This document shows, piece after piece, positions 1 through 64,000 of a stretch of DNA of 64,000 nt (the first letter of the stretch is position 1; each line of letters opens with the position of its first letter). The notes beneath the pieces are model-generated. The model was given only the letters and a program-made list of their open reading frames with translations, was not told the DNA's origin and did not search any database. The DNA is taken from positions 744,001 through 808,000 of the forward strand of contig NZ_WTYC01000001.1 in the NCBI RefSeq assembly GCF_009827325.1. The letters are read 5' to 3'. Source of the stretch: Qipengyuania vulgaris. GTDB taxonomy: Bacteria; Pseudomonadota; Alphaproteobacteria; Sphingomonadales; Sphingomonadaceae. Made by a program: the position numbers and the translations under genes.

Positions 1-1
1 C

Positions 2-346
2 GCGGGCGACCTCTATCTCGGCTCGACATTCTCCTACCGTAGCAAAACGAGCCAGTTCGAAATTCCGAACCCCTACCTCGACCAGGATGGATACGGCCTG
101 CTCGATGCCAGCGCTGTATACACCGCGCCAAGCGGGCGCTGGACTTTCGGTGTTTATGGGAAGAATCTGCTCGACAAGGAATACAAGACCAGCGGCTATA
201 CCTTCGTGGCGACCGACCCGACTACCGGCGAGATCGCGAACGGCTCCAATGGTTTCCCGATACCGACCCTCGGGCCTGAGGGGACGCTGACGGCATTCTA
301 CGGCAACCCGCGGCAGGTTTTCGCTACAGTTACTTTCACCTACTGA
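2..346 (+). CDS. TonB-dependent receptor, C-terminal end (5' truncated)
   Basis: Only the last 114 codons lie in the window; the rest is upstream. The reading frame runs open from base 2 to the TGA at 344. The visible part reads like the last strands of an outer-membrane 22-strand barrel: alternating hydrophobic and polar residues, the typical 'YGKNLLDKEY' segment found just before the final strands of TonB receptors, and a terminal aromatic strand ending in VTFTY. Such receptors import siderophores, cobalamin or carbohydrates using TonB energy. The substrate cannot be inferred from this fragment. A hairpin at 369-397 follows the stop. Confidence 0.8.
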   Translation, partial: AGDLYLGSTFSYRSKTSQFEIPNPYLDQDGYGLLDASAVYTAPSGRWTFGVYGKNLLDKEYKTSGYTFVATDPTTGEIANGSNGFPIPTLGPEGTLTAFYGNPRQVFATVTFTY

Positions 347-368
347 ACGACCTGCATTCTTTTCTGAT

Positions 369-403
369 GGCGGCGACCGGGCAACCGGTTCGCCGCCTTC
401 ATC
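369..403. terminator. Hairpin between convergent genes, probable bidirectional terminator
   Basis: Arms 369-380 (GGCGGCGACCGG) and 385-397 pair with one bulged base around a GCAA loop, followed on the plus strand by a T-rich stretch. It lies between the stop of the TonB receptor and the stop of the minus-strand sulfotransferase, as expected for a shared terminator. Confidence 0.55.
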
Positions 404-1756
404 TTATCCTGCAGCGATCGCTGGTCGCGTTTCTCCAATGCCACCTTCCACCGGAATGCCGTAACAACTCGCGTATTCGCCGAGCCGTTCATAGACCTCG
501 CCTTCGCTGAGGCCGAATTCCTCGAGCGAGTAGGAATGCGGGACGCGTTTCGATGCAGCAGTTCGCGCCAGATAGGTTTTCATTCCGGGCAGCGCGGGCT
601 CGATATCGAGATCGAGGAAGCGGTAGATACGCTCCATCGACGAACGCCAATCATTGTCCATGTCATCATATTGCACGTCGATCATCCGCTCTGCCGGGAT
701 GCTTTCGCGGGCGCTGCGCATGCGTTCGATCATCAGTTCTGTCTTGCGGAGCCACTCGCGTCCGTGCGGCTGCGGCATCACATCGTCGGAATAAATGATC
801 GTCTGGTTCCAGGCGAGTGACGCTGCGCTGCCCACCACGGATTTGGGATCGCGATGGGTGAAGATCAGCCTCGCATCGGGAAAGACCTCCAGCAAGGCGG
901 GCAGGTCCAGCATGTGTTGCGGGGTCTTGAGTATCCATGGCCGCAGCGAACTTTCCTGCTGCGACCACCCGATCAGGCGCAAGAGGTTGGCCATGTGCCG
1001 GTAGGCGGGTACGGCGCTCTCCTGCTCGCACCAGCGGGTATAGGTGGGCACGCGCCACTGCGCTTCGAACTTCATGCCGTAGAAGCTGGCAGCGATCAGC
1101 CCGAGTTCCTCTTCGGGTTCGAAGGGCCCGGTCGGATGGATCGATAGTGTGCGGGGATTGGCCAGCCGCGCAACCTTCAGGATCCGCCGGGCGAGGACCG
1201 GCCGGAAATCCTGTTTCTCGCCCGCCATGACCTGTTCGAAGTCTGGACGCGGCACGGGGCTGATCGTTTCGAAGCTGCGCAAATGCGCAAATCGCCTGTC
1301 GGCCGACAGGAGCCTGTGGAGGCGTGTCGTCCCGGATCGCATCGGCCCCACGATAACAACCGGGTTCTTTATCGGGCGCGCGAGAATTTCCGGATGCCTG
1401 TTGTACCACATCTGCGCATACAACCGGTCGCGGAGCAGGTGGTGGAACTGCTGCATCGCCGAAAAATCGCCAGCCGCGTTCAAATGGGCTTCGGCACGAG
1501 CGGAATCGAGCAGCACGTCGAGAGGCCGCGTGAACCATTCATCCCCGAAATCATCAAGACCGTAGGCATCAGCCGCCTCGCCCATCAGATCGTCGCGGCT
1601 CCATCGGGCATTCTCCACCATACCGAACTTTCGCCCGGTCCTGATGCCTGCATCGACGAGGTCGATGAAGCGGCTGCGCCGCGGAGGTGCGTAATTCTGG
1701 CTTTGCAAGTCTCTCGGCCTCGTCTTCTGTTCGGCGGCGGTCGGGAGGAGCGCCAT
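404..1756 (-). CDS. Sulfotransferase family protein
   Basis: A PAPS-dependent sulfotransferase-fold protein of about 450 aa. The 5'-phosphosulfate loop is clear at about residues 137-146 (GPMRSGTTRL) and the 3'-phosphate-binding segment at about 298-310 (IFTHRDPKSVVGS). Such proteins move a sulfonate group from PAPS to an acceptor hydroxyl or amine; the acceptor is unknown. The frame is open up to an ATG at 1831, but that start would leave only 11 bases to the divergent serS start. I therefore prefer the ATG at 1756; another Met lies at about 1621. No clear Shine-Dalgarno sequence decides it. The gene stands alone between a TonB receptor and serS, with no sulfate-activation genes nearby. Confidence 0.82.
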   Translation of the reverse strand: MALLPTAAEQKTRPRDLQSQNYAPPRRSRFIDLVDAGIRTGRKFGMVENARWSRDDLMGEAADAYGLDDFGDEWFTRPLDVLLDSARAEAHLNAAGDFSAMQQFHHLLRDRLYAQMWYNRHPEILARPIKNPVVIVGPMRSGTTRLHRLLSADRRFAHLRSFETISPVPRPDFEQVMAGEKQDFRPVLARRILKVARLANPRTLSIHPTGPFEPEEELGLIAASFYGMKFEAQWRVPTYTRWCEQESAVPAYRHMANLLRLIGWSQQESSLRPWILKTPQHMLDLPALLEVFPDARLIFTHRDPKSVVGSAASLAWNQTIIYSDDVMPQPHGREWLRKTELMIERMRSARESIPAERMIDVQYDDMDNDWRSSMERIYRFLDLDIEPALPGMKTYLARTAASKRVPHSYSLEEFGLSEGEVYERLGEYASCYGIPVEGGIGETRPAIAAG

Positions 1757-1842
1757 AGACTGACAAACAGTCTGCCATCCAATCGGTGCCAGCCCTTTTC
1801 TGCACTGGAAATGAAGCCCGCCAATCGGCATAGCGCCAGCCC

Positions 1843-3123
1843 ATGCACGATATCGCTTTCATTCGAGCCAATCCCGAAGCCTTCGATGCCGCCATGAAAA
1901 GGCGGGGGGCGGACCCTGTCGCCGACCGTATCGTCGCCCTCGATGCCAAGAAGCGCGAGGCGCAGACCCGCGTGCAGGAAGCCCAGAGCCGCCGCAACGA
2001 AGCCTCCAAGGCGATCGGTCAGGCCATGGGTCAGGGTGACAAGGACAGGGCCGAGGCGTTGAAGGCCGAAGTGGCCGAGATCAAGGCGGGCATGCCGCAG
2101 TGGGAAGAGGCGGAGCACGCTGCAGATGCCGAGCTGGAAGACCTGCTCGCCCGCCTGCCCAACATACCTGCCGACGACGTACCCGAAGGGGCCGACGAAA
2201 CCGAGAACGTCGAGGTTGCAAGCTGGGGCGAAAAGCGCAATTTCGACTTCGAGCCCAAGGAGCACGCCGATCTGGGCCCCGCGCTCGGAATGGATTTCGA
2301 AACCGGGGCGAAACTATCCGGTGCGCGGTTCACCTTCCTGCGCGGCGACATCGCCCGCCTCCACCGTGCCCTCGCCCAGTTCATGCTCGACACGCAGACG
2401 CGCAAGCACGGCTATACCGAATGCAATCCGCCGGTGCTCGTAAACGATGCGGCGATGTATGGCACCGACAAGCTGCCGAAGTTCGCAGAGGATAGTTTCA
2501 GGACCACCGACGACCGCTGGCTGGTCCCCACTTCGGAGGTCAGCCTGACCGCCTCGGTGGCCGACCAGATTCTCGGCGATCTCGCCGAACCGGTGCGGCT
2601 TACTGCCCATACGCTCTGCTTCCGCAGCGAGGCGGGCTCGGCGGGACGCGATACGCGCGGGTTCATCCGCCAGCACCAGTTCGAAAAGGTGGAACTCGTC
2701 AGCATCTGCCGCCCGGATGATAGCGCCGCCGAGCACGAGCGCATGGTTCGATGCGCTGAACACATCCTTGAAGCGCTTCATTTGCCTTACCGCCGAGTGT
2801 TTCTTTGCACCGGCGACATGGGGTTCGGCGCGCGCAAGACCTTCGATCTTGAGGTCTGGCTGCCGGGCCAGGGGGCCTATCGCGAGATCTCCTCCTGCTC
2901 GAATACCGGCGATTTCCAGGCCCGTCGCATGAATGCGAGATACCGTCCCGAAGGCGAAAAGAAGACCCGTTTCGTCCACACCCTCAACGGCTCGGGGCTA
3001 GCAGTGGGCCGCACGCTGGTGGCGGTGATGGAGAATTACCAGAACCAGGATGGCAGCGTCACCGTCCCGCAATGCCTCGCCTCGTATATGGGCGGTGTCG
3101 ATAAACTGGAGCCTGCGGCGTGA
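1843..3123 (+). CDS. serS: Seryl-tRNA synthetase
   Basis: A class II aminoacyl-tRNA synthetase charging tRNA-Ser (and tRNA-Sec where present) in the cytoplasm. Residues about 1-110 form the long antiparallel coiled-coil arm that grips the tRNA variable loop (rich in A, E, K, R). Class II motif 2 is at 260-273 ([14 protein letters not shown]) and motif 3 at about 381-395 ([12 protein letters not shown]), both intact. Length 426 aa is normal. The start ATG at 1843 gives the usual SerS opening [12 protein letters not shown]. The stop overlaps the GTG start of surE, so the two are probably translationally coupled. Confidence 0.97.
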
Positions 3124-3884
3124 AGATCCTCCTGACCAATGATGACGGCGTCCACGCACCCGGTCTGGAAGTGCTGGAAGCGATAGCGCGCCAATTCTCG
3201 GACGATATCTGGATCTGTGCCCCGGACGAAGAGCAGTCCGGCATGGGCCATGCGCTCACCCTCACCCGTCCGGTCCGCCTGCGCAAGCATGGCGAGAGGC
3301 GCTTTTCGGTTACCGGTACGCCGACCGATTCCGTAACCATGGGCCTCAGACAAGTCATGGACGGCCCGCCCGACGTTATCCTTTCCGGCGTCAACCGAGG
3401 CGCAAACTTGGGCGATGACATTACTTATTCCGGCACGGTTTCCGCTGCCATCGAAGGCGCGCTTGCGGGCATCCGATCGATTGCGATGAGCCAAGTCATC
3501 GGGCGAGAAGACGCGGGTGGCGACATGTCTTTCGCAGCGGCGCAGGAATGGGGCGCCAAAGTGCTCGCTCCCTTGCTGGATACTCCCTTGCCGGAGCGAA
3601 CGCTGGTGAATGTGAATTTCCCTCCACGCGCCCCGGCTGACGTAAAGGGTATTCGCGCAGTCTCCCAAGGCTTCCACGACTATTCGCGCGGCACAGTCGT
3701 GGAAGGCCGCGATCCTCGCGGGTTCCGTTATTTCTGGTTCGGTTTGCAGGCCATCGAACACACGCCCGACCATGGGACTGATCTTGAAGCAATTGCAGAC
3801 GGTTACATCTCGGTCACACCCCTGCAACTGGATCTGACTCATCATTCCTCTCTGGAAGCGCTCGGACAGCGTTTCCTGAGGTGA
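3120..3884 (+). CDS. surE: 5'/3'-nucleotidase SurE
   Basis: A metal-dependent survival protein that removes phosphate from nucleoside monophosphates. The metal-binding signature is complete: NDDG with D8 and D9, S40, and N92 in NRGANLGDD. Length 254 aa matches the family. The start is GTG at 3120, overlapping the serS TGA by three bases (GTGA). serS-surE linkage is common in alphaproteobacteria, where pcm and a peptidase often follow. Here those are missing and a potassium-channel-like gene comes next. Confidence 0.96.
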
Positions 3885-3927
3885 TTGCTATTGACCGCGT
3901 CCCTGCGGTCCCGCACCTAGGCGCCGG

Positions 3928-5055
3928 ATGAGCGAGAGAAAGCAACTCGACCGTATTACACCGGGTGGTCGCACCAATCGGGTATATCGTGGCCCGCGAT
4001 TCCAGCCGCTGCGTCGTGCGACGAGAATTCCCGTCTGGGGCGATCTGGGAATCCGGCTGGGTCTGGCGCTATTCCTGATATTCCTGGTGGTCATGATCCA
4101 CTGGTGGGATCGAGAGGGTCTCGTCGACAATCTCGACGGAGAGGTCAGCTTCCTCGACGTGATCTATTTCACCATGATTTCCATCACCACCACCGGCTTT
4201 GGCGATATCGCCCCGATTTCGGATCGCGCGCGGTTGGTGGAAGCAGTCATCGTGACACCCGTGCGTTTCGCCGTCCTCTTTATTTTCGTGGGCACTGCCT
4301 ACAACTTTCTTATCAAACGAACCTGGGAGAAATTCCGTATGGCCCGCATCCAGGAACAACTCAGCGGACACATAGTCGTGCTGGGCTATGGTATTTCGGG
4401 CAGCGAGGCTGTGGCCGAATTGATAGAACGCGGCACCGATCCCAGCACGATCGTGGTGATCGACCCGAGCGAGGAGAGACTTCTTGCAGCGGAATCGCTT
4501 GGCTGCAATGTGATGGCCGCAGATGCCACGCGCGACGAAACGCTGAAAGCGGTACGGATTGCCGAGGCTCAGAATGTTCTGATTTCCGCTGGCCGCGACG
4601 ATACCACCATCCTGATAACGCTTACCGTGCGTGCGCTTGCGCCGCACGTGCCGATCAGCGTGGTGGTACGTGCGGACGACAACGAATCTCTCGCCCGTCA
4701 AGCAGGCGCGAACAACGTCATCAATCCCGTGCGTTTCACCGGCCTGTTGCTTGCCGGGAGCGCAAAGGGCGAACATATCGCCGAGTACCTGGCAGATCTC
4801 GCCAGTATTTCCGGCCGCGTACAATTGGTGGAACGCAAAGTCACGGAGGAAGAGATCGGATTTGCAATTAGCGAACTGCGAACCGGCGGCCGGGGACTGC
4901 GAGTCTACCGCGAAGGACGGGCAATCGGGTTCTGGGAAGAAGAATGCGAAAACCTGCAAGCCGGCGACATCATCGTCGAAATCATCGCCACTCCGAATGG
5001 CGAAAGCAAGGGCGACGGGCACATCAAGGATGATGTGATACGCCAAGGTCGCTGA
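3928..5055 (+). CDS. Two-TM potassium channel-like protein with cytoplasmic RCK (TrkA-N/TrkA-C) domain
   Basis: 375 aa. An N-terminal basic tail is followed by TM1 (about 43-58), a pore helix, the selectivity filter at 87-93 (TTTGFGD) and TM2 (about 110-128). A Rossmann-fold RCK/TrkA-N domain starts at about 147 with GYGISG (G153, G155, G158), and a TrkA-C-like segment occupies about 285-370. This is the MthK/Kch architecture: a K+ channel gated by ligand binding to the RCK ring. The filter has Phe in place of the usual Tyr (GFG, not GYG), which is known in some K+ channels. No trkH or other transport subunit is adjacent. The gene converges on a DUF1761 gene with seven bases between stops. 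Confidence 0.9.
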   Translation: MSERKQLDRITPGGRTNRVYRGPRFQPLRRATRIPVWGDLGIRLGLALFLIFLVVMIHWWDREGLVDNLDGEVSFLDVIYFTMISITTTGFGDIAPISDRARLVEAVIVTPVRFAVLFIFVGTAYNFLIKRTWEKFRMARIQEQLSGHIVVLGYGISGSEAVAELIERGTDPSTIVVIDPSEERLLAAESLGCNVMAADATRDETLKAVRIAEAQNVLISAGRDDTTILITLTVRALAPHVPISVVVRADDNESLARQAGANNVINPVRFTGLLLAGSAKGEHIAEYLADLASISGRVQLVERKVTEEEIGFAISELRTGGRGLRVYREGRAIGFWEEECENLQAGDIIVEIIATPNGESKGDGHIKDDVIRQGR

Positions 5056-5062
5056 TGAATTT

Positions 5063-5473
5063 TTAGCTCATTAGCGCATGAACCAACCCCATGACCGTAT
5101 AGAAAATCAGCCAGTAGCCGGCGTCTATCCAATAGAGCGGTCGCTTAGCGCCCTGAAATAGATAATTCGTCCACAAAGCGGGCACGATAAACCCGAGAGC
5201 AACGCCAAAAGCAGTCAGAATTTTGACGATGTCGCTGAGGTCGATGGCGTAGGTCGCGAAGGTGTGGGCCAGAGTCCAGCTCGCCAGCAAGGCGAGCAGG
5301 AAGGTGTAGCCATACGTTTTTACCGGATTGCTGCTTTTGAAATCGTCTTCCGTCTTGCCGACAGCAGACATCCAGCGTTTGCCCATGACAGGGCCATACC
5401 AGATGCCGCCTACCAGAAATCCTCCGAGCGCCGCCAAGACGACCGCCAGCCAGTTCACATCTAGCAGATTCAT
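5063..5473 (-). CDS. DUF1761 family membrane protein
   Basis: 136 aa with about four hydrophobic helices. The opening MNLLDVNWLAVVLAALGGF, followed by a Trp/Tyr/Gly-rich GGIWYGPVMGKRW turn, is typical of DUF1761. The start at 5473 has a strong upstream Shine-Dalgarno sequence (GGGAGAGGGG). The function of the family is unknown. It is divergent from rimO (87-base gap) and convergent with the K+ channel gene. Confidence 0.85.
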   Translation of the reverse strand: MNLLDVNWLAVVLAALGGFLVGGIWYGPVMGKRWMSAVGKTEDDFKSSNPVKTYGYTFLLALLASWTLAHTFATYAIDLSDIVKILTAFGVALGFIVPALWTNYLFQGAKRPLYWIDAGYWLIFYTVMGLVHALMS

Positions 5474-5559
5474 TTCCCCTCTCCCTGTAGCAACCCAAGG
5501 TGATGCTAGCGCAAAGCAGCGAAGCCGTGTAGGGCCGCGCCCGATTCACGGACATTGCT

Positions 5560-6939
5560 ATGAACAATTTTACCACCTCGATCCCCGACCAGAAAAAGGT
5601 CGGCATGGTCTCCCTCGGCTGCCCGAAAGCGCTGGTGGACAGCGAACGCATTCTGACCCGCCTCCGCGCCGACGGCTATGCGATGAGCCCCGATTATGCC
5701 GGTGCCGACGTCGTTCTGGTGAACACGTGCGGCTTCCTGGACAGTGCGAAGGAAGAGAGCTTGCAAGCTATCGGGGAAGCCATCGCTGAGAATGGCCGGG
5801 TAATCGTGACCGGTTGTATGGGGGAAGAAGCCGACGCGATCCGCGCGGCGCATCCGCAGGTGTTGGCAGTGACCGGCGCGCACCAGTACGAACAGGTTGT
5901 AGAAGCGGTGCATCAATACGCCCCGCCCACCCAGGGGCCCTTCATCGACCTGATACCCCAGCCCGATGTGAAATTGACGCCGCGTCACTACAGCTATCTG
6001 AAGATCTCCGAAGGCTGCAATCATTCGTGCGCTTTCTGCATCATTCCTGACCTGCGTGGGAAGCTCGCCAGCCGCCGGATCGATGCAGTGCTACGCGAAG
6101 CGGAGAAGCTGGTTGAGGCCGGAACCAAGGAATTGCTGGTAATCAGCCAGGATACTAGTGCCTATGGTGTAGATACGCGCCACGAGAGCCGTGATTGGAA
6201 GGGCCGCGAAGTACGCGCGCATATGACCGATCTCGCGCGGGAGCTCGGTAAATTGGACATCGGCGGCGGCACCCCGCCATGGGTCCGGCTGCATTACGTC
6301 TATCCCTATCCCCATGTCGACGCGGTCATCCCGCTGATGGCAGAGGGATTACTGACCCCCTATCTCGACATACCCTTCCAGCACGCGAGCCCCAAAGTCT
6401 TGCGATCGATGAAACGGCCGGCCAACGAAGCCAAGGTCTTGGAGCGGTTGAAATCTTGGCGTGAGATCTGCCCTGAAATCGCCATTCGATCGAGCTTCGT
6501 TGTCGGATTCCCGGGTGAGACCGAAGAAGATTTCCAGTATTTGCTCGACTGGCTGGAAGAAGCGCAGCTCGATCGCGTTGGCGCCTTCCGCTTCGAACCC
6601 GTCGAAGGAGCGCAGGCAAACGCCTTGCCCGACCCTGTACCCGAAGAAGTTAAAGAAGCGCGTTACGCCAGAATTATGGAGGTTACCGAACGGATCAGTT
6701 CAGCCAAGCTGGCAGCCAAGGTCGGAAAGATCTTCCCAGTAATCATCGACGAAGTTGGCGAACCGGATGAGGATGGCGATGTTGGAGCCACTGGCCGCAG
6801 CGAGGCCGATGCGCCAGAAATCGACGGCGCGGTTTACCTGCGCAATGTACCGAAAACGATGGCCCCGGGCGATATCGTGAAGGTCGAGATCGAGGACGCC
6901 GATCCCCATGATCTTTTTGGCCTCGTGCACGTAGACTAG
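5560..6939 (+). CDS. rimO: Ribosomal protein S12 methylthiotransferase RimO
   Basis: A radical-SAM methylthiotransferase that adds a methylthio group to the conserved Asp of ribosomal protein S12. The N-terminal UPF0004 domain has its three cluster cysteines (C21 in SLGCPKA, C57 in NTCGF, C86 in TGCMGEE). The radical-SAM CxxxCxxC is at C153, C157 and C160 (CNHSCAFC). The C-terminal TRAM domain includes about 395-459. [12 protein letters not shown] separates RimO from MiaB. Length 459 aa is normal. The neighbouring gene is unrelated c-di-GMP signalling. Confidence 0.96.
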
Positions 6940-7175
6940 CGATTGAAGGTGGCGCTGTATCGAGTGTTTAGATATGCAGCACATAGTAAGAACCTGTTTA
7001 AAATAGGTAAAATACGACAGGATCAAACGCGTTCGGTTGGATTTCGTAGCTTTCCTTAACCTATTCTTCTTCTGCGGCCTTAACCACCAGAAAGCGCGGA
7101 TTTACGTCGGTTGGTGAAAAAAGTGACCTCCGCGTAAAAACATTCTTAAACCTAATCTGACCATACGGGTGCGAG
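6940..7175. promoter_or_regulatory. Intergenic region upstream of the CHASE2-EAL gene, with an imperfect palindrome
   Basis: A 236-base AT-rich gap. It holds a 17-base near-palindrome at 6992-7008 with outer arms ACCT and AGGT around TTTAAA, followed by TAAAAT at 7008-7013. I cannot assign a confident -35/-10 pair. No hairpin with a T run follows rimO. The downstream gene starts at the ATG at 7176, preceded only by a weak GCGAG. Confidence 0.35.
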
Positions 7176-9518
7176 ATGAACCTCGTCCGCACCCTGGACC
7201 GCGATGAAGCGCGCCCGCTAAACCAGCTCTCCGGCTTGCCGGCGGACGTATGGGAGCGCCTGAAGCAATTGCTGCTGGGAGGAATCTTGGCACTTGTTCT
7301 CTTCCTGCTAAGTGTTCTCGATCCGGTGGATCAATTGAGCTGGATTTTCCAGTCACGCATCGCAGAACACGATCCGTCAGGCGACATCGTATTCGTCGGT
7401 ACCGAGCGCGACATGGCGGACCCGAATTTGCCTTATCGCCGTGTGGAACTGGCCAATGCATTGCGCAAACTCGACGAGCAGGGCGTCGGCCGAGTATATC
7501 TCGATATCCCATTTCCGGAACACTCTTCGGTGGACGCGGACCAGAGGCTAGCAGAGGCCATCGGGGCACTCGGCCCAAGGGCGATTATCGTCGATAAAAT
7601 CGAGCGGACGGGATCGTCGAACGATCGCGTAATTACCACCATGCCCGGCATTGCCGGCGACGCAAAGCGGGTTGTTTCCCGTCAAGCGAGTAATTGGCTC
7701 GGCTTTTCTTGGACTCGAGAATTTACCAATGTCGTTGATGGTCAGCGCCTGCCTTCCCTAGCGGCCTCCATGGCCGGAATAGAGGATATGCGGGAAGGCA
7801 GCTTTCAAATCGACTACGCAATAAATTCGCAAGAGATTGCAGCATTGGATTTGGCCGAGATCAATTCTGGTACCAGTGGAGTTGAACTGGCCGGTCGCAC
7901 CGTTATTATCGGGGAAGATGCGGGCCTGTCGGAGACGCAGCAAAGAGTGCCGGGTAACTATTCCGTTCCCGATAGCTTTGTCGCTATTTACGGGGCAGAA
8001 ACCCTCAAAGCTGGTAGGACGGGCTTTCTCAATGCCCTCCTTGCCCTTGCAGTTTTTATTTCGGTGTTCGCAGCACTTGTGATGGTTGCCCGTTCGCGGA
8101 AGCGGCGGCGAATTGGCTATGCCATTATTATCGCTTCTCTTCCCCTAGGGCTTTTTGCAGGCAGCCTAGTTGGTTTCCGTGCCGAACTGTCTTACTGCGC
8201 TGCCACCCTTGTCGCCTACGCGATGCTTCGATCACGCACCCGATGGAAGAACCGGATGGCGCTGGTCGACAACGAGACCGGGCTGCCGAAACTTCGCGCT
8301 CTCGAACTCAATACCTCGCAGGATATTCATATCCGCGGCCACTTCGTAGTAGCGCGGATTCACGGCTACGAGCATGTATTCAAGACGCTCCCGAGGGTGG
8401 AACGTGCCCAGTATATTCTGAAATTGGTCGATAGGCTTCGAGCGACAGATGCGGCACTTACGATCTATTCGGAAGGTCACCATCTTGCTTGGCATGCAAA
8501 GGAAGAAGATGGTGAGAGGCTGGCGGAGCATCTCGAAGGTTTGCGAGCCATGTTCGCAGCTCCAGTCAATGTCGCTGGCTCTTCGATCGATGTAGGTATC
8601 AGTTTTGGTGTCGCAAAGCTGGATGGCGATCCTGCAGCGCGGCTCGCTGCCGCTGTGGCAGCCGCCGAGGAAAGCTCAGAGGCTCTTCAACCGATCAAAA
8701 TTGCCGAAAGCAGTTCGCGCTTTGACGAACTTTGGGATCTCTCATTGCGTGCACGTATCGACGAAGCGATGGCGGCAGGTGAAATTTTCTGCGTTTACCA
8801 ACCAAAGTTCGATACCAGAAATGGTACTATGACCGGTGTAGAAGCACTTGTTCGTTGGCAGGATCCTGCACGCGGCTTCATTCCACCGATGCACTTCATC
8901 GCCCAGTGCGAAAAAGCAGGGCGTATGGAAGCTTTAACTGAATTTGTGTTTGAACATGCTTGCGCTGCCGGCCGTCTAATGCACTTCAGCGGGCAAACGA
9001 TCTCTATGTCCATCAACATCTCCGCAACCTTGCTTGCGGACATGAGAATTGTCGGCATGGTACGCAATATTCTTCAGGCAACCGGATTTGACCCTAGGTT
9101 CCTCGTACTCGAAGTTACGGAGACCTCACGTATCGGCAATCTCGAAACCGCCGAAACGGTTCTCAACGAACTCAAGGCATTGGGTACAAGAGTTTCGATG
9201 GACGACTTTGGGGTGGGCGAGACAAACTTCGAAACCTTCTTCGAATTGCCGTTCGATGAGGTGAAAATCGACAGACTTTTTATCGCGAATATGGCGAGGA
9301 GCCAGAAAGCCAAGGCAATAGTCGCTAGTATTGTCCAGATGGGGCGCGATGCGCGAATCGGCGTGGTCGCGGAAGGTGCTGAAGACACTGAGACTTTGAA
9401 ATTGTTAACGGAAATCGGGTGCACGCACGTGCAGGGGTATATACTTGCTAGGCCCATGAGCCTCGATAACCTTATGAATTTTCAAGGATTTGATCTTAAG
9501 AATGCTCTAAAAGTATAG
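7176..9518 (+). CDS. CHASE2 sensor / degenerate GGDEF / EAL c-di-GMP phosphodiesterase
   Basis: 780 aa. TM1 (about 31-48) is followed by a periplasmic CHASE2 domain (about 55-275). Two or three C-terminal TMs follow (about 285-345), then a GGDEF-like domain (about 360-505) and an EAL domain (about 525-775). The GGDEF signature is lost: the loop reads SEGHHLAW at about 432-439, so cyclase activity is unlikely. The EAL domain looks active, keeping E556 in EALVRW, Asn in SINIS, Glu in EVTET, the Asp pair in MDDFG, Lys in VKIDR and Glu in VAEGAE. It should hydrolyse c-di-GMP in response to an extracytoplasmic signal. A promoter for a tiny downstream unit overlaps its last codons. Confidence 0.9.
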   Translation: MNLVRTLDRDEARPLNQLSGLPADVWERLKQLLLGGILALVLFLLSVLDPVDQLSWIFQSRIAEHDPSGDIVFVGTERDMADPNLPYRRVELANALRKLDEQGVGRVYLDIPFPEHSSVDADQRLAEAIGALGPRAIIVDKIERTGSSNDRVITTMPGIAGDAKRVVSRQASNWLGFSWTREFTNVVDGQRLPSLAASMAGIEDMREGSFQIDYAINSQEIAALDLAEINSGTSGVELAGRTVIIGEDAGLSETQQRVPGNYSVPDSFVAIYGAETLKAGRTGFLNALLALAVFISVFAALVMVARSRKRRRIGYAIIIASLPLGLFAGSLVGFRAELSYCAATLVAYAMLRSRTRWKNRMALVDNETGLPKLRALELNTSQDIHIRGHFVVARIHGYEHVFKTLPRVERAQYILKLVDRLRATDAALTIYSEGHHLAWHAKEEDGERLAEHLEGLRAMFAAPVNVAGSSIDVGISFGVAKLDGDPAARLAAAVAAAEESSEALQPIKIAESSSRFDELWDLSLRARIDEAMAAGEIFCVYQPKFDTRNGTMTGVEALVRWQDPARGFIPPMHFIAQCEKAGRMEALTEFVFEHACAAGRLMHFSGQTISMSINISATLLADMRIVGMVRNILQATGFDPRFLVLEVTETSRIGNLETAETVLNELKALGTRVSMDDFGVGETNFETFFELPFDEVKIDRLFIANMARSQKAKAIVASIVQMGRDARIGVVAEGAEDTETLKLLTEIGCTHVQGYILARPMSLDNLMNFQGFDLKNALKV

Positions 9519-9519
9519 T
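9490..9519 (+). promoter_or_regulatory. Candidate sigma-70-type promoter inside the 3' end of the EAL gene
   Basis: TTGATC at 9490-9495 and TATAGT at 9514-9519 with an 18-base spacer. The -10 matches the consensus in 5 of 6 positions and the -35 in 4 of 6. A start near 9526 would give a transcript of about 150 nt, ending at the terminator at 9644-9671. A weaker alternative is TTTACA at 9526-9531 with GACTAT at 9549-9554. Inferred from sequence only. Confidence 0.5.
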
Positions 9520-9557
9520 TAATGCTTTACAAACAATCATAGTTAACAGACTATCTG

Positions 9558-9577
9558 CTCCTGTCCGTCAACAGGAG
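9558..9577 (+). promoter_or_regulatory. Hairpin that sequesters the Shine-Dalgarno site of the 11-codon ORF
   Basis: Arms 9558-9564 (CTCCTGT) and 9571-9577 (ACAGGAG) form seven perfect base pairs around the loop CCGTCA. The 3' arm contains most of the AGGAGG Shine-Dalgarno site (9573-9578), seven bases before the ATG at 9585. Closed, it would block ribosome entry, so translation would depend on melting, a trans-acting RNA or a protein. Confidence 0.6.
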
Positions 9578-9584
9578 GCAAATT

Positions 9585-9620
9585 ATGTGGAACATTTGGG
9601 AATGGCTCATGGGCAAGTAA
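9585..9620 (+). CDS. 11-residue Trp-rich micro-ORF (MWNIWEWLMGK)
   Basis: ATG at 9585, stop TAA at 9618. The peptide MWNIWEWLMGK has three Trp among 11 residues. It is preceded by a consensus AGGAGG at ideal distance, by far the best ribosome site nearby, which argues against a chance ORF. A 5-bp stem (9610-9614 with 9621-9625) puts the stop codon in its loop. A strong terminator follows within 25 bases, so this would be the only ORF on the transcript. It resembles a Trp leader peptide, but no trp gene is downstream. Alternatives are a dual-function small RNA, a type I toxin-like peptide (very short for one) or a decoy leader. I do not recognise a family. Confidence 0.5.
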   Translation: MWNIWEWLMGK

Positions 9621-9643
9621 GCCCACAAGCTTGTAAACGTTTT

Positions 9644-9677
9644 GAAAGGGCCCCTTGAAAGGGGCCCTTTCTGTTTT
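9644..9677 (+). terminator. Strong rho-independent terminator
   Basis: Arms 9644-9654 (GAAAGGGCCCC) and 9661-9671 pair perfectly over 11 bp; the flanking T9655-A9660 adds a twelfth pair around a TGAA loop. TGTTTT follows. It ends the micro-ORF transcript and isolates it from the transglutaminase-like gene that starts at 9736. Confidence 0.85.
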
Positions 9678-9735
9678 GAGTGCATGTTTGACCGCGCGGT
9701 TAGAAACTCCAAGGGCACTGCAACGTTGAGACGGT

Positions 9736-10533
9736 ATGACTATCTCTATCGCGTCTCGCTTCTCCTTCTGCCTGCCCCAGACAACAGATATACTCCTTCA
9801 ATTCGAGGCTGCTGCGATCCCAGAGCAGCGAATCTTGTCGAGCGACACTAACCTGACCGAAGCGGAACATTGCGCTTGGGTCCCGGCGCAAGATGACATC
9901 GGCGAACGCATCTGGATCAGGGCGCAAGGCGATTTCAGTGTCTCATATCGGGCGGAAGTGGAGCTCGAACGCCAACTCGCCGACATTTCCACGCTTCGCC
10001 GTCTTGAGCCTCACGACATGCCGGGCGAGGCAGTCCAGTATCTTTTCGATAGCCGTTATTGCGCTGCCGACCGATTTCAGACCTTTGTCGATGAAGAGTT
10101 CGCCGGCACTGACGGAGGCGAACGCATCGCAGCCATCAGCGACTGGATGAAGCGCAAGCTGACATACAGCCCGGGCGCCTCCGGCCCGCAAACGACCGCG
10201 CTCGATACCTTTATCGAACGACGCGGCATTTGCCGCGACTATGCGCACGTCATGATCGCTCTTGCCCGAGCCAGCACCATACCGGCGCGTTATGTAGCGT
10301 GCTATGCACCGGGCGTTGACCCGCCTGACTTTCACGCCGTGGCCGAAGTATTTCTAGACGATCCGAACACAGATGGCGGTGGTACCTGGCAGTTGGTGGA
10401 TCCGACCGGCATGGCCGACCCGTCAGAAACAGTGAAGATTGGCGTGGGTCGTGACGCTGCGGATGTGAGTTTCCTTACCAGCTTCGGGATCGCCGACTTC
10501 GGCGACAAGAGCGTGGTGGTGAAGGCATTTTGA
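9736..10533 (+). CDS. Transglutaminase-like domain protein
   Basis: 265 aa, no signal peptide. An N-terminal beta-rich region (about 1-95) precedes a transglutaminase/protease-like fold. The catalytic triad is visible: C166 in RRGICRDYAH, H200 in DFHAVAEVF and D222 in WQLVDPTG. This is the bacterial 'transglutaminase-like cysteine peptidase' group, often cytoplasmic and of unknown substrate. It stands between the terminator at 9644-9677 and the zwf operon, on the same strand as both, with a 94-base gap to zwf. No strong Shine-Dalgarno sequence precedes the ATG. Confidence 0.85.
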   Translation: MTISIASRFSFCLPQTTDILLQFEAAAIPEQRILSSDTNLTEAEHCAWVPAQDDIGERIWIRAQGDFSVSYRAEVELERQLADISTLRRLEPHDMPGEAVQYLFDSRYCAADRFQTFVDEEFAGTDGGERIAAISDWMKRKLTYSPGASGPQTTALDTFIERRGICRDYAHVMIALARASTIPARYVACYAPGVDPPDFHAVAEVFLDDPNTDGGGTWQLVDPTGMADPSETVKIGVGRDAADVSFLTSFGIADFGDKSVVVKAF

Positions 10534-10627
10534 TCGTCCTTAACGAATAGGAATGCGGCGGTCTGGCGCAGTTCCTGCCACGCTGATAACACGATGACCA
10601 AGGGAGAAGCGTGTCAATGGATCGTAT

Positions 10628-12076
10628 ATGGCGGAAGTGAAGTTCGAGGCCGATCGGCTGCTTTTGTTCGGAGCGACCGGCGATTTGTCGCAGCGGATGC
10701 TGTTGCCCTCGCTCTGCGCACTACACGCCGATGGATTGCTCGATCCAGACCTGAGGATCATTGCCACCGCACGATCCGAAATGACGACAAAGGATTTTCG
10801 GCAGTTTGCGCGCGAAGCACTGGAAAAACATCTGCCGAAGAACAGGCGCGGCCCGATGGCCGACTTCCTTAACCGGCTTAGCTACATCCCGGTCGATGCT
10901 ACCACCCCGGAAGGCTATGACGCGCTCGCAGCAGAGGTGGGCCAGTACCGCGGCCTTGCCATTTTCCTATCGACTGCCCCGAGCCTTTTCGAACCAACAA
11001 TTTCCGGACTTAAGTGGGTCGGACTGACGAATGGCACTGCCCGCATCGCGCTCGAGAAACCGCTCGGCACCGATCTGGCCAGCAGCTGCGAAATCAACGA
11101 TGCGGTAGCAAAGGCATTCAGCGAAGACCGTATTTTTCGCATCGACCATTACCTCGGCAAGGAGACAGTGCAGAATCTTCTGGCACTGCGTTTCGCCAAC
11201 ATTCTGCTCGAGCCCGTCTGGAACTCGAACTACATAGAGCACGTCCAGATCACGGTTGCGGAAACCGTCGGCCTGGAATCGCGCGTTGCCTATTATGATG
11301 ACAGTGGCGCCCTGCGCGACATGGTTCAGAACCACATGCTGCAGCTGCTGGCGCTCGTTGCGATGGAGCCGCCCACCAGTTTCGAAGCTACGGCTGTGCG
11401 CGACGAGAAGGTCAAGGTCCTGCGCGCATTGCGGCCGGTCAATGCGGAGGAGGTCGTCACCGGCCAGTATCGCGCCGGTGCGGTCGAAAGGAAAAGCGTG
11501 CCCGGCTATGATGAGGAACTGGGCAAGGACAGCGTTACCGAAACTTATGTCGCACTCAAGGCACATGTCGACAACTGGCGCTGGCGCGGCGTGCCCTTCT
11601 ACCTTCGGCACGGCAAACGCATGCCTGAACGCGTAACCGAAATCGTGGTCCAGTTTCGCTGCATCCCGCATTCGATTTTCGAAGGTCGTGGCGCGAAGAC
11701 CGAGCCAAACCGGTTGGTGATAGAAATCCAGCCGAAGGAAAACATTCAGTTGACCATGATGGCGAAGGTACCGGGCCTCGGAAACGAAGGGCTGCGACTG
11801 CGGCCTGTCCCGCTCGATATCACCATGCCCGATGCATTTTCGGACGTGGTGCGTCGCATCGCCTACGAGCGACTACTGCTCGATCTCATCAACGGCGACC
11901 AGACATTGTTCGTCCGTCGTGACGAGATCGAAGCACAGTGGGACTTTATCGACCACATTCGAAGGCTCTGGACAGAGAACGGCACGCAGCCGAAGCCTTA
12001 TGCTGCGGGCACCTGGGGGCCGAGCGCCGCCATCGCGCTCGCCGAACGAGACGGGGTCACCTGGCACGATGACTAA
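10628..12076 (+). CDS. zwf: Glucose-6-phosphate 1-dehydrogenase
   Basis: 482 aa. It oxidises glucose-6-phosphate to 6-phosphogluconolactone with NAD(P)+. The Rossmann motif is GATGDLS at 15-21 and the substrate/catalytic signature RIDHYLGKE is at 171-179. It is the first gene of an overlapping Entner-Doudoroff operon; edd starts eight bases before its stop. No gene for 6-phosphogluconolactonase (pgl) is in the cluster. The start ATG at 10628 gives the natural N-terminus; no good Shine-Dalgarno sequence is seen. Confidence 0.97.
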   Translation: MAEVKFEADRLLLFGATGDLSQRMLLPSLCALHADGLLDPDLRIIATARSEMTTKDFRQFAREALEKHLPKNRRGPMADFLNRLSYIPVDATTPEGYDALAAEVGQYRGLAIFLSTAPSLFEPTISGLKWVGLTNGTARIALEKPLGTDLASSCEINDAVAKAFSEDRIFRIDHYLGKETVQNLLALRFANILLEPVWNSNYIEHVQITVAETVGLESRVAYYDDSGALRDMVQNHMLQLLALVAMEPPTSFEATAVRDEKVKVLRALRPVNAEEVVTGQYRAGAVERKSVPGYDEELGKDSVTETYVALKAHVDNWRWRGVPFYLRHGKRMPERVTEIVVQFRCIPHSIFEGRGAKTEPNRLVIEIQPKENIQLTMMAKVPGLGNEGLRLRPVPLDITMPDAFSDVVRRIAYERLLLDLINGDQTLFVRRDEIEAQWDFIDHIRRLWTENGTQPKPYAAGTWGPSAAIALAERDGVTWHDD

Positions 12077-13883
12077 ACAGCTTAACGATACGATCCACCG
12101 CGTAACCCAGCGAGTGATCGAAAACTCGCGCAGATCGCGCAACGACTATCTCGACCTGATGGACCGCGAGGGTGATCGGCAGGTAAACCGCGGAACCATG
12201 TCCTGCTCCAACCTCGCGCATGCCTACGCGGGGGCCGAGGAAGACCAGACGGCAATCATGGCCGCGCGCGGACCAAACCTCGGCATCGTATCGGCTTATA
12301 ACGATATGCTGTCGGCCCACCAGCCATACTATCGCTACCCGGAACGAATGAAGATTTGGGCGCGCGAAGTGGGCGCGACCGTGCAGGTTGCTGGCGGTAC
12401 GCCAGCCATGTGCGACGGCGTGACGCAAGGCGAAGACGGGATGGAACTCTCGCTCTTCAGCCGCGATACCATCGCGCTCTCCACCGTCGTCGCGCTTAGC
12501 CACGCGATGTATGATGGCGTGGCACTGCTGGGAATTTGCGACAAGATCGTGCCCGGCTTGCTGATGGGCGCTCTGCGGTTCGGACACCTGCCAGCGATCT
12601 TCGTGCCTTCGGGACCGATGGGGACGGGCATCTCGAACAAGGAAAAGCAGCGGACCCGCCAGCTCTATGCCGAGGGCAAGGTTGGGCGCAAGGAATTACT
12701 GGCGAGCGAAATGGGCAGCTATCACTCGCCAGGCACCTGCACCTTCTACGGCACCGCCAATTCCAACCAGATGATGATGGAGATGATGGGTCTCCACGTA
12801 CCGGGTGCAGCCTTTGTGCCTCCGGGTGTCAAGCTTCGGCAGGAAATGAGCCGGGCGGCGACGCAGCGGCTTGCCGCGATAAACAAGGACGGCGACGATT
12901 TCCGTCCGCTCGGTCGCGTAGTAGACGAAAAGGCGATCATCAACGCCGCCATCGGACTCCTCGCCACAGGCGGCTCGACGAACCATGCAATCCACATTCC
13001 TGCCATGGCCCGGGCGGCGGGCATCATCTTCGACTGGACCGACCTCGCCGAACTTTCGCGCGCCGTACCGCTGGTGGCACGCGTCTATCCTAACGGATCG
13101 GGCGACGTGAACCACTTTCATGACGCGGGCGGCATGGGTTATGTCATCGGGACGCTTCTCGATGAAGGGCTGGCGCATGGTGATATCCTCACGGTCTGGG
13201 ATGGCGGTTTCGAAGCCTATTCGCACGAGCCGGGCATGGATGGCGATACGCTGACCTGGCGTGATCCCGGGCCTAGCGGCGATACCGAGATGCTTCGTCC
13301 CGCTTCCGACCCGTTTCAAAGCGATGGCGGAATGCGGCTGGTCGAGGGCAACATTGGCCGCGCCTGCTTCAAATCTTCCGCAGTCGACCGCGAGCGCTGG
13401 ACGGTGGAAGCCCCCTGCCGCATTTTCGAGGACCAACCCTCGGTCAACGAGGCCTTCCGCAAAGGAGAACTCGACCGCGACGTTGTGGTTGTCGTCCGCT
13501 TTCAGGGTCCGCGCGCAAACGGAATGCCCGAACTGCACAAGCTCACTCCTGCTCTTGGGGTGTTACAGGACCGGGGCTACCGGGTAGCGCTGGTAACCGA
13601 TGGACGCATGTCTGGAGCGAGCGGCAAGGTCCCGGCGGCGATCCACTGCACGCCCGAGGCCTTGGGGGGAGGCCCTCTATCCAGACTGCGCGATGGGGAC
13701 GTGGTCCGGGTGTGTGCCGAAACCGGCACGCTTGCGACTACCGCTGACCTCGGCACCCGGGACCCGGCACCAGAGCCCCAGCCCAAAATCGGTATGGGAC
13801 GCGAATTCTTCGCCATGTTCCGGGCTAACGCAGATGGTGCCGAGCAGGGTGCTTCGTCAATGCTAGCCATGGCGGAATTGTAA
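12069..13883 (+). CDS. edd: Phosphogluconate dehydratase
   Basis: 604 aa, an IlvD/Edd-family [4Fe-4S] dehydratase converting 6-phosphogluconate to 2-keto-3-deoxy-6-phosphogluconate. The opening, with NSRRSRNDYLDLMDRE and later SCSNLAHAYAG, is typical of Edd and not of IlvD. CDG (in MCDGVTQG) and GICDK supply cluster cysteines, and GRMSGASG is near the C-terminus. The frame is open upstream to 11832, but the ATG at 12069 fits the family start and overlaps the zwf stop by eight bases, as expected for coupled translation. Confidence 0.97.
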   Translation: MTKQLNDTIHRVTQRVIENSRRSRNDYLDLMDREGDRQVNRGTMSCSNLAHAYAGAEEDQTAIMAARGPNLGIVSAYNDMLSAHQPYYRYPERMKIWAREVGATVQVAGGTPAMCDGVTQGEDGMELSLFSRDTIALSTVVALSHAMYDGVALLGICDKIVPGLLMGALRFGHLPAIFVPSGPMGTGISNKEKQRTRQLYAEGKVGRKELLASEMGSYHSPGTCTFYGTANSNQMMMEMMGLHVPGAAFVPPGVKLRQEMSRAATQRLAAINKDGDDFRPLGRVVDEKAIINAAIGLLATGGSTNHAIHIPAMARAAGIIFDWTDLAELSRAVPLVARVYPNGSGDVNHFHDAGGMGYVIGTLLDEGLAHGDILTVWDGGFEAYSHEPGMDGDTLTWRDPGPSGDTEMLRPASDPFQSDGGMRLVEGNIGRACFKSSAVDRERWTVEAPCRIFEDQPSVNEAFRKGELDRDVVVVVRFQGPRANGMPELHKLTPALGVLQDRGYRVALVTDGRMSGASGKVPAAIHCTPEALGGGPLSRLRDGDVVRVCAETGTLATTADLGTRDPAPEPQPKIGMGREFFAMFRANADGAEQGASSMLAMAEL

Positions 13884-13884
13884 G

Positions 13885-14868
13885 ATGGACCTCGTCAGCG
13901 TCGACATCGGCGGCACCCATGCGCGTTTTTCGATTGCCAGCATTTTGGCCGATGGATCGATCTCGCTCAGCGACCCTGAAACGATCCACACAGAGGATCA
14001 TGCGAGCTTCCAGACAGCTTGGGAGGATTTCCGCGAGCGTATGGGGGGCAATCTCCCCCCGCGCGTTTCGATGGCGATCGCTGGCCCGGTGGGCGGCGAA
14101 GTCATCCGCTTTACCAATAACCCGTGGATCATCCGCCCAGCGCTGGTGCAGGAAAAGCTCGGGTCCGAAAAATACACCATCGTCAATGATTTTGAGGCCG
14201 TGGCGCATGCAGTTGCCCGGGTTGGTCAAGACGAGTTCATTCACCTCTCTGGTCCCGACAAACCGCTCTCTCCCACTGGGCGGTTGAGCGTGCTCGGCCC
14301 GGGCACGGGTCTTGGCGTCGCCCACCTGTACCGCGAGCCCGACGGGACATATCGCGTGTCGGCCACCGAAGGCGGCCACATCGATTTCGCTCCGCTCGAC
14401 CAGATCGACGATGCGATCCTTGCCCGGTTGCGAAAGCGCCACAACCGCGTCTCCGTTGAACGCGTAGTTGCAGGGCCGGCAATCTCCGACATTTACCAGA
14501 CGCTCGCCGTGATGGAAGGCAAGCCGGTCGCGGAGGAAGACGATATCGCGATCTGGACCCGCGGGCAGGATGGCAGCGACAGCCTCGCTGCTGCGGCCGT
14601 CGATCGCTTCTGTATGGCTCTCGGCAGCGTAGCCGGCGACATCGCGCTGGCCCAAGGCGGCTTCGGCGGTGTCGTTATCGCAGGCGGTTTGGGCTACAGA
14701 ATTCGCGAAACGCTGGTGAAGTCAGGCTTTGCCGAGCGTTTCAAGGCCAAGGGCCGCTTTCAGGAGCTTATGGCCTCAATCCCGGTCAAGCTTATCGTTC
14801 ACCCGCAGCCAGGCCTCTTCGGTGCCGCGGCAGCCTATGCTTCAGAACACGGGATTTCCGACTCATGA
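13885..14868 (+). CDS. glk: Glucokinase
   Basis: 327 aa, hexokinase/ASKHA fold, phosphorylating free glucose to glucose-6-phosphate with ATP. The phosphate-binding DIGGTHAR motif is at 7-14 and the catalytic Asp is D102 in VNDFEA. GPGTGLGVAHL and a late glycine-rich IAGGLGYRI segment complete the fold. It starts one base after the edd stop and its stop overlaps the eda ATG (ATGA). Having glk inside the Entner-Doudoroff operon implies import of free glucose without a sugar PTS. Confidence 0.95.
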   Translation: MDLVSVDIGGTHARFSIASILADGSISLSDPETIHTEDHASFQTAWEDFRERMGGNLPPRVSMAIAGPVGGEVIRFTNNPWIIRPALVQEKLGSEKYTIVNDFEAVAHAVARVGQDEFIHLSGPDKPLSPTGRLSVLGPGTGLGVAHLYREPDGTYRVSATEGGHIDFAPLDQIDDAILARLRKRHNRVSVERVVAGPAISDIYQTLAVMEGKPVAEEDDIAIWTRGQDGSDSLAAAAVDRFCMALGSVAGDIALAQGGFGGVVIAGGLGYRIRETLVKSGFAERFKAKGRFQELMASIPVKLIVHPQPGLFGAAAAYASEHGISDS

Positions 14869-15479
14869 CGACCATCGCCGACATCATGCAGACCGCGCCG
14901 GTTATCCCGGTGATCGTGGTAGACGAGGTGGAACATGCCGTACCGCTCGCACGCGCTCTCGTAGCAGGCGGATTGCGCGTGCTCGAAGTCACTTTACGGA
15001 CGCCCGCAGCGCTCGATGCGATCCGTGCGATGAAAAACGTGGACGGCGCCATCGTGGGCGCGGGCACTGTCACCAATCAGCAAGAACTTGCCGCTGCCAT
15101 CGAGGCGGGCAGCGAGTTCATTGTCTCGCCAGGCCTTACCGATACCCTCGGGAAAGCGGCGATCCGCGAGCGTATCCCTTTCCTTCCGGGCATCGCCAAT
15201 GCGGGCGACATTATGCGAGGCCTGGATCTCGGCCTCACCCACTTCAAGTTTTTCCCGGCCATGGCGGCAGGCGGACTACCTGCGCTCAAGGCACTTGCAG
15301 CACCGTTCGGGCAATGCCGCTTCTGCCCGACCGGCGGCATCACACTCGAGAATGCACCCGAATGGCTTGGATTCGATCCGGTCCATTGCGTGGGCGGCAG
15401 TTGGGTAGCGCCGCGCGGCGCGGTCGATGAAGTCACGGTTGAGAAGGTGGCACGCGAAGCGGCTTCATTGGCCAGCTAG
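14865..15479 (+). CDS. eda: KDPG / 4-hydroxy-2-oxoglutarate aldolase
   Basis: 204 aa class I aldolase splitting KDPG to pyruvate and glyceraldehyde-3-phosphate. The Schiff-base Lys is K128 in THFKFFPA, with the catalytic Glu E41 and R45 in LEVTLRT, and the GAGTVT phosphate loop is present. Its ATG overlaps the glk stop by four bases and its TAG overlaps the tail of the convergent tilS. It is the last gene of zwf-edd-glk-eda. Confidence 0.97.
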   Translation: MTTIADIMQTAPVIPVIVVDEVEHAVPLARALVAGGLRVLEVTLRTPAALDAIRAMKNVDGAIVGAGTVTNQQELAAAIEAGSEFIVSPGLTDTLGKAAIRERIPFLPGIANAGDIMRGLDLGLTHFKFFPAMAAGGLPALKALAAPFGQCRFCPTGGITLENAPEWLGFDPVHCVGGSWVAPRGAVDEVTVEKVAREAASLAS

Positions 15480-16459
15480 CCGGTTCGTCGGGGATTTTCG
15501 CGGCGGAAAATCCACAATCTTTCGCCTTCCAGATCGCGCACGTCCGCTTGCAACCCGGCAATATTGGTCTTGATACCCCGCGTGAGACTCTCGACCAGAG
15601 CCGCCCCCACGCGCTGGTCGATCTGCAAACCAAAGCGGCGAAAGATTGCGCGGATCACACCGCCCTTCACCAACGTCCCGCGGACGCCTGTGCGCAGTGC
15701 TTGATAGATCGCCTCCTCGCCGTCGAAACTCACGCGTTCGATATATTCGCGGTCGACCACCCATTTCAGTGTTTCATCGGCCTCCGCCAAGTAGCGAGCA
15801 CTTCGACCGATTGCGGTCACATCGAGCCAGTCGCAACGGGAGAGGTTCTGCCGCATTCGCACCCGATCGAAATCGACATTCTCGTTCGAGGGGTCCTCGA
15901 CAGGCGACCATCCCAAACTCTTCACCAAGTCGACCAGTTCGGCTCGCTTCCAGCCGAGCAGCGGTCTGACCAGTCTTATCGGTGCATTGGGCAAACTTCC
16001 CAAAGCTCTAATAGATGCGAGGCCTGATATTCCGCTGCCGCGATTGAGCCGCATCAGGAAGGTCTCGGCCTGGTCGTCCATCTGATGTGCTGTGGAAAGC
16101 CCGTCGAGATCGCGATCCACGCACCATTGCCCAAGCGCTTCGTAACGGGCGGCGCGGGCGCGGTCCTGGAGGTTACCCTCGGCCACTTCGACCTGAAGCG
16201 TCTGATGGGGTACGCCTATCTCTGAGCAATAGTTCGCCGCTAATTCTGCCTCCCTGGCGCTTTCCCTACGCAAACGGTGATCGACAGTTGCCGCCTCTAC
16301 CCTCTCCGGCAAAGCTGCATGGGCCAGCAGCAGCAGGGCAAGGCTGTCACCCCCGCCGGACAACGCAATGCCCAGTTTCTGCGGTCCGCCCTCGGTGTAT
16401 GGCCACAGTGCGGAAAGATCCGCCCGGAACCGCTCGACCAGTTCCGGATCGACAATCAT
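15476..16459 (-). CDS. tilS: tRNA(Ile)-lysidine synthase
   Basis: A PP-loop ATPase that converts C34 of the CAU anticodon of tRNA-Ile2 to lysidine. The ATP-binding SGGGDS motif is at 34-39, with STAHQMDDQAETFLMRL and a GISGL segment further on. At 327 aa it is shorter than the E. coli enzyme (over 400 aa) and lacks most of the C-terminal domains, which is common in alphaproteobacteria. It follows cpoB by one base on the same strand, matching the known pal-ybgF-tilS order. The start is the ATG at 16459. Confidence 0.94.
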   Translation of the reverse strand: MIVDPELVERFRADLSALWPYTEGGPQKLGIALSGGGDSLALLLLAHAALPERVEAATVDHRLRRESAREAELAANYCSEIGVPHQTLQVEVAEGNLQDRARAARYEALGQWCVDRDLDGLSTAHQMDDQAETFLMRLNRGSGISGLASIRALGSLPNAPIRLVRPLLGWKRAELVDLVKSLGWSPVEDPSNENVDFDRVRMRQNLSRCDWLDVTAIGRSARYLAEADETLKWVVDREYIERVSFDGEEAIYQALRTGVRGTLVKGGVIRAIFRRFGLQIDQRVGAALVESLTRGIKTNIAGLQADVRDLEGERLWIFRRENPRRTG

Positions 16460-16460
16460 C

Positions 16461-17345
16461 TCAGCTGCAAGTCACTTTGCTACGCGCGGCAGCATAGTCT
16501 CCCTGCAATCGACCGGTCGCGAGCGCAGGATAAGTCGCGCCAAACTCGGACAGTGCGATGCAGGCGCGCTCGGTGTCTTTCAGGGCGATCATAGCTTTCG
16601 CAAGATAGAGCAGGCTATCGCCGGCCCGTGCGCCGTTCTTGTCAGCCTGATAGTTGCGCAAGAACCAAGGCGCAGCTTCGGTGGGCTTACCATCGTCCAG
16701 ATAGGCGCGGCCCAGCAAATTGCGGCCATAGCTGGTGCGGGAATGGTTCGGATACTTCTCAACGAACATCGTCAGTTGTTGCTGAGCTTCGGGAAAAAAG
16801 CCTGCATCCCACAATCGAAAACCATAGGAATATTCATCGTCCCCGGCATCGTCGGTCTGCGGCTTGGCAATAGCCTGAACGGCGGCAAGGCGCGCGGGGT
16901 CCGGCCGGGAAACGGGCGCAGGCGTGGAAACTGCTCCGGCCGAGGGATTTGTCCGGACAGGTTCCGGAGCAGGCGCCCTTGCTGTTTCCAATGTTTCGAG
17001 GCGAGTCTCCAGGAGCCTCATTGAATTGGCTCCTTCCTCATATTCGGAGGTCAGACGCTGAAGCTGACTTTCAAGCGCATCGAGACGGGCGAGAATATCC
17101 GTCACCGCCGTGGTCGATGGTGCGGGCGAAGCAGTCGCTCCGCCCGTCGTCGGGGCCGTGATCTGCGGCTCGAAATAACGCCCATCCCCACCTGGGAATA
17201 CCTTGCGCTGCAATGCACGAACTTCCGATTCCAGCTTGCGGATTCTCGCTTCTTCACCATCTTGCGCTGCTAGCGGCATGGAGGTGGCGATCAGAGCCAT
17301 TGCGATGCCGCCTAGGCCGAAAATGCGAGCACTACGAAAGATCAT
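16461..17345 (-). CDS. cpoB: Tol-Pal system protein CpoB/YbgF (TPR)
   Basis: A periplasmic Tol-Pal coordinator linked to outer-membrane constriction. With the ATG at 17345 it is 294 aa: a signal peptide (about 1-27, ending PLAAQ), a short coiled coil (RIRKLESEVRALQRK), a Pro/Thr/Ala-rich linker, a second coil and a C-terminal TPR region (about 170-294) with repeats such as DAGFFPEAQQQL and YLDDGKPTEAAPW. The frame is open further upstream (to 17426), but this start gives a clean signal peptide and has AAGGA upstream. tilS follows at once; pal and tolB are not in the window. Confidence 0.88.
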   Translation of the reverse strand: MIFRSARIFGLGGIAMALIATSMPLAAQDGEEARIRKLESEVRALQRKVFPGGDGRYFEPQITAPTTGGATASPAPSTTAVTDILARLDALESQLQRLTSEYEEGANSMRLLETRLETLETARAPAPEPVRTNPSAGAVSTPAPVSRPDPARLAAVQAIAKPQTDDAGDDEYSYGFRLWDAGFFPEAQQQLTMFVEKYPNHSRTSYGRNLLGRAYLDDGKPTEAAPWFLRNYQADKNGARAGDSLLYLAKAMIALKDTERACIALSEFGATYPALATGRLQGDYAAARSKVTCS

Positions 17346-17455
17346 GGGGTGCAAGTTCCTTGCTGGATAATTCATCGATGCGAAAAATGCCGTAGCCCGG
17401 CGATGCTGTCGAGGGGATGAAGGCACCTTATCCGCCGCTGGCGTTGATGCGGCGG

Positions 17456-18298
17456 CTAGGTGTCAGGAGAAGCTGCCCCAGCAGATTCCGGGGGCTGCGA
17501 AGAGGTCGCCTGGTCACTGCGCGCCAGTAGCGCTTCCGCACTGACGGGGACATCACGTACGATGGTGTCTTCCTCAGTCAGCTTGGGTACCTCGCGACCG
17601 CCTATCGTGATGGCGAGCGCATAGGGACGACCGGTCCAAAGCTGCGGACCTTCGGCACCTTCAGGTACCGTGTAACTATCCCCTTGGTCCATCTGCGCCT
17701 CGTACAGGCGCGTCCCCCTCGCGTCGTAGAACTTCACCCATGTGCCATCCATCTCGCTTGTGAAGACAACCGGTCCCCCAACCGGCTGAGGCGTGGGCAC
17801 TGCTTCTTGGGGAGGCGTGTCGCTGCTCGCGACCTGCTCTTCCGGTCCCTGCAAGGGAGCAGGTCCAAGTCCGGGCGCGAAGTAGCTCGAATAAAAGGCA
17901 TAAACCCCGCCGAGCAGCAAAACACCAGCTAGGATAGCGAACCACACCAAGCCGCGACCCGGCACGCGCGCCGGATCGCCAGGCTCGAACTTGGCCGGTC
18001 GTTCGATTGCTTGCGGACGATCCTCTGCAAGTTCTGCGCGCACCATATCCAGCATCTCTTTCTCGTCGAGATTGAGCGTTCGGGCATAGGTGCGGGTAAA
18101 ACCGATCGCGTAGGTTCGCGACGGCAGGGCCGCAAAATCACCGGCTTCTATGGTTTGAAGGTGTCGCTTGGGAATACGCGTTTCGGCTGCGACCTGATCA
18201 ATTTCGAGGCCTTTCGCCTCGCGCGCCTGGCGCAATCGATCGCCCACCCGTCCTGAAGGCGCGGTGTTCTCTTCGACGATGTCGTCTTCTTCTTCCAT
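17456..18298 (-). CDS. RodZ-like HTH and DUF4115 membrane protein
   Basis: 280 aa. A cytoplasmic helix-turn-helix domain of the RodZ type (about 17-85, GDRLRQAREAKGLEIDQVA) is followed by a single TM (about 117-138), a Pro-rich linker and a periplasmic DUF4115 domain (about 195-265). RodZ ties MreB filaments to the cell wall elongation machinery. The start ATG at 18298 is well defined by the acidic N-terminus MEEEDD. It lies downstream of ptsP and upstream of cpoB on the minus strand. Confidence 0.85.
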   Translation of the reverse strand: MEEEDDIVEENTAPSGRVGDRLRQAREAKGLEIDQVAAETRIPKRHLQTIEAGDFAALPSRTYAIGFTRTYARTLNLDEKEMLDMVRAELAEDRPQAIERPAKFEPGDPARVPGRGLVWFAILAGVLLLGGVYAFYSSYFAPGLGPAPLQGPEEQVASSDTPPQEAVPTPQPVGGPVVFTSEMDGTWVKFYDARGTRLYEAQMDQGDSYTVPEGAEGPQLWTGRPYALAITIGGREVPKLTEEDTIVRDVPVSAEALLARSDQATSSQPPESAGAASPDT

Positions 18299-18322
18299 GC
18301 GATTCCCGAATTCCTGAGGCCC

Positions 18323-18344
18323 CGCGGGTATTTTCGGTCCCGCG
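18323..18344 (-). repeat. Inverted repeat in the leader of the RodZ-like gene
   Basis: CGCGGG at 18323-18328 and CCCGCG at 18339-18344 pair around a 10-base loop, 25 bases before the start codon of the RodZ-like gene. No T run follows on the minus strand, so it is more likely a leader hairpin or operator than a terminator. The rest of the 140-base gap to ptsP shows nothing I can name. Confidence 0.35.
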
Positions 18345-18438
18345 AAAACGCACAGAAGGTGTAGCAGCTACCATGTCAACCGGCCAGTCGGTACCGGAAC
18401 GACCCGAAACCGACGAAGTGCGCCGGACGAGCGACGGT

Positions 18439-20709
18439 TCAATCGATATCGATATCGTTCGTTATCGCCCAATCGCTCAACGCTTCGCGCATATCTGGCG
18501 GCGGGCTGATCATCCAGCGCTGCATCTGTGCGGTCAGATCGGGCAGATAGACTTTCCGCACCAGTTCCTTGATGGGCCCCACAGCCGCGGGCGTGATCGA
18601 AAAGCGAGTGTAACCCAAGCCCATGAGCGCCAGAGCTTCCAGTCTGCGCCCGCCCATCTCGCCGCACACACCGATCCTGACAGGGCTGCCGACCATTTGG
18701 GTGGCGATCCGGGCTAGGAATCGCAGGATAGAAGGGCTGACCCAGTCATAGCGTTCAGCAAGCTTGGGATTGGCCCGATCTGCGGCGAAGAGGAACTGTG
18801 TGAGGTCGTTCGTTCCGATCGAAATGAAGGAAAGCTTCGGCAGCAAGATATCCAGTACTTCGGCAAGCGAGGGCACTTCTAGCATGCAGCCATATTCGAT
18901 ACTTTCCGGCATCTGCTTTCGCCGATCGCGCAGGAATTGTACCTGTTCTTCGAAAATCGCTTTCGCCGCGTCGAACTCCCAAGGTTCGGCAACCATGGGG
19001 AACATTACGGAAAGTTGTCTTCCCGTCGCGGCTTCGAGCAGTGCCCGGGCCTGCGCCTTGAGCAGCCCCTCCCGCTCGAGCGACAGGCGCAAGGCGCGCC
19101 AACCCATCGCAGGGTTTTCGTCCTTTTCCGCAGTGTCATTATCCAGATACGGAACCGCCTTGTCGCCGCCGATATCGACGGTTCGAAAAATCACGGGCTT
19201 CCCATCGGCCGCATCGAGCACGTCGCGGTACAGTCGCATCTGCCGTTCGCGCGCCGGCAAGGTCGAAGATACGAGGAACTGGAATTCGGTCCGGAACAGG
19301 CCGATCCCGTCAGCACCGGTCAGTTGAAGCGCACTGACGTCATCGCGCAGACCCGCATTCATCATCACCGTGATCCGGGTACCGTCGCGCGTGAAAGGTT
19401 CGACATCGCGCAGTTCCGCATAAGCTGCCGCTCGTTCGCGACTGCGGGCAAAGCGCGTATCGAAAGCTTCGAGCAACGTCTGCGAAGGTCGCAGCGTGAC
19501 CGCGCCTTTGTCGGCGTCGACCAGCACCTCATCGCCCTCGGAAACGCGCGAACGTACCCGAGGCACTCGGCCGAGTACGGGAATACCCATCGCGCGTGCC
19601 ACGATGACCACATGCGCCGTCAGGGAGCCCTCTTCCAGCACGACGCCCTTGAGGCGGCGGCGGTCGTATTCGAGCAGTTCGGCGGGACCCAAATTGCGCG
19701 CGAACAGAATGGAATCGCGCCGCAAGCCTTGCGTGGCCGCTGTGCCAAGCTGACCCGACACTATCCGCAGCAGACGGTTCGACAGGTCCTCGAGGTCATG
19801 CATCCGGTCCGCCAGCAGCGGGTCGTCGATCTCGCGCATGCGCATGCGGGTACGCTGCTGGACGCGCTCGATGGCGGCTTCCGCGGTCAGTCCACTGTCG
19901 ATCGCTTCGTTGATCCGACGGCTCCAGCCCTCATCATAGGCGAACATCTTGTAGGTTTCGAGCACCTCGTCATGCTCGCCGCCCTTGCCGAATTCGGGTT
20001 CACGACCCATCGCGTCGATCTGGTCGCGCATCTTGTCGAAGGCGCGATAGACCCGCTGTCGCTCGGCTTCGATGTCTTCGGCGACGACCTGGTCGATTTC
20101 GACACGCGGCTGGTGGAACACCGCCTGCCCTGCTGCCAGCCCCTTCACCAGGGTCAAGCCTTCGATCACCTCGCATTCGGTCGGGATCTCGTCGAGATCG
20201 ATCGCTTCCTCACCATCGACCAGTTCCTTGTGCGCGATCAATTCGGACAGCACCATGGCCGTCGTCTGAAGGGCCTCGATCTCGACTTCCTCGTACCGAC
20301 GAGGTTCGACATGCTGGACGCATAGCACCCCGACCGCACGTTCACGGTAGACGATGGGGACGCCGGCGAAGGAATGGAACTTCTCTTCTCCCGTCTCCGG
20401 ACGATAGAGAAAGTCTGGATGTGCCTTCGCTTCGGCGAGGTTCAAAGTCTCGATATTCTTGGCGATAGTGCCAGTCAGCCCTTCCCCCACAGCCATCCGA
20501 GTGACGTGAACCGCTTCGGCATTGAGACCATGGGTGGCGAAGAGTTCGAGTTCGCCTTCGCGGAGGAGATAGATCGAGCACACTTCGCTGGTCAGGCTAT
20601 CTGCGATGATGTCCACAACCCGATCCAGCTTGTGCTGGGCGTGATGGCGACCGGCCATGACCTCATGCAATCGCGTGAGTATCTGACGGGCGGATGAAGC
20701 TGCTGACAT
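18439..20709 (-). CDS. ptsP: PTS-Ntr enzyme I (GAF-containing phosphoenolpyruvate-protein phosphotransferase)
   Basis: 756 aa. An N-terminal GAF domain (about 20-165) is followed by the PEP-utiliser N domain, the phospho-His domain (H366 in GSLTAHVVIVARAMGIP) and the TIM-barrel PEP-binding domain with GGDKAVPYLD, LFRTEFQF and GVCGEMGGR. It takes phosphate from PEP and passes it to NPr (PtsO) and EIIA-Ntr, a regulatory chain that senses nitrogen and redox state and is typical of alphaproteobacteria without a sugar PTS. It follows a DUF465 gene, separated by a terminator hairpin. Confidence 0.95.
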   Translation of the reverse strand: MSAASSARQILTRLHEVMAGRHHAQHKLDRVVDIIADSLTSEVCSIYLLREGELELFATHGLNAEAVHVTRMAVGEGLTGTIAKNIETLNLAEAKAHPDFLYRPETGEEKFHSFAGVPIVYRERAVGVLCVQHVEPRRYEEVEIEALQTTAMVLSELIAHKELVDGEEAIDLDEIPTECEVIEGLTLVKGLAAGQAVFHQPRVEIDQVVAEDIEAERQRVYRAFDKMRDQIDAMGREPEFGKGGEHDEVLETYKMFAYDEGWSRRINEAIDSGLTAEAAIERVQQRTRMRMREIDDPLLADRMHDLEDLSNRLLRIVSGQLGTAATQGLRRDSILFARNLGPAELLEYDRRRLKGVVLEEGSLTAHVVIVARAMGIPVLGRVPRVRSRVSEGDEVLVDADKGAVTLRPSQTLLEAFDTRFARSRERAAAYAELRDVEPFTRDGTRITVMMNAGLRDDVSALQLTGADGIGLFRTEFQFLVSSTLPARERQMRLYRDVLDAADGKPVIFRTVDIGGDKAVPYLDNDTAEKDENPAMGWRALRLSLEREGLLKAQARALLEAATGRQLSVMFPMVAEPWEFDAAKAIFEEQVQFLRDRRKQMPESIEYGCMLEVPSLAEVLDILLPKLSFISIGTNDLTQFLFAADRANPKLAERYDWVSPSILRFLARIATQMVGSPVRIGVCGEMGGRRLEALALMGLGYTRFSITPAAVGPIKELVRKVYLPDLTAQMQRWMISPPPDMREALSDWAITNDIDID

Positions 20710-20745
20710 GATCTGCAGCTATAGCAAGAAAGTTAAATAGCGAAA

Positions 20746-20779
20746 GCGGGGCCGGGAAGGCATTACCTTCCTGCCCCGC
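20746..20779 (-). terminator. Terminator between the DUF465 gene and ptsP
   Basis: Read on the minus strand, GCGGGGC plus GGAAGG pair with CCTTCC plus GCCCCGC around a short loop, with a small internal mismatch, followed by TTTCG. It would separate the small DUF465 transcript from ptsP. Confidence 0.7.
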
Positions 20780-20794
20780 AGATTTTCACGCCTC

Positions 20795-20950
20795 TCAGGT
20801 TGCGGCGATTTCTTCCTTGATCTTCAGCTTTCGGCGCTTGAGTTGCTGGATCATCGTGATGTCGGGCGAAGGCCGTGCCTGTTCGTCGTGCAACCGAGCT
20901 TCGAGCCCTGCATGCTTGGCCTTGAGTGCGGCGACATGGGATGATTGCAT
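20795..20950 (-). CDS. YdcH-type DUF465 small protein (51 aa)
   Basis: 51 aa, highly charged and helical, with the DUF465 tail IQQLKRRKLKIKEEI. The frame is open to 21169, but the ATG at 20950 has a good AAGGAG eight bases upstream and gives the normal small size. The family forms short coiled coils of unknown function. It is transcribed away from a second DUF465 gene that starts 150 bases away. Confidence 0.85.
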   Translation of the reverse strand: MQSSHVAALKAKHAGLEARLHDEQARPSPDITMIQQLKRRKLKIKEEIAAT

Positions 20951-21099
20951 AGGTTTGGCTCCTTCTAGAGTTAGCGACCCCGGAAGCGACTCGTGCCAGA
21001 CGGCACGCGCCGCGGTACGATGATCAAACCACAGCTTCACGAATTTACAAACCCCCATAGAAGCGCCATGCGACGAGGCGAGATTGGGGAACGATAGCT

Positions 21100-21306
21100 G
21101 TGAACGAGCAGGAACTGCGCAAGCGCCTGGAATTGCTGAAGAGCGAGCATCGCGACCTCGATGCTGCAATCGCCGCGCTAAGTGAAGCTGGAGACGGCGG
21201 TTTCGTCGACCAACTGCAGATTGCGCGGCTCAAGAAGCGCAAGCTGCAGCTCAAGGATCGCATTTCCGTAATCGAGGACAATCTCATTCCCGATATTATC
21301 GCCTGA
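21100..21306 (+). CDS. YdcH-type DUF465 small protein (68 aa)
   Basis: 68 aa with a GTG start at 21100. Same family and same tail pattern as the divergent 51-aa gene: LKKRKLQLKDRISVIED. It is almost entirely predicted coiled-coil helix. GGGGAA upstream can serve as the ribosome site. The two paralogues flank a 149-base shared regulatory region. A DUF1465 gene follows on the same strand. Confidence 0.85.
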   Translation: MNEQELRKRLELLKSEHRDLDAAIAALSEAGDGGFVDQLQIARLKKRKLQLKDRISVIEDNLIPDIIA

Positions 21307-21326
21307 TCGCAGTCTCAAAGCGGGAC

Positions 21327-21340
21327 ATCTGTCGACAGAT
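21327..21340. repeat. Perfect 14-base palindrome ATCTGTCGACAGAT
   Basis: A perfect two-fold symmetric site in the 76-base gap between the DUF465 gene and the DUF1465 gene, 43 bases before the DUF1465 ATG. It fits an operator for a dimeric regulator in size and position, but I cannot name the regulator. Confidence 0.4.
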
Positions 21341-21382
21341 CCGTGGTCTTACAGGACCCAAAACAGTAGCTCTTCGTTCACC

Positions 21383-21841
21383 ATGGACATGGACCGTACG
21401 ATTCACGAACAGGTTGTCGAAGACCTTTACACCGAAGCGCTTGCACTGGCGGACGAAGCACGTGCGGTATTCGATTTGCGGGAAGATGCGCGGCAAGGCA
21501 TAGTTTCCGACCAAGTGCGGATGGCCGTTTCCGTCGAAGGTCTCCGAACCACTACCCGCGTGATGCATTCCCTTGCCTGGCTTCTGAACCAACGGGCCTA
21601 TCATGCGGGTGAATTGACCAAGCTGCAGATGCTGCGGCACGGGTCGCTCGGCGAAGAGCGCCCTTCCGACCCGGATAATATGGAACTGCTGGAACCTGCA
21701 ACCCGGGCGTTGATCCGCGATACCGAGCGTCTCCACGAACGGATAAAGCGGCTGGATGAAGAGCAACGCCAGATCGGCGAGGCGAGCGACCCCGTGCGCG
21801 ATATGCAAGGCCGCATCGCCGCAGCCTTCGCCGGCAGCTAA
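21383..21841 (+). CDS. DUF1465 family protein
   Basis: 152 aa, mostly helical, soluble. The segment RTTTRVMHSLAWLLNQRAYHAGELT and the C-terminal helix are typical of DUF1465, a family restricted mainly to alphaproteobacteria. The family has been linked to regulator-like roles in sphingomonads, but its biochemical function is not known to me. The stop codon overlaps the stop of the convergent glpK by a few bases. Confidence 0.85.
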   Translation: MDMDRTIHEQVVEDLYTEALALADEARAVFDLREDARQGIVSDQVRMAVSVEGLRTTTRVMHSLAWLLNQRAYHAGELTKLQMLRHGSLGEERPSDPDNMELLEPATRALIRDTERLHERIKRLDEEQRQIGEASDPVRDMQGRIAAAFAGS

Positions 21842-23301
21842 GCCACAGAAAGCGCGCGTACATAACGCGCCAATCGGTCGCTCCTCGTACTTTCTTCCAT
21901 GACGGGGACAAATACCTGCGTGTCTCCGCGCATCGCCTCTGCGGCCTCAATCAACGACCCATAAATGCCAGCCCCCACGCTGGCACAGATTGCGGCACCC
22001 AGAGCAGTAGTCTCGACGAAGTCCGGACGCTCGACGTCGAGGTCGAGAATATCCGCAAGATCCTGAGCCATCCAATCGTTGGCACTCATTCCGCCGTCGA
22101 TCCGCAACGCTTTCCATGGCGCGCCGTCGGCCGCAAAGGCCGAGCAAAGATCGTGGGTCTGATGAGCCATCGCTTCCAGCGCGGCGCGTGCAATCTGTGC
22201 CCGCCCACTGGCGAAGCTGAGGCCGGAAATCACCCCGCGGGCATCGGGCAGCCAGTGCGGCGCGCCGAGACCGGCAAGCGCAGGGACTATAACGACTTCA
22301 CCACTACTCTCGATCGAGCGTGCTAGACCTTCAGTCTCCGAGGCACTCCCGATCAGGCCGAGTTGGTCACGAAGATACTGGACCAGACTTCCTGCGACGA
22401 AGCACGCGCCCTCGATGGCGTAGGTGCGGGTACCCTCCGACTGGTGAAGGACGGTGCCGAGCAGCCGATTATCCGACCGCGGGAGATCACTGCCATTGTT
22501 CGTCAGGACGAAAGCACCAGTTCCGTAAGTCGCCTTGGTTTCGCCGAACGAAAGGCAGCCTTGCCCGATCGTTGCCGATTGCTGGTCGCCCACAAGTCCG
22601 CAAATAGGAATTTTGCGCCCCAGCCACTCGGCAGCGCAGTTCGCCAGCTTCCCGTGTGTATCGACCACTTCGGGCAGCGACGCCTTCGGCACCCCGAATA
22701 ATTCGCAAAGGTCCTGATCGAATTCGCCACTGTCGAGACCGAGCAGCAGAGTTCGGCTGGCATTGCTGGCATCCGACACATGGGAGCCGCCGGAAAGCTT
22801 GTACACAAGCCAGCTTTCGACCGTACCGAATGCGAGCCGGCCCGTCCCGGCGGCCGCACGTACGGCATCGTCATTTTCGAGCATCCAGCGCATTTTCGTG
22901 CCGGAGAAATAGGGGTCGAGCACAAGCCCGGTGCGCTTCTGCAGTTCGGGTTCGTATCCGGCTTCCTTCAGCTGCGCGCAGGAACCGGCGGTCCGTCTGT
23001 CCTGCCACACGATCGCCCGCGCCAAGGGTTCGCCGGCATCTCGATCCCAGGCCACCACGGTCTCGCGTTGATTGGTGATGCCGATCGCCGCGATTTCCGA
23101 AGCATTCGCGCCCGCCGCTTCCCGCATACAGCCTAGGGTTTTTTCCCAGATTTCGGCAGCATCATGCTCCACCCAGCCCGGTTTTGGATAATGCTGCGTC
23201 AATTCTGCTTGTGCGACGGACTCCATCCGACCCCGACGGTCGAAGAGCATAGCGCGTGTCGAGGTCGTCCCCGCGTCGAGGACAAGAATTTTCTCTCCCA
23301 T
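21838..23301 (-). CDS. glpK: Glycerol kinase
   Basis: 487 aa FGGY-family kinase making sn-glycerol-3-phosphate from glycerol and ATP. The N-terminal phosphate loop DAGTTSTRAMLF (9-20), ITNQRET and the later CFVAGSLVQYLRDQLGLI segment identify it as GlpK. The start ATG at 23301 has a strong Shine-Dalgarno sequence (AGGGAGGG); the frame stays open for ten more codons upstream. No glpD, glpF or glpR lies in the window. Confidence 0.95.
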   Translation of the reverse strand: MGEKILVLDAGTTSTRAMLFDRRGRMESVAQAELTQHYPKPGWVEHDAAEIWEKTLGCMREAAGANASEIAAIGITNQRETVVAWDRDAGEPLARAIVWQDRRTAGSCAQLKEAGYEPELQKRTGLVLDPYFSGTKMRWMLENDDAVRAAAGTGRLAFGTVESWLVYKLSGGSHVSDASNASRTLLLGLDSGEFDQDLCELFGVPKASLPEVVDTHGKLANCAAEWLGRKIPICGLVGDQQSATIGQGCLSFGETKATYGTGAFVLTNNGSDLPRSDNRLLGTVLHQSEGTRTYAIEGACFVAGSLVQYLRDQLGLIGSASETEGLARSIESSGEVVIVPALAGLGAPHWLPDARGVISGLSFASGRAQIARAALEAMAHQTHDLCSAFAADGAPWKALRIDGGMSANDWMAQDLADILDLDVERPDFVETTALGAAICASVGAGIYGSLIEAAEAMRGDTQVFVPVMEESTRSDRLARYVRALSVA

Positions 23302-23349
23302 GAGGCCCTCCCTATCGACAAGCGATGCCATCCGCTACAGGCTTGGGAC

Positions 23350-24225
23350 ATGGCAGGCCCTCCCCCCAAACCCTGGCCGACCGGCGAGGCGATTCAGCTT
23401 GAGCCTCTGGTGCGGCGCGTGCTGGCGCCAAACCCGTCGCCCTATACCTATACCGGCACCCAATCCTACATTGTCGGCATTGGCGATGGTTGTGCGGTTA
23501 TCGATCCCGGTCCGGACGAGGAAGACCATCTGCTCGCACTCGACGCCGCAATCGGCGAAGAACATGTCTGTGCGATCATGTGCACCCATACGCACCGCGA
23601 TCACTCGCCTGCCGCGAAGTCTCTGGCCCAGCGCACCGGCGCGCCCATCGTCGGATGTGCACCGCTCGTACTCGACGATAGCGGGCCGCGCGCTGATGCG
23701 AGTTTCGACCGAACCTATGAACCCGACCGGGTGATGGAAGACGGCGAAGCAATGACCGGCCCCGGCTGGACCTTGCGCGCTATCGCCACGCCCGGGCATG
23801 TCTCGAACCACCTCTGTTTCGCGCTGGATGAGACCGGCGCCGTCTTCACCGGCGATCATGTGATGGGCTGGTCCACCAGCGTCGTCGTCCCTCCCGACGG
23901 CGATATGGCCGACTACATGACAAGCCTCGAAAAGCTCTACGGGCGCGAAGAGGACCGCATATATTACCCCGCCCATGGCGAGGCGATCGAGAAACCCCGT
24001 CAGCTGGTCAGGGGAATGATCGGCCATCGGCGCCAGCGCGAAAACCAGATCCTGCGCCATCTAAGCGAGGCTCCGCATGAGGCAGCCGATTTCGTGCCAA
24101 AGATGTACAAGGGTCTCGACGAGCGCCTACATGGGGCTGCCAGAATGTCGGTCACCGCCCACCTCATCGATCTGGAGCGCCGCGGACTTGTGACACGAGC
24201 GGGAGACGAATGGCGAGCCAACTGA
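23350..24225 (+). CDS. Metallo-beta-lactamase-fold hydrolase (LACTB2-like, with winged-helix tail)
   Basis: 291 aa from the ATG at 23350; the longer upstream frame overlaps glpK and is rejected. The zinc signature THTHRDH is at 79-85 (H80, H82, D84, H85), with later ligands in TPGHVSNH and TGDHVMG. The C-terminal 80 residues form the BLACT winged-helix segment (RQRENQILRHL ... ARMSVTAHLIDLERRGLV). This architecture matches LACTB2-like hydrolases and RNases and not true beta-lactamases. There is no signal peptide. It is divergent from glpK with a 48-base gap. Confidence 0.9.
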   Translation: MAGPPPKPWPTGEAIQLEPLVRRVLAPNPSPYTYTGTQSYIVGIGDGCAVIDPGPDEEDHLLALDAAIGEEHVCAIMCTHTHRDHSPAAKSLAQRTGAPIVGCAPLVLDDSGPRADASFDRTYEPDRVMEDGEAMTGPGWTLRAIATPGHVSNHLCFALDETGAVFTGDHVMGWSTSVVVPPDGDMADYMTSLEKLYGREEDRIYYPAHGEAIEKPRQLVRGMIGHRRQRENQILRHLSEAPHEAADFVPKMYKGLDERLHGAARMSVTAHLIDLERRGLVTRAGDEWRAN

Positions 24226-24252
24226 CAGTGCGTCACACCTCCGGCCATGCGC

Positions 24253-24291
24253 GTCAATTTCGTTGACCGAAGGCCTGAGACGGAGTAATTT
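24253..24291 (+). promoter_or_regulatory. Promoter with an inverted repeat over the -35
   Basis: TTGACC at 24263-24268 and TAATTT at 24286-24291 with an exact 17-base spacer. GTCAA (24253-24257) and TTGAC (24263-24267) form an inverted repeat that covers the -35 element. The predicted start near 24299 leaves a leader of about 35 bases before the ATG at 24334. Confidence 0.55.
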
Positions 24292-24333
24292 TAAAGCATA
24301 GATGGTCGCTCGGTCTTTGGGGAGGTTACGGGC

Positions 24334-25110
24334 ATGGCCACTATCGCAGCGCCGCAGAATTCTTCGATCCGCGGCAACACGCGCTTCTTCACCATTATGG
24401 CCTTCGTCATGGGCTCTGTCATCCTGGCGGGGTTTTCGCTCAATCTGGCGATGGGGCGATCCAGCTTCGATGCGCCGCTGGCCTATCACGTACATGCGTT
24501 GATTTTCATGGGGTGGATCGGGATTTACCTCGCCCAGCATGTCATTGCGTCAGCGCAGAACTGGAAGCTGCATGCTTCCTTCGGCAAGATCGCCTACATC
24601 TGGATTCCCACGATGGTTCTCGCGGCATGCATGATTTTGGTAGTCGTCGCGCGCCGTACGGGCGGACCATTCTTCTTCGATGTGAAGGAGTTCCTCGTGA
24701 GTAATCTCGTCGGCGTCCTGACGTTTGGCGGACTGGCTTGGTGGGCGCTGCGCCGACAGCGATACAATGGGTGGCATCGCCGCCTGATGCTTGTTTCCAT
24801 GAGCATCCTCACGGGCCCCGGGATCGGACGCCTTTTGCCCCTGCCGCTGCTGATCCCCAATGCATGGATCATCATCTTTTGCGTCACGCTGTTATTTCCA
24901 ATCATCGGAATGATCGCGGACAAGCGCAAGCTGGGTCACGTACACCTAGCCTACTGGTGGGGCACGGGCATTGTAGTCGGAACGTTCGTCGGCTCGATGC
25001 TGGTAGCATATTCACCACTCGGATACGCTTTCACCGAATGGGTCATTGCCGGAAGCGCCGGAGCTGAAAGGCCGATGCAGGCATTTCTTCCTCCTGGCTT
25101 TTCGATGTGA
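24334..25110 (+). CDS. Multi-pass membrane protein of unknown function
   Basis: 258 aa with about seven hydrophobic helices. The start ATG at 24334 follows GGGGAGG. Conserved-looking His pairs sit in or near helices (AYHVHALIF, AQHVIASAQNWKLHASFGK, GWHRRLMLV, HVHLAYWW). This recalls heme- or metal-binding membrane proteins, but I cannot name a family and this is only an impression. It has a promoter of its own with an overlapping inverted repeat and stands between an MBL hydrolase and nadA. Confidence 0.7.
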   Translation: MATIAAPQNSSIRGNTRFFTIMAFVMGSVILAGFSLNLAMGRSSFDAPLAYHVHALIFMGWIGIYLAQHVIASAQNWKLHASFGKIAYIWIPTMVLAACMILVVVARRTGGPFFFDVKEFLVSNLVGVLTFGGLAWWALRRQRYNGWHRRLMLVSMSILTGPGIGRLLPLPLLIPNAWIIIFCVTLLFPIIGMIADKRKLGHVHLAYWWGTGIVVGTFVGSMLVAYSPLGYAFTEWVIAGSAGAERPMQAFLPPGFSM

Positions 25111-25188
25111 TCGCGGACCAAGGAACCCCCTCGCCTCGCCGCCCGTTCCGTCTATAAGCGCCGCAAAGCCATCAGACGGGACGAAATT

Positions 25189-26175
25189 ATGACCGCCGAA
25201 ACCAGCCTGCCGACAGGCCAAGACCTGCTCTCGGAGATCGATCGCCTCCGCAAGGAGAAGAACGCGATCATCCTCGCGCATTATTATCAGAGCGCGCAAA
25301 TCCAGGATCTGGCCGACTTCGTCGGCGACAGCCTCGAACTGTCGCGCAAGGCGGCAGAAACCGACGCCGATGTCATCGCCTTTTGCGGCGTGAAATTCAT
25401 GGCCGACACCGCCAAAATCCTGAGCCCCGAAAAAATAGTCGTCTTGCCGGATATGGATGCCGGCTGCAGCCTCGAAGACAGCTGCCCGCCGGAAAAGTTC
25501 AAGGCTTTCCGCGAAAAGCACCCGGATCATATCGCGCTGACCTACATCAACTGTTCGACCGAGGTGAAGGCGCTCAGCGATATTATCGTAACGTCTTCCA
25601 GTGCCGAGACGATCATCAGCCAGATCCCGGAAGATCAGAAGATCATCTTCGGGCCCGACCGGCATCTTGGCGGCTATATGAGCCGCAAGTTCAATCGCGA
25701 AATGCTGCTTTGGCCGGGCGTCTGCATCGTGCACGAAGCGTTCAGCGAAACCGAACTGCTCAAGCTGAAGCAGCAACATCCTGGCGCCCCCGTCGCAGCG
25801 CATCCAGAGTGCCCGCCCACCATCATCGAACATGCCGATTATGTCGGCTCGACCAGCGGCATCCTGCAGTTTGCGGAGACTTTTGAAGGCGATACGCTGA
25901 TCGTGGCGACAGAGCCGCACATTATTCACCAGATGGAAAAGGTGCTACCCGAGAAGAACTTCATCGGCGCGCCCGGAGCGGACGGCAACTGCAGCTGCAA
26001 TATCTGCCCCTACATGGCGCTCAACACGCTTGAGAAGCTGTACAAGTGTCTCGACACGCTTGAACCACGCATCGAGATCGAAGAAGGATTGCGGCTGAAG
26101 GCCAAGCAGAGCCTCGACCGCATGCTCGAAATGGCCAGCGGCACCATCGGCAAGGGCGATTTGGGCAAAGTCTAG
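25189..26175 (+). CDS. nadA: Quinolinate synthase A
   Basis: 328 aa [4Fe-4S] enzyme condensing iminoaspartate with dihydroxyacetone phosphate to quinolinate, the second step of de novo NAD synthesis. The opening ILAHYYQSAQIQDLADFVGDS is diagnostic. Cluster cysteines lie in AFCGVKFM, the HPECPP region and the C-terminal CNICPYM. nadB and nadC are not in the window. Confidence 0.96.
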   Translation: MTAETSLPTGQDLLSEIDRLRKEKNAIILAHYYQSAQIQDLADFVGDSLELSRKAAETDADVIAFCGVKFMADTAKILSPEKIVVLPDMDAGCSLEDSCPPEKFKAFREKHPDHIALTYINCSTEVKALSDIIVTSSSAETIISQIPEDQKIIFGPDRHLGGYMSRKFNREMLLWPGVCIVHEAFSETELLKLKQQHPGAPVAAHPECPPTIIEHADYVGSTSGILQFAETFEGDTLIVATEPHIIHQMEKVLPEKNFIGAPGADGNCSCNICPYMALNTLEKLYKCLDTLEPRIEIEEGLRLKAKQSLDRMLEMASGTIGKGDLGKV

Positions 26176-26234
26176 GCACCCTTCACCACACCGAGCGTTA
26201 GGCCCTTGTCCGCAATGACAGGGGAATTCGCTGT

Positions 26235-27524
26235 TTGGCTGCAAAAGGTCCGCTCAAGGGGATTCGCGATTGGGCGATCCATCGGCTGGTAGCGAATTAC
26301 TGGTCGTTGCCGCTCGTCGCAGTCGTCGCCGCGCCGCTGGTGGGCGCTCTCGTGCTCTGGATAGACTGGGCCGTGGCCGGGCGCTGGCTCTATGAGCACG
26401 GCATCACTCTGCTGGTTGCGGGCGACACAGCTCAAGATCTCGCCGTCGCCATCGTCGGGATCAATGCCGCTTTCCTGACACTGTACTGGTCGGTCACGCT
26501 GATCGTACTTACTCTGGCGACCGGCAATCTCGGGGTCCGGCTGGTCGACCGCTGGCTCGACAAAGGGCTGGTCCGACTGTCAATGGCGGGCCTCACCTTC
26601 TGTCTTGTTTTCTCGATCATAGTTCTGAGCCGCCTGGATCCGGAATCGTCCGTGGCCGAGCTTCCCCACTTTGCATTGGCAGGGATGTTCGCACTCGAAC
26701 TGGTCAATATCTGCATGCTGGGCGTGGCGATCCACGACCTTGGGCGCACGATGTTCGTCGACCGTTCCATTGCGCACCTCGGCACCGAAGCAGGCAACGT
26801 CGCGATTCCCATTGTCGCCGCCGATCCTTACGCGGGTGAGTGGTCTTGTACCCTTGCCGCGAAACGAGGGGGGTATGTCGAAGGCATCGATCTCTCCACG
26901 ATCAAGGAAGAACTGGCAATTGAAACTGGAGCGGTCCGCTTCTGCGCCGCGCCGGGCCAGCACGTCCTAGAAGGCGAACCGCTGGTCAGGATCGAGACTG
27001 TCCGGGGTGATGCAGACCGCCTTCTCAAGTTCATACCAATCGGCGAATTCCGGTCTTCAGTGGAATCGACCGTTTATCAGGTGCGCCTGCTGGTGGAGGT
27101 CGCGGCCCGTGCCCTGTCGCCGGGGATCAACGATTTTTATTCTGCGATGGCGTGCGCCGACCAGCTGGCCGTTGCCATTTCGGGGCACGCCGGAACGTGG
27201 GTCGACGAAGGCAAGGTCGCCGGGTGGGAGAGAGACCCGCGCTTCGAATTGCCGGGACAGGATTTTCGAGGCCTTTTTGGCGGTCCGCTCAAGGCTTTTC
27301 GCCAGGCCGCTGCGGATTACCCTTCGGTTTCAATTCGCATGATTGAAAACTATGCGCGCGTCTGCAGGCTGATGGGCGAGCAGGGTTGTCCGCCGGGCCT
27401 GCTACATTATCTGCGGCGCTGCGGGGAGGAATTGCGAGATCACGCGATTGCCAACGCCGAGCAGGAATGCGATCGCACGGATATTGCGGACGCTTTTCGC
27501 CGCTTTGATCAACCCGCCCTCTAA
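26235..27524 (+). CDS. DUF2254 membrane protein, first of a tandem pair
   Basis: 429 aa with a TTG start at 26235. The N-terminal half has about four TM helices, including a loop with GINAAFLTLYWSVTLIVLTLA, followed by a soluble domain with ALSPGINDFYSAMACADQLA. The DUF2254 signature is the LSPGINDxxxA segment. Function is unknown; the C-terminal part resembles a ligand-binding cytoplasmic domain. A second DUF2254 gene follows 14 bases later, so they are probably one operon. The ATG alternatives downstream would remove part of the first helix. Confidence 0.82.
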   Translation: MAAKGPLKGIRDWAIHRLVANYWSLPLVAVVAAPLVGALVLWIDWAVAGRWLYEHGITLLVAGDTAQDLAVAIVGINAAFLTLYWSVTLIVLTLATGNLGVRLVDRWLDKGLVRLSMAGLTFCLVFSIIVLSRLDPESSVAELPHFALAGMFALELVNICMLGVAIHDLGRTMFVDRSIAHLGTEAGNVAIPIVAADPYAGEWSCTLAAKRGGYVEGIDLSTIKEELAIETGAVRFCAAPGQHVLEGEPLVRIETVRGDADRLLKFIPIGEFRSSVESTVYQVRLLVEVAARALSPGINDFYSAMACADQLAVAISGHAGTWVDEGKVAGWERDPRFELPGQDFRGLFGGPLKAFRQAAADYPSVSIRMIENYARVCRLMGEQGCPPGLLHYLRRCGEELRDHAIANAEQECDRTDIADAFRRFDQPAL

Positions 27525-27538
27525 CTGCAGAGCATCGC

Positions 27539-28861
27539 ATGACCGCCCGATTGATGAAGCTGTGGCACGACGTGAACGCGAGCTACTGGTTCCTGCCGGC
27601 ACTCTTCTCGATCGCGGCGCTTTTGCTGGCAACGCTCACCCTCTGGCTCGATCGCAACGGCTGGGCTGGCTTCCTCAACGGTGTAAGCTGGCTCCAGCCC
27701 GCACGGCCCGATGGTGCCATCAACATGCTAACCGTCATCTCCGGCACGATGATCGGAGTGGCCTCTACCGTGTTTTCCATCACCATTGCCGCGGTCGCCT
27801 ACGCCAGCGGGAATTACGGCCCCCGACTTCTCACCAATTTCATGGAAGACCGCGGCAACCAATTTAGTCTCGCAACCTTCATCGGCACTTTCGTTTACGC
27901 GATCACCGTGCTGCGGACAGTCCGGGCAGAGGATGAAGTGCCAGCGAACTTGGAGGATGCAGCCGCCTCTTTCCTGCCGGGGTTTGTACCCCAGTTATCG
28001 CTGTTGGTAGCTTTCGCCCTGATGATGCTGTCCGTTGCCGTGCTGGTCTATTTTCTCAACCACATACCTGCATCGATCCGCATCAATACGGTTCTCAAGG
28101 GGATCGGGGCACGCCTGCTCGAGGATATCAGGGACCGTTTTCCCGATGAAAACAGGGGCGAAAAGGCGCACTCTGCTCCAGAGGGCACCCCGATCCGCGC
28201 TTCCGACACCGGCTATGTGCAGGCCATCGGTTTTTCGCACCTTGAAAGGCTCGCGCAGCGGGAAAACGGGAAGCTGAAACTGGCTGTCCGAACGGGCGAC
28301 TTTGTCCATCCCGAAGTTCCGCTCGCCTATTGGGCCGACATGGATGTGACCGCAGATTGCCCCGACGACGACGTCCGCAGTGCTTTTACTCTAGGGAGCA
28401 TGCGCACCCCGAGCCAAGACATGCAGTTCCTCATCGACGAACTTGTCGAAATCGGTCTGCGGGCGCTTTCTCCGGGTATCAACGATCCATTCACGGCCGT
28501 GACCGCGGTTCACTGGCTAGGCGCCGCCACCGCAGAACTTGCCCGGCGCAATCTGACGCGAAGCTTCGCCAAGGACGGCGAGGAACCCCATCTCGTCCTC
28601 CTCGAAGACGACTTTTCCCATTTCGTGGAGCGCGGATTCGGAGCGATGAGGAGCGGGGTAGCGACCAATCGTATTGCCACGCTGGTCACTTTCGATGCAT
28701 TAGTGGACGCGGCTTCCACGCTTGATGACGAGGCCCGCCGCGCAGTCCTCAAGGGCGAAGGCAAACTTCTCGCACAGCAGGCTCACGAACATCTGGTCGG
28801 ACCCGAGCTCAATGCCGTCGCCGCCCGGTACCAGACCTTTCTCAATCGGATCGAACGCTAG
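27539..28861 (+). CDS. DUF2254 membrane protein, second of a tandem pair
   Basis: 440 aa, same architecture as the upstream gene: four N-terminal TMs with ISGTMIGVASTVFSITIAAVA and a soluble C-terminal half with ALSPGINDPFTAVTAVHWL. The pair share the signature but are divergent elsewhere, so this is an old duplication. Its last 20 bases overlap the 3' end of the minus-strand EamA gene. Confidence 0.85.
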   Translation: MTARLMKLWHDVNASYWFLPALFSIAALLLATLTLWLDRNGWAGFLNGVSWLQPARPDGAINMLTVISGTMIGVASTVFSITIAAVAYASGNYGPRLLTNFMEDRGNQFSLATFIGTFVYAITVLRTVRAEDEVPANLEDAAASFLPGFVPQLSLLVAFALMMLSVAVLVYFLNHIPASIRINTVLKGIGARLLEDIRDRFPDENRGEKAHSAPEGTPIRASDTGYVQAIGFSHLERLAQRENGKLKLAVRTGDFVHPEVPLAYWADMDVTADCPDDDVRSAFTLGSMRTPSQDMQFLIDELVEIGLRALSPGINDPFTAVTAVHWLGAATAELARRNLTRSFAKDGEEPHLVLLEDDFSHFVERGFGAMRSGVATNRIATLVTFDALVDAASTLDDEARRAVLKGEGKLLAQQAHEHLVGPELNAVAARYQTFLNRIER

Positions 28862-29762
28862 CCAGACGCGGGGGCGGTGCGCTCTTTGCCAGCATCAAAG
28901 CCGCTGCGACCAGCGCCATTCCCAAGATATCGAGCGGGACCAGTACCTCCCCGAAGACCAGCCAACCGACAGTCGCCGCGAGTGCGGGCTGGGTGAGCAA
29001 TGCCATGCCGATTATCAGCGGCGGAAAGTTGCGGAGCGAATAAACCAACAGTCCCTGACCGATAATCTGGCTGGACAGAGCGAGGAGCAGCACAGGCGTC
29101 CAGCCCTTTTCACCTGGCCAGATCGGCTCTCCGGCAAAGACCGCCATACCGAGCAACAGGGGCGACGCGGCAATGCAGACCAGTAGCAGGACGCTCCATT
29201 GCCCCAGCACCGCCCGCGCGCGTTGTGCGGGGAGCAGGTAGAAGGCGTAGCACACCCCGGCGAACAGGCAGAGCAGGTCTCCGACGAATGAAGTCGTGGA
29301 AATTTCGAGGCTGCGACCGAGCAGTATCGCCGCACCGACAAGGGCCGCGATCACGCCAGCCGCCTCGCGCCATGAAGGGGCCCGGCGCAGCGCAATCAGG
29401 CCCCAGATCATCAGGATCACGCTCCCCGAATTGCCGAACAATACCGAGTTCCCCAGCCGGGTCTGCTCGATGCCGATGTGCCAGCTTGCCAGATCCAGAG
29501 CGAAGAACACGCCTGCCATTACCACCAACAGCGCCAGCCGGAGGTCCATAGGACCGGGTGCTCTTCCCCGCCATGCCAGAAGGGCAATAATCGGAATAGG
29601 CAGAAGCAGGCGCCAGAACGCTGCGGAAATCGGTCCGGTATCGGTCAACCGAACCAGCCACGGGCCCAGCGCCAAGGCAGCATTACCGGCAAGCAGCGCG
29701 ACGAAGTGCCACGCGCTGGCCTGAAAGCCATTCTTGTCCGGCTCTGCGCTTGTCTCGCCCAT
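28842..29762 (-). CDS. EamA/DMT-superfamily transporter
   Basis: 306 aa with about ten hydrophobic helices and the two-fold EamA repeat. The C-terminal repeat contains SSQIIGQGLLVYSLRNFPPLIIGMALLTQPALA. Members export amino acids or metabolites; the substrate is not predictable here. It is convergent with the DUF2254 pair and divergent from the ene-reductase gene, with a 56-base gap between starts. Confidence 0.88.
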   Translation of the reverse strand: MGETSAEPDKNGFQASAWHFVALLAGNAALALGPWLVRLTDTGPISAAFWRLLLPIPIIALLAWRGRAPGPMDLRLALLVVMAGVFFALDLASWHIGIEQTRLGNSVLFGNSGSVILMIWGLIALRRAPSWREAAGVIAALVGAAILLGRSLEISTTSFVGDLLCLFAGVCYAFYLLPAQRARAVLGQWSVLLLVCIAASPLLLGMAVFAGEPIWPGEKGWTPVLLLALSSQIIGQGLLVYSLRNFPPLIIGMALLTQPALAATVGWLVFGEVLVPLDILGMALVAAALMLAKSAPPPRLASVRSD

Positions 29763-29818
29763 ACCCGCCCCCTAGCTCTTGCGTCACACAAGGCCAGCCA
29801 AAAAAGGACTACGCCTCC

Positions 29819-30931
29819 ATGCACGAAAAACTTTTCGAACCGCTTACCCTCGGCGCTATCGAGGCGAAGAACCGGATATTCATGGCCCCGCTCACCCGTG
29901 GCCGTTCGACCCAGCCGGGATCGATCCCCAACGAGATGATGGCGACCTATTACCGCCAACGCGCCGGCGCTGGCCTGATCATAACCGAAGCCACGGGTAT
30001 CAGTGTCGAAGGCCTGGGATGGCCGGCAGCGCCCGGCATCTGGAGCGAAGCACAGACCGAAGGCTGGAAACAGGTAACCGAAGCCGTACACGAGGAAGGC
30101 GGCAAGATCGTTCTCCAGATGTGGCACATGGGTCGCCTTGTTCACCCGGACTTCCTCGGAGGAAATCCGCCCGTATCGGCCAGCGCCACCAAGGCCCCCG
30201 GGCATGCCCATACCTTCGAAGGACGCAAGGATTACGAAGCGGCGCGCGAGCTTTCCAAGGACGAAATCGCCCGAGTGGTGGAGGATTATCGCCATGCTGG
30301 CGAGAACGCGAAAAAGGCAGGCTTCGACGGCGTCCAGCTCCACGGGGCGAATGGCTATCTCGTCGACCAGTTCCTGCGCGACAGTACGAACCTGCGCGAA
30401 GACGAATATGGGGGAAGCCCCGAGAACCGGACGCGCTTCCTGCGCGAAGTTCTGACTGCGCTGGTCGACGTCTGGGGCGCACAGCGCGTGGGCGTTCGTC
30501 TTTCGCCCAATGGCGAAACGCAAGGATGCGACGACAGCGATCCTGCCGCCACTTTCGGCGCAGCCGCCAGGATGATCGAGGATCTCGGCCTCGATCACCT
30601 CGAACTGCGCGAGCCGGGGCCCGAAGGGACCTTCGGCTCGACAGATGTGCCCAAGCAGAGCCCGCTGATCCGCTCGATCTACTCTGGCAAGCTCATCCTC
30701 AACAGCGATTATACACCTGATCAGGCGGTGGCCGAAATCGAGGCGGGGCGCTGCGATGCGGTAAGCTGGGGCCGCGATTTCATCTCGAATCCCGATCTTC
30801 CCGATCGCTTCCGCAATGGCGCCAACCTGCAGCCCAACGTGAACGTGCCGCAGAGCTGGTATCTGCCTGGACCCGAAGGCTACATCGACTATCCCACGCT
30901 CGCCGAAACCGGTGAAACCGTCACCGCGTAA
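29819..30931 (+). CDS. Old yellow enzyme family NADH:flavin oxidoreductase (alkene reductase)
   Basis: 370 aa FMN-dependent TIM-barrel enzyme that reduces activated alkenes, nitroesters or N-ethylmaleimide. FMN-binding MAPLTRGRS is at about 22-30, the substrate-binding H175/N178 pair is in LHGANGYLVDQF, and GVRLSPNG is further on. Close to the NemA/OYE group. The frame is open for 23 codons upstream; the ATG at 29819 gives the family start MHEKLFEPL. It is followed by a strong bidirectional terminator. Confidence 0.93.
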   Translation: MHEKLFEPLTLGAIEAKNRIFMAPLTRGRSTQPGSIPNEMMATYYRQRAGAGLIITEATGISVEGLGWPAAPGIWSEAQTEGWKQVTEAVHEEGGKIVLQMWHMGRLVHPDFLGGNPPVSASATKAPGHAHTFEGRKDYEAARELSKDEIARVVEDYRHAGENAKKAGFDGVQLHGANGYLVDQFLRDSTNLREDEYGGSPENRTRFLREVLTALVDVWGAQRVGVRLSPNGETQGCDDSDPAATFGAAARMIEDLGLDHLELREPGPEGTFGSTDVPKQSPLIRSIYSGKLILNSDYTPDQAVAEIEAGRCDAVSWGRDFISNPDLPDRFRNGANLQPNVNVPQSWYLPGPEGYIDYPTLAETGETVTA

Positions 30932-30942
30932 CATGTTGCGAT

Positions 30943-30984
30943 AGCCGGCCCGGTCCTGAGATCCAGGAATTAACCGGGCCGGCT
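30943..30984. terminator. Strong bidirectional terminator
   Basis: Arms 30943-30954 (AGCCGGCCCGGT) and 30973-30984 pair perfectly over 12 bp, followed by TATT on the plus strand. It lies between the OYE gene (plus) and the lipoprotein gene (minus) and can end both. Confidence 0.85.
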
Positions 30985-31295
30985 TATTCGTCCGCTTCGG
31001 CTTCCGGTTCGATCGGCTCTGCCTGAGGCGCCGGTTCATCGGTGGGAGGATCAGCGGCCGCAGGTTCGTCGGTGCTGTCGATACCTGAAGGATCCTCACC
31101 ACCCTCCTTGGCCTCGACCAGCGGCGGCGATTGCGAGCGCACGGTATCGAGCGGCAACATGTCGTCGCTTATCGTTCCGCCCAGCACTTCGCCGCGTGCA
31201 TCGCGGGCAACGTCTTCCTGCTCGCCGGGGGCGGGATCGTCTCCGCAGGCAGCGAGAACCACGCACAGAGCGGCAAGGGCGGAAAATCGGATCAT
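30984..31295 (-). CDS. Small acidic lipoprotein
   Basis: 103 aa. The N-terminal signal ends in a lipobox (LAAC, Cys at residue 17), so it should be lipidated and sorted to the periplasmic side. The rest is acidic and low in complexity; the last 35 residues are Pro, Glu, Asp and Ala rich. The start overlaps the lipB stop (ATGA), suggesting cotranscription. No known family; it is unclear whether the acidic tail has a role. Confidence 0.75.
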
Positions 31296-31999
31296 GGCAG
31301 CGAACAGGCCTTTCCTTCGAGCGCGGCGAGGAAATCGCCTGCGCGGTTCTTCAATGCCTCATCGAAAGCCGATGGCGCAAGATCGAGACCGAGCTTTGCG
31401 AGGCTCGTGACGTCGAACTCTCCGATTCCGCAGGGGACTATACCAGCGAAATGCGAGAGATCCGGCGCGATATTCACCGAAAAACCGTGCATGGTGATCC
31501 AGCGCCGGACCCGCACGCCGATCGCACCGATCTTGGCCTCACGCCCGTCGATATCGCGGGTCCAGATGCCGATACGGCCCTCGCTGCGCCAGCATTCCAC
31601 CCCCACGTCGTCCAGCGTAGCAATGATCCAGCCTTCAAGCGAATGCACGAAGCAGCGCACATCGCGTCCGCGCGTCTTGAGGTCCAACATCAGGTACCCG
31701 ATCCGCTGTCCGGGGCCGTGATAAGTATAGCGGCCACCCCGCCCTGCATCCACGACCTCGAAGCGCGGATCGAGCAATTCCGCGCCGTCGGCACTGGTCC
31801 CGGCGGTGTAAACAGGGGGATGTTCGAGCAGCCAGATCTGTTCTTTGGCGTCGCCTTCGCTGATCGCAGCGTTGCGCTCTTCCATCGTCACAAGCGCTTC
31901 GCGATAGGGAATTTGCGCATTTTCGGCGCGCCATTCGATGTTTTCGGGGAACGGGACAGGCATCGGCGATTGCGTGGCGATTGTGTTCACGCTTATCAA
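31292..31999 (-). CDS. lipB: Octanoyl-[ACP]:protein N-octanoyltransferase
   Basis: 235 aa. It transfers octanoyl from ACP to lipoyl domains of pyruvate and 2-oxoglutarate dehydrogenases. The catalytic Cys is C190 in [14 protein letters not shown] with the partner Lys K156 in [23 protein letters not shown] is the acyl-binding loop. Length is normal. The acidic lipoprotein gene follows with a 4-base overlap. The membrane protein at 32024 is divergent, with 24 bases between starts. Confidence 0.95.
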
Positions 32000-32023
32000 G
32001 AGCCAAGATCCGAAGGAGCCACG

Positions 32024-32857
32024 ATGAAATTCGATCTCGACACTGCCTGGAAAGATACAACGCGCCTGTTGCGTGACAATTTCGGTTTGCTGGCTGTCGT
32101 TGCCGGGGTGTTCTACTTCATCCCATATGCTGCGGCCCTGCTCTGGATTCCAGGCCTTGCCGAGTTGGCCATAGGCCAGTTCGACCCGTCCTCCGCCGAG
32201 ATGGAATCCATGGCTAACGAGATGCTGGCCGGTTACTGGTGGGCCCTGGTCCTCTTGGCCATCATACAGGGAACCGGCCTTCTCGCCATGCTCGCGCTAT
32301 TGAGAAGGAGGGCCAACCCCACTGTCGGACAAGCCATCTCCACAGGGGGCAAATCCGTCCTCTCGTATCTCGCGGCACAGATGCTGCAGGCGATGGTTCT
32401 CGCCATCGTGGTTTTCCTGCTGATTGGAATTCCGGTGGCCACGGGCCTGACGCCCCTCGCCGTCATCGGTGGGATCGCAGGCCTAGTTGTCGTCGCCTAT
32501 GTGCTGACCAAACTCTCGATTGCTGCACCGGTCATTGCAATAGATGGCCAATTCAATCCGGTCGCCGCACTCACCCGCTCATGGCGCCTGACCAAGGGCA
32601 ATAGCGTGAGATTGTTCTTCTTCTTCTTCCTTCTTCTCATCGCCTACATCGTGATTTCGACCATCGTCTCGATGATCTTCGCACTCCTCTTCGCGATGGG
32701 CGGGGCCGAGGTGCAGAGCTTCGGTCAAGCGATCAGCGCAAGCCTGATGAACGCCTTGCTAGCGCTGTTCTTTGCCTGCGTGCTCGCTGCGATCCACACG
32801 CAGCTGACACGCCTTCACAGCACGTCAGCCGAGCGGAATTCCGCGAACGGGGACTAA
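32024..32857 (+). CDS. Multi-pass membrane protein, GPDPase membrane-domain-like
   Basis: 277 aa from the ATG at 32024 (preceded by GAAGGAG); the longer frame to 31196 is antisense to lipB and rejected. About six hydrophobic helices, with a [20 protein letters not shown] opening and the internal [19 protein letters not shown] motif. These resemble the membrane domain of glycerophosphodiester phosphodiesterases and YciC-like proteins. No catalytic domain is attached. Its stop overlaps the stop of the methyltransferase gene. Confidence 0.75.
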
Positions 32858-33489
32858 GCCTCCGCGTCCTTCCAGCCCCAGAAAAGCTGGCAGGGAAGAA
32901 CGTTCAGCGGTTCGAAACCGCTGTCGATACGCTCGAAATGACGTTCCATGAAATCTCGCGCTTTGGCAGAGAACTGGTAGACGAGAAACGCCCCGCCGGG
33001 GCGGATTACGCGGTGGGTCGCCGCAGCGATGGCCGGTCCGACGCCGTCCGGAAGCGTGGAGAAGGGCAAGCCCGAAAGCACGTAATCTGCATGCTCGTGC
33101 CCATGCGCCCTGACGATTTCCTCCACGTCCGCAGCTGAGCCGTGAACCGCGCTGAAGCGGCTGTCCCGGAAATGTTTCTTGAGATAATCGATATAAAGGG
33201 GATTTGTGTCGATGACGATCAGTTGGCCATCGCGCGGCAACCGGTCGAGCACAGCTTGGCAGAAAGTGCCGACACCCGGACCATACTCCACGAAGACCTT
33301 GCATTCGTCCCATTTGACCGGGGCAAGCATCTTCCGGATGGTAAAGCGCGATGATGGAATGATGGAGCCGACCATCTTCGGTTCTTCGAGGAAGCCCTTG
33401 AAGAATACGCCCCACTGCCCCAACAGCCGCGATGCGCGATCCTTCAGAGTGCGTCGTTCGATCACCCCGATACCCTGTTGTCCGCTCAA
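32854..33489 (-). CDS. Class I SAM methyltransferase, phospholipid N-methyltransferase-like
   Basis: About 211 aa from the TTG at 33489, which has AAAAGG upstream. ATG at 33549 and GTG at 33558 are in-frame alternatives that add about 20 poorly convincing residues. WGVFFKGFLEEPKMVGSIIPSS and the SAM motif I FVEYGPGVGTFC are like those of PmtA-type phosphatidylethanolamine methyltransferases and rRNA-type dimethylases. LSGLPFSTLP is the catalytic-loop equivalent. It probably modifies phospholipids or a similar amine; not proven. Confidence 0.75.
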   Translation of the reverse strand: MSGQQGIGVIERRTLKDRASRLLGQWGVFFKGFLEEPKMVGSIIPSSRFTIRKMLAPVKWDECKVFVEYGPGVGTFCQAVLDRLPRDGQLIVIDTNPLYIDYLKKHFRDSRFSAVHGSAADVEEIVRAHGHEHADYVLSGLPFSTLPDGVGPAIAAATHRVIRPGGAFLVYQFSAKARDFMERHFERIDSGFEPLNVLPCQLFWGWKDAEA

Positions 33490-33585
33490 GTCATTTACCT
33501 TTTGCAACCCGGTAGAAAGTGGGCGGGTTTGGCAGGGAGCATGGAGCATTGCAAGCACGGGACCACAGGCTTAGCGGAGAAACCC

Positions 33586-34950
33586 ATGGCTGAAGCCGAT
33601 GCCGAGAACGCTCTGACACCGCCGCCATCGCGGCCGAAAAGCATTTCGCGCGAGCGTATGGCGCTGCTGTTCGCGGTGATGCTGACAACGGCGGCCGGAA
33701 ATACCGCGATGCAATCGGTCATGCCTTCGATAGGGACGGCGCTGGAGATCGATGACGTCTGGATAAGTCTGGCCTACAGTTGGTCCGCCCTTCTTTGGGT
33801 GATCTGCGCTCCGCTCTGGGCTGAACGCTCGGACCGGCGCGGCCGGAAGGCGATGATGGCGGTCGGATTGATCGGTTTCATCGCCTCCATGGCCTTATGC
33901 GGCCTAGCATTATGGTTCGGCTTGATCGGATTGCTGGGCGGCACGGCAGCGCTAATCGCCTTTGCCGTGGCTCGCAGTCTCTATGGCGGTTTCGGGAGCG
34001 CGGCGCCGCCTGCGGTGCAGGCCTATGTAGCCAGCCGCACACCGCGTGCCGAACGCACGCAGGCACTTTCGCTGATTGCATCCAGTTTCGGTTTGGGCAC
34101 GGTAATCGGGCCCGCGCTAGCGCCTCTGATGGTGCTGCCCTTTGTCGGCCTGACCGGCCCTTTCATAATTTTCGCGCTTATCGGGCTGCTCACGCTCACC
34201 GCGTTGCGATTGAGGTTGCCGAATGATGAGCCGCAATTTCCAGCGCGCGGAAGCACTTACGATGCGCCCTACACCAGTGGTTCGACCTCCAGCGAGCGTT
34301 CGGAAGAGGTGCCGGAGGACGAGCACGAAGAGGAAGATGAGGTAGAGCCGCACAAGCTGCGTTGGTTCGAGCCACGCCTGAGGCCCTGGGTCACGGTCGG
34401 CTTGCTCGGCGGCCATGCACAGGCGATGGTTCTCGGGATCATTGGATTCCTCGTGCTGGACCGGCTTGGCCTGCGCGCAACCCCTGCAGAAGGAACCGGA
34501 CCGGTCGGGCTGGTGCTGATGTGCGGGGCCATCGCGACCCTGCTCGCACAATGGGGGCTTATTCCGCGGCTGGACCTCGGCCCGAGGGCGGCAACCCTCT
34601 CGGGCATCACCGTCGCTGCCGCAGGCGTCGTCTATCTCGGGGTCGCCGACGATCTTCATTCGATCGCGCTGGCCTATGCGATCGCGTCGCTCGGTTTCGG
34701 ATTATTCCGTCCTGGAAGCACGGCCGGGACATCGCTTGCCGTTACCCGCTCTGAACAGGGCCAAGCTTCCGGAATTACCGCCTCGGTTGCCGGAGCAAGC
34801 TTCATTTATGCGCCTGCGCTGGGCGTCTGGCTGTACGGTCACTCGGATTGGCTGGGCTTCGGCCTGATCGCGGCCCTGTGCGTGGCGGTATTTCTTTACG
34901 GCTGGAAGGCGCTGCAAAAAGACAGCGCTCTCACCCGTAGCAGCAGCTAG
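33586..34950 (+). CDS. MFS transporter
   Basis: 454 aa from the ATG at 33586 (GGAGA upstream); a longer open frame to 33478 overlaps the methyltransferase leader. Twelve hydrophobic helices, with the MFS loop motif PLWAERSDRRGRKAMM between TM2 and TM3. A long acidic cytoplasmic loop (EEVPEDEHEEEDEVEPH) sits in the centre between the two six-helix halves. Probably a drug or small-molecule exporter. The 3' end overlaps that of arsC by a few bases. Confidence 0.87.
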   Translation: MAEADAENALTPPPSRPKSISRERMALLFAVMLTTAAGNTAMQSVMPSIGTALEIDDVWISLAYSWSALLWVICAPLWAERSDRRGRKAMMAVGLIGFIASMALCGLALWFGLIGLLGGTAALIAFAVARSLYGGFGSAAPPAVQAYVASRTPRAERTQALSLIASSFGLGTVIGPALAPLMVLPFVGLTGPFIIFALIGLLTLTALRLRLPNDEPQFPARGSTYDAPYTSGSTSSERSEEVPEDEHEEEDEVEPHKLRWFEPRLRPWVTVGLLGGHAQAMVLGIIGFLVLDRLGLRATPAEGTGPVGLVLMCGAIATLLAQWGLIPRLDLGPRAATLSGITVAAAGVVYLGVADDLHSIALAYAIASLGFGLFRPGSTAGTSLAVTRSEQGQASGITASVAGASFIYAPALGVWLYGHSDWLGFGLIAALCVAVFLYGWKALQKDSALTRSSS

Positions 34951-35291
34951 AGGATTTCGAGCACCGCATCCTGCGGACGGCAGAGGCGAACGCCCTTTTC
35001 CGTCTCCACAAGCGGGCGCTCGATCAGGATGGGATCGGCCACCATCGCGGCCAGAACTTCGTCGGCGCTCGCATCGGGAAGGCCGCGCTCCTCGGCATCG
35101 GTGCCGCGAATCCTGAGTCCTTGGTTGGGACTGATACCTGCATCCCGATAGAGCTGCGCCAGCTTTTCCCGGCTCGGGGGATTCTTTAGGTACTCGATCA
35201 CATCGACTTCGACCTTCGAGAGATTTTCGAGGATCGCGAGCGTCTTGCGCGAAGTACCGCAATTCGGGTTGTGCCAGATCGTGGCTTTCAT
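34947..35291 (-). CDS. arsC: ArsC-type arsenate reductase (glutaredoxin-dependent)
   Basis: 114 aa with thioredoxin-like fold. The catalytic Cys is C11 in NPNCGTSRKTL, with RPLVETEKGVRLCRP at the C-terminal side. It reduces arsenate to arsenite with glutathione and glutaredoxin. No arsB, acr3 or arsR lies nearby, so it may be a stand-alone reductase or a relative with another substrate. It begins with ATG at 35291, overlapping the stop of the small upstream ORF. Confidence 0.88.
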   Translation of the reverse strand: MKATIWHNPNCGTSRKTLAILENLSKVEVDVIEYLKNPPSREKLAQLYRDAGISPNQGLRIRGTDAEERGLPDASADEVLAAMVADPILIERPLVETEKGVRLCRPQDAVLEIL

Positions 35292-35455
35292 TCCTTATCT
35301 CCTTTGGCGCAGCGGTAATTGAGCGATCCGATAAGCGAAAGCGCCTCTTCAGATTTTTTCCTCGCTGCTGGAAGATTTAGGGTTGCAAATGCGAATAGCT
35401 CGCAATAGCAGGCGCGATAAATCTGATAATCATTCTCAAGAAGAAAGTAGTCCAT
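35288..35455 (-). CDS. Doubtful 55-aa ORF between arsC and the siderophore receptor
   Basis: ATG at 35455, stop overlapping the arsC ATG (ATGA) at 35288. The protein would start MDYFLLENDYQIYRACYCE. The ATGA coupling to arsC argues for reality. Against it: its start overlaps the ATG of the siderophore receptor on the other strand (shared CATG at 35453-35456), and it runs through the receptor's Fur box. No family is recognised. A longer frame goes up to 35524, inside the receptor. Confidence 0.25.
   Translation of the reverse strand: MDYFLLENDYQIYRACYCELFAFATLNLPAARKKSEEALSLIGSLNYRCAKGDKE
35419..35437 (+). promoter_or_regulatory. Fur box upstream of the siderophore receptor
   Basis: The 19 bases at 35419-35437 match the Fur consensus GATAATGATAATCATTATC at 14 positions, including the whole central GATAATCATT. 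They end 16 bases before the receptor ATG at 35454. Iron-bound Fur should repress the receptor when iron is sufficient. Confidence 0.7.
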
Positions 35456-37565
35456 GAGGTTCTCCCCCACTGTCGCCGCCCTGCTGGCCGGAACTGCATT
35501 TGCGACACCTGCCATGGCAAACACCGGGGCAGATGCACAACCTGAGCGTGATTACCTTCCGAGCGACATCGTCGTGAAAGGCGAGCGCGCGGAAGAATAT
35601 GGATCCGACGATGGGTCGACAGCCACGAAGACGCCCACCCCGCTGATCGACGTTCCACAGTCGGTCGCGTTCATCACCGAAGACCAGCTGGAGGACCAGG
35701 CAGTCCATCAATTGAACGATGCGCTGCGCTACGTGCCCGGCATCAGCATGGAATCCGGCGAAGGGCACCGGGACGAAGTTTTCATCCGCGGACAGGAGAC
35801 TACCGCCGACTTCTACGTCGACGGCTTGCGCGACGACGCCCAGTATTATCGCTCACTCTACAATATCGAGCGCGTCGAAGTACTCAAGGGAGCAAACGCG
35901 CTCATCTTCGGTCGGGGCGCCGGTGGCGGCGCGATCAACCGCGTGGCCAAGCGCGCGGAATGGACATCAGCCATCAGCGGCGAAGCGTCAGTCGACAGCT
36001 TCGGTGCCTTCGCCCTGCTTGCCGACGTGAATGAGCCTGTTTCCGATACCATCGCGCTGCGCCTCAACGCCACGTACGAGGAGTTCGACAATGATCGTGA
36101 TTTCTACGAAGGTCGTTTCATCGGTGTCTCACCCACGCTCACCGCTGCGCTCGGTCCGGACACGACCCTTGTCGCCAGCTACACCTATGATGATGACAGC
36201 CGCGTAACCGACCGAGGCGCTCCTTCCCTGGGGTCAGAACCGCTCGAAGGGTACGAAAGCACATTCTTCGGCGACCGCGACTTCAATCGAGCCCAGGCGC
36301 AGGTCCACATTGGCCGCGTCAGGTTGGAGCACGACTTCAACCGCGGCGTGACTGCCAATGCTACCTTGCAATTCGCCGACTATGACAAGCTCTATGCGAA
36401 CATCGTCCCCTCGAGCACCGATGGGGAAACCGTGCTCTTAGGCGGCTATGAGGATTCGCAGCAGAGGACCAACTGGATCGGGCAGACAAATTTTGTCTGG
36501 GAGGCAGATTTTGGCAGCAACCTCGCCTCGACGCTCTTGATCGGCATGGAAGCCAGCCGTCAGGATTCAGCCAATCAGCGCAGCACCGTGAACTTTACGC
36601 GCCCCGATGGAGTCGATGGCCTCCGTTCGAACGAAACGCCGCTGGCGGACGTCCTTTTCATCCCGCCCTTCGGGTTGAATCCGGTGTCGCGCTCGCATCA
36701 GAGCGACCTTGAGACCCTGTCGTTCTACATCCAGGAGCAGCTCGAAATCGGCAATTACATTGAGCTGGTGGGAGGGGTTCGCTGGGACCGTTTCGACCTC
36801 GAGACCGAGAATTTGCTCGGGGGCGTGGAGACCGACCGTGTCGACGAGAAACTCAGCCCGCGTCTCGGCCTGATCATCAAGCCAACGCCGGATCTGTCCC
36901 TTTACGGATCCTACTCCCAGAGCTTTCTTCCGCAGGCAGGCGACCAATTTTTCATATTGTCGCAGGACGATACGCAGTTCGAGCCAGAGAAGTTCACCAA
37001 TTACGAAATCGGTGCCAAGTGGGCTCCCCTCGACAAGGTACTGGTCAGCGCCGCGATTTTCCGTCTCGCACGGACCAATATTCAGGCCCCGTCTCCGACC
37101 GATCAGACACTGACTGTCCTCGCCGGAGAAAGCCGTGCGGAAGGCTTCGAAATCGGCGCAGTCGGTGAGATAGCCGAATTCTGGAAGGCCAATCTCGGCT
37201 ACACCTATCTCGACGGCGAACTGGTCAATGAAAATGCCTTTGGCGCTGCCGGCCAGCGCCTCCAGCAGTTGCCCCGCCATTCGATCAGCGCATGGAACCG
37301 TTTCGATTTCAACGACCGGATTGGTCTTGGTCTCGGCGTAATCCACCAGTCGGAACAGTTTGCGAGTTTCTCTAACGATGTGGTCTTGCCCAGTTACTGG
37401 CGCGTCGACGCAGCGGCATTTTACACGGTCAGCGATAAGCTTAGCCTGCAGCTCAACATCGAGAACCTCTTCGATGAGACATACTACCCAAGCGCTCACG
37501 GCGACAACAATATCCAGCCCGCCGAGCCGTTCAGCGCGCGGATCGGGGTCCGTCTCGAAATGTAA
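35454..37565 (+). CDS. TonB-dependent catecholate-type siderophore receptor
   Basis: 703 aa outer-membrane receptor. A signal peptide (about 1-22, ending PAMA) is followed by the plug domain (about 55-165, IDVPQSVAFITEDQLEDQ then YNIERVEVLKGANALIFGRG) and a 22-strand barrel. The plug wording (VPQSVAFIT, FVDGLRDDAQYYR-like) fits the Fiu/FhuE/FecA-like siderophore group, probably ferric-catecholate. The Fur box upstream supports an iron role. No TonB or ABC transporter gene is adjacent. The CATG at the start is shared with the minus-strand 55-aa ORF. Confidence 0.9.
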   Translation: MRFSPTVAALLAGTAFATPAMANTGADAQPERDYLPSDIVVKGERAEEYGSDDGSTATKTPTPLIDVPQSVAFITEDQLEDQAVHQLNDALRYVPGISMESGEGHRDEVFIRGQETTADFYVDGLRDDAQYYRSLYNIERVEVLKGANALIFGRGAGGGAINRVAKRAEWTSAISGEASVDSFGAFALLADVNEPVSDTIALRLNATYEEFDNDRDFYEGRFIGVSPTLTAALGPDTTLVASYTYDDDSRVTDRGAPSLGSEPLEGYESTFFGDRDFNRAQAQVHIGRVRLEHDFNRGVTANATLQFADYDKLYANIVPSSTDGETVLLGGYEDSQQRTNWIGQTNFVWEADFGSNLASTLLIGMEASRQDSANQRSTVNFTRPDGVDGLRSNETPLADVLFIPPFGLNPVSRSHQSDLETLSFYIQEQLEIGNYIELVGGVRWDRFDLETENLLGGVETDRVDEKLSPRLGLIIKPTPDLSLYGSYSQSFLPQAGDQFFILSQDDTQFEPEKFTNYEIGAKWAPLDKVLVSAAIFRLARTNIQAPSPTDQTLTVLAGESRAEGFEIGAVGEIAEFWKANLGYTYLDGELVNENAFGAAGQRLQQLPRHSISAWNRFDFNDRIGLGLGVIHQSEQFASFSNDVVLPSYWRVDAAAFYTVSDKLSLQLNIENLFDETYYPSAHGDNNIQPAEPFSARIGVRLEM

Positions 37566-37589
37566 CGCTCGGTGGCAGAAGATGAAAAA

Positions 37590-37609
37590 GGCGGCCGGCA
37601 ACGGTCGCC
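37590..37609 (-). terminator. Terminator after the [2Fe-2S] subunit gene
   Basis: On the minus strand GGCGACCG (37602-37609) pairs with CGGCCGCC (37590-37597) with one mismatch, followed by TTTTT. It is 32 bases past the stop of the ferredoxin-like gene, in the gap convergent with the siderophore receptor. Confidence 0.65.
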
Positions 37610-37641
37610 ATTCTCGCCCTATCTCACTGGCGCGCCGGGCC

Positions 37642-38181
37642 TTAATCCGGTGCGCTGAGCGCGGGGACTTCCTGCGCTGCGTCTTCTGCGCTGATACCGG
37701 GCGCTGGGGCGGCGCTGATCCGTTCCTGGCGCCGCGCAACCCTCCCCGCCCGCTGGACCGCGCGCACGAGGCGAGGATAGACGCCGCAGCGGCAGATATT
37801 GGGGATAGCGGCCTTGATCTCCTCTTCGCTCGCACCCGGATTACGATCGATCAGCGCCGCCGCAGCCATCACGATTCCCGGCGTGCAGAAGCCGCATTGG
37901 ATCGCCTGCTCTGCCACCATGGCTTGCTGAACTGGATGGGTTCGATCACCCGAAAGCCCCTCGATGGTCGTGACGAAGCGACCTTCCGCCTCGGCGATCG
38001 TGACGAGGCAGCTGCGTAGCGCCTCGCCATCGATATGGACCATGCAGGAGCCGCAATCGCCATTGCCGCAGCCGTATTTGGTACCGGTTAGGTTGGCGGC
38101 ATCGCGCAGCGCCCACAACAGGGGCGTTTCCGGGTCCATCAGGAATTCGACCGGGCGGTCGTTGACCGTCATGCGCGACAT
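37642..38181 (-). CDS. [2Fe-2S] subunit of a xanthine/aldehyde/isoquinoline-oxidoreductase-type enzyme
   Basis: 179 aa. A plant-type ferredoxin domain holds C38, C43, C46 and C58 (YGCGNGDCGSCMVHI), and a second cluster domain holds C96, C99, C130 and C132 (QCGFCTPGIVM ... CRCGVYPRLVRA). This is the small electron-transfer subunit of a molybdenum hydroxylase (CoxS/IorA type). The molybdopterin large subunit should be next door, but none is seen: downstream is a TonB receptor, upstream a class II aldolase. A C-terminal Ala/Pro-rich tail of about 30 residues is extra. Confidence 0.85.
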   Translation of the reverse strand: MSRMTVNDRPVEFLMDPETPLLWALRDAANLTGTKYGCGNGDCGSCMVHIDGEALRSCLVTIAEAEGRFVTTIEGLSGDRTHPVQQAMVAEQAIQCGFCTPGIVMAAAALIDRNPGASEEEIKAAIPNICRCGVYPRLVRAVQRAGRVARRQERISAAPAPGISAEDAAQEVPALSAPD

Positions 38182-38222
38182 GGCGGCGCCTTTGCCTCAA
38201 TTGCGGGAAAAGTCGAGAGGTC

Positions 38223-38987
38223 TCAGCTTTTCCAGCTGTCGTCGATCTTGGATACCCGGCGCTTCCAAGCCTCGAAATCGAACAGCCCGGCCCCGCCCTG
38301 CGTTTGCATGGTCGACAAATCGCGCTGGTGCACGTCAACCACCTCCTGCTTGACGATATTGGGTTCGCCCTGGCTTAGCGTCGCAACCTGGATTTCGCAG
38401 GCGCGTTGCAGGGCCCACATCTTTACGAACATGCCCGGAATAGTCTTGTCCATCACAACCGGACCGTGGTTGCGCAGCATCAGGATCGAATGTTGGCCTA
38501 GGTTCTCGACCAGCCGGTCACCTTCCTCGGCACGGACGGTCACGCCTTCGAAATCGTGGTAACCGATTTGCCCCTGGAAGTTGCAGGCATAGAAATTGGT
38601 AGGCAGCAAACCATCCTTGTGGCTGCACACCGCCATGGTGGCGGTCGTGTGGACGTGGCAGATGGCCGTTGCCCGCTCGCCCAGGTGCTTGTGAAAATGG
38701 GCGTGCTGGGTGAAGCCGGCCTTGTTGACCATATATTGCGACTGGCCGACGTTGTTGCCCTCCACATCGATTTTCACGAGGTTCGAGGCAGTCACTTCAT
38801 CATACAGCAGGCCGAAAGGGTTGATGAGAAAGGTGTCCTTCTCTCCCGGCACCGCCACTGAGATATGGTTGTAGATGCTTTCGCCCCAGCCGAGATGATC
38901 GAATATGCGGTAACATGCGGCAAGATCCTGCCGGACCTTCCATTCGTCTTCGCTGCATTCGAATTTCGGCTTCATCTGCGTCGCCAT
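38223..38987 (-). CDS. Class II aldolase/adducin family protein
   Basis: 254 aa. Metal-binding histidines typical of the fold are in THAHFHKHL-like and CHVHTTATMA (HAHFHKHLGERA, ICHVHTT), with a third His in LMLRNHGPVV. Such enzymes cleave or epimerise short sugar phosphates such as fuculose or ribulose phosphate; the group here resembles the short forms lacking other sugar genes nearby, so the substrate is unknown. It precedes the [2Fe-2S] subunit gene on the same strand, 41 bases away. Confidence 0.87.
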   Translation of the reverse strand: MATQMKPKFECSEDEWKVRQDLAACYRIFDHLGWGESIYNHISVAVPGEKDTFLINPFGLLYDEVTASNLVKIDVEGNNVGQSQYMVNKAGFTQHAHFHKHLGERATAICHVHTTATMAVCSHKDGLLPTNFYACNFQGQIGYHDFEGVTVRAEEGDRLVENLGQHSILMLRNHGPVVMDKTIPGMFVKMWALQRACEIQVATLSQGEPNIVKQEVVDVHQRDLSTMQTQGGAGLFDFEAWKRRVSKIDDSWKS

Positions 38988-39108
38988 CGCACTCTCTCCT
39001 CAGTCTCTATTTGAAACCTCTATCGCACGGACGGGGCGGCCGGAGCAAGATGCCGGGGGGCAAATCGGCGCTTCCCAACCGCGCCCCGCCCCGCTAGCGC
39101 CGTGAGCG

Positions 39109-40476
39109 ATGAGCGAGACGGCAAAACTGACCCGCGGGAGCATACGCGGCCATCTCGTCACTCAGACCCTGCCGATGATCATCGGCGTGGCCGCGATCAT
39201 GTCGGTCGGGCTGATCGATGCCTATTTCATCGGGCAACTGGGCGCGGCCGAACTCGCTGCGGTCAGTTTCATCTTCCCCATCACGATAGCGCTCTCCAGC
39301 CTCGGCGTCGGCGTCATGGTTGGCATCAACTCGGTCATTTCCCGTGCGCTTGGCGAAGGGGATATCGACCGCGCAGAACGCCGCGCCAATTTCGGGGCGG
39401 TGTTCGCCCTCGGCATTGGCGTTGTGCTCGGCCTGGTGTTGTTCGCTCTTCTCGGCCCGCTGTTTCGCCTGATGCAGGCAAGCGAAGCGCTGATGCCCCT
39501 GATCTTTGAGTACATGCAGCCATTCGCGCTCGGCCTGCCCGTTCTGTTGCTGCAGATGGGCCTGGGCGGCGTGCTGCGAGGTCAGGGCGAGGCACGCCAC
39601 GTTTCGATGATATCGATAACCTATGCGACGGTAAACTGGGTGCTCGACCCGGTCCTGATCACCGGTGCCTTCGGCTTCGAAGGTTTCGGCGTAGCAGGCG
39701 CAGCCTATGCCTCGATTACCGGCTATGCCGTCGCCTGCCTCATCGCGCTGGTCTTCATTGGCAGGACCCCGCTATCCATCAATCCCACAAGCATCCGCGA
39801 GTGCAACCTTGGCGCTTCGAGCCGGGCCATCATGCGCGTGGCGGGACCGGCCGCTTTCTCCAATGCCATCAACCCCATCGGCCTCTCCGTGCTGACCGCC
39901 CTGCTTGCGAGCCAAGGAGAGGCGGCCGTAGCGGGCTTCGGTGCCGCTGGCCGGCTGCAAAGCTTCGCGGTCGTGCCCTTGCTCGGTTTGTCGGGATCGA
40001 TCGGCGCTATCATCGGCCAGAACTGGGGGGCAGGACGCGTCGATCGCGCACGCCGCGCAATGGTCTGGGCCGGGGGGTTTTGCATTCTTTACGGTCTCGC
40101 AATCGCCGTCATCCTCTTCGCTTTCGGCGACTGGCTTGCGGATTTCTTCACCGACAACCCCGCAGTAATTGACGAATTCTCGCGTTACCTCGCGATATCC
40201 GTCTGGGGCTATGCCGGCTTCGGCCTGCTGATAGTGGGAAATGGCGCCCTCAACGCAGTGGATCACGCGCCACTCGCGCTCGCGCAAAGCGCGGCGCGTG
40301 TCTTCCTCGTCATGCTGCCCTTCGGCTGGATCTTGCGGGCAAGTTGGGGCGCGGATGCGATTTATGCTGCCGAACTGGTAGCCAATCTCGCGGGCGGTGC
40401 GCTGGCCGCTTTCGTCGTCTGGAAGGTGCTCGGCGGGGCGCGAGAAAAGACCCTCGCGCTTCCAACGAAACGTTAA
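39109..40476 (+). CDS. MATE family efflux transporter
   Basis: 455 aa with 12 hydrophobic helices in two homologous halves. Na+ or H+ coupled export of drugs or metabolites. Typical features are LPMIIGVAAIMSVGLIDAYFIG, with an Asp in TM1, and LPVLLLQMGLGGVLRGQGEARH. The ATG at 39109 gives the usual start. It is unrelated to the chemotaxis cluster that follows 49 bases later. Confidence 0.9.
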   Translation: MSETAKLTRGSIRGHLVTQTLPMIIGVAAIMSVGLIDAYFIGQLGAAELAAVSFIFPITIALSSLGVGVMVGINSVISRALGEGDIDRAERRANFGAVFALGIGVVLGLVLFALLGPLFRLMQASEALMPLIFEYMQPFALGLPVLLLQMGLGGVLRGQGEARHVSMISITYATVNWVLDPVLITGAFGFEGFGVAGAAYASITGYAVACLIALVFIGRTPLSINPTSIRECNLGASSRAIMRVAGPAAFSNAINPIGLSVLTALLASQGEAAVAGFGAAGRLQSFAVVPLLGLSGSIGAIIGQNWGAGRVDRARRAMVWAGGFCILYGLAIAVILFAFGDWLADFFTDNPAVIDEFSRYLAISVWGYAGFGLLIVGNGALNAVDHAPLALAQSAARVFLVMLPFGWILRASWGADAIYAAELVANLAGGALAAFVVWKVLGGAREKTLALPTKR

Positions 40477-40525
40477 CCATCCTCGTGCATAGCGGCTCCC
40501 GATAAGAATTGGGGGTCCAAGACCA

Positions 40526-42916
40526 ATGGATGAATTGCTGGCCGATTTCGTCGCGGAAACGCGCGAGATGCTCGAGCAAAGCGGCACCGAGCTGGTCGCA
40601 TGGGAAGCCGATCCCTCGGACAAGAAGCGCATCGATACGATTTTCCGCTTCGTCCATACCGTCAAGGGCAATTGCGGTTTCTTCGACTTTCCTCGCCTCG
40701 AACAGCTGAGCCACGCTGCCGAAGACGCTCTGGCCGAATGCCGTGCAGGCAGACGTGAGCCCGACAGTTCGCTGGTCACCGCCGTACTCGCGATTATCGA
40801 CCGCATCTCCGAAATGACCGACGCGATCGAAGCGGGCGAAGACTTCTCCGAAGGCAGCGATGACGAGCTGATTTCCGCACTTGCTCCCGACGCCGAGATC
40901 GAGGTCCAGAGCGACCTCGAAATCGTCGAAGAGGTGGTCGTCGAAGCGCTGCCCAATGCCGAAAGTGAAGCCGCGGCTCCCAAGGCACCGCGCCAGGCTG
41001 TGCAACGTTCGATCCGCCTTCCGGTGGATCTGCTCGACGAAGTCATGAAGGGTGTGTCGGACATGGTTCTGGCGCGCAACGACCTCGCCCGGCGTCTGCG
41101 CGAGGCAGGCGAACAGCCGACCATCGACGGCCCATTCGAACGCTTGTCCGCCATTCTGGCCGATGTTCGCACCTCGATCACCCGGATGCGGATGCAACGG
41201 CTCGAACATCTCTTCTCTTCGCTCCCGCGCTTGGTGCGCGACCTGTCCAACGAACTCGGCAAGCAGGTCATGGTCGATTTCGAAGGCAGCGAAGTCGAGC
41301 TCGACCGCGAAATGATCGAAATGGTCCGCGACCCGCTGACCCACATCATCCGCAACGCGATCGACCACGGCGTCGAAACGCCGGCAACGCGCCTCAAGGC
41401 CGGGAAGCGCGAGATCGGCATGCTGAAATTCGCAGCGCGCCAGTCAGGCAACCAGATCAGCCTCGTCATCACCGACGATGGCAGCGGCATCAATATCGAC
41501 AAGGTCGCTGCCAAGGCGATCGCCAACGGTCTCTACTCGCGTTCCGAGATCGACAAGATGTCGGACAAGCAGAAGCAGAACCTGATCTTCGAACCGGGCC
41601 TCTCCACGGCCGACCAAGTTAGCTCGGTCTCCGGCCGCGGTGTCGGGATGGATGTTGTGCGCTCCAATATCGAGCGTGTCGGCGGCTCGATCGAAGTTGC
41701 CAGCAAGCTTGGTGAAGGCACCAGTTTCCACCTCCAGTTGCCGCTAACCCTCTCGATCATCGCAGCCCTGACTGTCGGGTCCGGCAATCAGCGCTATGCC
41801 ATCCCGCGCAGTTATGTCGAAGAAATCGTTTTCGGCAATTCGAGCCATGTTCAGTTTGCACAGGCCGGCGACCGCCGTCTGGTCACGTTCCGCGACAAGC
41901 GGGTGCCATGCCTTTCGCTTGGCGAAGTTCTCGGTGCCGAAAGCAATGCAAATTGCCGCTGGGAAGAAAAAACACTCATTCTAGTGCGCTTGGCCAGTGA
42001 CGATATTTTCGCCCTCGCCGTCGATCGCGTATTCGATCACGAAGACGTTGTGGTAAAGCCCATCGCTCCGGCGATAATGGAAACCCGGCTCTATGCGGGG
42101 ACGACATTGCTGGACGACGGACGCCCGATGATGCTCATCGATCTCCCCTCCATCGCACAGATGCGCGGGATGGTCGGCGGCGTTCGCACAAAGACGGTCG
42201 AATCCGACAAGGATGGACGTCAACAAAAGAGCAAGGCTGTGCCCGTGATGCTATTCGCCGGTCTCGACGGCCGCCACCGGGCCGTGCGTCTCGAACTGGT
42301 CCGCCGCATCGAGACCATCTCACGCGATGCGCTCGACATCGAGGGCGAGCGTGCACAGGCAGTCATTGATGGCGAGATCGTGACGCTGGCTGGCCATGAC
42401 ACCGGCCCGCTGCCCGACGGTCGGTGCCGTTTGCTGCGCCTTTCCGACGGAGACCACGAGTTGGTCTACATCGTCAAGGAAGTGCTCGACGCTGCGGATA
42501 TAACCGACGATGTCGTTCCTAGTGAAGCCGACCGTTCGATCGAAGGCGTGACACTGGTCGGAGGCAAGCCGATTCCATTGCTCGACGGCCATGCCGTGTT
42601 CTCACGCTATCGCGCCACGAGAAAGATCGAACATACGCTTACCTGCCGCCTCCCGGGCGAAAGCGAGTGGGCACGCACCATCCTCGAACCGCTGGTGGCG
42701 GCTGCCGGTTATCGGATCGCATCGGACGACGACGAGTTCGAGGCCGATCTCGCGATCGCCCTGGCGGAGGAAGGCCAAAGTTCTTCGGCCGTAGCGCGCG
42801 AAATCATCCGCCTGCGTCCCGACCCGGAGGACGCCGGTGACGATACCATCTACCGCTACGATCGCGACGGCTTGCTCGCCGCGCTCAAACGCATCCGCAC
42901 CGGGAGGGCGGCATGA
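40526..42916 (+). CDS. cheA: Chemotaxis histidine kinase CheA with extended C-terminus
   Basis: 796 aa. The Hpt domain (about 1-105) has phospho-acceptor H44 in VHTVKGNCGFF. A short acidic linker follows with no clear P2. Next come the P3 dimerisation helices (about 155-225), an HATPase (N-box HIIRNAIDHGVETP, G-box DDGSGINIDK, GVGMDVVRSN) and a CheW-like P5 domain (about 415-555). A further region of about 230 residues (about 565-796) is unusual: first another CheW-like beta-rich segment, then a segment resembling a receiver fold that lacks the phospho-acceptor Asp. CheA phosphorylates CheY and CheB. The stop overlaps the cheW start by four bases. Confidence 0.93.
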   Translation: MDELLADFVAETREMLEQSGTELVAWEADPSDKKRIDTIFRFVHTVKGNCGFFDFPRLEQLSHAAEDALAECRAGRREPDSSLVTAVLAIIDRISEMTDAIEAGEDFSEGSDDELISALAPDAEIEVQSDLEIVEEVVVEALPNAESEAAAPKAPRQAVQRSIRLPVDLLDEVMKGVSDMVLARNDLARRLREAGEQPTIDGPFERLSAILADVRTSITRMRMQRLEHLFSSLPRLVRDLSNELGKQVMVDFEGSEVELDREMIEMVRDPLTHIIRNAIDHGVETPATRLKAGKREIGMLKFAARQSGNQISLVITDDGSGINIDKVAAKAIANGLYSRSEIDKMSDKQKQNLIFEPGLSTADQVSSVSGRGVGMDVVRSNIERVGGSIEVASKLGEGTSFHLQLPLTLSIIAALTVGSGNQRYAIPRSYVEEIVFGNSSHVQFAQAGDRRLVTFRDKRVPCLSLGEVLGAESNANCRWEEKTLILVRLASDDIFALAVDRVFDHEDVVVKPIAPAIMETRLYAGTTLLDDGRPMMLIDLPSIAQMRGMVGGVRTKTVESDKDGRQQKSKAVPVMLFAGLDGRHRAVRLELVRRIETISRDALDIEGERAQAVIDGEIVTLAGHDTGPLPDGRCRLLRLSDGDHELVYIVKEVLDAADITDDVVPSEADRSIEGVTLVGGKPIPLLDGHAVFSRYRATRKIEHTLTCRLPGESEWARTILEPLVAAAGYRIASDDDEFEADLAIALAEEGQSSSAVAREIIRLRPDPEDAGDDTIYRYDRDGLLAALKRIRTGRAA

Positions 42917-43347
42917 ACGAACTGCTACTCATGTGCACCATCGCCGGCCGCCGCGCCGCAATTCCCGCGATCGAAGTCCAGTCGGTGATCGAAGTCGAGG
43001 CCATCACTCCTATTCCCGGCACGGCCGACTTTATTCTCGGCCTTACCGCCCTAAGGAGCCAGGCCCTGACAGTCATCGATTGTGCCCTAGCACTCGGCGT
43101 TGAAGCTCCAAGCGCTTCGCTCGACAATCGAGCTGCGGTGGTCGAGGTAGAAGGGCATCTATATGCCCTGCTCGTCGAAGAAGCGCATGACGTGGGCGAA
43201 GCTCGAAGCGAGCCGGTCGCAGTTCCTGGCGGCTTCGGCGAAGGTTGGCAACGCGCCGCCAAAGGGATGGTCGAAACCGACGGCGGGCCCACATTGCTGG
43301 TGGAGATTGCCAGCCTCATTTGTGGACCAATGCGGGAAGCCGCTTAA
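42913..43347 (+). CDS. cheW: Chemotaxis coupling protein CheW
   Basis: 144 aa, a single CheW SH3-like domain coupling receptors to CheA. The segment TIAGRRAAIPAIEVQSVIEVE and the later LTALRSQALTVIDCALALG are typical. It starts with the ATG at 42913, overlapping the cheA stop (ATGA). Confidence 0.92.
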   Translation: MNELLLMCTIAGRRAAIPAIEVQSVIEVEAITPIPGTADFILGLTALRSQALTVIDCALALGVEAPSASLDNRAAVVEVEGHLYALLVEEAHDVGEARSEPVAVPGGFGEGWQRAAKGMVETDGGPTLLVEIASLICGPMREAA

Positions 43348-43403
43348 GCGATTGGTTACCGCCTGCACGTATAAGGAGCAGGTAAGTGAAGGGATCACGA
43401 AGA

Positions 43404-43769
43404 ATGAAAAACTGTCTTATCGTCGACGATTCGCGCGTAATCCGGAAGGTGTCGCGCCATATCCTTGAAACCCTCGGCTTTTCGGTGGACGAAGCCGAGA
43501 ACGGTCAGGAAGGCCTGAACAAGTGCCTCGAGAACATGCCCGATGTGGTGCTTCTCGACTGGAACATGCCGGTGATGACCGGTATCGAATTCATCCACCA
43601 GTTGCGCAAGCACGAGGGCGGCGACAAGCCCAAGGTCGTATTCTGCACGACTGAAAACGACGTGGCCCACATCCGCGAAGCCATCAGCGCCGGTGCCGAC
43701 GAATATGTGATGAAGCCGTTCGACCACGAAACTCTGCAGATCAAGCTCCAGCTCGTCGGCATGGCTTGA
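43404..43769 (+). CDS. cheY: CheY-type single-domain response regulator
   Basis: 121 aa from the ATG at 43404; an in-frame GTG 18 bases upstream is possible but adds only six residues. Acidic pocket D8-D9, phospho-acceptor D52 in LLDWNMP, Thr in FCTTEND and Lys in YVMKPFD are all present. WNMPVM instead of a long loop is usual for CheY. It carries the signal from CheA to the flagellar motor or another target. No flagellar genes are in the window. Confidence 0.93.
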   Translation: MKNCLIVDDSRVIRKVSRHILETLGFSVDEAENGQEGLNKCLENMPDVVLLDWNMPVMTGIEFIHQLRKHEGGDKPKVVFCTTENDVAHIREAISAGADEYVMKPFDHETLQIKLQLVGMA

Positions 43770-43787
43770 TCCGAAAGGATACGAGCC

Positions 43788-44882
43788 GTGGTTACCGCGC
43801 TCCGATCGGCAACAGCCGCCAGACCTGACCGACAATCGTCGCCCGGCAACGTTCGTGTCATGCTGGTGGACGACTCGCTCACCGTTCGCACCGTCTTCTC
43901 GCGAATGATCGAGCGGGAAAGCGACATGACGATCGTCGCGAGCGCAAGCTCGGCCGAACGCGGCCTGCAAGAGCTGGACAATCGGCGGGCAGACGTGGTT
44001 CTGCTCGACCTCGAAATGCCCGGGATGGGCGGAATCGAGGCGCTGCCAAAGATCCTCAGGGCATCGCCGGACACCAAGGTGCTGGTGATCTCGTCGCTGA
44101 CTGCCGAAGGCGCCGAGCATACCGTCGAAGCGCTGCGCATGGGCGCCGCCGACACGATGCTCAAGCCGCGACCGGGCGGTTTCAACGATGACTACCGCGA
44201 GCAACTGCTTGGCAAGATCCGCGCTCTCAAGGGACTGGCGCCCTATGAGCAACCCAGGCCCGCAGCACCTCGCCCCGCCCAGCGGCGGGCAGGCAAGAAG
44301 CCGCAAGTTCTCGCGATCGGCGCATCGACGGGCGGCATCCATGCGCTGAACCTTTTCCTGCGGCAGATACCGAAGACGTTCGACCTCCCGATCCTTATCA
44401 CCCAGCATCTTCCCGACAGTTTCATTCCAGTCTTTGCCAAGCAGATGGAAGTTGCCGCGGGGCGCGAAGCCGTGCTCGCCGACGAGGACGTGGAGATCAT
44501 GCGCGGCCGCATCGTCATCGCGCCGGGTCATGGCCACATGGTCGTGCGCCGCAAGGGAACGCGCTACGTCACAGGGTTAGCCTTCAACCCGGTAAAAAGC
44601 GGCTGTACCCCTTCGGTCGATCCGATGTTCGAAACTCTCGCCGAAGCTTACGAGGGCAAGGTCGCCGGTATCCTGCTGTCCGGAATGGGCCGCGACGGTA
44701 CCGACGGGGCGGACGCAATCATCAATGCCGGCGGCTCGATCTACACCCAGAGCGCAGATACCTGCGCCGTCTGGGGAATGCCGCGCGACATCACCGAACG
44801 CGGGCTGGCTACTGCAGTCGCCCCCCCTGCAGAATTGGCGGACAAGATCCTCGCCAGTGTCGGAGCCGATGCATGGCGCTAG
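43788..44882 (+). CDS. cheB: Chemotaxis methylesterase/deamidase CheB
   Basis: 364 aa. Receiver domain with D74 in VLLDLEMPGM; methylesterase domain with Ser in IGASTGGIHA, His in ITQHLPDSF and Asp in GMGRDGTDGA. It removes methyl groups from receptors. GTG start at 43788 with AAAGGA upstream. Overlaps cheR by 10 bases. Confidence 0.95.
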   Translation: MVTALRSATAARPDRQSSPGNVRVMLVDDSLTVRTVFSRMIERESDMTIVASASSAERGLQELDNRRADVVLLDLEMPGMGGIEALPKILRASPDTKVLVISSLTAEGAEHTVEALRMGAADTMLKPRPGGFNDDYREQLLGKIRALKGLAPYEQPRPAAPRPAQRRAGKKPQVLAIGASTGGIHALNLFLRQIPKTFDLPILITQHLPDSFIPVFAKQMEVAAGREAVLADEDVEIMRGRIVIAPGHGHMVVRRKGTRYVTGLAFNPVKSGCTPSVDPMFETLAEAYEGKVAGILLSGMGRDGTDGADAIINAGGSIYTQSADTCAVWGMPRDITERGLATAVAPPAELADKILASVGADAWR

Positions 44883-45745
44883 AAGACGCTTCCCACGACA
44901 TCATTGCCGACCTCCTCAATGCTCGTACCGGACAAACCCTTTCCGAAAGCCGTCGCTGGCGGATTTCCTCGGCACTGTCGGGCCTGTTCCGCGAGTTCGG
45001 GATCGAGAACGTCGATCAGCTGGCCTGCATGCTCGAGCGCCCGGGCGAGCATCGGCTTGCCACCCGCGTGGTCGAGGCACTGCTGAATAACGAAACCTAT
45101 TTTTTCCGCGACCACGCGTATTTTTCGACCCTGGCGAATATTGTCCTGCCCGAACTCGCGAGAAAGCGCGCCGATACCAGGAAAATCACTATCTGGTCGG
45201 CAGGCTGCTCGACTGGGCAGGAAGTGCTCAGTCTCGCAATGACCATCTGTGAACAACCGGGTCGCTGGGCGGACTGGACGATTGAGATTCTCGGCACCGA
45301 CGTCTCGGGCAAGGCCGTCGAACAGGCGCGGACGGGCACCTATTCGCAGTTCGAAATTCAGCGCGGAATTTCGGTCGCGCAGATGCTGAACTTCTTTTCG
45401 GAAACGCCGCGGGGCTGGAAGGTCGCCGACAAGGTACTGGCGATGACCCGGTTCGAACAGCGCAACATCCTCGATCTGCCACCCGCGCCAGGACAGTTCG
45501 ATCTCGTTCTGTGTCGCAATTGCCTGCTCTATTTCGATCCGCAGACACGGCGTAATGCGTTCGAACGGATCGCTGGAGGCATTGCAGCCGACGGATTCCT
45601 CATGCTTGGCGCTGGCGAGACGGTGGTAGGACAGACCGACCGGTTCGAACCTGCACCCTGCGGTTCGGCAATGTATGTGCCTAAGGCTGCAGCCGGAGTG
45701 TCATCCGTGCTCGGCCGCATTCCAGCACGTGCCGTTAATGGCTGA
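44873..45745 (+). CDS. cheR: Chemotaxis methyltransferase CheR
   Basis: 290 aa SAM-dependent receptor glutamate methyltransferase. An N-terminal all-helical domain (about 10-75) is followed by the SAM domain with WSAGCSTGQEVLSLAM and CRNCLLYFDP. It overlaps the end of cheB. The five che genes form a complete cheAWYBR set with no cheD or cheX. Confidence 0.95.
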   Translation: MALEDASHDIIADLLNARTGQTLSESRRWRISSALSGLFREFGIENVDQLACMLERPGEHRLATRVVEALLNNETYFFRDHAYFSTLANIVLPELARKRADTRKITIWSAGCSTGQEVLSLAMTICEQPGRWADWTIEILGTDVSGKAVEQARTGTYSQFEIQRGISVAQMLNFFSETPRGWKVADKVLAMTRFEQRNILDLPPAPGQFDLVLCRNCLLYFDPQTRRNAFERIAGGIAADGFLMLGAGETVVGQTDRFEPAPCGSAMYVPKAAAGVSSVLGRIPARAVNG

Positions 45746-45795
45746 GCACCCCGGCACTCTTCCGTGTCCGGTCAACTCCGTGAGCGAAGGTACAA

Positions 45796-45852
45796 GGTAA
45801 ATATAGGGTTTACCGTTAATTAGCGAATGCGCGCTAGCGATATCGAATATCG
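45796..45852 (+). promoter_or_regulatory. Two inverted repeats upstream of the GGDEF-EAL gene
   Basis: The 137-base gap after cheR holds a perfect 6-7-6 inverted repeat at 45796-45814 (GGTAAA, seven bases, TTTACC) and a perfect 6-3-6 repeat at 45838-45852 (CGATAT, CGA, ATATCG). The second ends 30 bases before the GTG start. Both fit operators; I cannot name the regulator. The gap breaks the tight packing of the che genes, so a second transcript may start here. Confidence 0.45.
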
Positions 45853-45882
45853 ATCCGACCGCGCCACCGAGGGGAAACTTGC

Positions 45883-47421
45883 GTGCGATCACATTCCGAC
45901 ACGGCTCGGCAAGCCACCAGCCTGATGATTTTCGCACCTCTCGCGTCGCTTGCGGGTATCGCGATTGTCACGGCCGTGTTGGCCGTTTTTGGGCCGCGGT
46001 TCGGGATTGGCTCGATCAACGCCATCCTAGGTGGCGGTTTCATCGCCCTGCTTGCCAGCATTGGCAGTTTCGCGGTCATGGGCGTCAGGCACCTGCGAAA
46101 GCTGGAGAGGCTTTCCAACAGCGACGCGCTGACCATGCTACCCAATCGCCGCGCGCTGCATCGTGACATTTCCGAAATCATGTCGCCGGATCAGGAAGTT
46201 GCACTCGCAATAGTCGATCTGGACGGGTTCAAGATCATTAATGATCACTACGGCCATATCCTGGGTGATGCGACCATCAAGGAAATTGCCCGGATCATTC
46301 GCAACATCTGCGGCGAGGACGCTAACCTGTATCGGCTTGGCGGTGACGAATATGCCATCCTGATGAGCGGAGAGCTGGCCGGCACCCTGCTGGAGGGCCA
46401 CTGCCGAAGAATTATCGAGCGACTGGCAAAATCCATCAAGATCGACGATCGGCGCCTTACGCTGGGCGCCAGCATCGGTCTCGCGCGAAACGCTCCCGGA
46501 CAACAATTGTCTTCCTCCGAAACGCTGCGCCGCGCAGATGTCGCCATGTATGCCTCCAAGCGCGGCGGCAAGATGCGTTGCACATGGTTCAACGAAGCTT
46601 TCGACCGCAGCCGCGAACAGATAAAACTGCTCGACGACGAACTCCGTCAGGCGTTGGCACTCGGCCAGTTCCGGATGCACTACCAGCCGCTGGTGGACAG
46701 CACGACACGCAAGATAGTCTCAGTGGAAAGCCTGCTGCGATGGGATCGGCCTGATGGGAAGGCCGTAGGCCCCAATACCTTCATCCCGGTAGCCGAGGAA
46801 TCCGGCCTCATCAATCCGATCGGGCTGTGGGTGCTCCGGCAGGCTTGCTGCGATGCGCTCGAATGGAAGGGCGTTACGCTGTCGGTAAACATTTCGGCCG
46901 CCCAGCTCCGCAATCCGGAATTCCCGATCCAGCTCGGTCATATCCTCGAGGAGACCGGCTTCGATCCCGAACTGCTGGAATTGGAGATCACGGAAACGTG
47001 CCTCGTGCTCGACCCGGTCGTGGCCGAGCGCAGTCTCAATTTGATCCGGGGTTTCGGAGTCAGCGTTGCACTCGACGATTTTGGCACCGGCTATGCGTCG
47101 ATCGGTTTCCTACGCCAGTTCCGCTTTCAGAAACTCAAGCTTGACCGGAGCCTAGTGGTACAAGCTTCCAAAGACGAATCCAGCCGGGCGATGATGCTGT
47201 CCAGCATCACCATGGCGCAAGCGATGAAGATGTCGGTAACCGCCGAAGGTGTCGAGACGCTGGAACAAGCCGACATGGTCCGCGCGGCAGGCTGCGACCA
47301 GATTCAAGGCTGGCTCTATTTCAAGGCCATGCCGGCAGACGAAATCAAGCAACATCTCGGGAAAAGGATCGATGTGGTCGATGCCGGGGAAAATGACGGC
47401 CGGGAGGCCAAGGTAGCATGA
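45883..47421 (+). CDS. Membrane GGDEF-EAL c-di-GMP protein
   Basis: 512 aa with a GTG start at 45883 and GAGGGG upstream. Two N-terminal TMs (about 14-35 and 45-65) are followed at once by a GGDEF domain (about 75-235) with GGDEY, a substitution of Tyr for Phe, and an EAL domain (about 245-500). Its key motif reads ESLLRW instead of EALLRW. The catalytic set [24 protein letters not shown] and TAEGVE is intact. No extracytoplasmic sensor is visible. The product may be cyclase, phosphodiesterase or both. The stop overlaps the next MCP start (ATGA), coupling c-di-GMP turnover to chemoreceptor synthesis. Confidence 0.88.
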
Positions 47422-49196
47422 ACGCGATGACGGACAACTTCGCCACGGCCGAGTTGGACACTGGCAAATATTATTCGGATGAAATTGCCGAAGATCGCGC
47501 CATTCTGGCAGACATTGGTACGGGCGGCGAAGGTTTGCGCGGCAAGTTCGCCGACCTGTCGATCGGCGGGAAGCTGAGCCTCGTGGCTTTTGCAAACATC
47601 GGTGCGGTCGTCTTCATCCTGCTCTCCATCGTGGTAGGCGGCTGGACGGCAATAGAAATGCGGCAAGAGCGCATGCAGATCTCTGAGATGCTGATCCTTT
47701 CGACCGAGCTTCAATCGAACACCGACCGCGCGTTGCTGCAGATGCAGCGTTTCACGAACGGGAGCAACGTTGCCGCGCTTTCGTCTGCCGGAGAAAGTCT
47801 TGAAGAGGCTCGCCGCGACCTCAACTCCCTCGAGCGCGGAGCGCGTATTGTGGCACCCGCTCAGATTGGCAAAATCGAAGAATTACGAGCGGCTTTGGAC
47901 AATCTCGTCAGCACCCTCGCGCGCCAGCAAACCGCAATCGACGTGACGAGTCGATCCGTCTTGGCAGAAACATCACTCGCCGAGGGCGAAGCTTTCGGTG
48001 AACTTGCCCGGCAATTGAAGACAGACCTCTTCCGAAGCGGACAGGCAAGCGATGCCGCGGGCGAGAACACGATCATGTGGCTGTTCATGGCCTTTTTCTC
48101 GGTTGCGCTGATCGGCATCACCGCGATCCTTCTGTCGACACGCATTATTGCACGGGACATCGCCGGTACCGTCAGCGAACTGACCGATACTTCCGAACGT
48201 CTGGCAACCGGCGACAAGTCGATCCAGATACCCGGGCTCGAACGGCGCGACGAACTCGGCGGCCTCGCTCGCTCGCTGCACGTGTTCCTTCGCGCAGCCT
48301 TCAGGCTTGAAAGAATGTCGGCGGAAAAGGATGCGTTGCGTACCGAGCGCGGACAGGACCTTCGGCGATTTGCGATGCAGTTCGAAAGCACTGTGGGCGA
48401 GGTAGTAAACGGGGTCGCGGCGGCATCGACTCAGCTCAAATCTACTGCATCCTCAATGGCTGCAGCTGCCGAGCAGGCAACGGTCGAGTCCGGATCGGTA
48501 TCGAACGCCATGGAACAGGCTTCGGGCGGCGTCACCGCCGCTGCCGCGGCATCGGACGAATTTGCCATGTCGATCGGCGAGATCAGCCGACAGGCTTCGC
48601 ACTCGGCCGAACTGGCCCGCAAGGCATCGGACGATGCCGAAAGTGCTGACGAAACCATATCCACACTCGCAACCTCGGCCGACCAGGTCGGGCAAATCGT
48701 CGAACTCATCCAGTCGATCGCGAAGCGCACAAACCTGCTTGCACTCAATGCATCGATCGAGGCTGCACGCGGAGGCGAGGCCGGACGCGGTTTCGCGGTA
48801 GTCGCCAGCGAGGTGAAGGAACTCGCGGCGCAGACCAGCCGGGCGACCGAAGAAATCGCCGATCAAATCCGTGCCATGCAGGATTCGACCGGGGCAAGCG
48901 TCAGTGCGCTTCGTTCGATCGGTGAACAGATCAAGCAGCTGGAAACGACCGCGATCTCCATTGCCAGCGCCGTCGATCAACAATCGGTGGCCGGTCAAGA
49001 CCTCGCGCGCAGCATCGACCTAGCCGCCCGCTCGACCGACGAAGTTTCCAGCAGCATCGTCCAGGTGCGTGAAGCCAGTGTCGCGACTGGGGCGGCAGCC
49101 AGCCAAGTTCTTGGCTCCGCCACTTCGCTGGAATCGCAGGCAAGCGTGCTGCGCCGGCAGGTAGATGAGTTTTTGCAGCATGTGAGGGCTGCCTGA
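47418..49196 (+). CDS. Methyl-accepting chemotaxis protein 1
   Basis: 592 aa. TM1 (about 56-75), a helical ligand domain (about 80-210) rich in coiled-coil pattern, TM2 (about 216-240), a HAMP domain and a long signalling domain. The hairpin tip [35 protein letters not shown]-like signature is present; here it reads [20 protein letters not shown]. The C-terminus ends [11 protein letters not shown]. It signals to CheA through CheW. It starts four bases inside the GGDEF-EAL stop. Confidence 0.92.
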
Positions 49197-49251
49197 ACCG
49201 GGGGCCGGTTTCAGACGGTGAATTGAGAACGAATTGGGGGAGAGGCTTGGG

Positions 49252-50595
49252 ATGAACGCGCATAGCACGATGATTGGCGAGGAACTGCGCCGTGAGATTG
49301 CTGAAGTCGAAGGCGTCATAGCCGCCTCGACCACGCGTTATTCGGGCCTGACGGCCTGGCTCATGGACAAACCGCTGAAGGATAAGGCGGAGATCGCTTC
49401 ACTGTTCTCACTTGGCGGCCTGGTAGTCGTCGCGGCTGCCGCACTGTTCGGGCTTTCAGACCCCGAACAGGCGGGTGCAGCGCGCTGGGTGGTGATCGGT
49501 GTAACAGGCGTGTCGCTACTCGGCGGCGTCTTGAGCCTGCGTTTCATCCTTAGCCACGTGATCGAACCCTTCCAGCATGTTTCTGGAGAAATGGGCCGCC
49601 TAGCCAGCGGATCGCGCGATATCGATGTCGGCGATACCGGGCGCTCGGACGAAATCGGCGAGCTGTCCCGTTCGCTCGAGGTGTTTGCCAAGTCCGGCCA
49701 CAAGCTCGACGAACTGTTCGCCGGTCGGAAGGCGGCTTCCGAGCAGCGCAAACAGGAGCTTATTCGTCTCGCAGACAGTTTCGAGAAAAGTGTCGGCGAT
49801 GTCGTGGGAGGCGTGGCTGCGGCTTCGAGCCAGCTCAACGCGGCGGCGGGATCGATGGCAAATACTGCCGAGCATGCTGCCGGGCAGGCGAGCCAGGTGA
49901 GTGGCGCGATGGAGCAGGCCTCCGGCGGTGTGACCGCAGCCGCGGCGGCTTCGGATGAATTCGCCATGTCGATCGGCGAGATCAGTCGTCAGGCAGCAAA
50001 TTCCGCCGAACTGGCGCGCAAGGCATCGCTGAACGCGGAAGGAGCCGACGAAACGATCGGTGCACTTGCTACCTCGGCCGACCAGGTCGGCCAGATCGTA
50101 GAACTCATCCAGTCGATCGCCCAGCGCACCAACCTACTGGCTCTCAACGCCAGCATTGAGGCTGCGCGCGGCGGCGAGGCTGGCCGCGGATTCGCCGTGG
50201 TGGCGAGCGAAGTGAAGGAACTCGCCGCACAGACCAGCCGGGCAACCGAGGAAGTTTCCGAACAGATCCAGGCCATGCAAGCCTCGACGGGTGCCAGTGT
50301 CAGCGCGCTGCGCTCTATCGGCGACCAGATCAAGCAACTCGAGACGACCGCAATCTCGATCGCCAGCGCAGTCGACCAGCAATCGGTTGCCGGTCAGGAT
50401 CTCGCGCGCAGCATCGACCGCGCAGCGCAAGGAACGGACGAAGTCGCCAATCATCTCGAAAGCATGCGGGACACCAGCATGGCGGCCGGAGCGACTGCAA
50501 GCCAGGTTCTGGCTTCGTCGAGCGATCTCGAGACGCAAGCCTCGACCTTGCGCGACAAGGTCGACGAATTCCTGTTCCATATCCGCGCAGCCTGA
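49252..50595 (+). CDS. Methyl-accepting chemotaxis protein 2, with almost no periplasmic domain
   Basis: 447 aa from the ATG at 49252 (GGAGAGG upstream); a TTG at 49234 is a weaker alternative. Two adjacent TMs (about 49-70 and 76-98) with only a short loop, then HAMP and a signalling domain nearly identical to that of the preceding MCP ([35 protein letters not shown], and [11 protein letters not shown] at the end). A receptor without an external sensor domain may respond to membrane state or cytoplasmic signals. It is followed by a strong terminator. Confidence 0.9.
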
Positions 50596-50617
50596 CCGGT
50601 CGCCGCTATGCCTGAAG

Positions 50618-50654
50618 AAGGGCGGCCCGGCGCAAGCCGGTGCCGCCCTTTCTC
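50618..50654. terminator. Strong terminator ending the chemotaxis cluster
   Basis: AAGGGCGGC (50618-50626) pairs with GCCGCCCTT (50642-50650) and the inner CCGGC with GCCGG around a GCAA tetraloop, with one bulged T. TCTCG follows, with a weak T run. It also lies against the minus-strand amidohydrolase stop and can serve both. Confidence 0.85.
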
Positions 50655-50655
50655 G

Positions 50656-53600
50656 TCATTCCCACCAATACGGAAGACGGCGCTCGTCGCCGGTCTCGAC
50701 CTCGTTCATCGTGCGCGAATCATAGAGCCGCCCGCCAAGCATGACCTGGGCGATATCGTCGGAATTGCGAATGTCCTGTCCGGGATCGGCGGTAAGGATC
50801 AGGAGGTCGGCCAATTTTCCGACTTCGAGGCTGCCAATATCGCGCTCCATCCCGAGCGATTTGGCTGACTCGATCGTACCTGCACGAAGGGCCTCGACGG
50901 GCGACATGCCCCCGCGCACGAAGCTCCACAGTTCCCAATGCGCCGCGATACCCGCCTGCTGGCCGTGTGCACCGATGCTGACCTTGACGCCACGCTCTGC
51001 AAGTTTCTTGGCCTCGCGAGCAGCATTGTCGTCGACGAACGCCCAATCCGGTGCGGTTATCCGCCGCCCCGTTTCCGCTAGGAGCATCTTGGGCGGCGTA
51101 TGGACCATTAGCGGGTTGTCGAAAACATCCGTCGCCTGACGCCAGTAGGGATCGCCTGCCAGGCCGCCATATGTCACCGCCAATGTGGGCGTGTAATTGG
51201 TGTCAGATCCGGCAAACATCTGCAGCAGGTCTTCATACATGACATCGACCGGGATGTTATGTTCGAGGGTCGAATTGCCGTCTGCAATCAGGTTGACATC
51301 CATCCCGAAGAGCGAGCCACCCTCCGCCACCACCAACATGTTTTCGGCGCGTGCGGCAGCCACCACCTGCTGGCGCTGTTCGCGGCGCGGCTGGTTGTAG
51401 TTCTTCACGCTAATGCCACCCTGCGCCTTGATCCGGCGAACATGCGCCAGCGCATCCTCATAACTGTCGATCCGGGCATAGACGCTTGGGGCCTTGGCAC
51501 CGTAGATGATCTCGCCCGTCGAGAAGATGCGCGGAGCCAGAAGGCTGCCCGCCTGCTGCCGTTCGGCCGCAGCAAAGATCATGCTGGCCGATGAGGATGG
51601 ATCGTGCAGCGTCGTGGTGCCAAGGGCGAGGTTCTGGACCAGCGACCAGTTCTGCTGCGGGATGAGATCGCCTACGCCCTGCGGGCCATGAGCGTGCGCA
51701 TCGACGAGGCCCGGAACGATCGTCCGCCCGGCCGCATCGACCACGGTCGCACCAGATGGGACGGTAACGCTAGATGCCGGACCGATTGCGGCGATCCGAT
51801 CGCCCTCGATCAAGATCGTGCCGTTCTCGATCGTGCCTGCCGCGTCGCCAGCCATGGTGTGGATACGGGCGCCGGTGATTGCGACCGTCCCGCTGGCCTT
51901 GTCGGCGCGGATGGTCCGGGCCAGCGAGGTTCCGTTGTCTGGCGGAGTGAACCCGGGCGCCTCCGCCGCTTGCGGTGCGCTCGGCGTGAGCGCCGTGGTG
52001 CTGGCACGGTAAAGTACCGGCCCCATCGACCAGTGCAGGGTCGAGCCGTTTTCGGTCCAGCCGATATAATCCGCCCCGCCCTTGCTAACCTTGGTCACTG
52101 GAAGCGAACTTGCCTTTTCTCCTACAGTGACGGTCTGTCCGCCCGGGAGCAGGGGCATGGCGAAGACTTCGTAATTCTGGCGGAAAGCGACATAATCGCC
52201 GCGTGGACTGACCTTGAAGTCATTGGCCAGATCGCCCTGTGCGTGAACGCGGCGGGCTTCACCATTGGTGTCGCTGGAGATGAGTTGCAGATTGCCGCCT
52301 TCTCGCGCGAGCATGAAGATGCGCTCGGCATCGGCACCATATTGCGGCGTGGACGTATCGCGTGCGATCAGGCGCGGCGTGCCGCCATTGGCAGAAACGG
52401 CATAGACGCCTTCGTTTTCCGAATAGTTGGGTGAGGTCAGATAGCCACCGCCGCGCTTTTCGAACACGATGGTCTCACCATCGGGCGAGAATTGGGGCAC
52501 CGCGTAATGTCCCTGCTGGCGGGTTACCACCCGCTCTCCCCGGCCGCGAGGATCCACCGTGACGATGTTGCCGAGACCGTCATCGGTCCAGCGCACGAAG
52601 GCGATCCGTTGCCCGTCGCGCGACCACGTGGGCCATAGCTCCAGGCCATCGCGCTCGCCCGCAATAAGCTGGCGAGGCGCGGCATCGCTGCCCACCGGCT
52701 TAACATAGAGCTTGCCGAGGCTTTCGAAAACCACGGTGCGCCCGTCGGGCGAAACGGTGGCAAACCGCGGGATTTTGGCGGTGAAGCTTTCCGGCGCGAC
52801 ATCGATGACCGGATGCGGTGCTTCCGCGACCAAGCGGGTGTCGGAGATGGAGAACGGAATGACGCTGTCACCCGAACCATCGGCGGCAACACGGCGCAGC
52901 TTGCCGCCCGCCCAGACCACCATGCTCTCGCTATCGGGCATCCAGTCCATGATCGGATAGACACCGTAAACGGCCCAGGTCTCCTGCAGGTCGAGATCGA
53001 GCGCACCGTAGATCATGCGCTCCTCCCCGGTCGAGAGGTCCTTCACCCAAAGCTGCGACTGGTCCTTGTCGCGCCGCACGAAGGCGAGGCTCTGGCCATC
53101 GGGCGAAGGCGTGGGGCGGACGGCGCCGCCATAGCCGCCGACGGCAGTCGTCACTTCGCCGGTGTCTATATCGTAGCGTTCGATGTTGAAGATGCCCTGG
53201 GTCGAATCCTGCGCATATTCGAAGATCGGCCCCGTGGTAACGTTGCGGGTGTAGTAGATCGCGTTGCCATCGGGCGCGTAGATCGGTTCGCCGAGTTCTT
53301 TTTGCAGAGCCTCGCTGGCGCGCTTGACCAGCTGAACCCCTCCGCCGCCGGAAACGTGGTAGAGCCAGATTTCGCCGGTCCCTGCGCTGCGCTGCGTGGT
53401 GAAATGCTTCTTGGCGACGATATAGCGCCCGTCCGGCGACCAGCTGGGCTGGTTGAGCAGGCGGAAGTCTTCTTTGGTCACCTGCAGCTTGTTCGAACCG
53501 TCACGATCCATCAGCCAGATGTTGTCGCCGCCGGCACGGTCGGAAATGAAGGCGATGCGACTGCCGTCGGGCGAAAACCGCGGCTGGATTTCCCAGGCTA

Positions 53601-53991
53601 GCCCCTCTGCAATGCGGGTCGGCGTACCGCCCGAAACCGGCATGGTATAGATGTCGCCAAGCATGGAGAAGACGAGCGTGCTGCCATCGGGCGACACGTC
53701 GACATCCATCCACGTGCCTTCGTCGGTATTGATGGCAACTTCGCGCAAGGTCGCGCCGCGCGGCGCAGTGATGTCCCAGCCCTCTTCCTTCTCGCCTTCA
53801 CCGGGGATCGGAACGGTAGCAGGTGCCGCATCCACGGCCTCCCCGCTTCCTTCGGGGGGCAATTCGTCCTGCGAGGCATCGACTTCCTGCTCTTCGACCG
53901 GGTTGGGGCTCGGCTGGGGTTCTTCGCTTTGTGCATGGGCGGAACCTGCACAGAGCACGAGTGCGAGGGCGGAAGCGATACTGGTCTTCAT
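50656..53991 (-). CDS. Secreted beta-propeller (TolB/PD40-like) plus amidohydrolase fusion protein
   Basis: 1111 aa. A signal peptide (about 1-20, SAHA then Q) and a Glu/Pro-rich linker (about 21-75) are followed by a propeller of repeated PD40 blades with the SPDG signature (FSPDGSRIAF, SPDGRYIVA, SPDGETIVFE and others). The C-terminal third (about 720-1111) is an amidohydrolase of the imidazolonepropionase/prolidase type with the metal-binding HAH (VDAHAHGPQ, about 765) and ISIGAHGQQ. Similar proteins are known in marine bacteria and may act as periplasmic peptidases or hydrolases; the substrate is unknown. It lies just downstream of a LacI-type regulator on the same strand. Confidence 0.88.
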   Translation of the reverse strand: MKTSIASALALVLCAGSAHAQSEEPQPSPNPVEEQEVDASQDELPPEGSGEAVDAAPATVPIPGEGEKEEGWDITAPRGATLREVAINTDEGTWMDVDVSPDGSTLVFSMLGDIYTMPVSGGTPTRIAEGLAWEIQPRFSPDGSRIAFISDRAGGDNIWLMDRDGSNKLQVTKEDFRLLNQPSWSPDGRYIVAKKHFTTQRSAGTGEIWLYHVSGGGGVQLVKRASEALQKELGEPIYAPDGNAIYYTRNVTTGPIFEYAQDSTQGIFNIERYDIDTGEVTTAVGGYGGAVRPTPSPDGQSLAFVRRDKDQSQLWVKDLSTGEERMIYGALDLDLQETWAVYGVYPIMDWMPDSESMVVWAGGKLRRVAADGSGDSVIPFSISDTRLVAEAPHPVIDVAPESFTAKIPRFATVSPDGRTVVFESLGKLYVKPVGSDAAPRQLIAGERDGLELWPTWSRDGQRIAFVRWTDDGLGNIVTVDPRGRGERVVTRQQGHYAVPQFSPDGETIVFEKRGGGYLTSPNYSENEGVYAVSANGGTPRLIARDTSTPQYGADAERIFMLAREGGNLQLISSDTNGEARRVHAQGDLANDFKVSPRGDYVAFRQNYEVFAMPLLPGGQTVTVGEKASSLPVTKVSKGGADYIGWTENGSTLHWSMGPVLYRASTTALTPSAPQAAEAPGFTPPDNGTSLARTIRADKASGTVAITGARIHTMAGDAAGTIENGTILIEGDRIAAIGPASSVTVPSGATVVDAAGRTIVPGLVDAHAHGPQGVGDLIPQQNWSLVQNLALGTTTLHDPSSSASMIFAAAERQQAGSLLAPRIFSTGEIIYGAKAPSVYARIDSYEDALAHVRRIKAQGGISVKNYNQPRREQRQQVVAAARAENMLVVAEGGSLFGMDVNLIADGNSTLEHNIPVDVMYEDLLQMFAGSDTNYTPTLAVTYGGLAGDPYWRQATDVFDNPLMVHTPPKMLLAETGRRITAPDWAFVDDNAAREAKKLAERGVKVSIGAHGQQAGIAAHWELWSFVRGGMSPVEALRAGTIESAKSLGMERDIGSLEVGKLADLLILTADPGQDIRNSDDIAQVMLGGRLYDSRTMNEVETGDERRLPYWWE

Positions 53992-54075
53992 GATTTGGGT
54001 CTCTCCCCTTGAGATAGGCGGGGAGGCTTAGACGGTGCGAAGCGATCTTGGCAAACCGCCAATCGACAAGCTGCG

Positions 54076-55104
54076 TTATTTGACGCTCGAACGCTCCACA
54101 AGGCGAACGGGAACCCGCCGCTCGGCGCGCTCTCCATCGCCCGCCAGTGCAGTTTCGACAAGCATCCGGCCCGCTTCTGCGAAGTCCGGCTCGACAGTCG
54201 TGAGCGGCGGATTGCTGAATTCGCCCGAACCCAGACCGTCGAAGCCGACTACACCCACCTGCCCAGGCACCGCAAGACCGCGAGAGGCCAGCTCTTCGAG
54301 CGCTCCCAACGCCATGGCGTCGCATGCGAAGAATAGACCATCGAAAGCTTGGCCGTCATCGCATAGCTGACTGACTGCGATCCGCCCTTGGGAAACACGG
54401 TCTTCGCCCGACGAAACGACCGGCTCCCGCGCAGGCAGACCGGCCTTTTCCATAGCATGACGATAGCCCTCGTAACGCTCACGGAACTGCTTCTGCGAGG
54501 AATGGGGATCGCCCACGAAAACGATATTCTTCGCCCCTCCCGCAGACAGTCGCTCGACCGCCAGCCGTCCGCCATCGGCATTGTCGGAGCGGACCCATAC
54601 GGCATCGTCGAACGGAGAACCCCAGAAAGCGATGGAGTCGCTGGCGGCTGCAACCTCGCGAAAGTAGTTCCAGGCCGCCTCGTTCGTTGCCGTACCGATC
54701 ACCACCACGCCGTCCGCCTGCCTGCGTCCGACATAATGACCGAAGAGTTCGTCTTCCCTCGCTTGGAACGATACCAAGGCTTCATAGCCGCGTTCGGCGG
54801 CGGCTGCGCAGGTGCTGCCGAGCAGGCTGTAGTAGAAAGGATTGATGGCAGCCGGCCCCTGGCCATCGCGTCCGATCACGACGATGGCGATGGTGCCCGT
54901 TTCGCCCTTCCGCAGGCCCGCAGCCCTCGTGTTCACATGATAGCCGAGTTCCGCTGCGGCCTGCTCGACGCGGCGGCGGGTGGATTCGGTGATGGTTTCC
55001 GAACCCGACAACGCGCGGCTGACAGTCGACTGGCTGACCCCGGCGCGCTCCGCAACGTCGATCGACGTGACCCGATGCGGACGGCCGTTTCCAACTTTCG
55101 TCAT
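54076..55104 (-). CDS. LacI family transcriptional regulator
   Basis: 342 aa. The N-terminal LacI HTH is complete (about 14-60, VAERAGVSQSTVSRALSG), followed by a periplasmic-binding-like sensor domain (about 65-330) with GIAIVVIGRDG-like and VVIGTAT segments. It is transcribed away from the monooxygenase gene at 55246 and towards the amidohydrolase gene (84 bases to its start), so it may control either or both. No sugar-transport gene is near. Confidence 0.92.
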   Translation of the reverse strand: MTKVGNGRPHRVTSIDVAERAGVSQSTVSRALSGSETITESTRRRVEQAAAELGYHVNTRAAGLRKGETGTIAIVVIGRDGQGPAAINPFYYSLLGSTCAAAAERGYEALVSFQAREDELFGHYVGRRQADGVVVIGTATNEAAWNYFREVAAASDSIAFWGSPFDDAVWVRSDNADGGRLAVERLSAGGAKNIVFVGDPHSSQKQFRERYEGYRHAMEKAGLPAREPVVSSGEDRVSQGRIAVSQLCDDGQAFDGLFFACDAMALGALEELASRGLAVPGQVGVVGFDGLGSGEFSNPPLTTVEPDFAEAGRMLVETALAGDGERAERRVPVRLVERSSVK

Positions 55105-55245
55105 GCTATCTCCTCAAGCCCGACCGAGCCCTAGACCAGAGAATTGGCGAAAGCGAGTGCCCGGATGACGTCGCCGAATGCGTGGATAGGTTGCACGGCG
55201 CAACTTACGCTTTCCCTCCGCGCCCGCATTTAGTAACGTTCCTGC

Positions 55246-56763
55246 ATGGGAGAGAGACCAGCAAGCAACCGCGCGACCGATTTCGACGTGCTTATCGTCG
55301 GCGCCGGCATTTCCGGCATCGGCATGGCCGCACATATGCGGGAGAAAATCCCGGATCACAGTTTCGCCATCGTGGAGCAGCGCGAGAACCTCGGGGGGAC
55401 ATGGGATCTTTTCCGCTACCCCGGCGTGCGGTCGGACAGCGACATGCACACGCTCGGTTTCGAATTCGAACCGTGGAAACATGAAAAGTCGATAGCCGAT
55501 GCGCCTGCGATCCTCGAATATCTCGACCAGATCGTGGACGAACGCGACATTCGCCGCCACATCCGTTTCGGACATAAGGTCATCTCTGCGGACTGGCGCG
55601 GTGCAGATGCCCGCTGGCAGGTCACGCTCGAAACTTCGGACGGCGAGCGCAAGTTGCTCACCGCGAATTGGCTCTATCTCGGATCGGGCTATTACGATTA
55701 CGACGAACCCTATGATCCCGGTTTCGATTTCGGCGATTTCACCGGTCAGGTGATCCACCCGCAATTCTGGCCCGAGGATCTCGATTACGCGGGCAAGAAA
55801 GTCATCGTGATCGGTTCGGGCGCGACAGCGGTGACCATCGTTCCTTCGGTGGCCCGGCGGGCGGCCAAGGTCACCATGCTCCAGCGCACGCCGACATGGA
55901 TGTTCTCGCGCCCGGCGAAGGACGGATTTGCGAACTTCCTGCGCAAGATCTTGCCCGAAAAGACGGCTTACCGCATCACGCGCTGGAAAAATATCAAGCT
56001 GCAGGACATCGGTTTCAAGCGCGCGCGAACAAGCCCGCAAAAGGTCGGCGAGTTCCTGCACAAGAAGATTAGGAAGATCATGGGGGAGGATTTCGATCTC
56101 GAGCCCTTCACGCCCCCTTACAATCCTTGGGACCAGCGCCTTTGCCTGGTGCCCGACGACGATCTTTTCGAAGCGATAAAAGGCGGCAAGGCCGATGTGG
56201 TCACTGGCCGGATAAAGGCCTTCGAGAAGGGCGGCGTCCGACTCGAGGACGGAAGTTTCCTCCCCGCCGATATCGTGGTGACCGCCACCGGTCTCAAGTT
56301 GGCCGTAGCCGGCAAGATCACGCTGACAGTCGAGGGTGAACCGGTCGATCTGGCCCAGCGTTTCTACTACAAGGGCTGCATGTTCTCGAACCTGCCCAAC
56401 CTCGCGGTGGTTTTCGGCTATCTCAATGCCAGCTGGACATTGCGGGCAGATATAAACTCGGATTACGTCTGCCGCGTCCTCGCTGAAATGAAGGCGAGCG
56501 GCAGCGACGTCGCCGTTCCCGTCCTTCCTGACTCCCTTGATCTTGAAGAAGACGACATCTTCGATTTCTCATCCGGCTATATCCAACGTGCCAAGCACAT
56601 CATGCCGAAGAACGCTGTGAATTACCCATGGCGGCTGAACCAGGAATACGTGATCGACCGCAAGCGCATGCGCGCCGATCCGGTCGACGATGGCATCCTC
56701 TCTCTACGGCGCCGGGGTGCGAATGCGCGCGAAACCCACGAAAGGCTCGAAGCTGCGGAGTAG
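55246..56763 (+). CDS. Flavin monooxygenase, Baeyer-Villiger type
   Basis: 505 aa, FAD- and NADPH-binding. The first GxGxxG is at 19-24 (GAGISG), the BVMO fingerprint FTGQVIHPQFWP is at about 165-176 (FxGxxxHxxxWP) and the second dinucleotide motif IGSGATAV is at about 185. GGTWDLFRYPGVRSDSDMH is the FAD-interacting segment. It should oxidise ketones to esters or aldehydes, perhaps with steroid or cycloketone substrates. The start ATG at 55246 is preceded by no strong Shine-Dalgarno sequence. It is divergent from the LacI regulator. Confidence 0.92.
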   Translation: MGERPASNRATDFDVLIVGAGISGIGMAAHMREKIPDHSFAIVEQRENLGGTWDLFRYPGVRSDSDMHTLGFEFEPWKHEKSIADAPAILEYLDQIVDERDIRRHIRFGHKVISADWRGADARWQVTLETSDGERKLLTANWLYLGSGYYDYDEPYDPGFDFGDFTGQVIHPQFWPEDLDYAGKKVIVIGSGATAVTIVPSVARRAAKVTMLQRTPTWMFSRPAKDGFANFLRKILPEKTAYRITRWKNIKLQDIGFKRARTSPQKVGEFLHKKIRKIMGEDFDLEPFTPPYNPWDQRLCLVPDDDLFEAIKGGKADVVTGRIKAFEKGGVRLEDGSFLPADIVVTATGLKLAVAGKITLTVEGEPVDLAQRFYYKGCMFSNLPNLAVVFGYLNASWTLRADINSDYVCRVLAEMKASGSDVAVPVLPDSLDLEEDDIFDFSSGYIQRAKHIMPKNAVNYPWRLNQEYVIDRKRMRADPVDDGILSLRRRGANARETHERLEAAE

Positions 56764-56796
56764 CTTTCGCGAACCAGCCGCACTACGTGGTCGGGC

Positions 56797-57552
56797 ATGA
56801 CTGATCGTATCTACACCGCCGGCCTCGTAGTGATCGGCGACGAAATCCTTTCCGGGCGGACGCACGACAAGAACATCGCGCAAGTCGCCAGCTGGCTGCA
56901 GGTGCAGGGCATTCGCCTCTCCGAAGTGCGCGTGGTGCCCGATGTGATCGAACGGATCGTCGAAGCGGTCAACGCGCTGCGCGAAGCCAACGACTACCTG
57001 TTCACAACGGGCGGGATCGGGCCCACGCATGACGACATTACCGTCGACGCGGTTTCTCAAGCGCTTGGCGTGCCGGTGATAATTCATCCCGAAGCGCGCG
57101 CCATTCTGGAAAAATACTATACCGACAAGGGCGGGCTCAACGAAGGCCGACTGCGCATGGCGCGGACGCCCGAGGGTGCCGAACTGATACCCAACCGCAT
57201 GTCCGGCGCGCCGGGCATACGGATCGGTAGTATCCACCTTATGGCAGGTGTTCCGCACATTACCGCAGGCATGCTCGATGCCCTCACAGGCACGCTCAAG
57301 GGCGGCGCCCCGCTCATTGCCGAGACCGTTGGCGGGTTCATCCCCGAGAGCGAAGTGTCCGGTCTGCTCCGTGAGGTCGAGAAGGCCCACGAGAATTGCC
57401 AGATCGGCAGCTATCCCTTCTTCCGCGAAGGCCGCGTCGGCTCGAACTTCGTCATCCGCTCCACCGACCCGGCCGAACTCGATGCCTGCATGGCAGAGCT
57501 CTGCAAGGGGCTGGAAGAGGCAGGCTTTGCATTTACCCCCGGCGGAATCTGA
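56797..57552 (+). CDS. CinA-like molybdopterin-binding (MoaB/Mog-type) domain protein
   Basis: 251 aa matching only the N-terminal, molybdopterin-binding-fold domain of CinA; the C-terminal nicotinamide-nucleotide amidase (PncC) domain is absent. The segments LVVIGDEILSGRTHDKN, GGIGPTHDDIT and the SPGPDG-like GAPGIRIG segment are present. Such short forms are common in alphaproteobacteria. The role could be pyridine-nucleotide or cofactor metabolism; not certain. Confidence 0.88.
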   Translation: MTDRIYTAGLVVIGDEILSGRTHDKNIAQVASWLQVQGIRLSEVRVVPDVIERIVEAVNALREANDYLFTTGGIGPTHDDITVDAVSQALGVPVIIHPEARAILEKYYTDKGGLNEGRLRMARTPEGAELIPNRMSGAPGIRIGSIHLMAGVPHITAGMLDALTGTLKGGAPLIAETVGGFIPESEVSGLLREVEKAHENCQIGSYPFFREGRVGSNFVIRSTDPAELDACMAELCKGLEEAGFAFTPGGI

Positions 57553-57595
57553 CCGGCACTTGCGCAGCGCCGCACTGGGGTTAGCCTGAATTTCG

Positions 57596-60518
57596 ATGCT
57601 CTGGCTCTTCGTCTTCGCTCTCATCGCTGCCTGCGTTCTCCTTTTCCAGCGCACAGGCGGCCGAGCGCAGGATCGGCGAACTGGAAGATCGGCATACGGA
57701 GCAGGCATTGCGTTTGCTCGCGCTGGCATCGTCCGATGCTTCCGCCCCATCCGCGCAGGAGTCCGACGATGTTCAGGGGATCGAACCGGAGACCTCGCCG
57801 GAGAAGTTGGCTGAATCCGCCCAAGCACCTGCCGTAACCCTTCGCAGGTCGGCGGAGGCGGTGGCTACGACAGAGATACCTCCATCGGAAGCATCCGAAC
57901 GCGAGACTCAGCCAAGCGAACCGGCACTTGCAGCCGATGGCCAGCCATCCCGCTTCAGCCTCGATTTCGAAGACATCTTCGGGCGCCGCTTGCCGATCTG
58001 GGCAGGCGGAATAACGCTCGCCGTCGCAGGCGTGTTTCTTGTGCGGTATTCGATCGAGGCTGGTCTGCTCACACCTGTCGTGCGCGTCGCACTCTCGTTT
58101 CTCTTTGGGCTTCTACTCCTGGCGGGAGCCGAAATCGCCTACCGCTACGAGGACCGCATCCGCGACGAGCGCGTGAGGCAGGCATTGGCCGGCGCCGGTC
58201 TCGCGACATTATATGCGGGGTTTTACCTTGCGGGCACACAATACGGGCTGATCGGCCAGAGCGTCGCCTTCCTCGGTCTCGCCGCCGTGACCGCCCTGGC
58301 CATCTTCCTGTCCTACCGTTTCGGACTGCCGAGCGCGGTGCTTGGCCTGGTTGGAGGTTTTGCCGCCCCCGCTCTTGTCGGGGGAGAAGACGCCAACCTG
58401 CCCATGCTGGCGCTTTATCTCGCGCTGGTCACAGGTGGCCTCACACAAACCGCCAATCGCCAGAGCCGCTCCTGGCTGGGCCTCGGTGCGCTGGCAGGCG
58501 GGCTCGGCTGGGGCGCGCTACTGTTGATAGGCGGAGACTTTGCCTTTGCCGACATTCTCGCGCTCGGCCTCTATTTCATTGTGCTCGGCACAATCGTTCC
58601 GGCCTTCCTCGAGATCGAGCGGTTCGAACAACCCATCCGCATCGCGGCAGCCGCTCTCGCTGGCCTGCAATTGGCAGTGCTGGTCGACGAAGGCGGGTAC
58701 AAGTTGCTGGCTTGGGGCCTCTACCTGCTCCTCGGCGCAGCACTGGCATGGTTCGGATGGCGCAGGCCGGAGATGCGTGCCGGCAGTGCGATGGCTGCGG
58801 CCATTGGTATTGTCCTGCTTGCCCTGTGGCCCGCTCCCGATCCAATGAGTTTCGCCCTGGTCGCGGCGGGACTCGCGGCGCTGTTCGCGCTGGTCGCGCT
58901 CGGCCTGCTCCGCTGGAAAGACGGTGATTCGCTGGAAGCGTTGAGCGTGGCCACTGTGCCGCTCGCCACCGGACTGGTGACGCTCTGGACGTTTGGCAGT
59001 CTCGACGGCGATACGGTGCGCGCATGGGAGGGAATGGGGCTCCTCGTACTCTCCGCCCTGCCCGCCGCTGCCGTGACGATATTGTGGGCGCGCAAGGCAC
59101 AGGGCGAGCTTGCGGCCAACCTCGCCAGCGCAGGGCTGCTGGTCTTCCTCGCCACTGCTTGCCTGTTGCCCAACGTGACCATGCCTTTCACCGCCAGTGC
59201 CATAGCAGTGGGGCTCGCATGGCTCCTGCGGGGGCGGATGGGCGAGAGCCGCTCCCTCTCCGCATTGCTCTGGTTAGCGGCCGTTGGTACTTTACTGACA
59301 CTGCCCATCAGCGACACGCGATTTGCCGAGATTGAAACCCTGTTTGCGGGTGCGAGCGAGTGGTCGCCGCTGTCGTTCCTTCGCTGGCTCGCGGCCGGGT
59401 TACCTTGGGCAGCGATTGCCCTGATCCGTCCGGAAGGCCGGGACCGCGCGGTTGCGGAATTCGTTACCGCCCTCCTGCTCTTCGCCGCACTCGCCCAAAT
59501 GCTGGCCCCCATTTGGCTAGTCTGGGTTGCAGCGACACTGGTCGCGGGGGTAAGTGTGAAATGGCCGGAAAGGTCGATCGCTACGCTGGCGCTTATCCTG
59601 TGTATTGCCCTCTGGGCCCTCGCACCTTTGGGAGACTGGCTGGCCGAAGGGATTGGAGCGCTTTCCGGCGAGCCAATGCTGCTGAGCTACCTGCCCAGCC
59701 TGCGGCAGGTTCTCGGCTTTGTCCTTCCGCTGACAATTGCCTTAGCCATGACGCGTGTGCGCATCCTGAGCTATTTGGAGCGAGCCGTGCCGTTGTTCTG
59801 GGCCGCGGTGCCTTTAGCCCTGATCGTGGCGCATGTGCTCTTCAAGCAGGTTCTTGCGCTCGATTCCTCGCCCGATTTCGCCTCGCGCGGGCTGGCGGAG
59901 CGCACCCTCTGGGAGGCTCTTCTTCTTGCTGTCGGGTGGGGCGCCTGGTTCCGCCTCAAGCAGCGCCAGCTGGCTACCGCCTTTGCTGCGACTGCGTCCG
60001 CCCACTTCTTCTGGTTTACCAGCCTGTTGCACAATCCCTTGTGGGACCATCAGGCAGTCGGGCCGGTTCCGCTCGCCAACCTTGCACTTGCCGCCTACGC
60101 GGTGGGAATTGGGTCGCTCCTGTCTATCCGGCACTGGCTTCCCGCAATGAGACGCTGGATCGACATTGCGGTGATGGTGCTGGCGACTCTAGGCGCCATG
60201 ACGCTGCTCCGGCAGGTCTTCGCAGGGTCTTTTCTGGACACACTGCCCCTATCGCAGAGCGAGGACCTACTGCGCTCGCTCGTCGGAATCCTGCTCGCTA
60301 TCGCTTTCCTGCTGATCGGTAGCGCCCGAGGCGAGCGGCTGTGGCGGGTCGGATCGCTGGTGTTGATGACGGGCACCGTACTGAAAGTCTTCATCTTCGA
60401 CACCGCTGGTCTCGAAGGACTGTTGCGTATTGCCAGCTTTGTCGCTCTGGGCGCCAGCCTGATCGGCATCGGCTGGTTCTATTCACGCCAATTGAAGGTC
60501 GCGCCGCCTGGACAATAA
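57596..60518 (+). pseudogene. DUF2339 multi-pass membrane protein with apparent N-terminal frameshift
   Basis: About 970 aa in all, more than 20 hydrophobic helices, as in DUF2339 proteins. The natural N-terminus, MLWLFVFALIAACVLLFQ from the ATG at 57596, is a membrane anchor. About 20 codons on, the next-frame reading AERRIGELEDRHTEQALRL continues as the expected charged coiled coil. Skipping one base near 57655-57660 (GGCGGCC) would fuse them. Without that, the only intact frame starts at a TTG at 57708 and lacks the anchor and coil. It may be a sequencing error, a true frameshift or a restart. A terminator follows. Confidence 0.6.
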
Positions 60519-60519
60519 G

Positions 60520-60549
60520 AAAGGGCCGGAGGTTTCCCCCCGGCCCTTT
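60520..60549. terminator. Bidirectional terminator between DUF2339 gene and rplA
   Basis: Arms 60520-60529 (AAAGGGCCGG) and 60540-60549 pair perfectly over 10 bp around a 10-base loop, with TTTT on the plus side and a T-rich TTTCTTATT on the minus side. It ends the DUF2339 transcript and the rplKA transcript. Confidence 0.85.
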
Positions 60550-60621
60550 TCCTGTTCGCTGCCACTTATCGACCGCTTGAGCGCTGACAGCCCTCGAGCA
60601 GCGAAGCGGCAGGGCTGAAAC

Positions 60622-61314
60622 TTATGCGCCTTCGACTTCGCCGAGGTCGACCTTGAGGCCGGGACCCATCGAGCTGGTCAGCGTGACCTTGCGGACATAC
60701 TTGCCCTTTGCACCGGTCGGCTTGGCCTTCACGATGGCTTCGGTCAGCGCCTTGAAGTTCTTCTTCAGGTCTTCATCCTTGAACGACAGCTTGCCAATGC
60801 CGCTGTGGATGATGCCCTGCTTCTCGACGCGGAATTCGACTTGGCCGCCCTTGGCGTCCTTCACGGCCTGTTCCACGTTCGGCGTCACGGTGCCGAGCTT
60901 CGGGTTCGGCATCAGGCCCTTGGGGCCGAGCACCTTGCCGAGACGGCCGACGACACCCATCATGTCCGGGGTCGCGATCACGCGATCGTAGTTGAGGTTG
61001 CCGTTCTGCATGTCTTCCATGAGATCTTCGGCACCGACCTTGTCGGCTCCAGCGGCGAGCGCCTTTTCGGCATTGTCGCCCTTCGCGAACACTGCGACCT
61101 TGACGTCTTTGCCGGTGCCGCTCGGGAGCGAAACCATGCCGCGGACCATCTGGTCGGCGTGGCGCGGATCGACGCCGAGGTTCATGGCGACTTCGACGGT
61201 CTCGTCGAACTTGGACTTGTGTTCGCGCAGCGTGGCGATTGCTTCATCCACGGTGTAAAGCTTCTCGTTGTCGAGCTTTGCGCGGACCTGCTGGTTCTTC
61301 GTCTGCTTTGCCAT
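60622..61314 (-). CDS. rplA: 50S ribosomal protein L1
   Basis: 230 aa. It binds the L1 stalk of 23S rRNA and, in many bacteria, its own mRNA leader. [20 protein letters not shown] and the [13 protein letters not shown] strand are typical. It starts four bases after the rplK stop, as an operon. Length is normal. Confidence 0.98.
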
Positions 61315-61318
61315 GTGC

Positions 61319-61750
61319 TTAGCCCTCCACCACTTCGAGGCCCATCGAACGCGCGGAGCCTTCGATGATCTTCATGGCCTGATCGATATCGTTCGCATTG
61401 AGGTCGGCCATCTTGGCTTCGGCGATTTCCTTGATCGCGCTCTGCTTGATAGTCCCGGCCGAAACCTTGCCCGGCTCCTTCGAGCCCGACTTCAGCTTGG
61501 CAGCCTTCTTCAGGTAATACGATGCCGGCGGCGTCTTGGTGACGAAGGTGAACGAACGGTCCGCATAAACGGTGATGACCGTCGGGATCGGTGCACTCTT
61601 CTCGAGTTCCTGCGTAGCGGCATTAAACGCCTTGCAGAATTCCATGATGTTCACACCGCGCTGACCCAGCGCAGGGCCGATGGGCGGCGAGGGATTTGCA
61701 GTGCCCGCGGGCACCTGCAGCTTGATATAGCCTTCGATCTTCTTGGCCAT
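61319..61750 (-). CDS. rplK: 50S ribosomal protein L11
   Basis: 143 aa. It binds the GTPase-associated region of 23S rRNA. The segments [20 protein letters not shown], with the flexible N-terminal domain, and [17 protein letters not shown] are typical. First gene of rplKA. nusG, which usually precedes it, lies about 1.9 kb away on the same strand beyond two plus-strand genes. Confidence 0.98.
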
Positions 61751-62036
61751 TACTGGCCTCCTTTCACACTGTCGGCTGCATCTTTCGATCCAGCCTCATG
61801 TTGAGCGGTCGAGCGGTCTGCTTGGCAGGCCTCCCGCGTGGATTTCCCGTCACTGTCGCTTGGGAAGGCGCGCACATAGCGATTCTGCCCGTAATTGCAA
61901 GCACAAGGCGCGTGACAGAGCGCTCGCGGAAATGCCAGTTGGCAACCGCTGGTCAAATTCACCCTATCGCTATCGTCGCGATACCTTAAGAGTTAGGCTG
62001 ATAGAGATCATTGGGACTGACTCAGGGGGCAACTTT
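61751..62036. promoter_or_regulatory. Divergent intergenic region between rplK and the PspA-like gene
   Basis: A 286-base gap that must hold the promoter of rplKA on the minus strand and of the PspA-like gene on the plus strand. The minus strand shows CTATGT (61874-61879) as a possible -10, with TTGCAA-like sequence about 15-17 bases upstream. I cannot assign either promoter with confidence. The PspA-like start has AGGGGG upstream. Confidence 0.35.
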
Positions 62037-62735
62037 ATGTTTCGTATCGCTATCCAGGTGAAGGAACTCATTGCTAGCAATGTAACGAGTGCGCTCGAAG
62101 GCGCATCGGATCCGGCCAAAATGCTGGCGCATCTCCAGCGCGAGATTGAAGAGGCACTGGTTGGCCTTCACGGAGAACTATCAAAAGCACGCCGGCAGAA
62201 GGACAGACTCGACGCCGAGATGACCCGTTCGGAGCAGCGTGAGGCGGACTGGTCCGAAAAGGCGAAGATCGCGATGGATCACGACCGCGAAGATCTTGCT
62301 CGGCAAGCGCTTATCGCGCGCGAAGATTGCCGGTCCGGAAACGAACTGATCAAGCGGGACATCCAACGCCTCCGGGCCGATATCGACGAAATTGAAGCGG
62401 CGGAACGCGAGCTTGAAACCAAGCGTGCGGACGTGCGTCAGCGCTATGCCGACCAATTCGCCGCTGACGGCAACGCCAGCGGCAAGGTCTCGAACCAAGG
62501 CTTCGTCAACCGGACCGAGCGCCGCTTGGACCATATAGAAGCCCTCGAAAAGCGTACCGACTTCGCCACCGAAGATAGAGCGGCAAGCCGCAGCAACGCC
62601 TCTGTCGAGCGAGAGATCGAGGACATGCGCCGCGACAAGGAAATCGAGGAAGAGCTTGCCGCGCTTCGCGGTACTGCCGGTAACTCGGCGAGCGCCCCGG
62701 CGAAGAAAAGCGGCAAACGCACTAAGGCAGCATGA
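62037..62735 (+). CDS. PspA/IM30-like phage-shock/ESCRT-type protein
   Basis: 232 aa, nearly all helical coiled coil. The N-terminal amphipathic helix MFRIAIQVKELIASNVTSAL and ASDPAKMLAHLQREIEEALVGL match the PspA/Vipp1 family, which binds stressed inner membrane and forms ESCRT-III-like rings. The frame is open upstream to 61743, but the ATG at 62037 has a strong AGGGGG and gives the family start. No pspB, pspC or pspF is adjacent. A CPBP protease gene follows after 80 bases. Confidence 0.87.
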   Translation: MFRIAIQVKELIASNVTSALEGASDPAKMLAHLQREIEEALVGLHGELSKARRQKDRLDAEMTRSEQREADWSEKAKIAMDHDREDLARQALIAREDCRSGNELIKRDIQRLRADIDEIEAAERELETKRADVRQRYADQFAADGNASGKVSNQGFVNRTERRLDHIEALEKRTDFATEDRAASRSNASVEREIEDMRRDKEIEEELAALRGTAGNSASAPAKKSGKRTKAA

Positions 62736-62815
62736 TAGCCCACCTCCGATGACAGCATTATGCTAGACGACTTCCGGTTCTTCGTGGACGTGGAGCGTAC
62801 AGAGAAAGTTACAGT

Positions 62816-63571
62816 TTGACCGAGCAGACGATCGTTTCGGCCCAGGAAGCCGGCCAACCCCAAAGGCAAGAGCTGGGATGGGGCGGTTTTGCCCTCCAGT
62901 TCCTCAGCGTCATCGTCGTCTACTTCGCATGCGGTATTCCCGGTGTGGCGATATGGGGCGAGACATCGACTGGGGCGGCGGTATCGGTCGCATCCAGCAT
63001 GGCCGGCGCGCTGCTCGTAGCCTGGTTGTGGCTGCAGCGCGAAGGGATGGTTGCAGAGGCCTGGAATTTGCGCGCGCCCACGAAATGGGCGCACACGCTC
63101 GGCTGGGCGGTATTGGCGACGATCGCCATCATCGGCTGGTTCACGCTGGGCAGTATGCTGGTCGAAGCAGTCGGGCTGAGCACCCCCGATGTCGAACAGG
63201 TGTTGGGCTGGGTCACCCAGAGCCAGTTCCATTTCATCCTGTGGATCGTCCTGGTTGCGCTTTTCGCCGCGGGACTTGGCGAAGAGTTGCTCTGGCGCGG
63301 CTTCCTGATGGATCGCCTGGCCCGGCTAGGAGGCCTGCGCAGCCGCATGTGGCTGGTGATCTTCCTGCAGGCGGCGCTGTTCGGCCTGCCACATTTCTAC
63401 CAGGGGTTTGGCGGAGTGATCATCACCGGCGTTGTCGGGATCGGTTTCGGCTGGCTGCGCTATCGCTGCGGCGGAAACCTGTGGGCCTGCGTACTGGCGC
63501 ACATGGCGGTCGATACGATCATGATGAGCCTTTCCTATGCGACCAGGCTCGGGCTGATGCCCACCACCTGA
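62816..63571 (+). CDS. CPBP family intramembrane metalloprotease
   Basis: 251 aa with about eight hydrophobic helices. The CPBP/Abi motifs are complete: EExxxR with E156, E157 and R161 (EELLWRGF), H193 in LPHFYQG, and H229/D233 in LAHMAVDT. The start is TTG at 62816 with GAGAAAG upstream. Family members cleave membrane substrates and act in protein processing and stress or bacteriocin immunity. Next to a PspA-like gene, a role in membrane stress is a reasonable guess. Confidence 0.85.
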   Translation: MTEQTIVSAQEAGQPQRQELGWGGFALQFLSVIVVYFACGIPGVAIWGETSTGAAVSVASSMAGALLVAWLWLQREGMVAEAWNLRAPTKWAHTLGWAVLATIAIIGWFTLGSMLVEAVGLSTPDVEQVLGWVTQSQFHFILWIVLVALFAAGLGEELLWRGFLMDRLARLGGLRSRMWLVIFLQAALFGLPHFYQGFGGVIITGVVGIGFGWLRYRCGGNLWACVLAHMAVDTIMMSLSYATRLGLMPTT

Positions 63572-63576
63572 TACGG

Positions 63577-63612
63577 AAAAGGGCGCCCCTCCGCATGGAG
63601 GAACGCCCTTTC
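63577..63612. terminator. Terminator between CPBP gene and nusG
   Basis: AAAGGGCG (63578-63585) pairs with CGCCCTTT (63604-63611), with an inner CCTCC/GGAGG stem around GCAT. Convergent stops of the CPBP protease (63571) and nusG (63633) flank it. Confidence 0.8.
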
Positions 63613-63632
63613 CCGATGTTTTGCGAACGGTC

Positions 63633-64000
63633 TTACTTGACCAGTTCGACCTGTTCGAATTCCAGCTCGACCGGCGTCGCGCGGCCGAATATCGAGACCG
63701 AGACCTTGACCTTCTGCTTGTCGAAATCGAGTTCCTCGACCAGCCCGTTGAAGCTGGCGAAGGGACCGTCGAGAACCTTCACCTGGTCGCCGATCTCGTA
63801 ATCGACACTGACCTGCGTTTTCGGTGCCGACTTGGCTTCTTCCACACCGCCGAAATAGCGTGCGGCTTCGCGCTCGGAGATGGCCTGCGGCTTGTTATTG
63901 TTACCGAGGAAGCCAGTGACCTTCGGCGTGTTCTTCACAAGGTGATAGACATCGTCGGTCATGTTGAGCTTGGCAAGGACGTAGCCCGGCATGAACTTGC
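63633..64000 (-). CDS. nusG: Transcription termination/antitermination factor NusG (5' truncated by window end)
   Basis: The C-terminal 122 or so codons. The visible part includes the end of the NGN domain (MPGYVLAKLNMTDDVYHLVKN, here starting near 63992) and the KOW domain (VDYEIGDQVKVLDGPFASF). It links RNA polymerase to Rho or to the ribosome. The N-terminal part and secE are beyond the window. Convergent with the CPBP protease. Confidence 0.96.
   Translation of the reverse strand, partial: KFMPGYVLAKLNMTDDVYHLVKNTPKVTGFLGNNNKPQAISEREAARYFGGVEEAKSAPKTQVSVDYEIGDQVKVLDGPFASFNGLVEELDFDKQKVKVSVSIFGRATPVELEFEQVELVK

What the first reader, a model, noticed from the sequence alone, without database searches (positions are those of the whole stretch)
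9490..9678. Self-contained unit with an 11-residue Trp-rich peptide, SD-sequestering hairpin and strong terminator
Between the CHASE2-EAL and transglutaminase-like genes lies a complete small gene: promoter (TTGATC-18-TATAGT, 9490-9519), a 7-bp hairpin (9558-9577) holding the AGGAGG Shine-Dalgarno site, an ORF MWNIWEWLMGK (9585-9620), a 5-bp stem with the stop codon in its loop, a perfect 10-base palindrome and a 12-bp terminator (9644-9671). Three Trp in 11 residues and an ideal ribosome site hidden in a stem suggest a regulated leader, a dual-function sRNA or a toxin-like peptide. The terminator excludes a simple attenuator for the next gene by position unless read-through is controlled. I know of no described family.
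Basis: partly seen in the sequence, partly recalled or inferred. Interest (0 to 1): 0.68.

Follow-up and report, generated by a model that had tools for sequence, protein, structure and literature searches.

The report
Tiny conserved Trp-peptide gene beside phosphodiesterase
Beside a gene for an enzyme predicted to destroy a bacterial signal molecule sits a previously unnoticed, conserved gene for an 11-residue peptide with its own hidden ribosome site, and the pair recurs across the sphingomonad bacteria.

Summary
A covariance model found the gene in 54 of 60 genomes of the genus and 25 of 199 drawn from the family. In all 75 distinct genomes it follows a CHASE2-EAL gene (34-100% identical), 57-68 nt away in the 74 measured. 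The six genus genomes without it also lack that CHASE2-EAL ortholog. A motif scan of 84,980 species genomes gave 30 short-ORF hits, all sphingomonad-like, 27 behind CHASE2-EAL. The peptide core is [FI]-W-x-W-[LIF]-[FLM]-G, in 10-41 residues. Core codon changes are mostly synonymous. Two Blastomonas loci keep the unit away from CHASE2-EAL, so it is probably its own transcription unit. Pfam, NCBIfam, PHROGs, Rfam and paper searches found no such family. Best reading: a translationally gated, probably CtrA-controlled micropeptide that works with a membrane c-di-GMP phosphodiesterase. The gene is well supported; its function is inference.

The parts
7176..9518 (+). CHASE2-EAL gene (780 aa), partner gene upstream; its stop codon TAG 9516-9518 lies inside the conserved block
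   Evidence: Pfam EAL E=2.5e-64 and CHASE2 E=1.2e-9; a relative lies upstream in 75 of 75 model-hit loci
9515..9547 (+). conserved block ATAGTTAATGCTTTACAAACAATCATAGTTAAC: probable promoter/operator; in distant relatives a CtrA-type box stands here (here degenerate, 7 of 9 positions)
   Evidence: 21 of its 33 columns invariant in 22 aligned genomes; its core TTTACAAACANNNATRGTTAA occurs once in the genome at <=3 mismatches; CtrA-type motif test
9556..9580 (+). hairpin that sequesters the Shine-Dalgarno site
   Evidence: conserved pairing of the SD over loci
9573..9578 (+). Shine-Dalgarno AGGAGG
   Evidence: sequence; conserved
9585..9620 (+). micropeptide ORF, MWNIWEWLMGK
   Evidence: 74 of 75 loci carry a related peptide behind an SD; pN/pS 0.33 in frame
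9610..9625 (+). 5-bp stem with the stop codon in its loop
   Evidence: enriched in the near group, weak farther out
9644..9678 (+). intrinsic terminator with T-rich tail
   Evidence: terminator-like site in 69 of 74 loci versus 2.6 expected

Best explanation
This is one member of an undescribed gene family of sphingomonads: a micropeptide gene of 10-41 codons, usually directly behind a CHASE2-EAL gene, with its own promoter block and terminator. Shown by sequence: conservation as a peptide, a covarying SD-sequestering hairpin, a terminator, linkage to CHASE2-EAL, and persistence of the unit in two Blastomonas loci where CHASE2-EAL is not next door. Inferred: transcription is switched by CtrA (cell cycle or motility state); translation is held off by the hairpin until an unknown factor opens it; the aromatic peptide lies at the membrane surface or docks on a hydrophobic protein groove and tunes or places the CHASE2-EAL phosphodiesterase, so that c-di-GMP breakdown follows the cell cycle.
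For: 54 of 60 genus genomes and 25 of 199 family genomes carry it (75 distinct genomes); 75 of 75 loci follow a CHASE2-EAL gene, 57-68 nt away in the 74 measured. The six genus genomes without it have only 26-30% CHASE2-EAL relatives. CHASE2-EAL-first sampling of 95 homologs: by one rule, 57 of the 65 with E<=6e-80 and 3 of the 30 weaker ones are followed by such a peptide. Other ORFs of >=200 aa in the window and the loci: 2 of 289, one an overlapping frame at a linked locus, one before a Blastomonas unit. Peptide-first scan of 84,980 species: 30 short-ORF hits, 27 behind CHASE2-EAL. G253, whose micropeptide stretch equals that of Blastomonas aquatica L200, has both genes, on different contigs. 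SD unpaired probability 0.16 vs 0.43 in shuffles, 74 loci; 0.21 vs 0.35, 40 distant loci. CtrA-type box with >=8 of 9 matches: 30 of 40 distant loci vs 1.1 expected.
Against: No transcript, peptide or phenotype was available. In the window the CtrA-type box has 7 of 9 positions, and in the near group only 21 of 74 loci reach 8 of 9 (2.9 expected). The window's own SD hairpin is not individually significant (0.09 vs 0.23, 30% of shuffles as low); some loci have an open SD (L061, L086, L117), and the two Blastomonas units are only partly closed (0.35, 0.36). G156 (weak model hit, E=0.005) has an ORF without Trp (L076). Linkage is not absolute: 8 of the 65 best CHASE2-EAL homologs fail the rule. 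Amphipathicity is only weakly above shuffles (0.42 vs 0.30).
Confidence: 0.5

Rival explanations
1. A conserved micropeptide with a function of its own (membrane, envelope or cell division), CtrA-controlled and translationally gated, that merely sits behind CHASE2-EAL by old synteny.
For: Two Blastomonas loci keep the unit with no CHASE2-EAL next door, so it does not need that neighbour in cis.
Against: Absence of the CHASE2-EAL ortholog goes with absence of the micropeptide model hit in 6 of 6 genus genomes, and linkage survives where the other neighbour differs; in the unlinked genome G253 a CHASE2-EAL gene with a score like those of linked genomes is still present.
Confidence: 0.27
2. Dual-function RNA: the ~130-nt structured transcript acts as a base-pairing sRNA and the peptide is secondary.
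For: Compact unit with SD hairpin, stop-codon stem and strong terminator.
Against: The hairpin arms vary while pairing is kept, unlike a conserved seed; the peptide core is what stays constant.
Confidence: 0.1
3. A type I toxin-like hydrophobic peptide held silent by its own SD hairpin.
For: Short hydrophobic aromatic peptide with sequestered SD.
Against: One copy of the unit in its genome by DNA search and one copy of the block core; one hit per genome in the 54 genus genomes, always behind CHASE2-EAL; many distant peptides carry a basic N-terminal extension. An antisense gene was not sought beyond one promoter scan.
Confidence: 0.08
4. A tryptophan-sensing leader or attenuator for the next gene.
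For: Three Trp codons in 11 and a terminator.
Against: The first Trp is not conserved, the Trp codons are not consecutive, and the downstream gene was not found in the 1-1.5 kb held in 28 of 75 loci. A competing antiterminator fold was not tested.
Confidence: 0.03
5. Chance: an ORF without function between two genes.
For: The ORF is only 11 codons long.
Against: Related peptides in 74 of 75 loci and in-frame codon bias; 2 of 289 other ORFs of >=200 aa have such a peptide downstream.
Confidence: 0.02

Closest known systems
peTrpL / rnTrpL of Sinorhizobium meliloti (PMC7298713, outline and abstract seen)
   Same: very short Trp-containing peptide of an alphaproteobacterium (Trp content recalled)
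   Different: peTrpL is the leader peptide of a transcription attenuator (abstract); this gene stands behind CHASE2-EAL with its own terminator, has W-x-W rather than consecutive Trp (recalled for peTrpL), and has a conserved SD hairpin
uORF attenuator of a DUF1127 gene, S. meliloti (PMC12218461, outline and abstract seen)
   Same: short ORF whose ribosome site can be masked by base-pairing
   Different: there the ORF controls a gene in the same transcript; here a terminator closes the unit and the downstream gene is not constant
Type I toxins such as TimP (PMC7667032, search listing only)
   Same: small peptide; SD hidden in mRNA structure is usual for the class (recalled)
   Different: no antisense partner known here, one copy per genome, fixed place behind CHASE2-EAL in the model-hit loci
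Operon-linked microproteins of larger membrane proteins such as CydX, KdpF, AcrZ (recalled, no call)
   Same: tiny peptide encoded beside a large membrane protein
   Different: those span the membrane with 25-50 residues (recalled); here 10-17 residues suffice in this genus, and the unit has its own promoter block and gated ribosome site
CtrA regulon promoters with TTAA-N7-TTAAC (PMC7200025, PMC9437464, passages seen)
   Same: the box upstream of the distant members
   Different: degenerate in this window; CtrA binding not tested

Membership tests
Trp attenuator leader peptides (peTrpL type) | run of conserved Trp codons | tested here: not met
   only W-x-W conserved; first Trp is F or I in 10 of 53 cores
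Trp attenuator leader peptides (peTrpL type) | constant downstream biosynthetic gene | tested here: not met
   downstream gene is a transglutaminase-like gene, not found in the flank held in 28 of 75 loci
Type I toxin-antitoxin | translation of the peptide blocked by mRNA structure | tested here: met
   (prediction only)
Type I toxin-antitoxin | antisense RNA antitoxin gene | tested here: inconclusive
   promoter scan of 8500-11500 lists no minus-strand site; transcripts not available
Type I toxin-antitoxin | toxicity on expression | not testable with these tools
   needs bench work
CtrA regulon | TTAA-N7-TTAAC box upstream | tested here: inconclusive
   strong in distant members (30 of 40 at >=8 of 9, 1.1 expected), weaker near the window (21 of 74, 2.9 expected), 7 of 9 in the window
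CtrA regulon | CtrA binding and dependence | not testable with these tools
   needs ChIP or depletion
Known protein or RNA family | match to a curated model | tested here: not met
   Pfam, NCBIfam: none for 8 longer peptides at E<=1; PHROGs: none for 20 of 22 peptides; Rfam: none at gathering score, only 10 sub-threshold matches in 9480-9700. The window's own 11-residue peptide is too short for these protein libraries.

The most novel reading that the evidence does not exclude
A cell-cycle-timed, translationally gated micropeptide of about ten residues binds a CHASE2-EAL phosphodiesterase and sets c-di-GMP breakdown: a minimal peptide switch for second-messenger signalling, conserved across sphingomonads.
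Probability: 0.3. Interest if true: 0.85.

Novelty: new variant of a known kind. Interest (0 to 1): 0.7.

Why it matters
It adds a conserved gene family far below usual annotation limits, with a peptide core of about seven residues kept while the CHASE2-EAL partner diverged to 34% identity in the model-hit loci. The tie to c-di-GMP turnover and a CtrA-type box makes it directly testable whether micropeptides time c-di-GMP signalling in the cell cycle. The covarying SD hairpin poses a clear question: what opens it.

Tried and rejected
RNAalifold on the MAFFT alignment missed the SD hairpin because its arms shift and misalign, so single-sequence ensembles with shuffles were used. Outside the family: nine genomes of one other family of the order matched CHASE2-EAL over the EAL half only; a profile of 22 peptides over 289 genomes of the class gave matches at E<=0.1 in 16, one of them in the family (G112), and the best outside (L287, E=5e-4) has no CHASE2-EAL in the 1.5 kb held upstream; the others were not examined further, apart from L297 (no peptide found). 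Plasmids: three matches to one peptide at E 4-8, taken as chance, and none to CHASE2-EAL at E<=1e-50. Paper searches that returned no paper or only unrelated ones: CHASE2 with small protein, Sphingomonas and c-di-GMP (2 papers), FWDWL, Sphingomonadaceae with CtrA and TTAA, microprotein with phosphodiesterase, CHASE2 with EAL domain and Alphaproteobacteria. Searches gave papers on CtrA, small proteins and other subjects; no title or abstract start shown describes this gene (one search showed 10 of 160). The library is open-licence PMC only.

Errors and limits of mine: one search left minus-strand loci unturned (corrected). The control still held EAL genes (redone, which is used). Two slightly different peptide rules were used; one search repeats the count with one rule and gives the same numbers. 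The rule misses aromatic peptides with looser motifs that I read by eye (L104, L105, L106, L131) and one with an unlisted SD (L158, found by profile as L271); they are not counted as positive. L112, L113 and L137 have none within the rule's reach.

Full report
What is there. The window holds, between a CHASE2-EAL gene (7176-9518; Pfam EAL E=2.5e-64, CHASE2 E=1.2e-9) and a transglutaminase-like gene (9736-10533), a compact unit: SD AGGAGG at 9573-9578 in a hairpin, ORF MWNIWEWLMGK at 9585-9620, a stem around the stop codon and a 12-bp terminator at 9644-9671. The stretch 9526-9680 folds better than each of 200 shuffles (z -4.89), although the terminator gives much of that.

Conservation. A DNA search of 99 genomes, the own one among them, found the element in 22, all of the same genus. 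A covariance model built from those 22 found it in 54 of 60 genomes of the genus and in 25 of 199 genomes drawn from the family, 13 of 96 genera; four genomes are in both, so 75 distinct genomes and loci. Of these, 74 carry a related peptide behind an SD; the exception, L076 (G156, model E=0.005), has an ORF without Trp.

It is a coding gene. Over eight core codons in 53 of the 54 genus sequences (one, L086, dropped by the anchor), pN/pS is 0.33 in frame and 0.68 and 0.87 in the other two frames. The cores were anchored on the aromatic motif, which favours conservation somewhat, and pS is high (0.75). For the residue counts, 81 of 114 peptides with a core of at least eight residues were used, 75 of them distinct: I or F 72, W 75, then D/E/K and others, W 69, L/I/F 64, F/L/M 64, G 46; since the search motif asks for aromatic residues at the two W sites, those two counts are partly by construction. 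Lengths run from 10 to 41 residues, 10-17 in this genus; many distant members add a basic N-terminal stretch, as in MAKRTKQPVRGFWDWLLGGGWSN.

It belongs with CHASE2-EAL. In all 75 loci a CHASE2-EAL relative (33.7-100% identity) ends directly upstream; in the 74 measured the distance from its stop codon to the micropeptide ATG is 57-68 nt, and the stop codon lies in the first nine bases of the block. The other neighbour is less constant: transglutaminase in 47 of 54 genus loci and in none of 21 others, within the 1-1.5 kb held. The six genus genomes without the element have only 26-30% CHASE2-EAL relatives. Sampling by CHASE2-EAL first, there are 95 homologs in 86 of 199 family genomes; by one rule, 57 of the 65 with E<=6e-80 and 3 of the 30 weaker ones are followed by such a peptide. 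Eight CHASE2-EAL relatives in the six genus genomes without the ortholog gave four peptides of another subtype, such as MSIWKWVGNLVSPR. As control, 2 of 289 other ORFs of at least 200 aa, in the window and the loci of at least 5 kb, met the rule: one is an overlapping frame at a linked locus (L191), the other lies before the Blastomonas unit L218.

A scan that assumed nothing about neighbours. The DNA pattern for G-[FI]-W-[DE]-W-x-x-G-G over 84,980 species genomes gave 40 stretches; it catches only this subtype. Ten lie in long frames or have no SD-preceded start. Thirty are short ORFs with an SD; 29 come from records labelled as sphingomonad groups and one from a MAG labelled Rhodospirillales, whose peptide equals that of a sphingomonad (L224) apart from an extra Met and one residue. 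CHASE2-EAL stands upstream in 27; one locus (L203) has only 115 nt upstream; two Blastomonas loci (L200, L218) have no CHASE2-EAL there, yet keep the upstream block with a CtrA-type match of 8 of 9, a partly paired SD (unpaired 0.35 and 0.36), the peptide and a terminator-like hairpin. G253, which carries the same 1-kb stretch as L200, has a CHASE2-EAL gene on another contig with no micropeptide behind it. So the unit need not be transcribed from CHASE2-EAL, and in that genome both genes are kept although apart. For L218 it is not known whether a CHASE2-EAL gene exists elsewhere.

Translation is gated, by prediction. Mean unpaired probability of the SD is 0.16 in the 74 loci against 0.43 with shuffled upstream sequence; 41 of 74 are at or below the 5% level. 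In 40 distant loci it is 0.21 against 0.35, 15 of 40 at 5%. Pairing partners change with the SD: at one core position U-A in 68 loci, C-G in 24, U-G in 9, unpaired in 13 of 114, and at flanking positions many pair types occur. The window's own hairpin alone is not significant (30% of shuffles as low), and L061, L086 and L117 have an open SD. Loci are related, so these counts are not independent.

Promoter and terminator. Terminator-like sites follow in 69 of 74 loci (2.6 expected) and 26 of 40 distant ones (1.8 expected). The upstream block ATAGTTAAnGCTTTACAAACAnnnATRGTTAAY has 21 of 33 columns invariant in 22 genomes, and its core occurs once in the genome at up to 3 mismatches. In distant relatives the same place holds TTAA-N7-TTAAC, the CtrA consensus (PMC7200025, PMC9437464, passages seen): 30 of 40 loci match at 8 or 9 of 9 positions against 1.1 expected; in the near group 21 of 74 against 2.9. 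The window has 7 of 9. Sphingomonadales keep the CckA-ChpT-CtrA relay (PMC2877005, passage seen). CtrA control is thus likely for the family and only inferred for this genome; the transcription start is not known.

What it does. Nothing here shows the function. The aromatic core has a modest helical amphipathicity (0.42 against 0.30 shuffled at 100 degrees in the near group, 0.39 against 0.30 in the distant one), which fits docking on a membrane surface or a protein groove. The usual partner is a CHASE2 sensor joined to an EAL (c-di-GMP phosphodiesterase) domain; its activity was not tested. The most economical model is a CtrA-timed, translationally gated micropeptide that tunes or places that enzyme. 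An independent function kept by synteny, a dual-function RNA and a toxin remain as rivals.

Novelty. Pfam, NCBIfam, PHROGs and Rfam gave no matching family, and the paper searches listed under Tried and rejected found no report. It is a new gene family of a known general kind (operon-linked microproteins, gated small ORFs), hence the cautious label.

Noticed in passing
L179, L183, L184, L185: CHASE2-EAL relatives in genus genomes lacking the ortholog carry a different micropeptide subtype (MSIWKWVGNLVSPR, MWEYFRTLFGAR and others) with a GCAC/GTGC-type hairpin before the ATG.
   Followed up: partly
L076 (G156): The model hit is weak and the ORF, read by eye from a GTG start, is MIDLIAIALGSRRGS, without any Trp: a natural test of what the Trp residues are for.
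   Followed up: no
L200, L218, L267 (G253): Blastomonas loci with the micropeptide unit away from CHASE2-EAL; in G253 both genes are present on different contigs.
   Followed up: partly
L194: A MAG labelled Rhodospirillales carries a micropeptide almost identical to that of a sphingomonad (L224); the label or the binning is probably wrong.
   Followed up: no
window 9515-9523: The CHASE2-EAL stop codon lies within the first nine bases of the conserved block in the 74 loci measured, so the gene end and the promoter block overlap.
   Followed up: yes
window 10628-15479: ORFs downstream look like glucose-6-phosphate dehydrogenase, Edd, glucokinase and Eda (Entner-Doudoroff set); identified by reading and recall only.
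   Followed up: no
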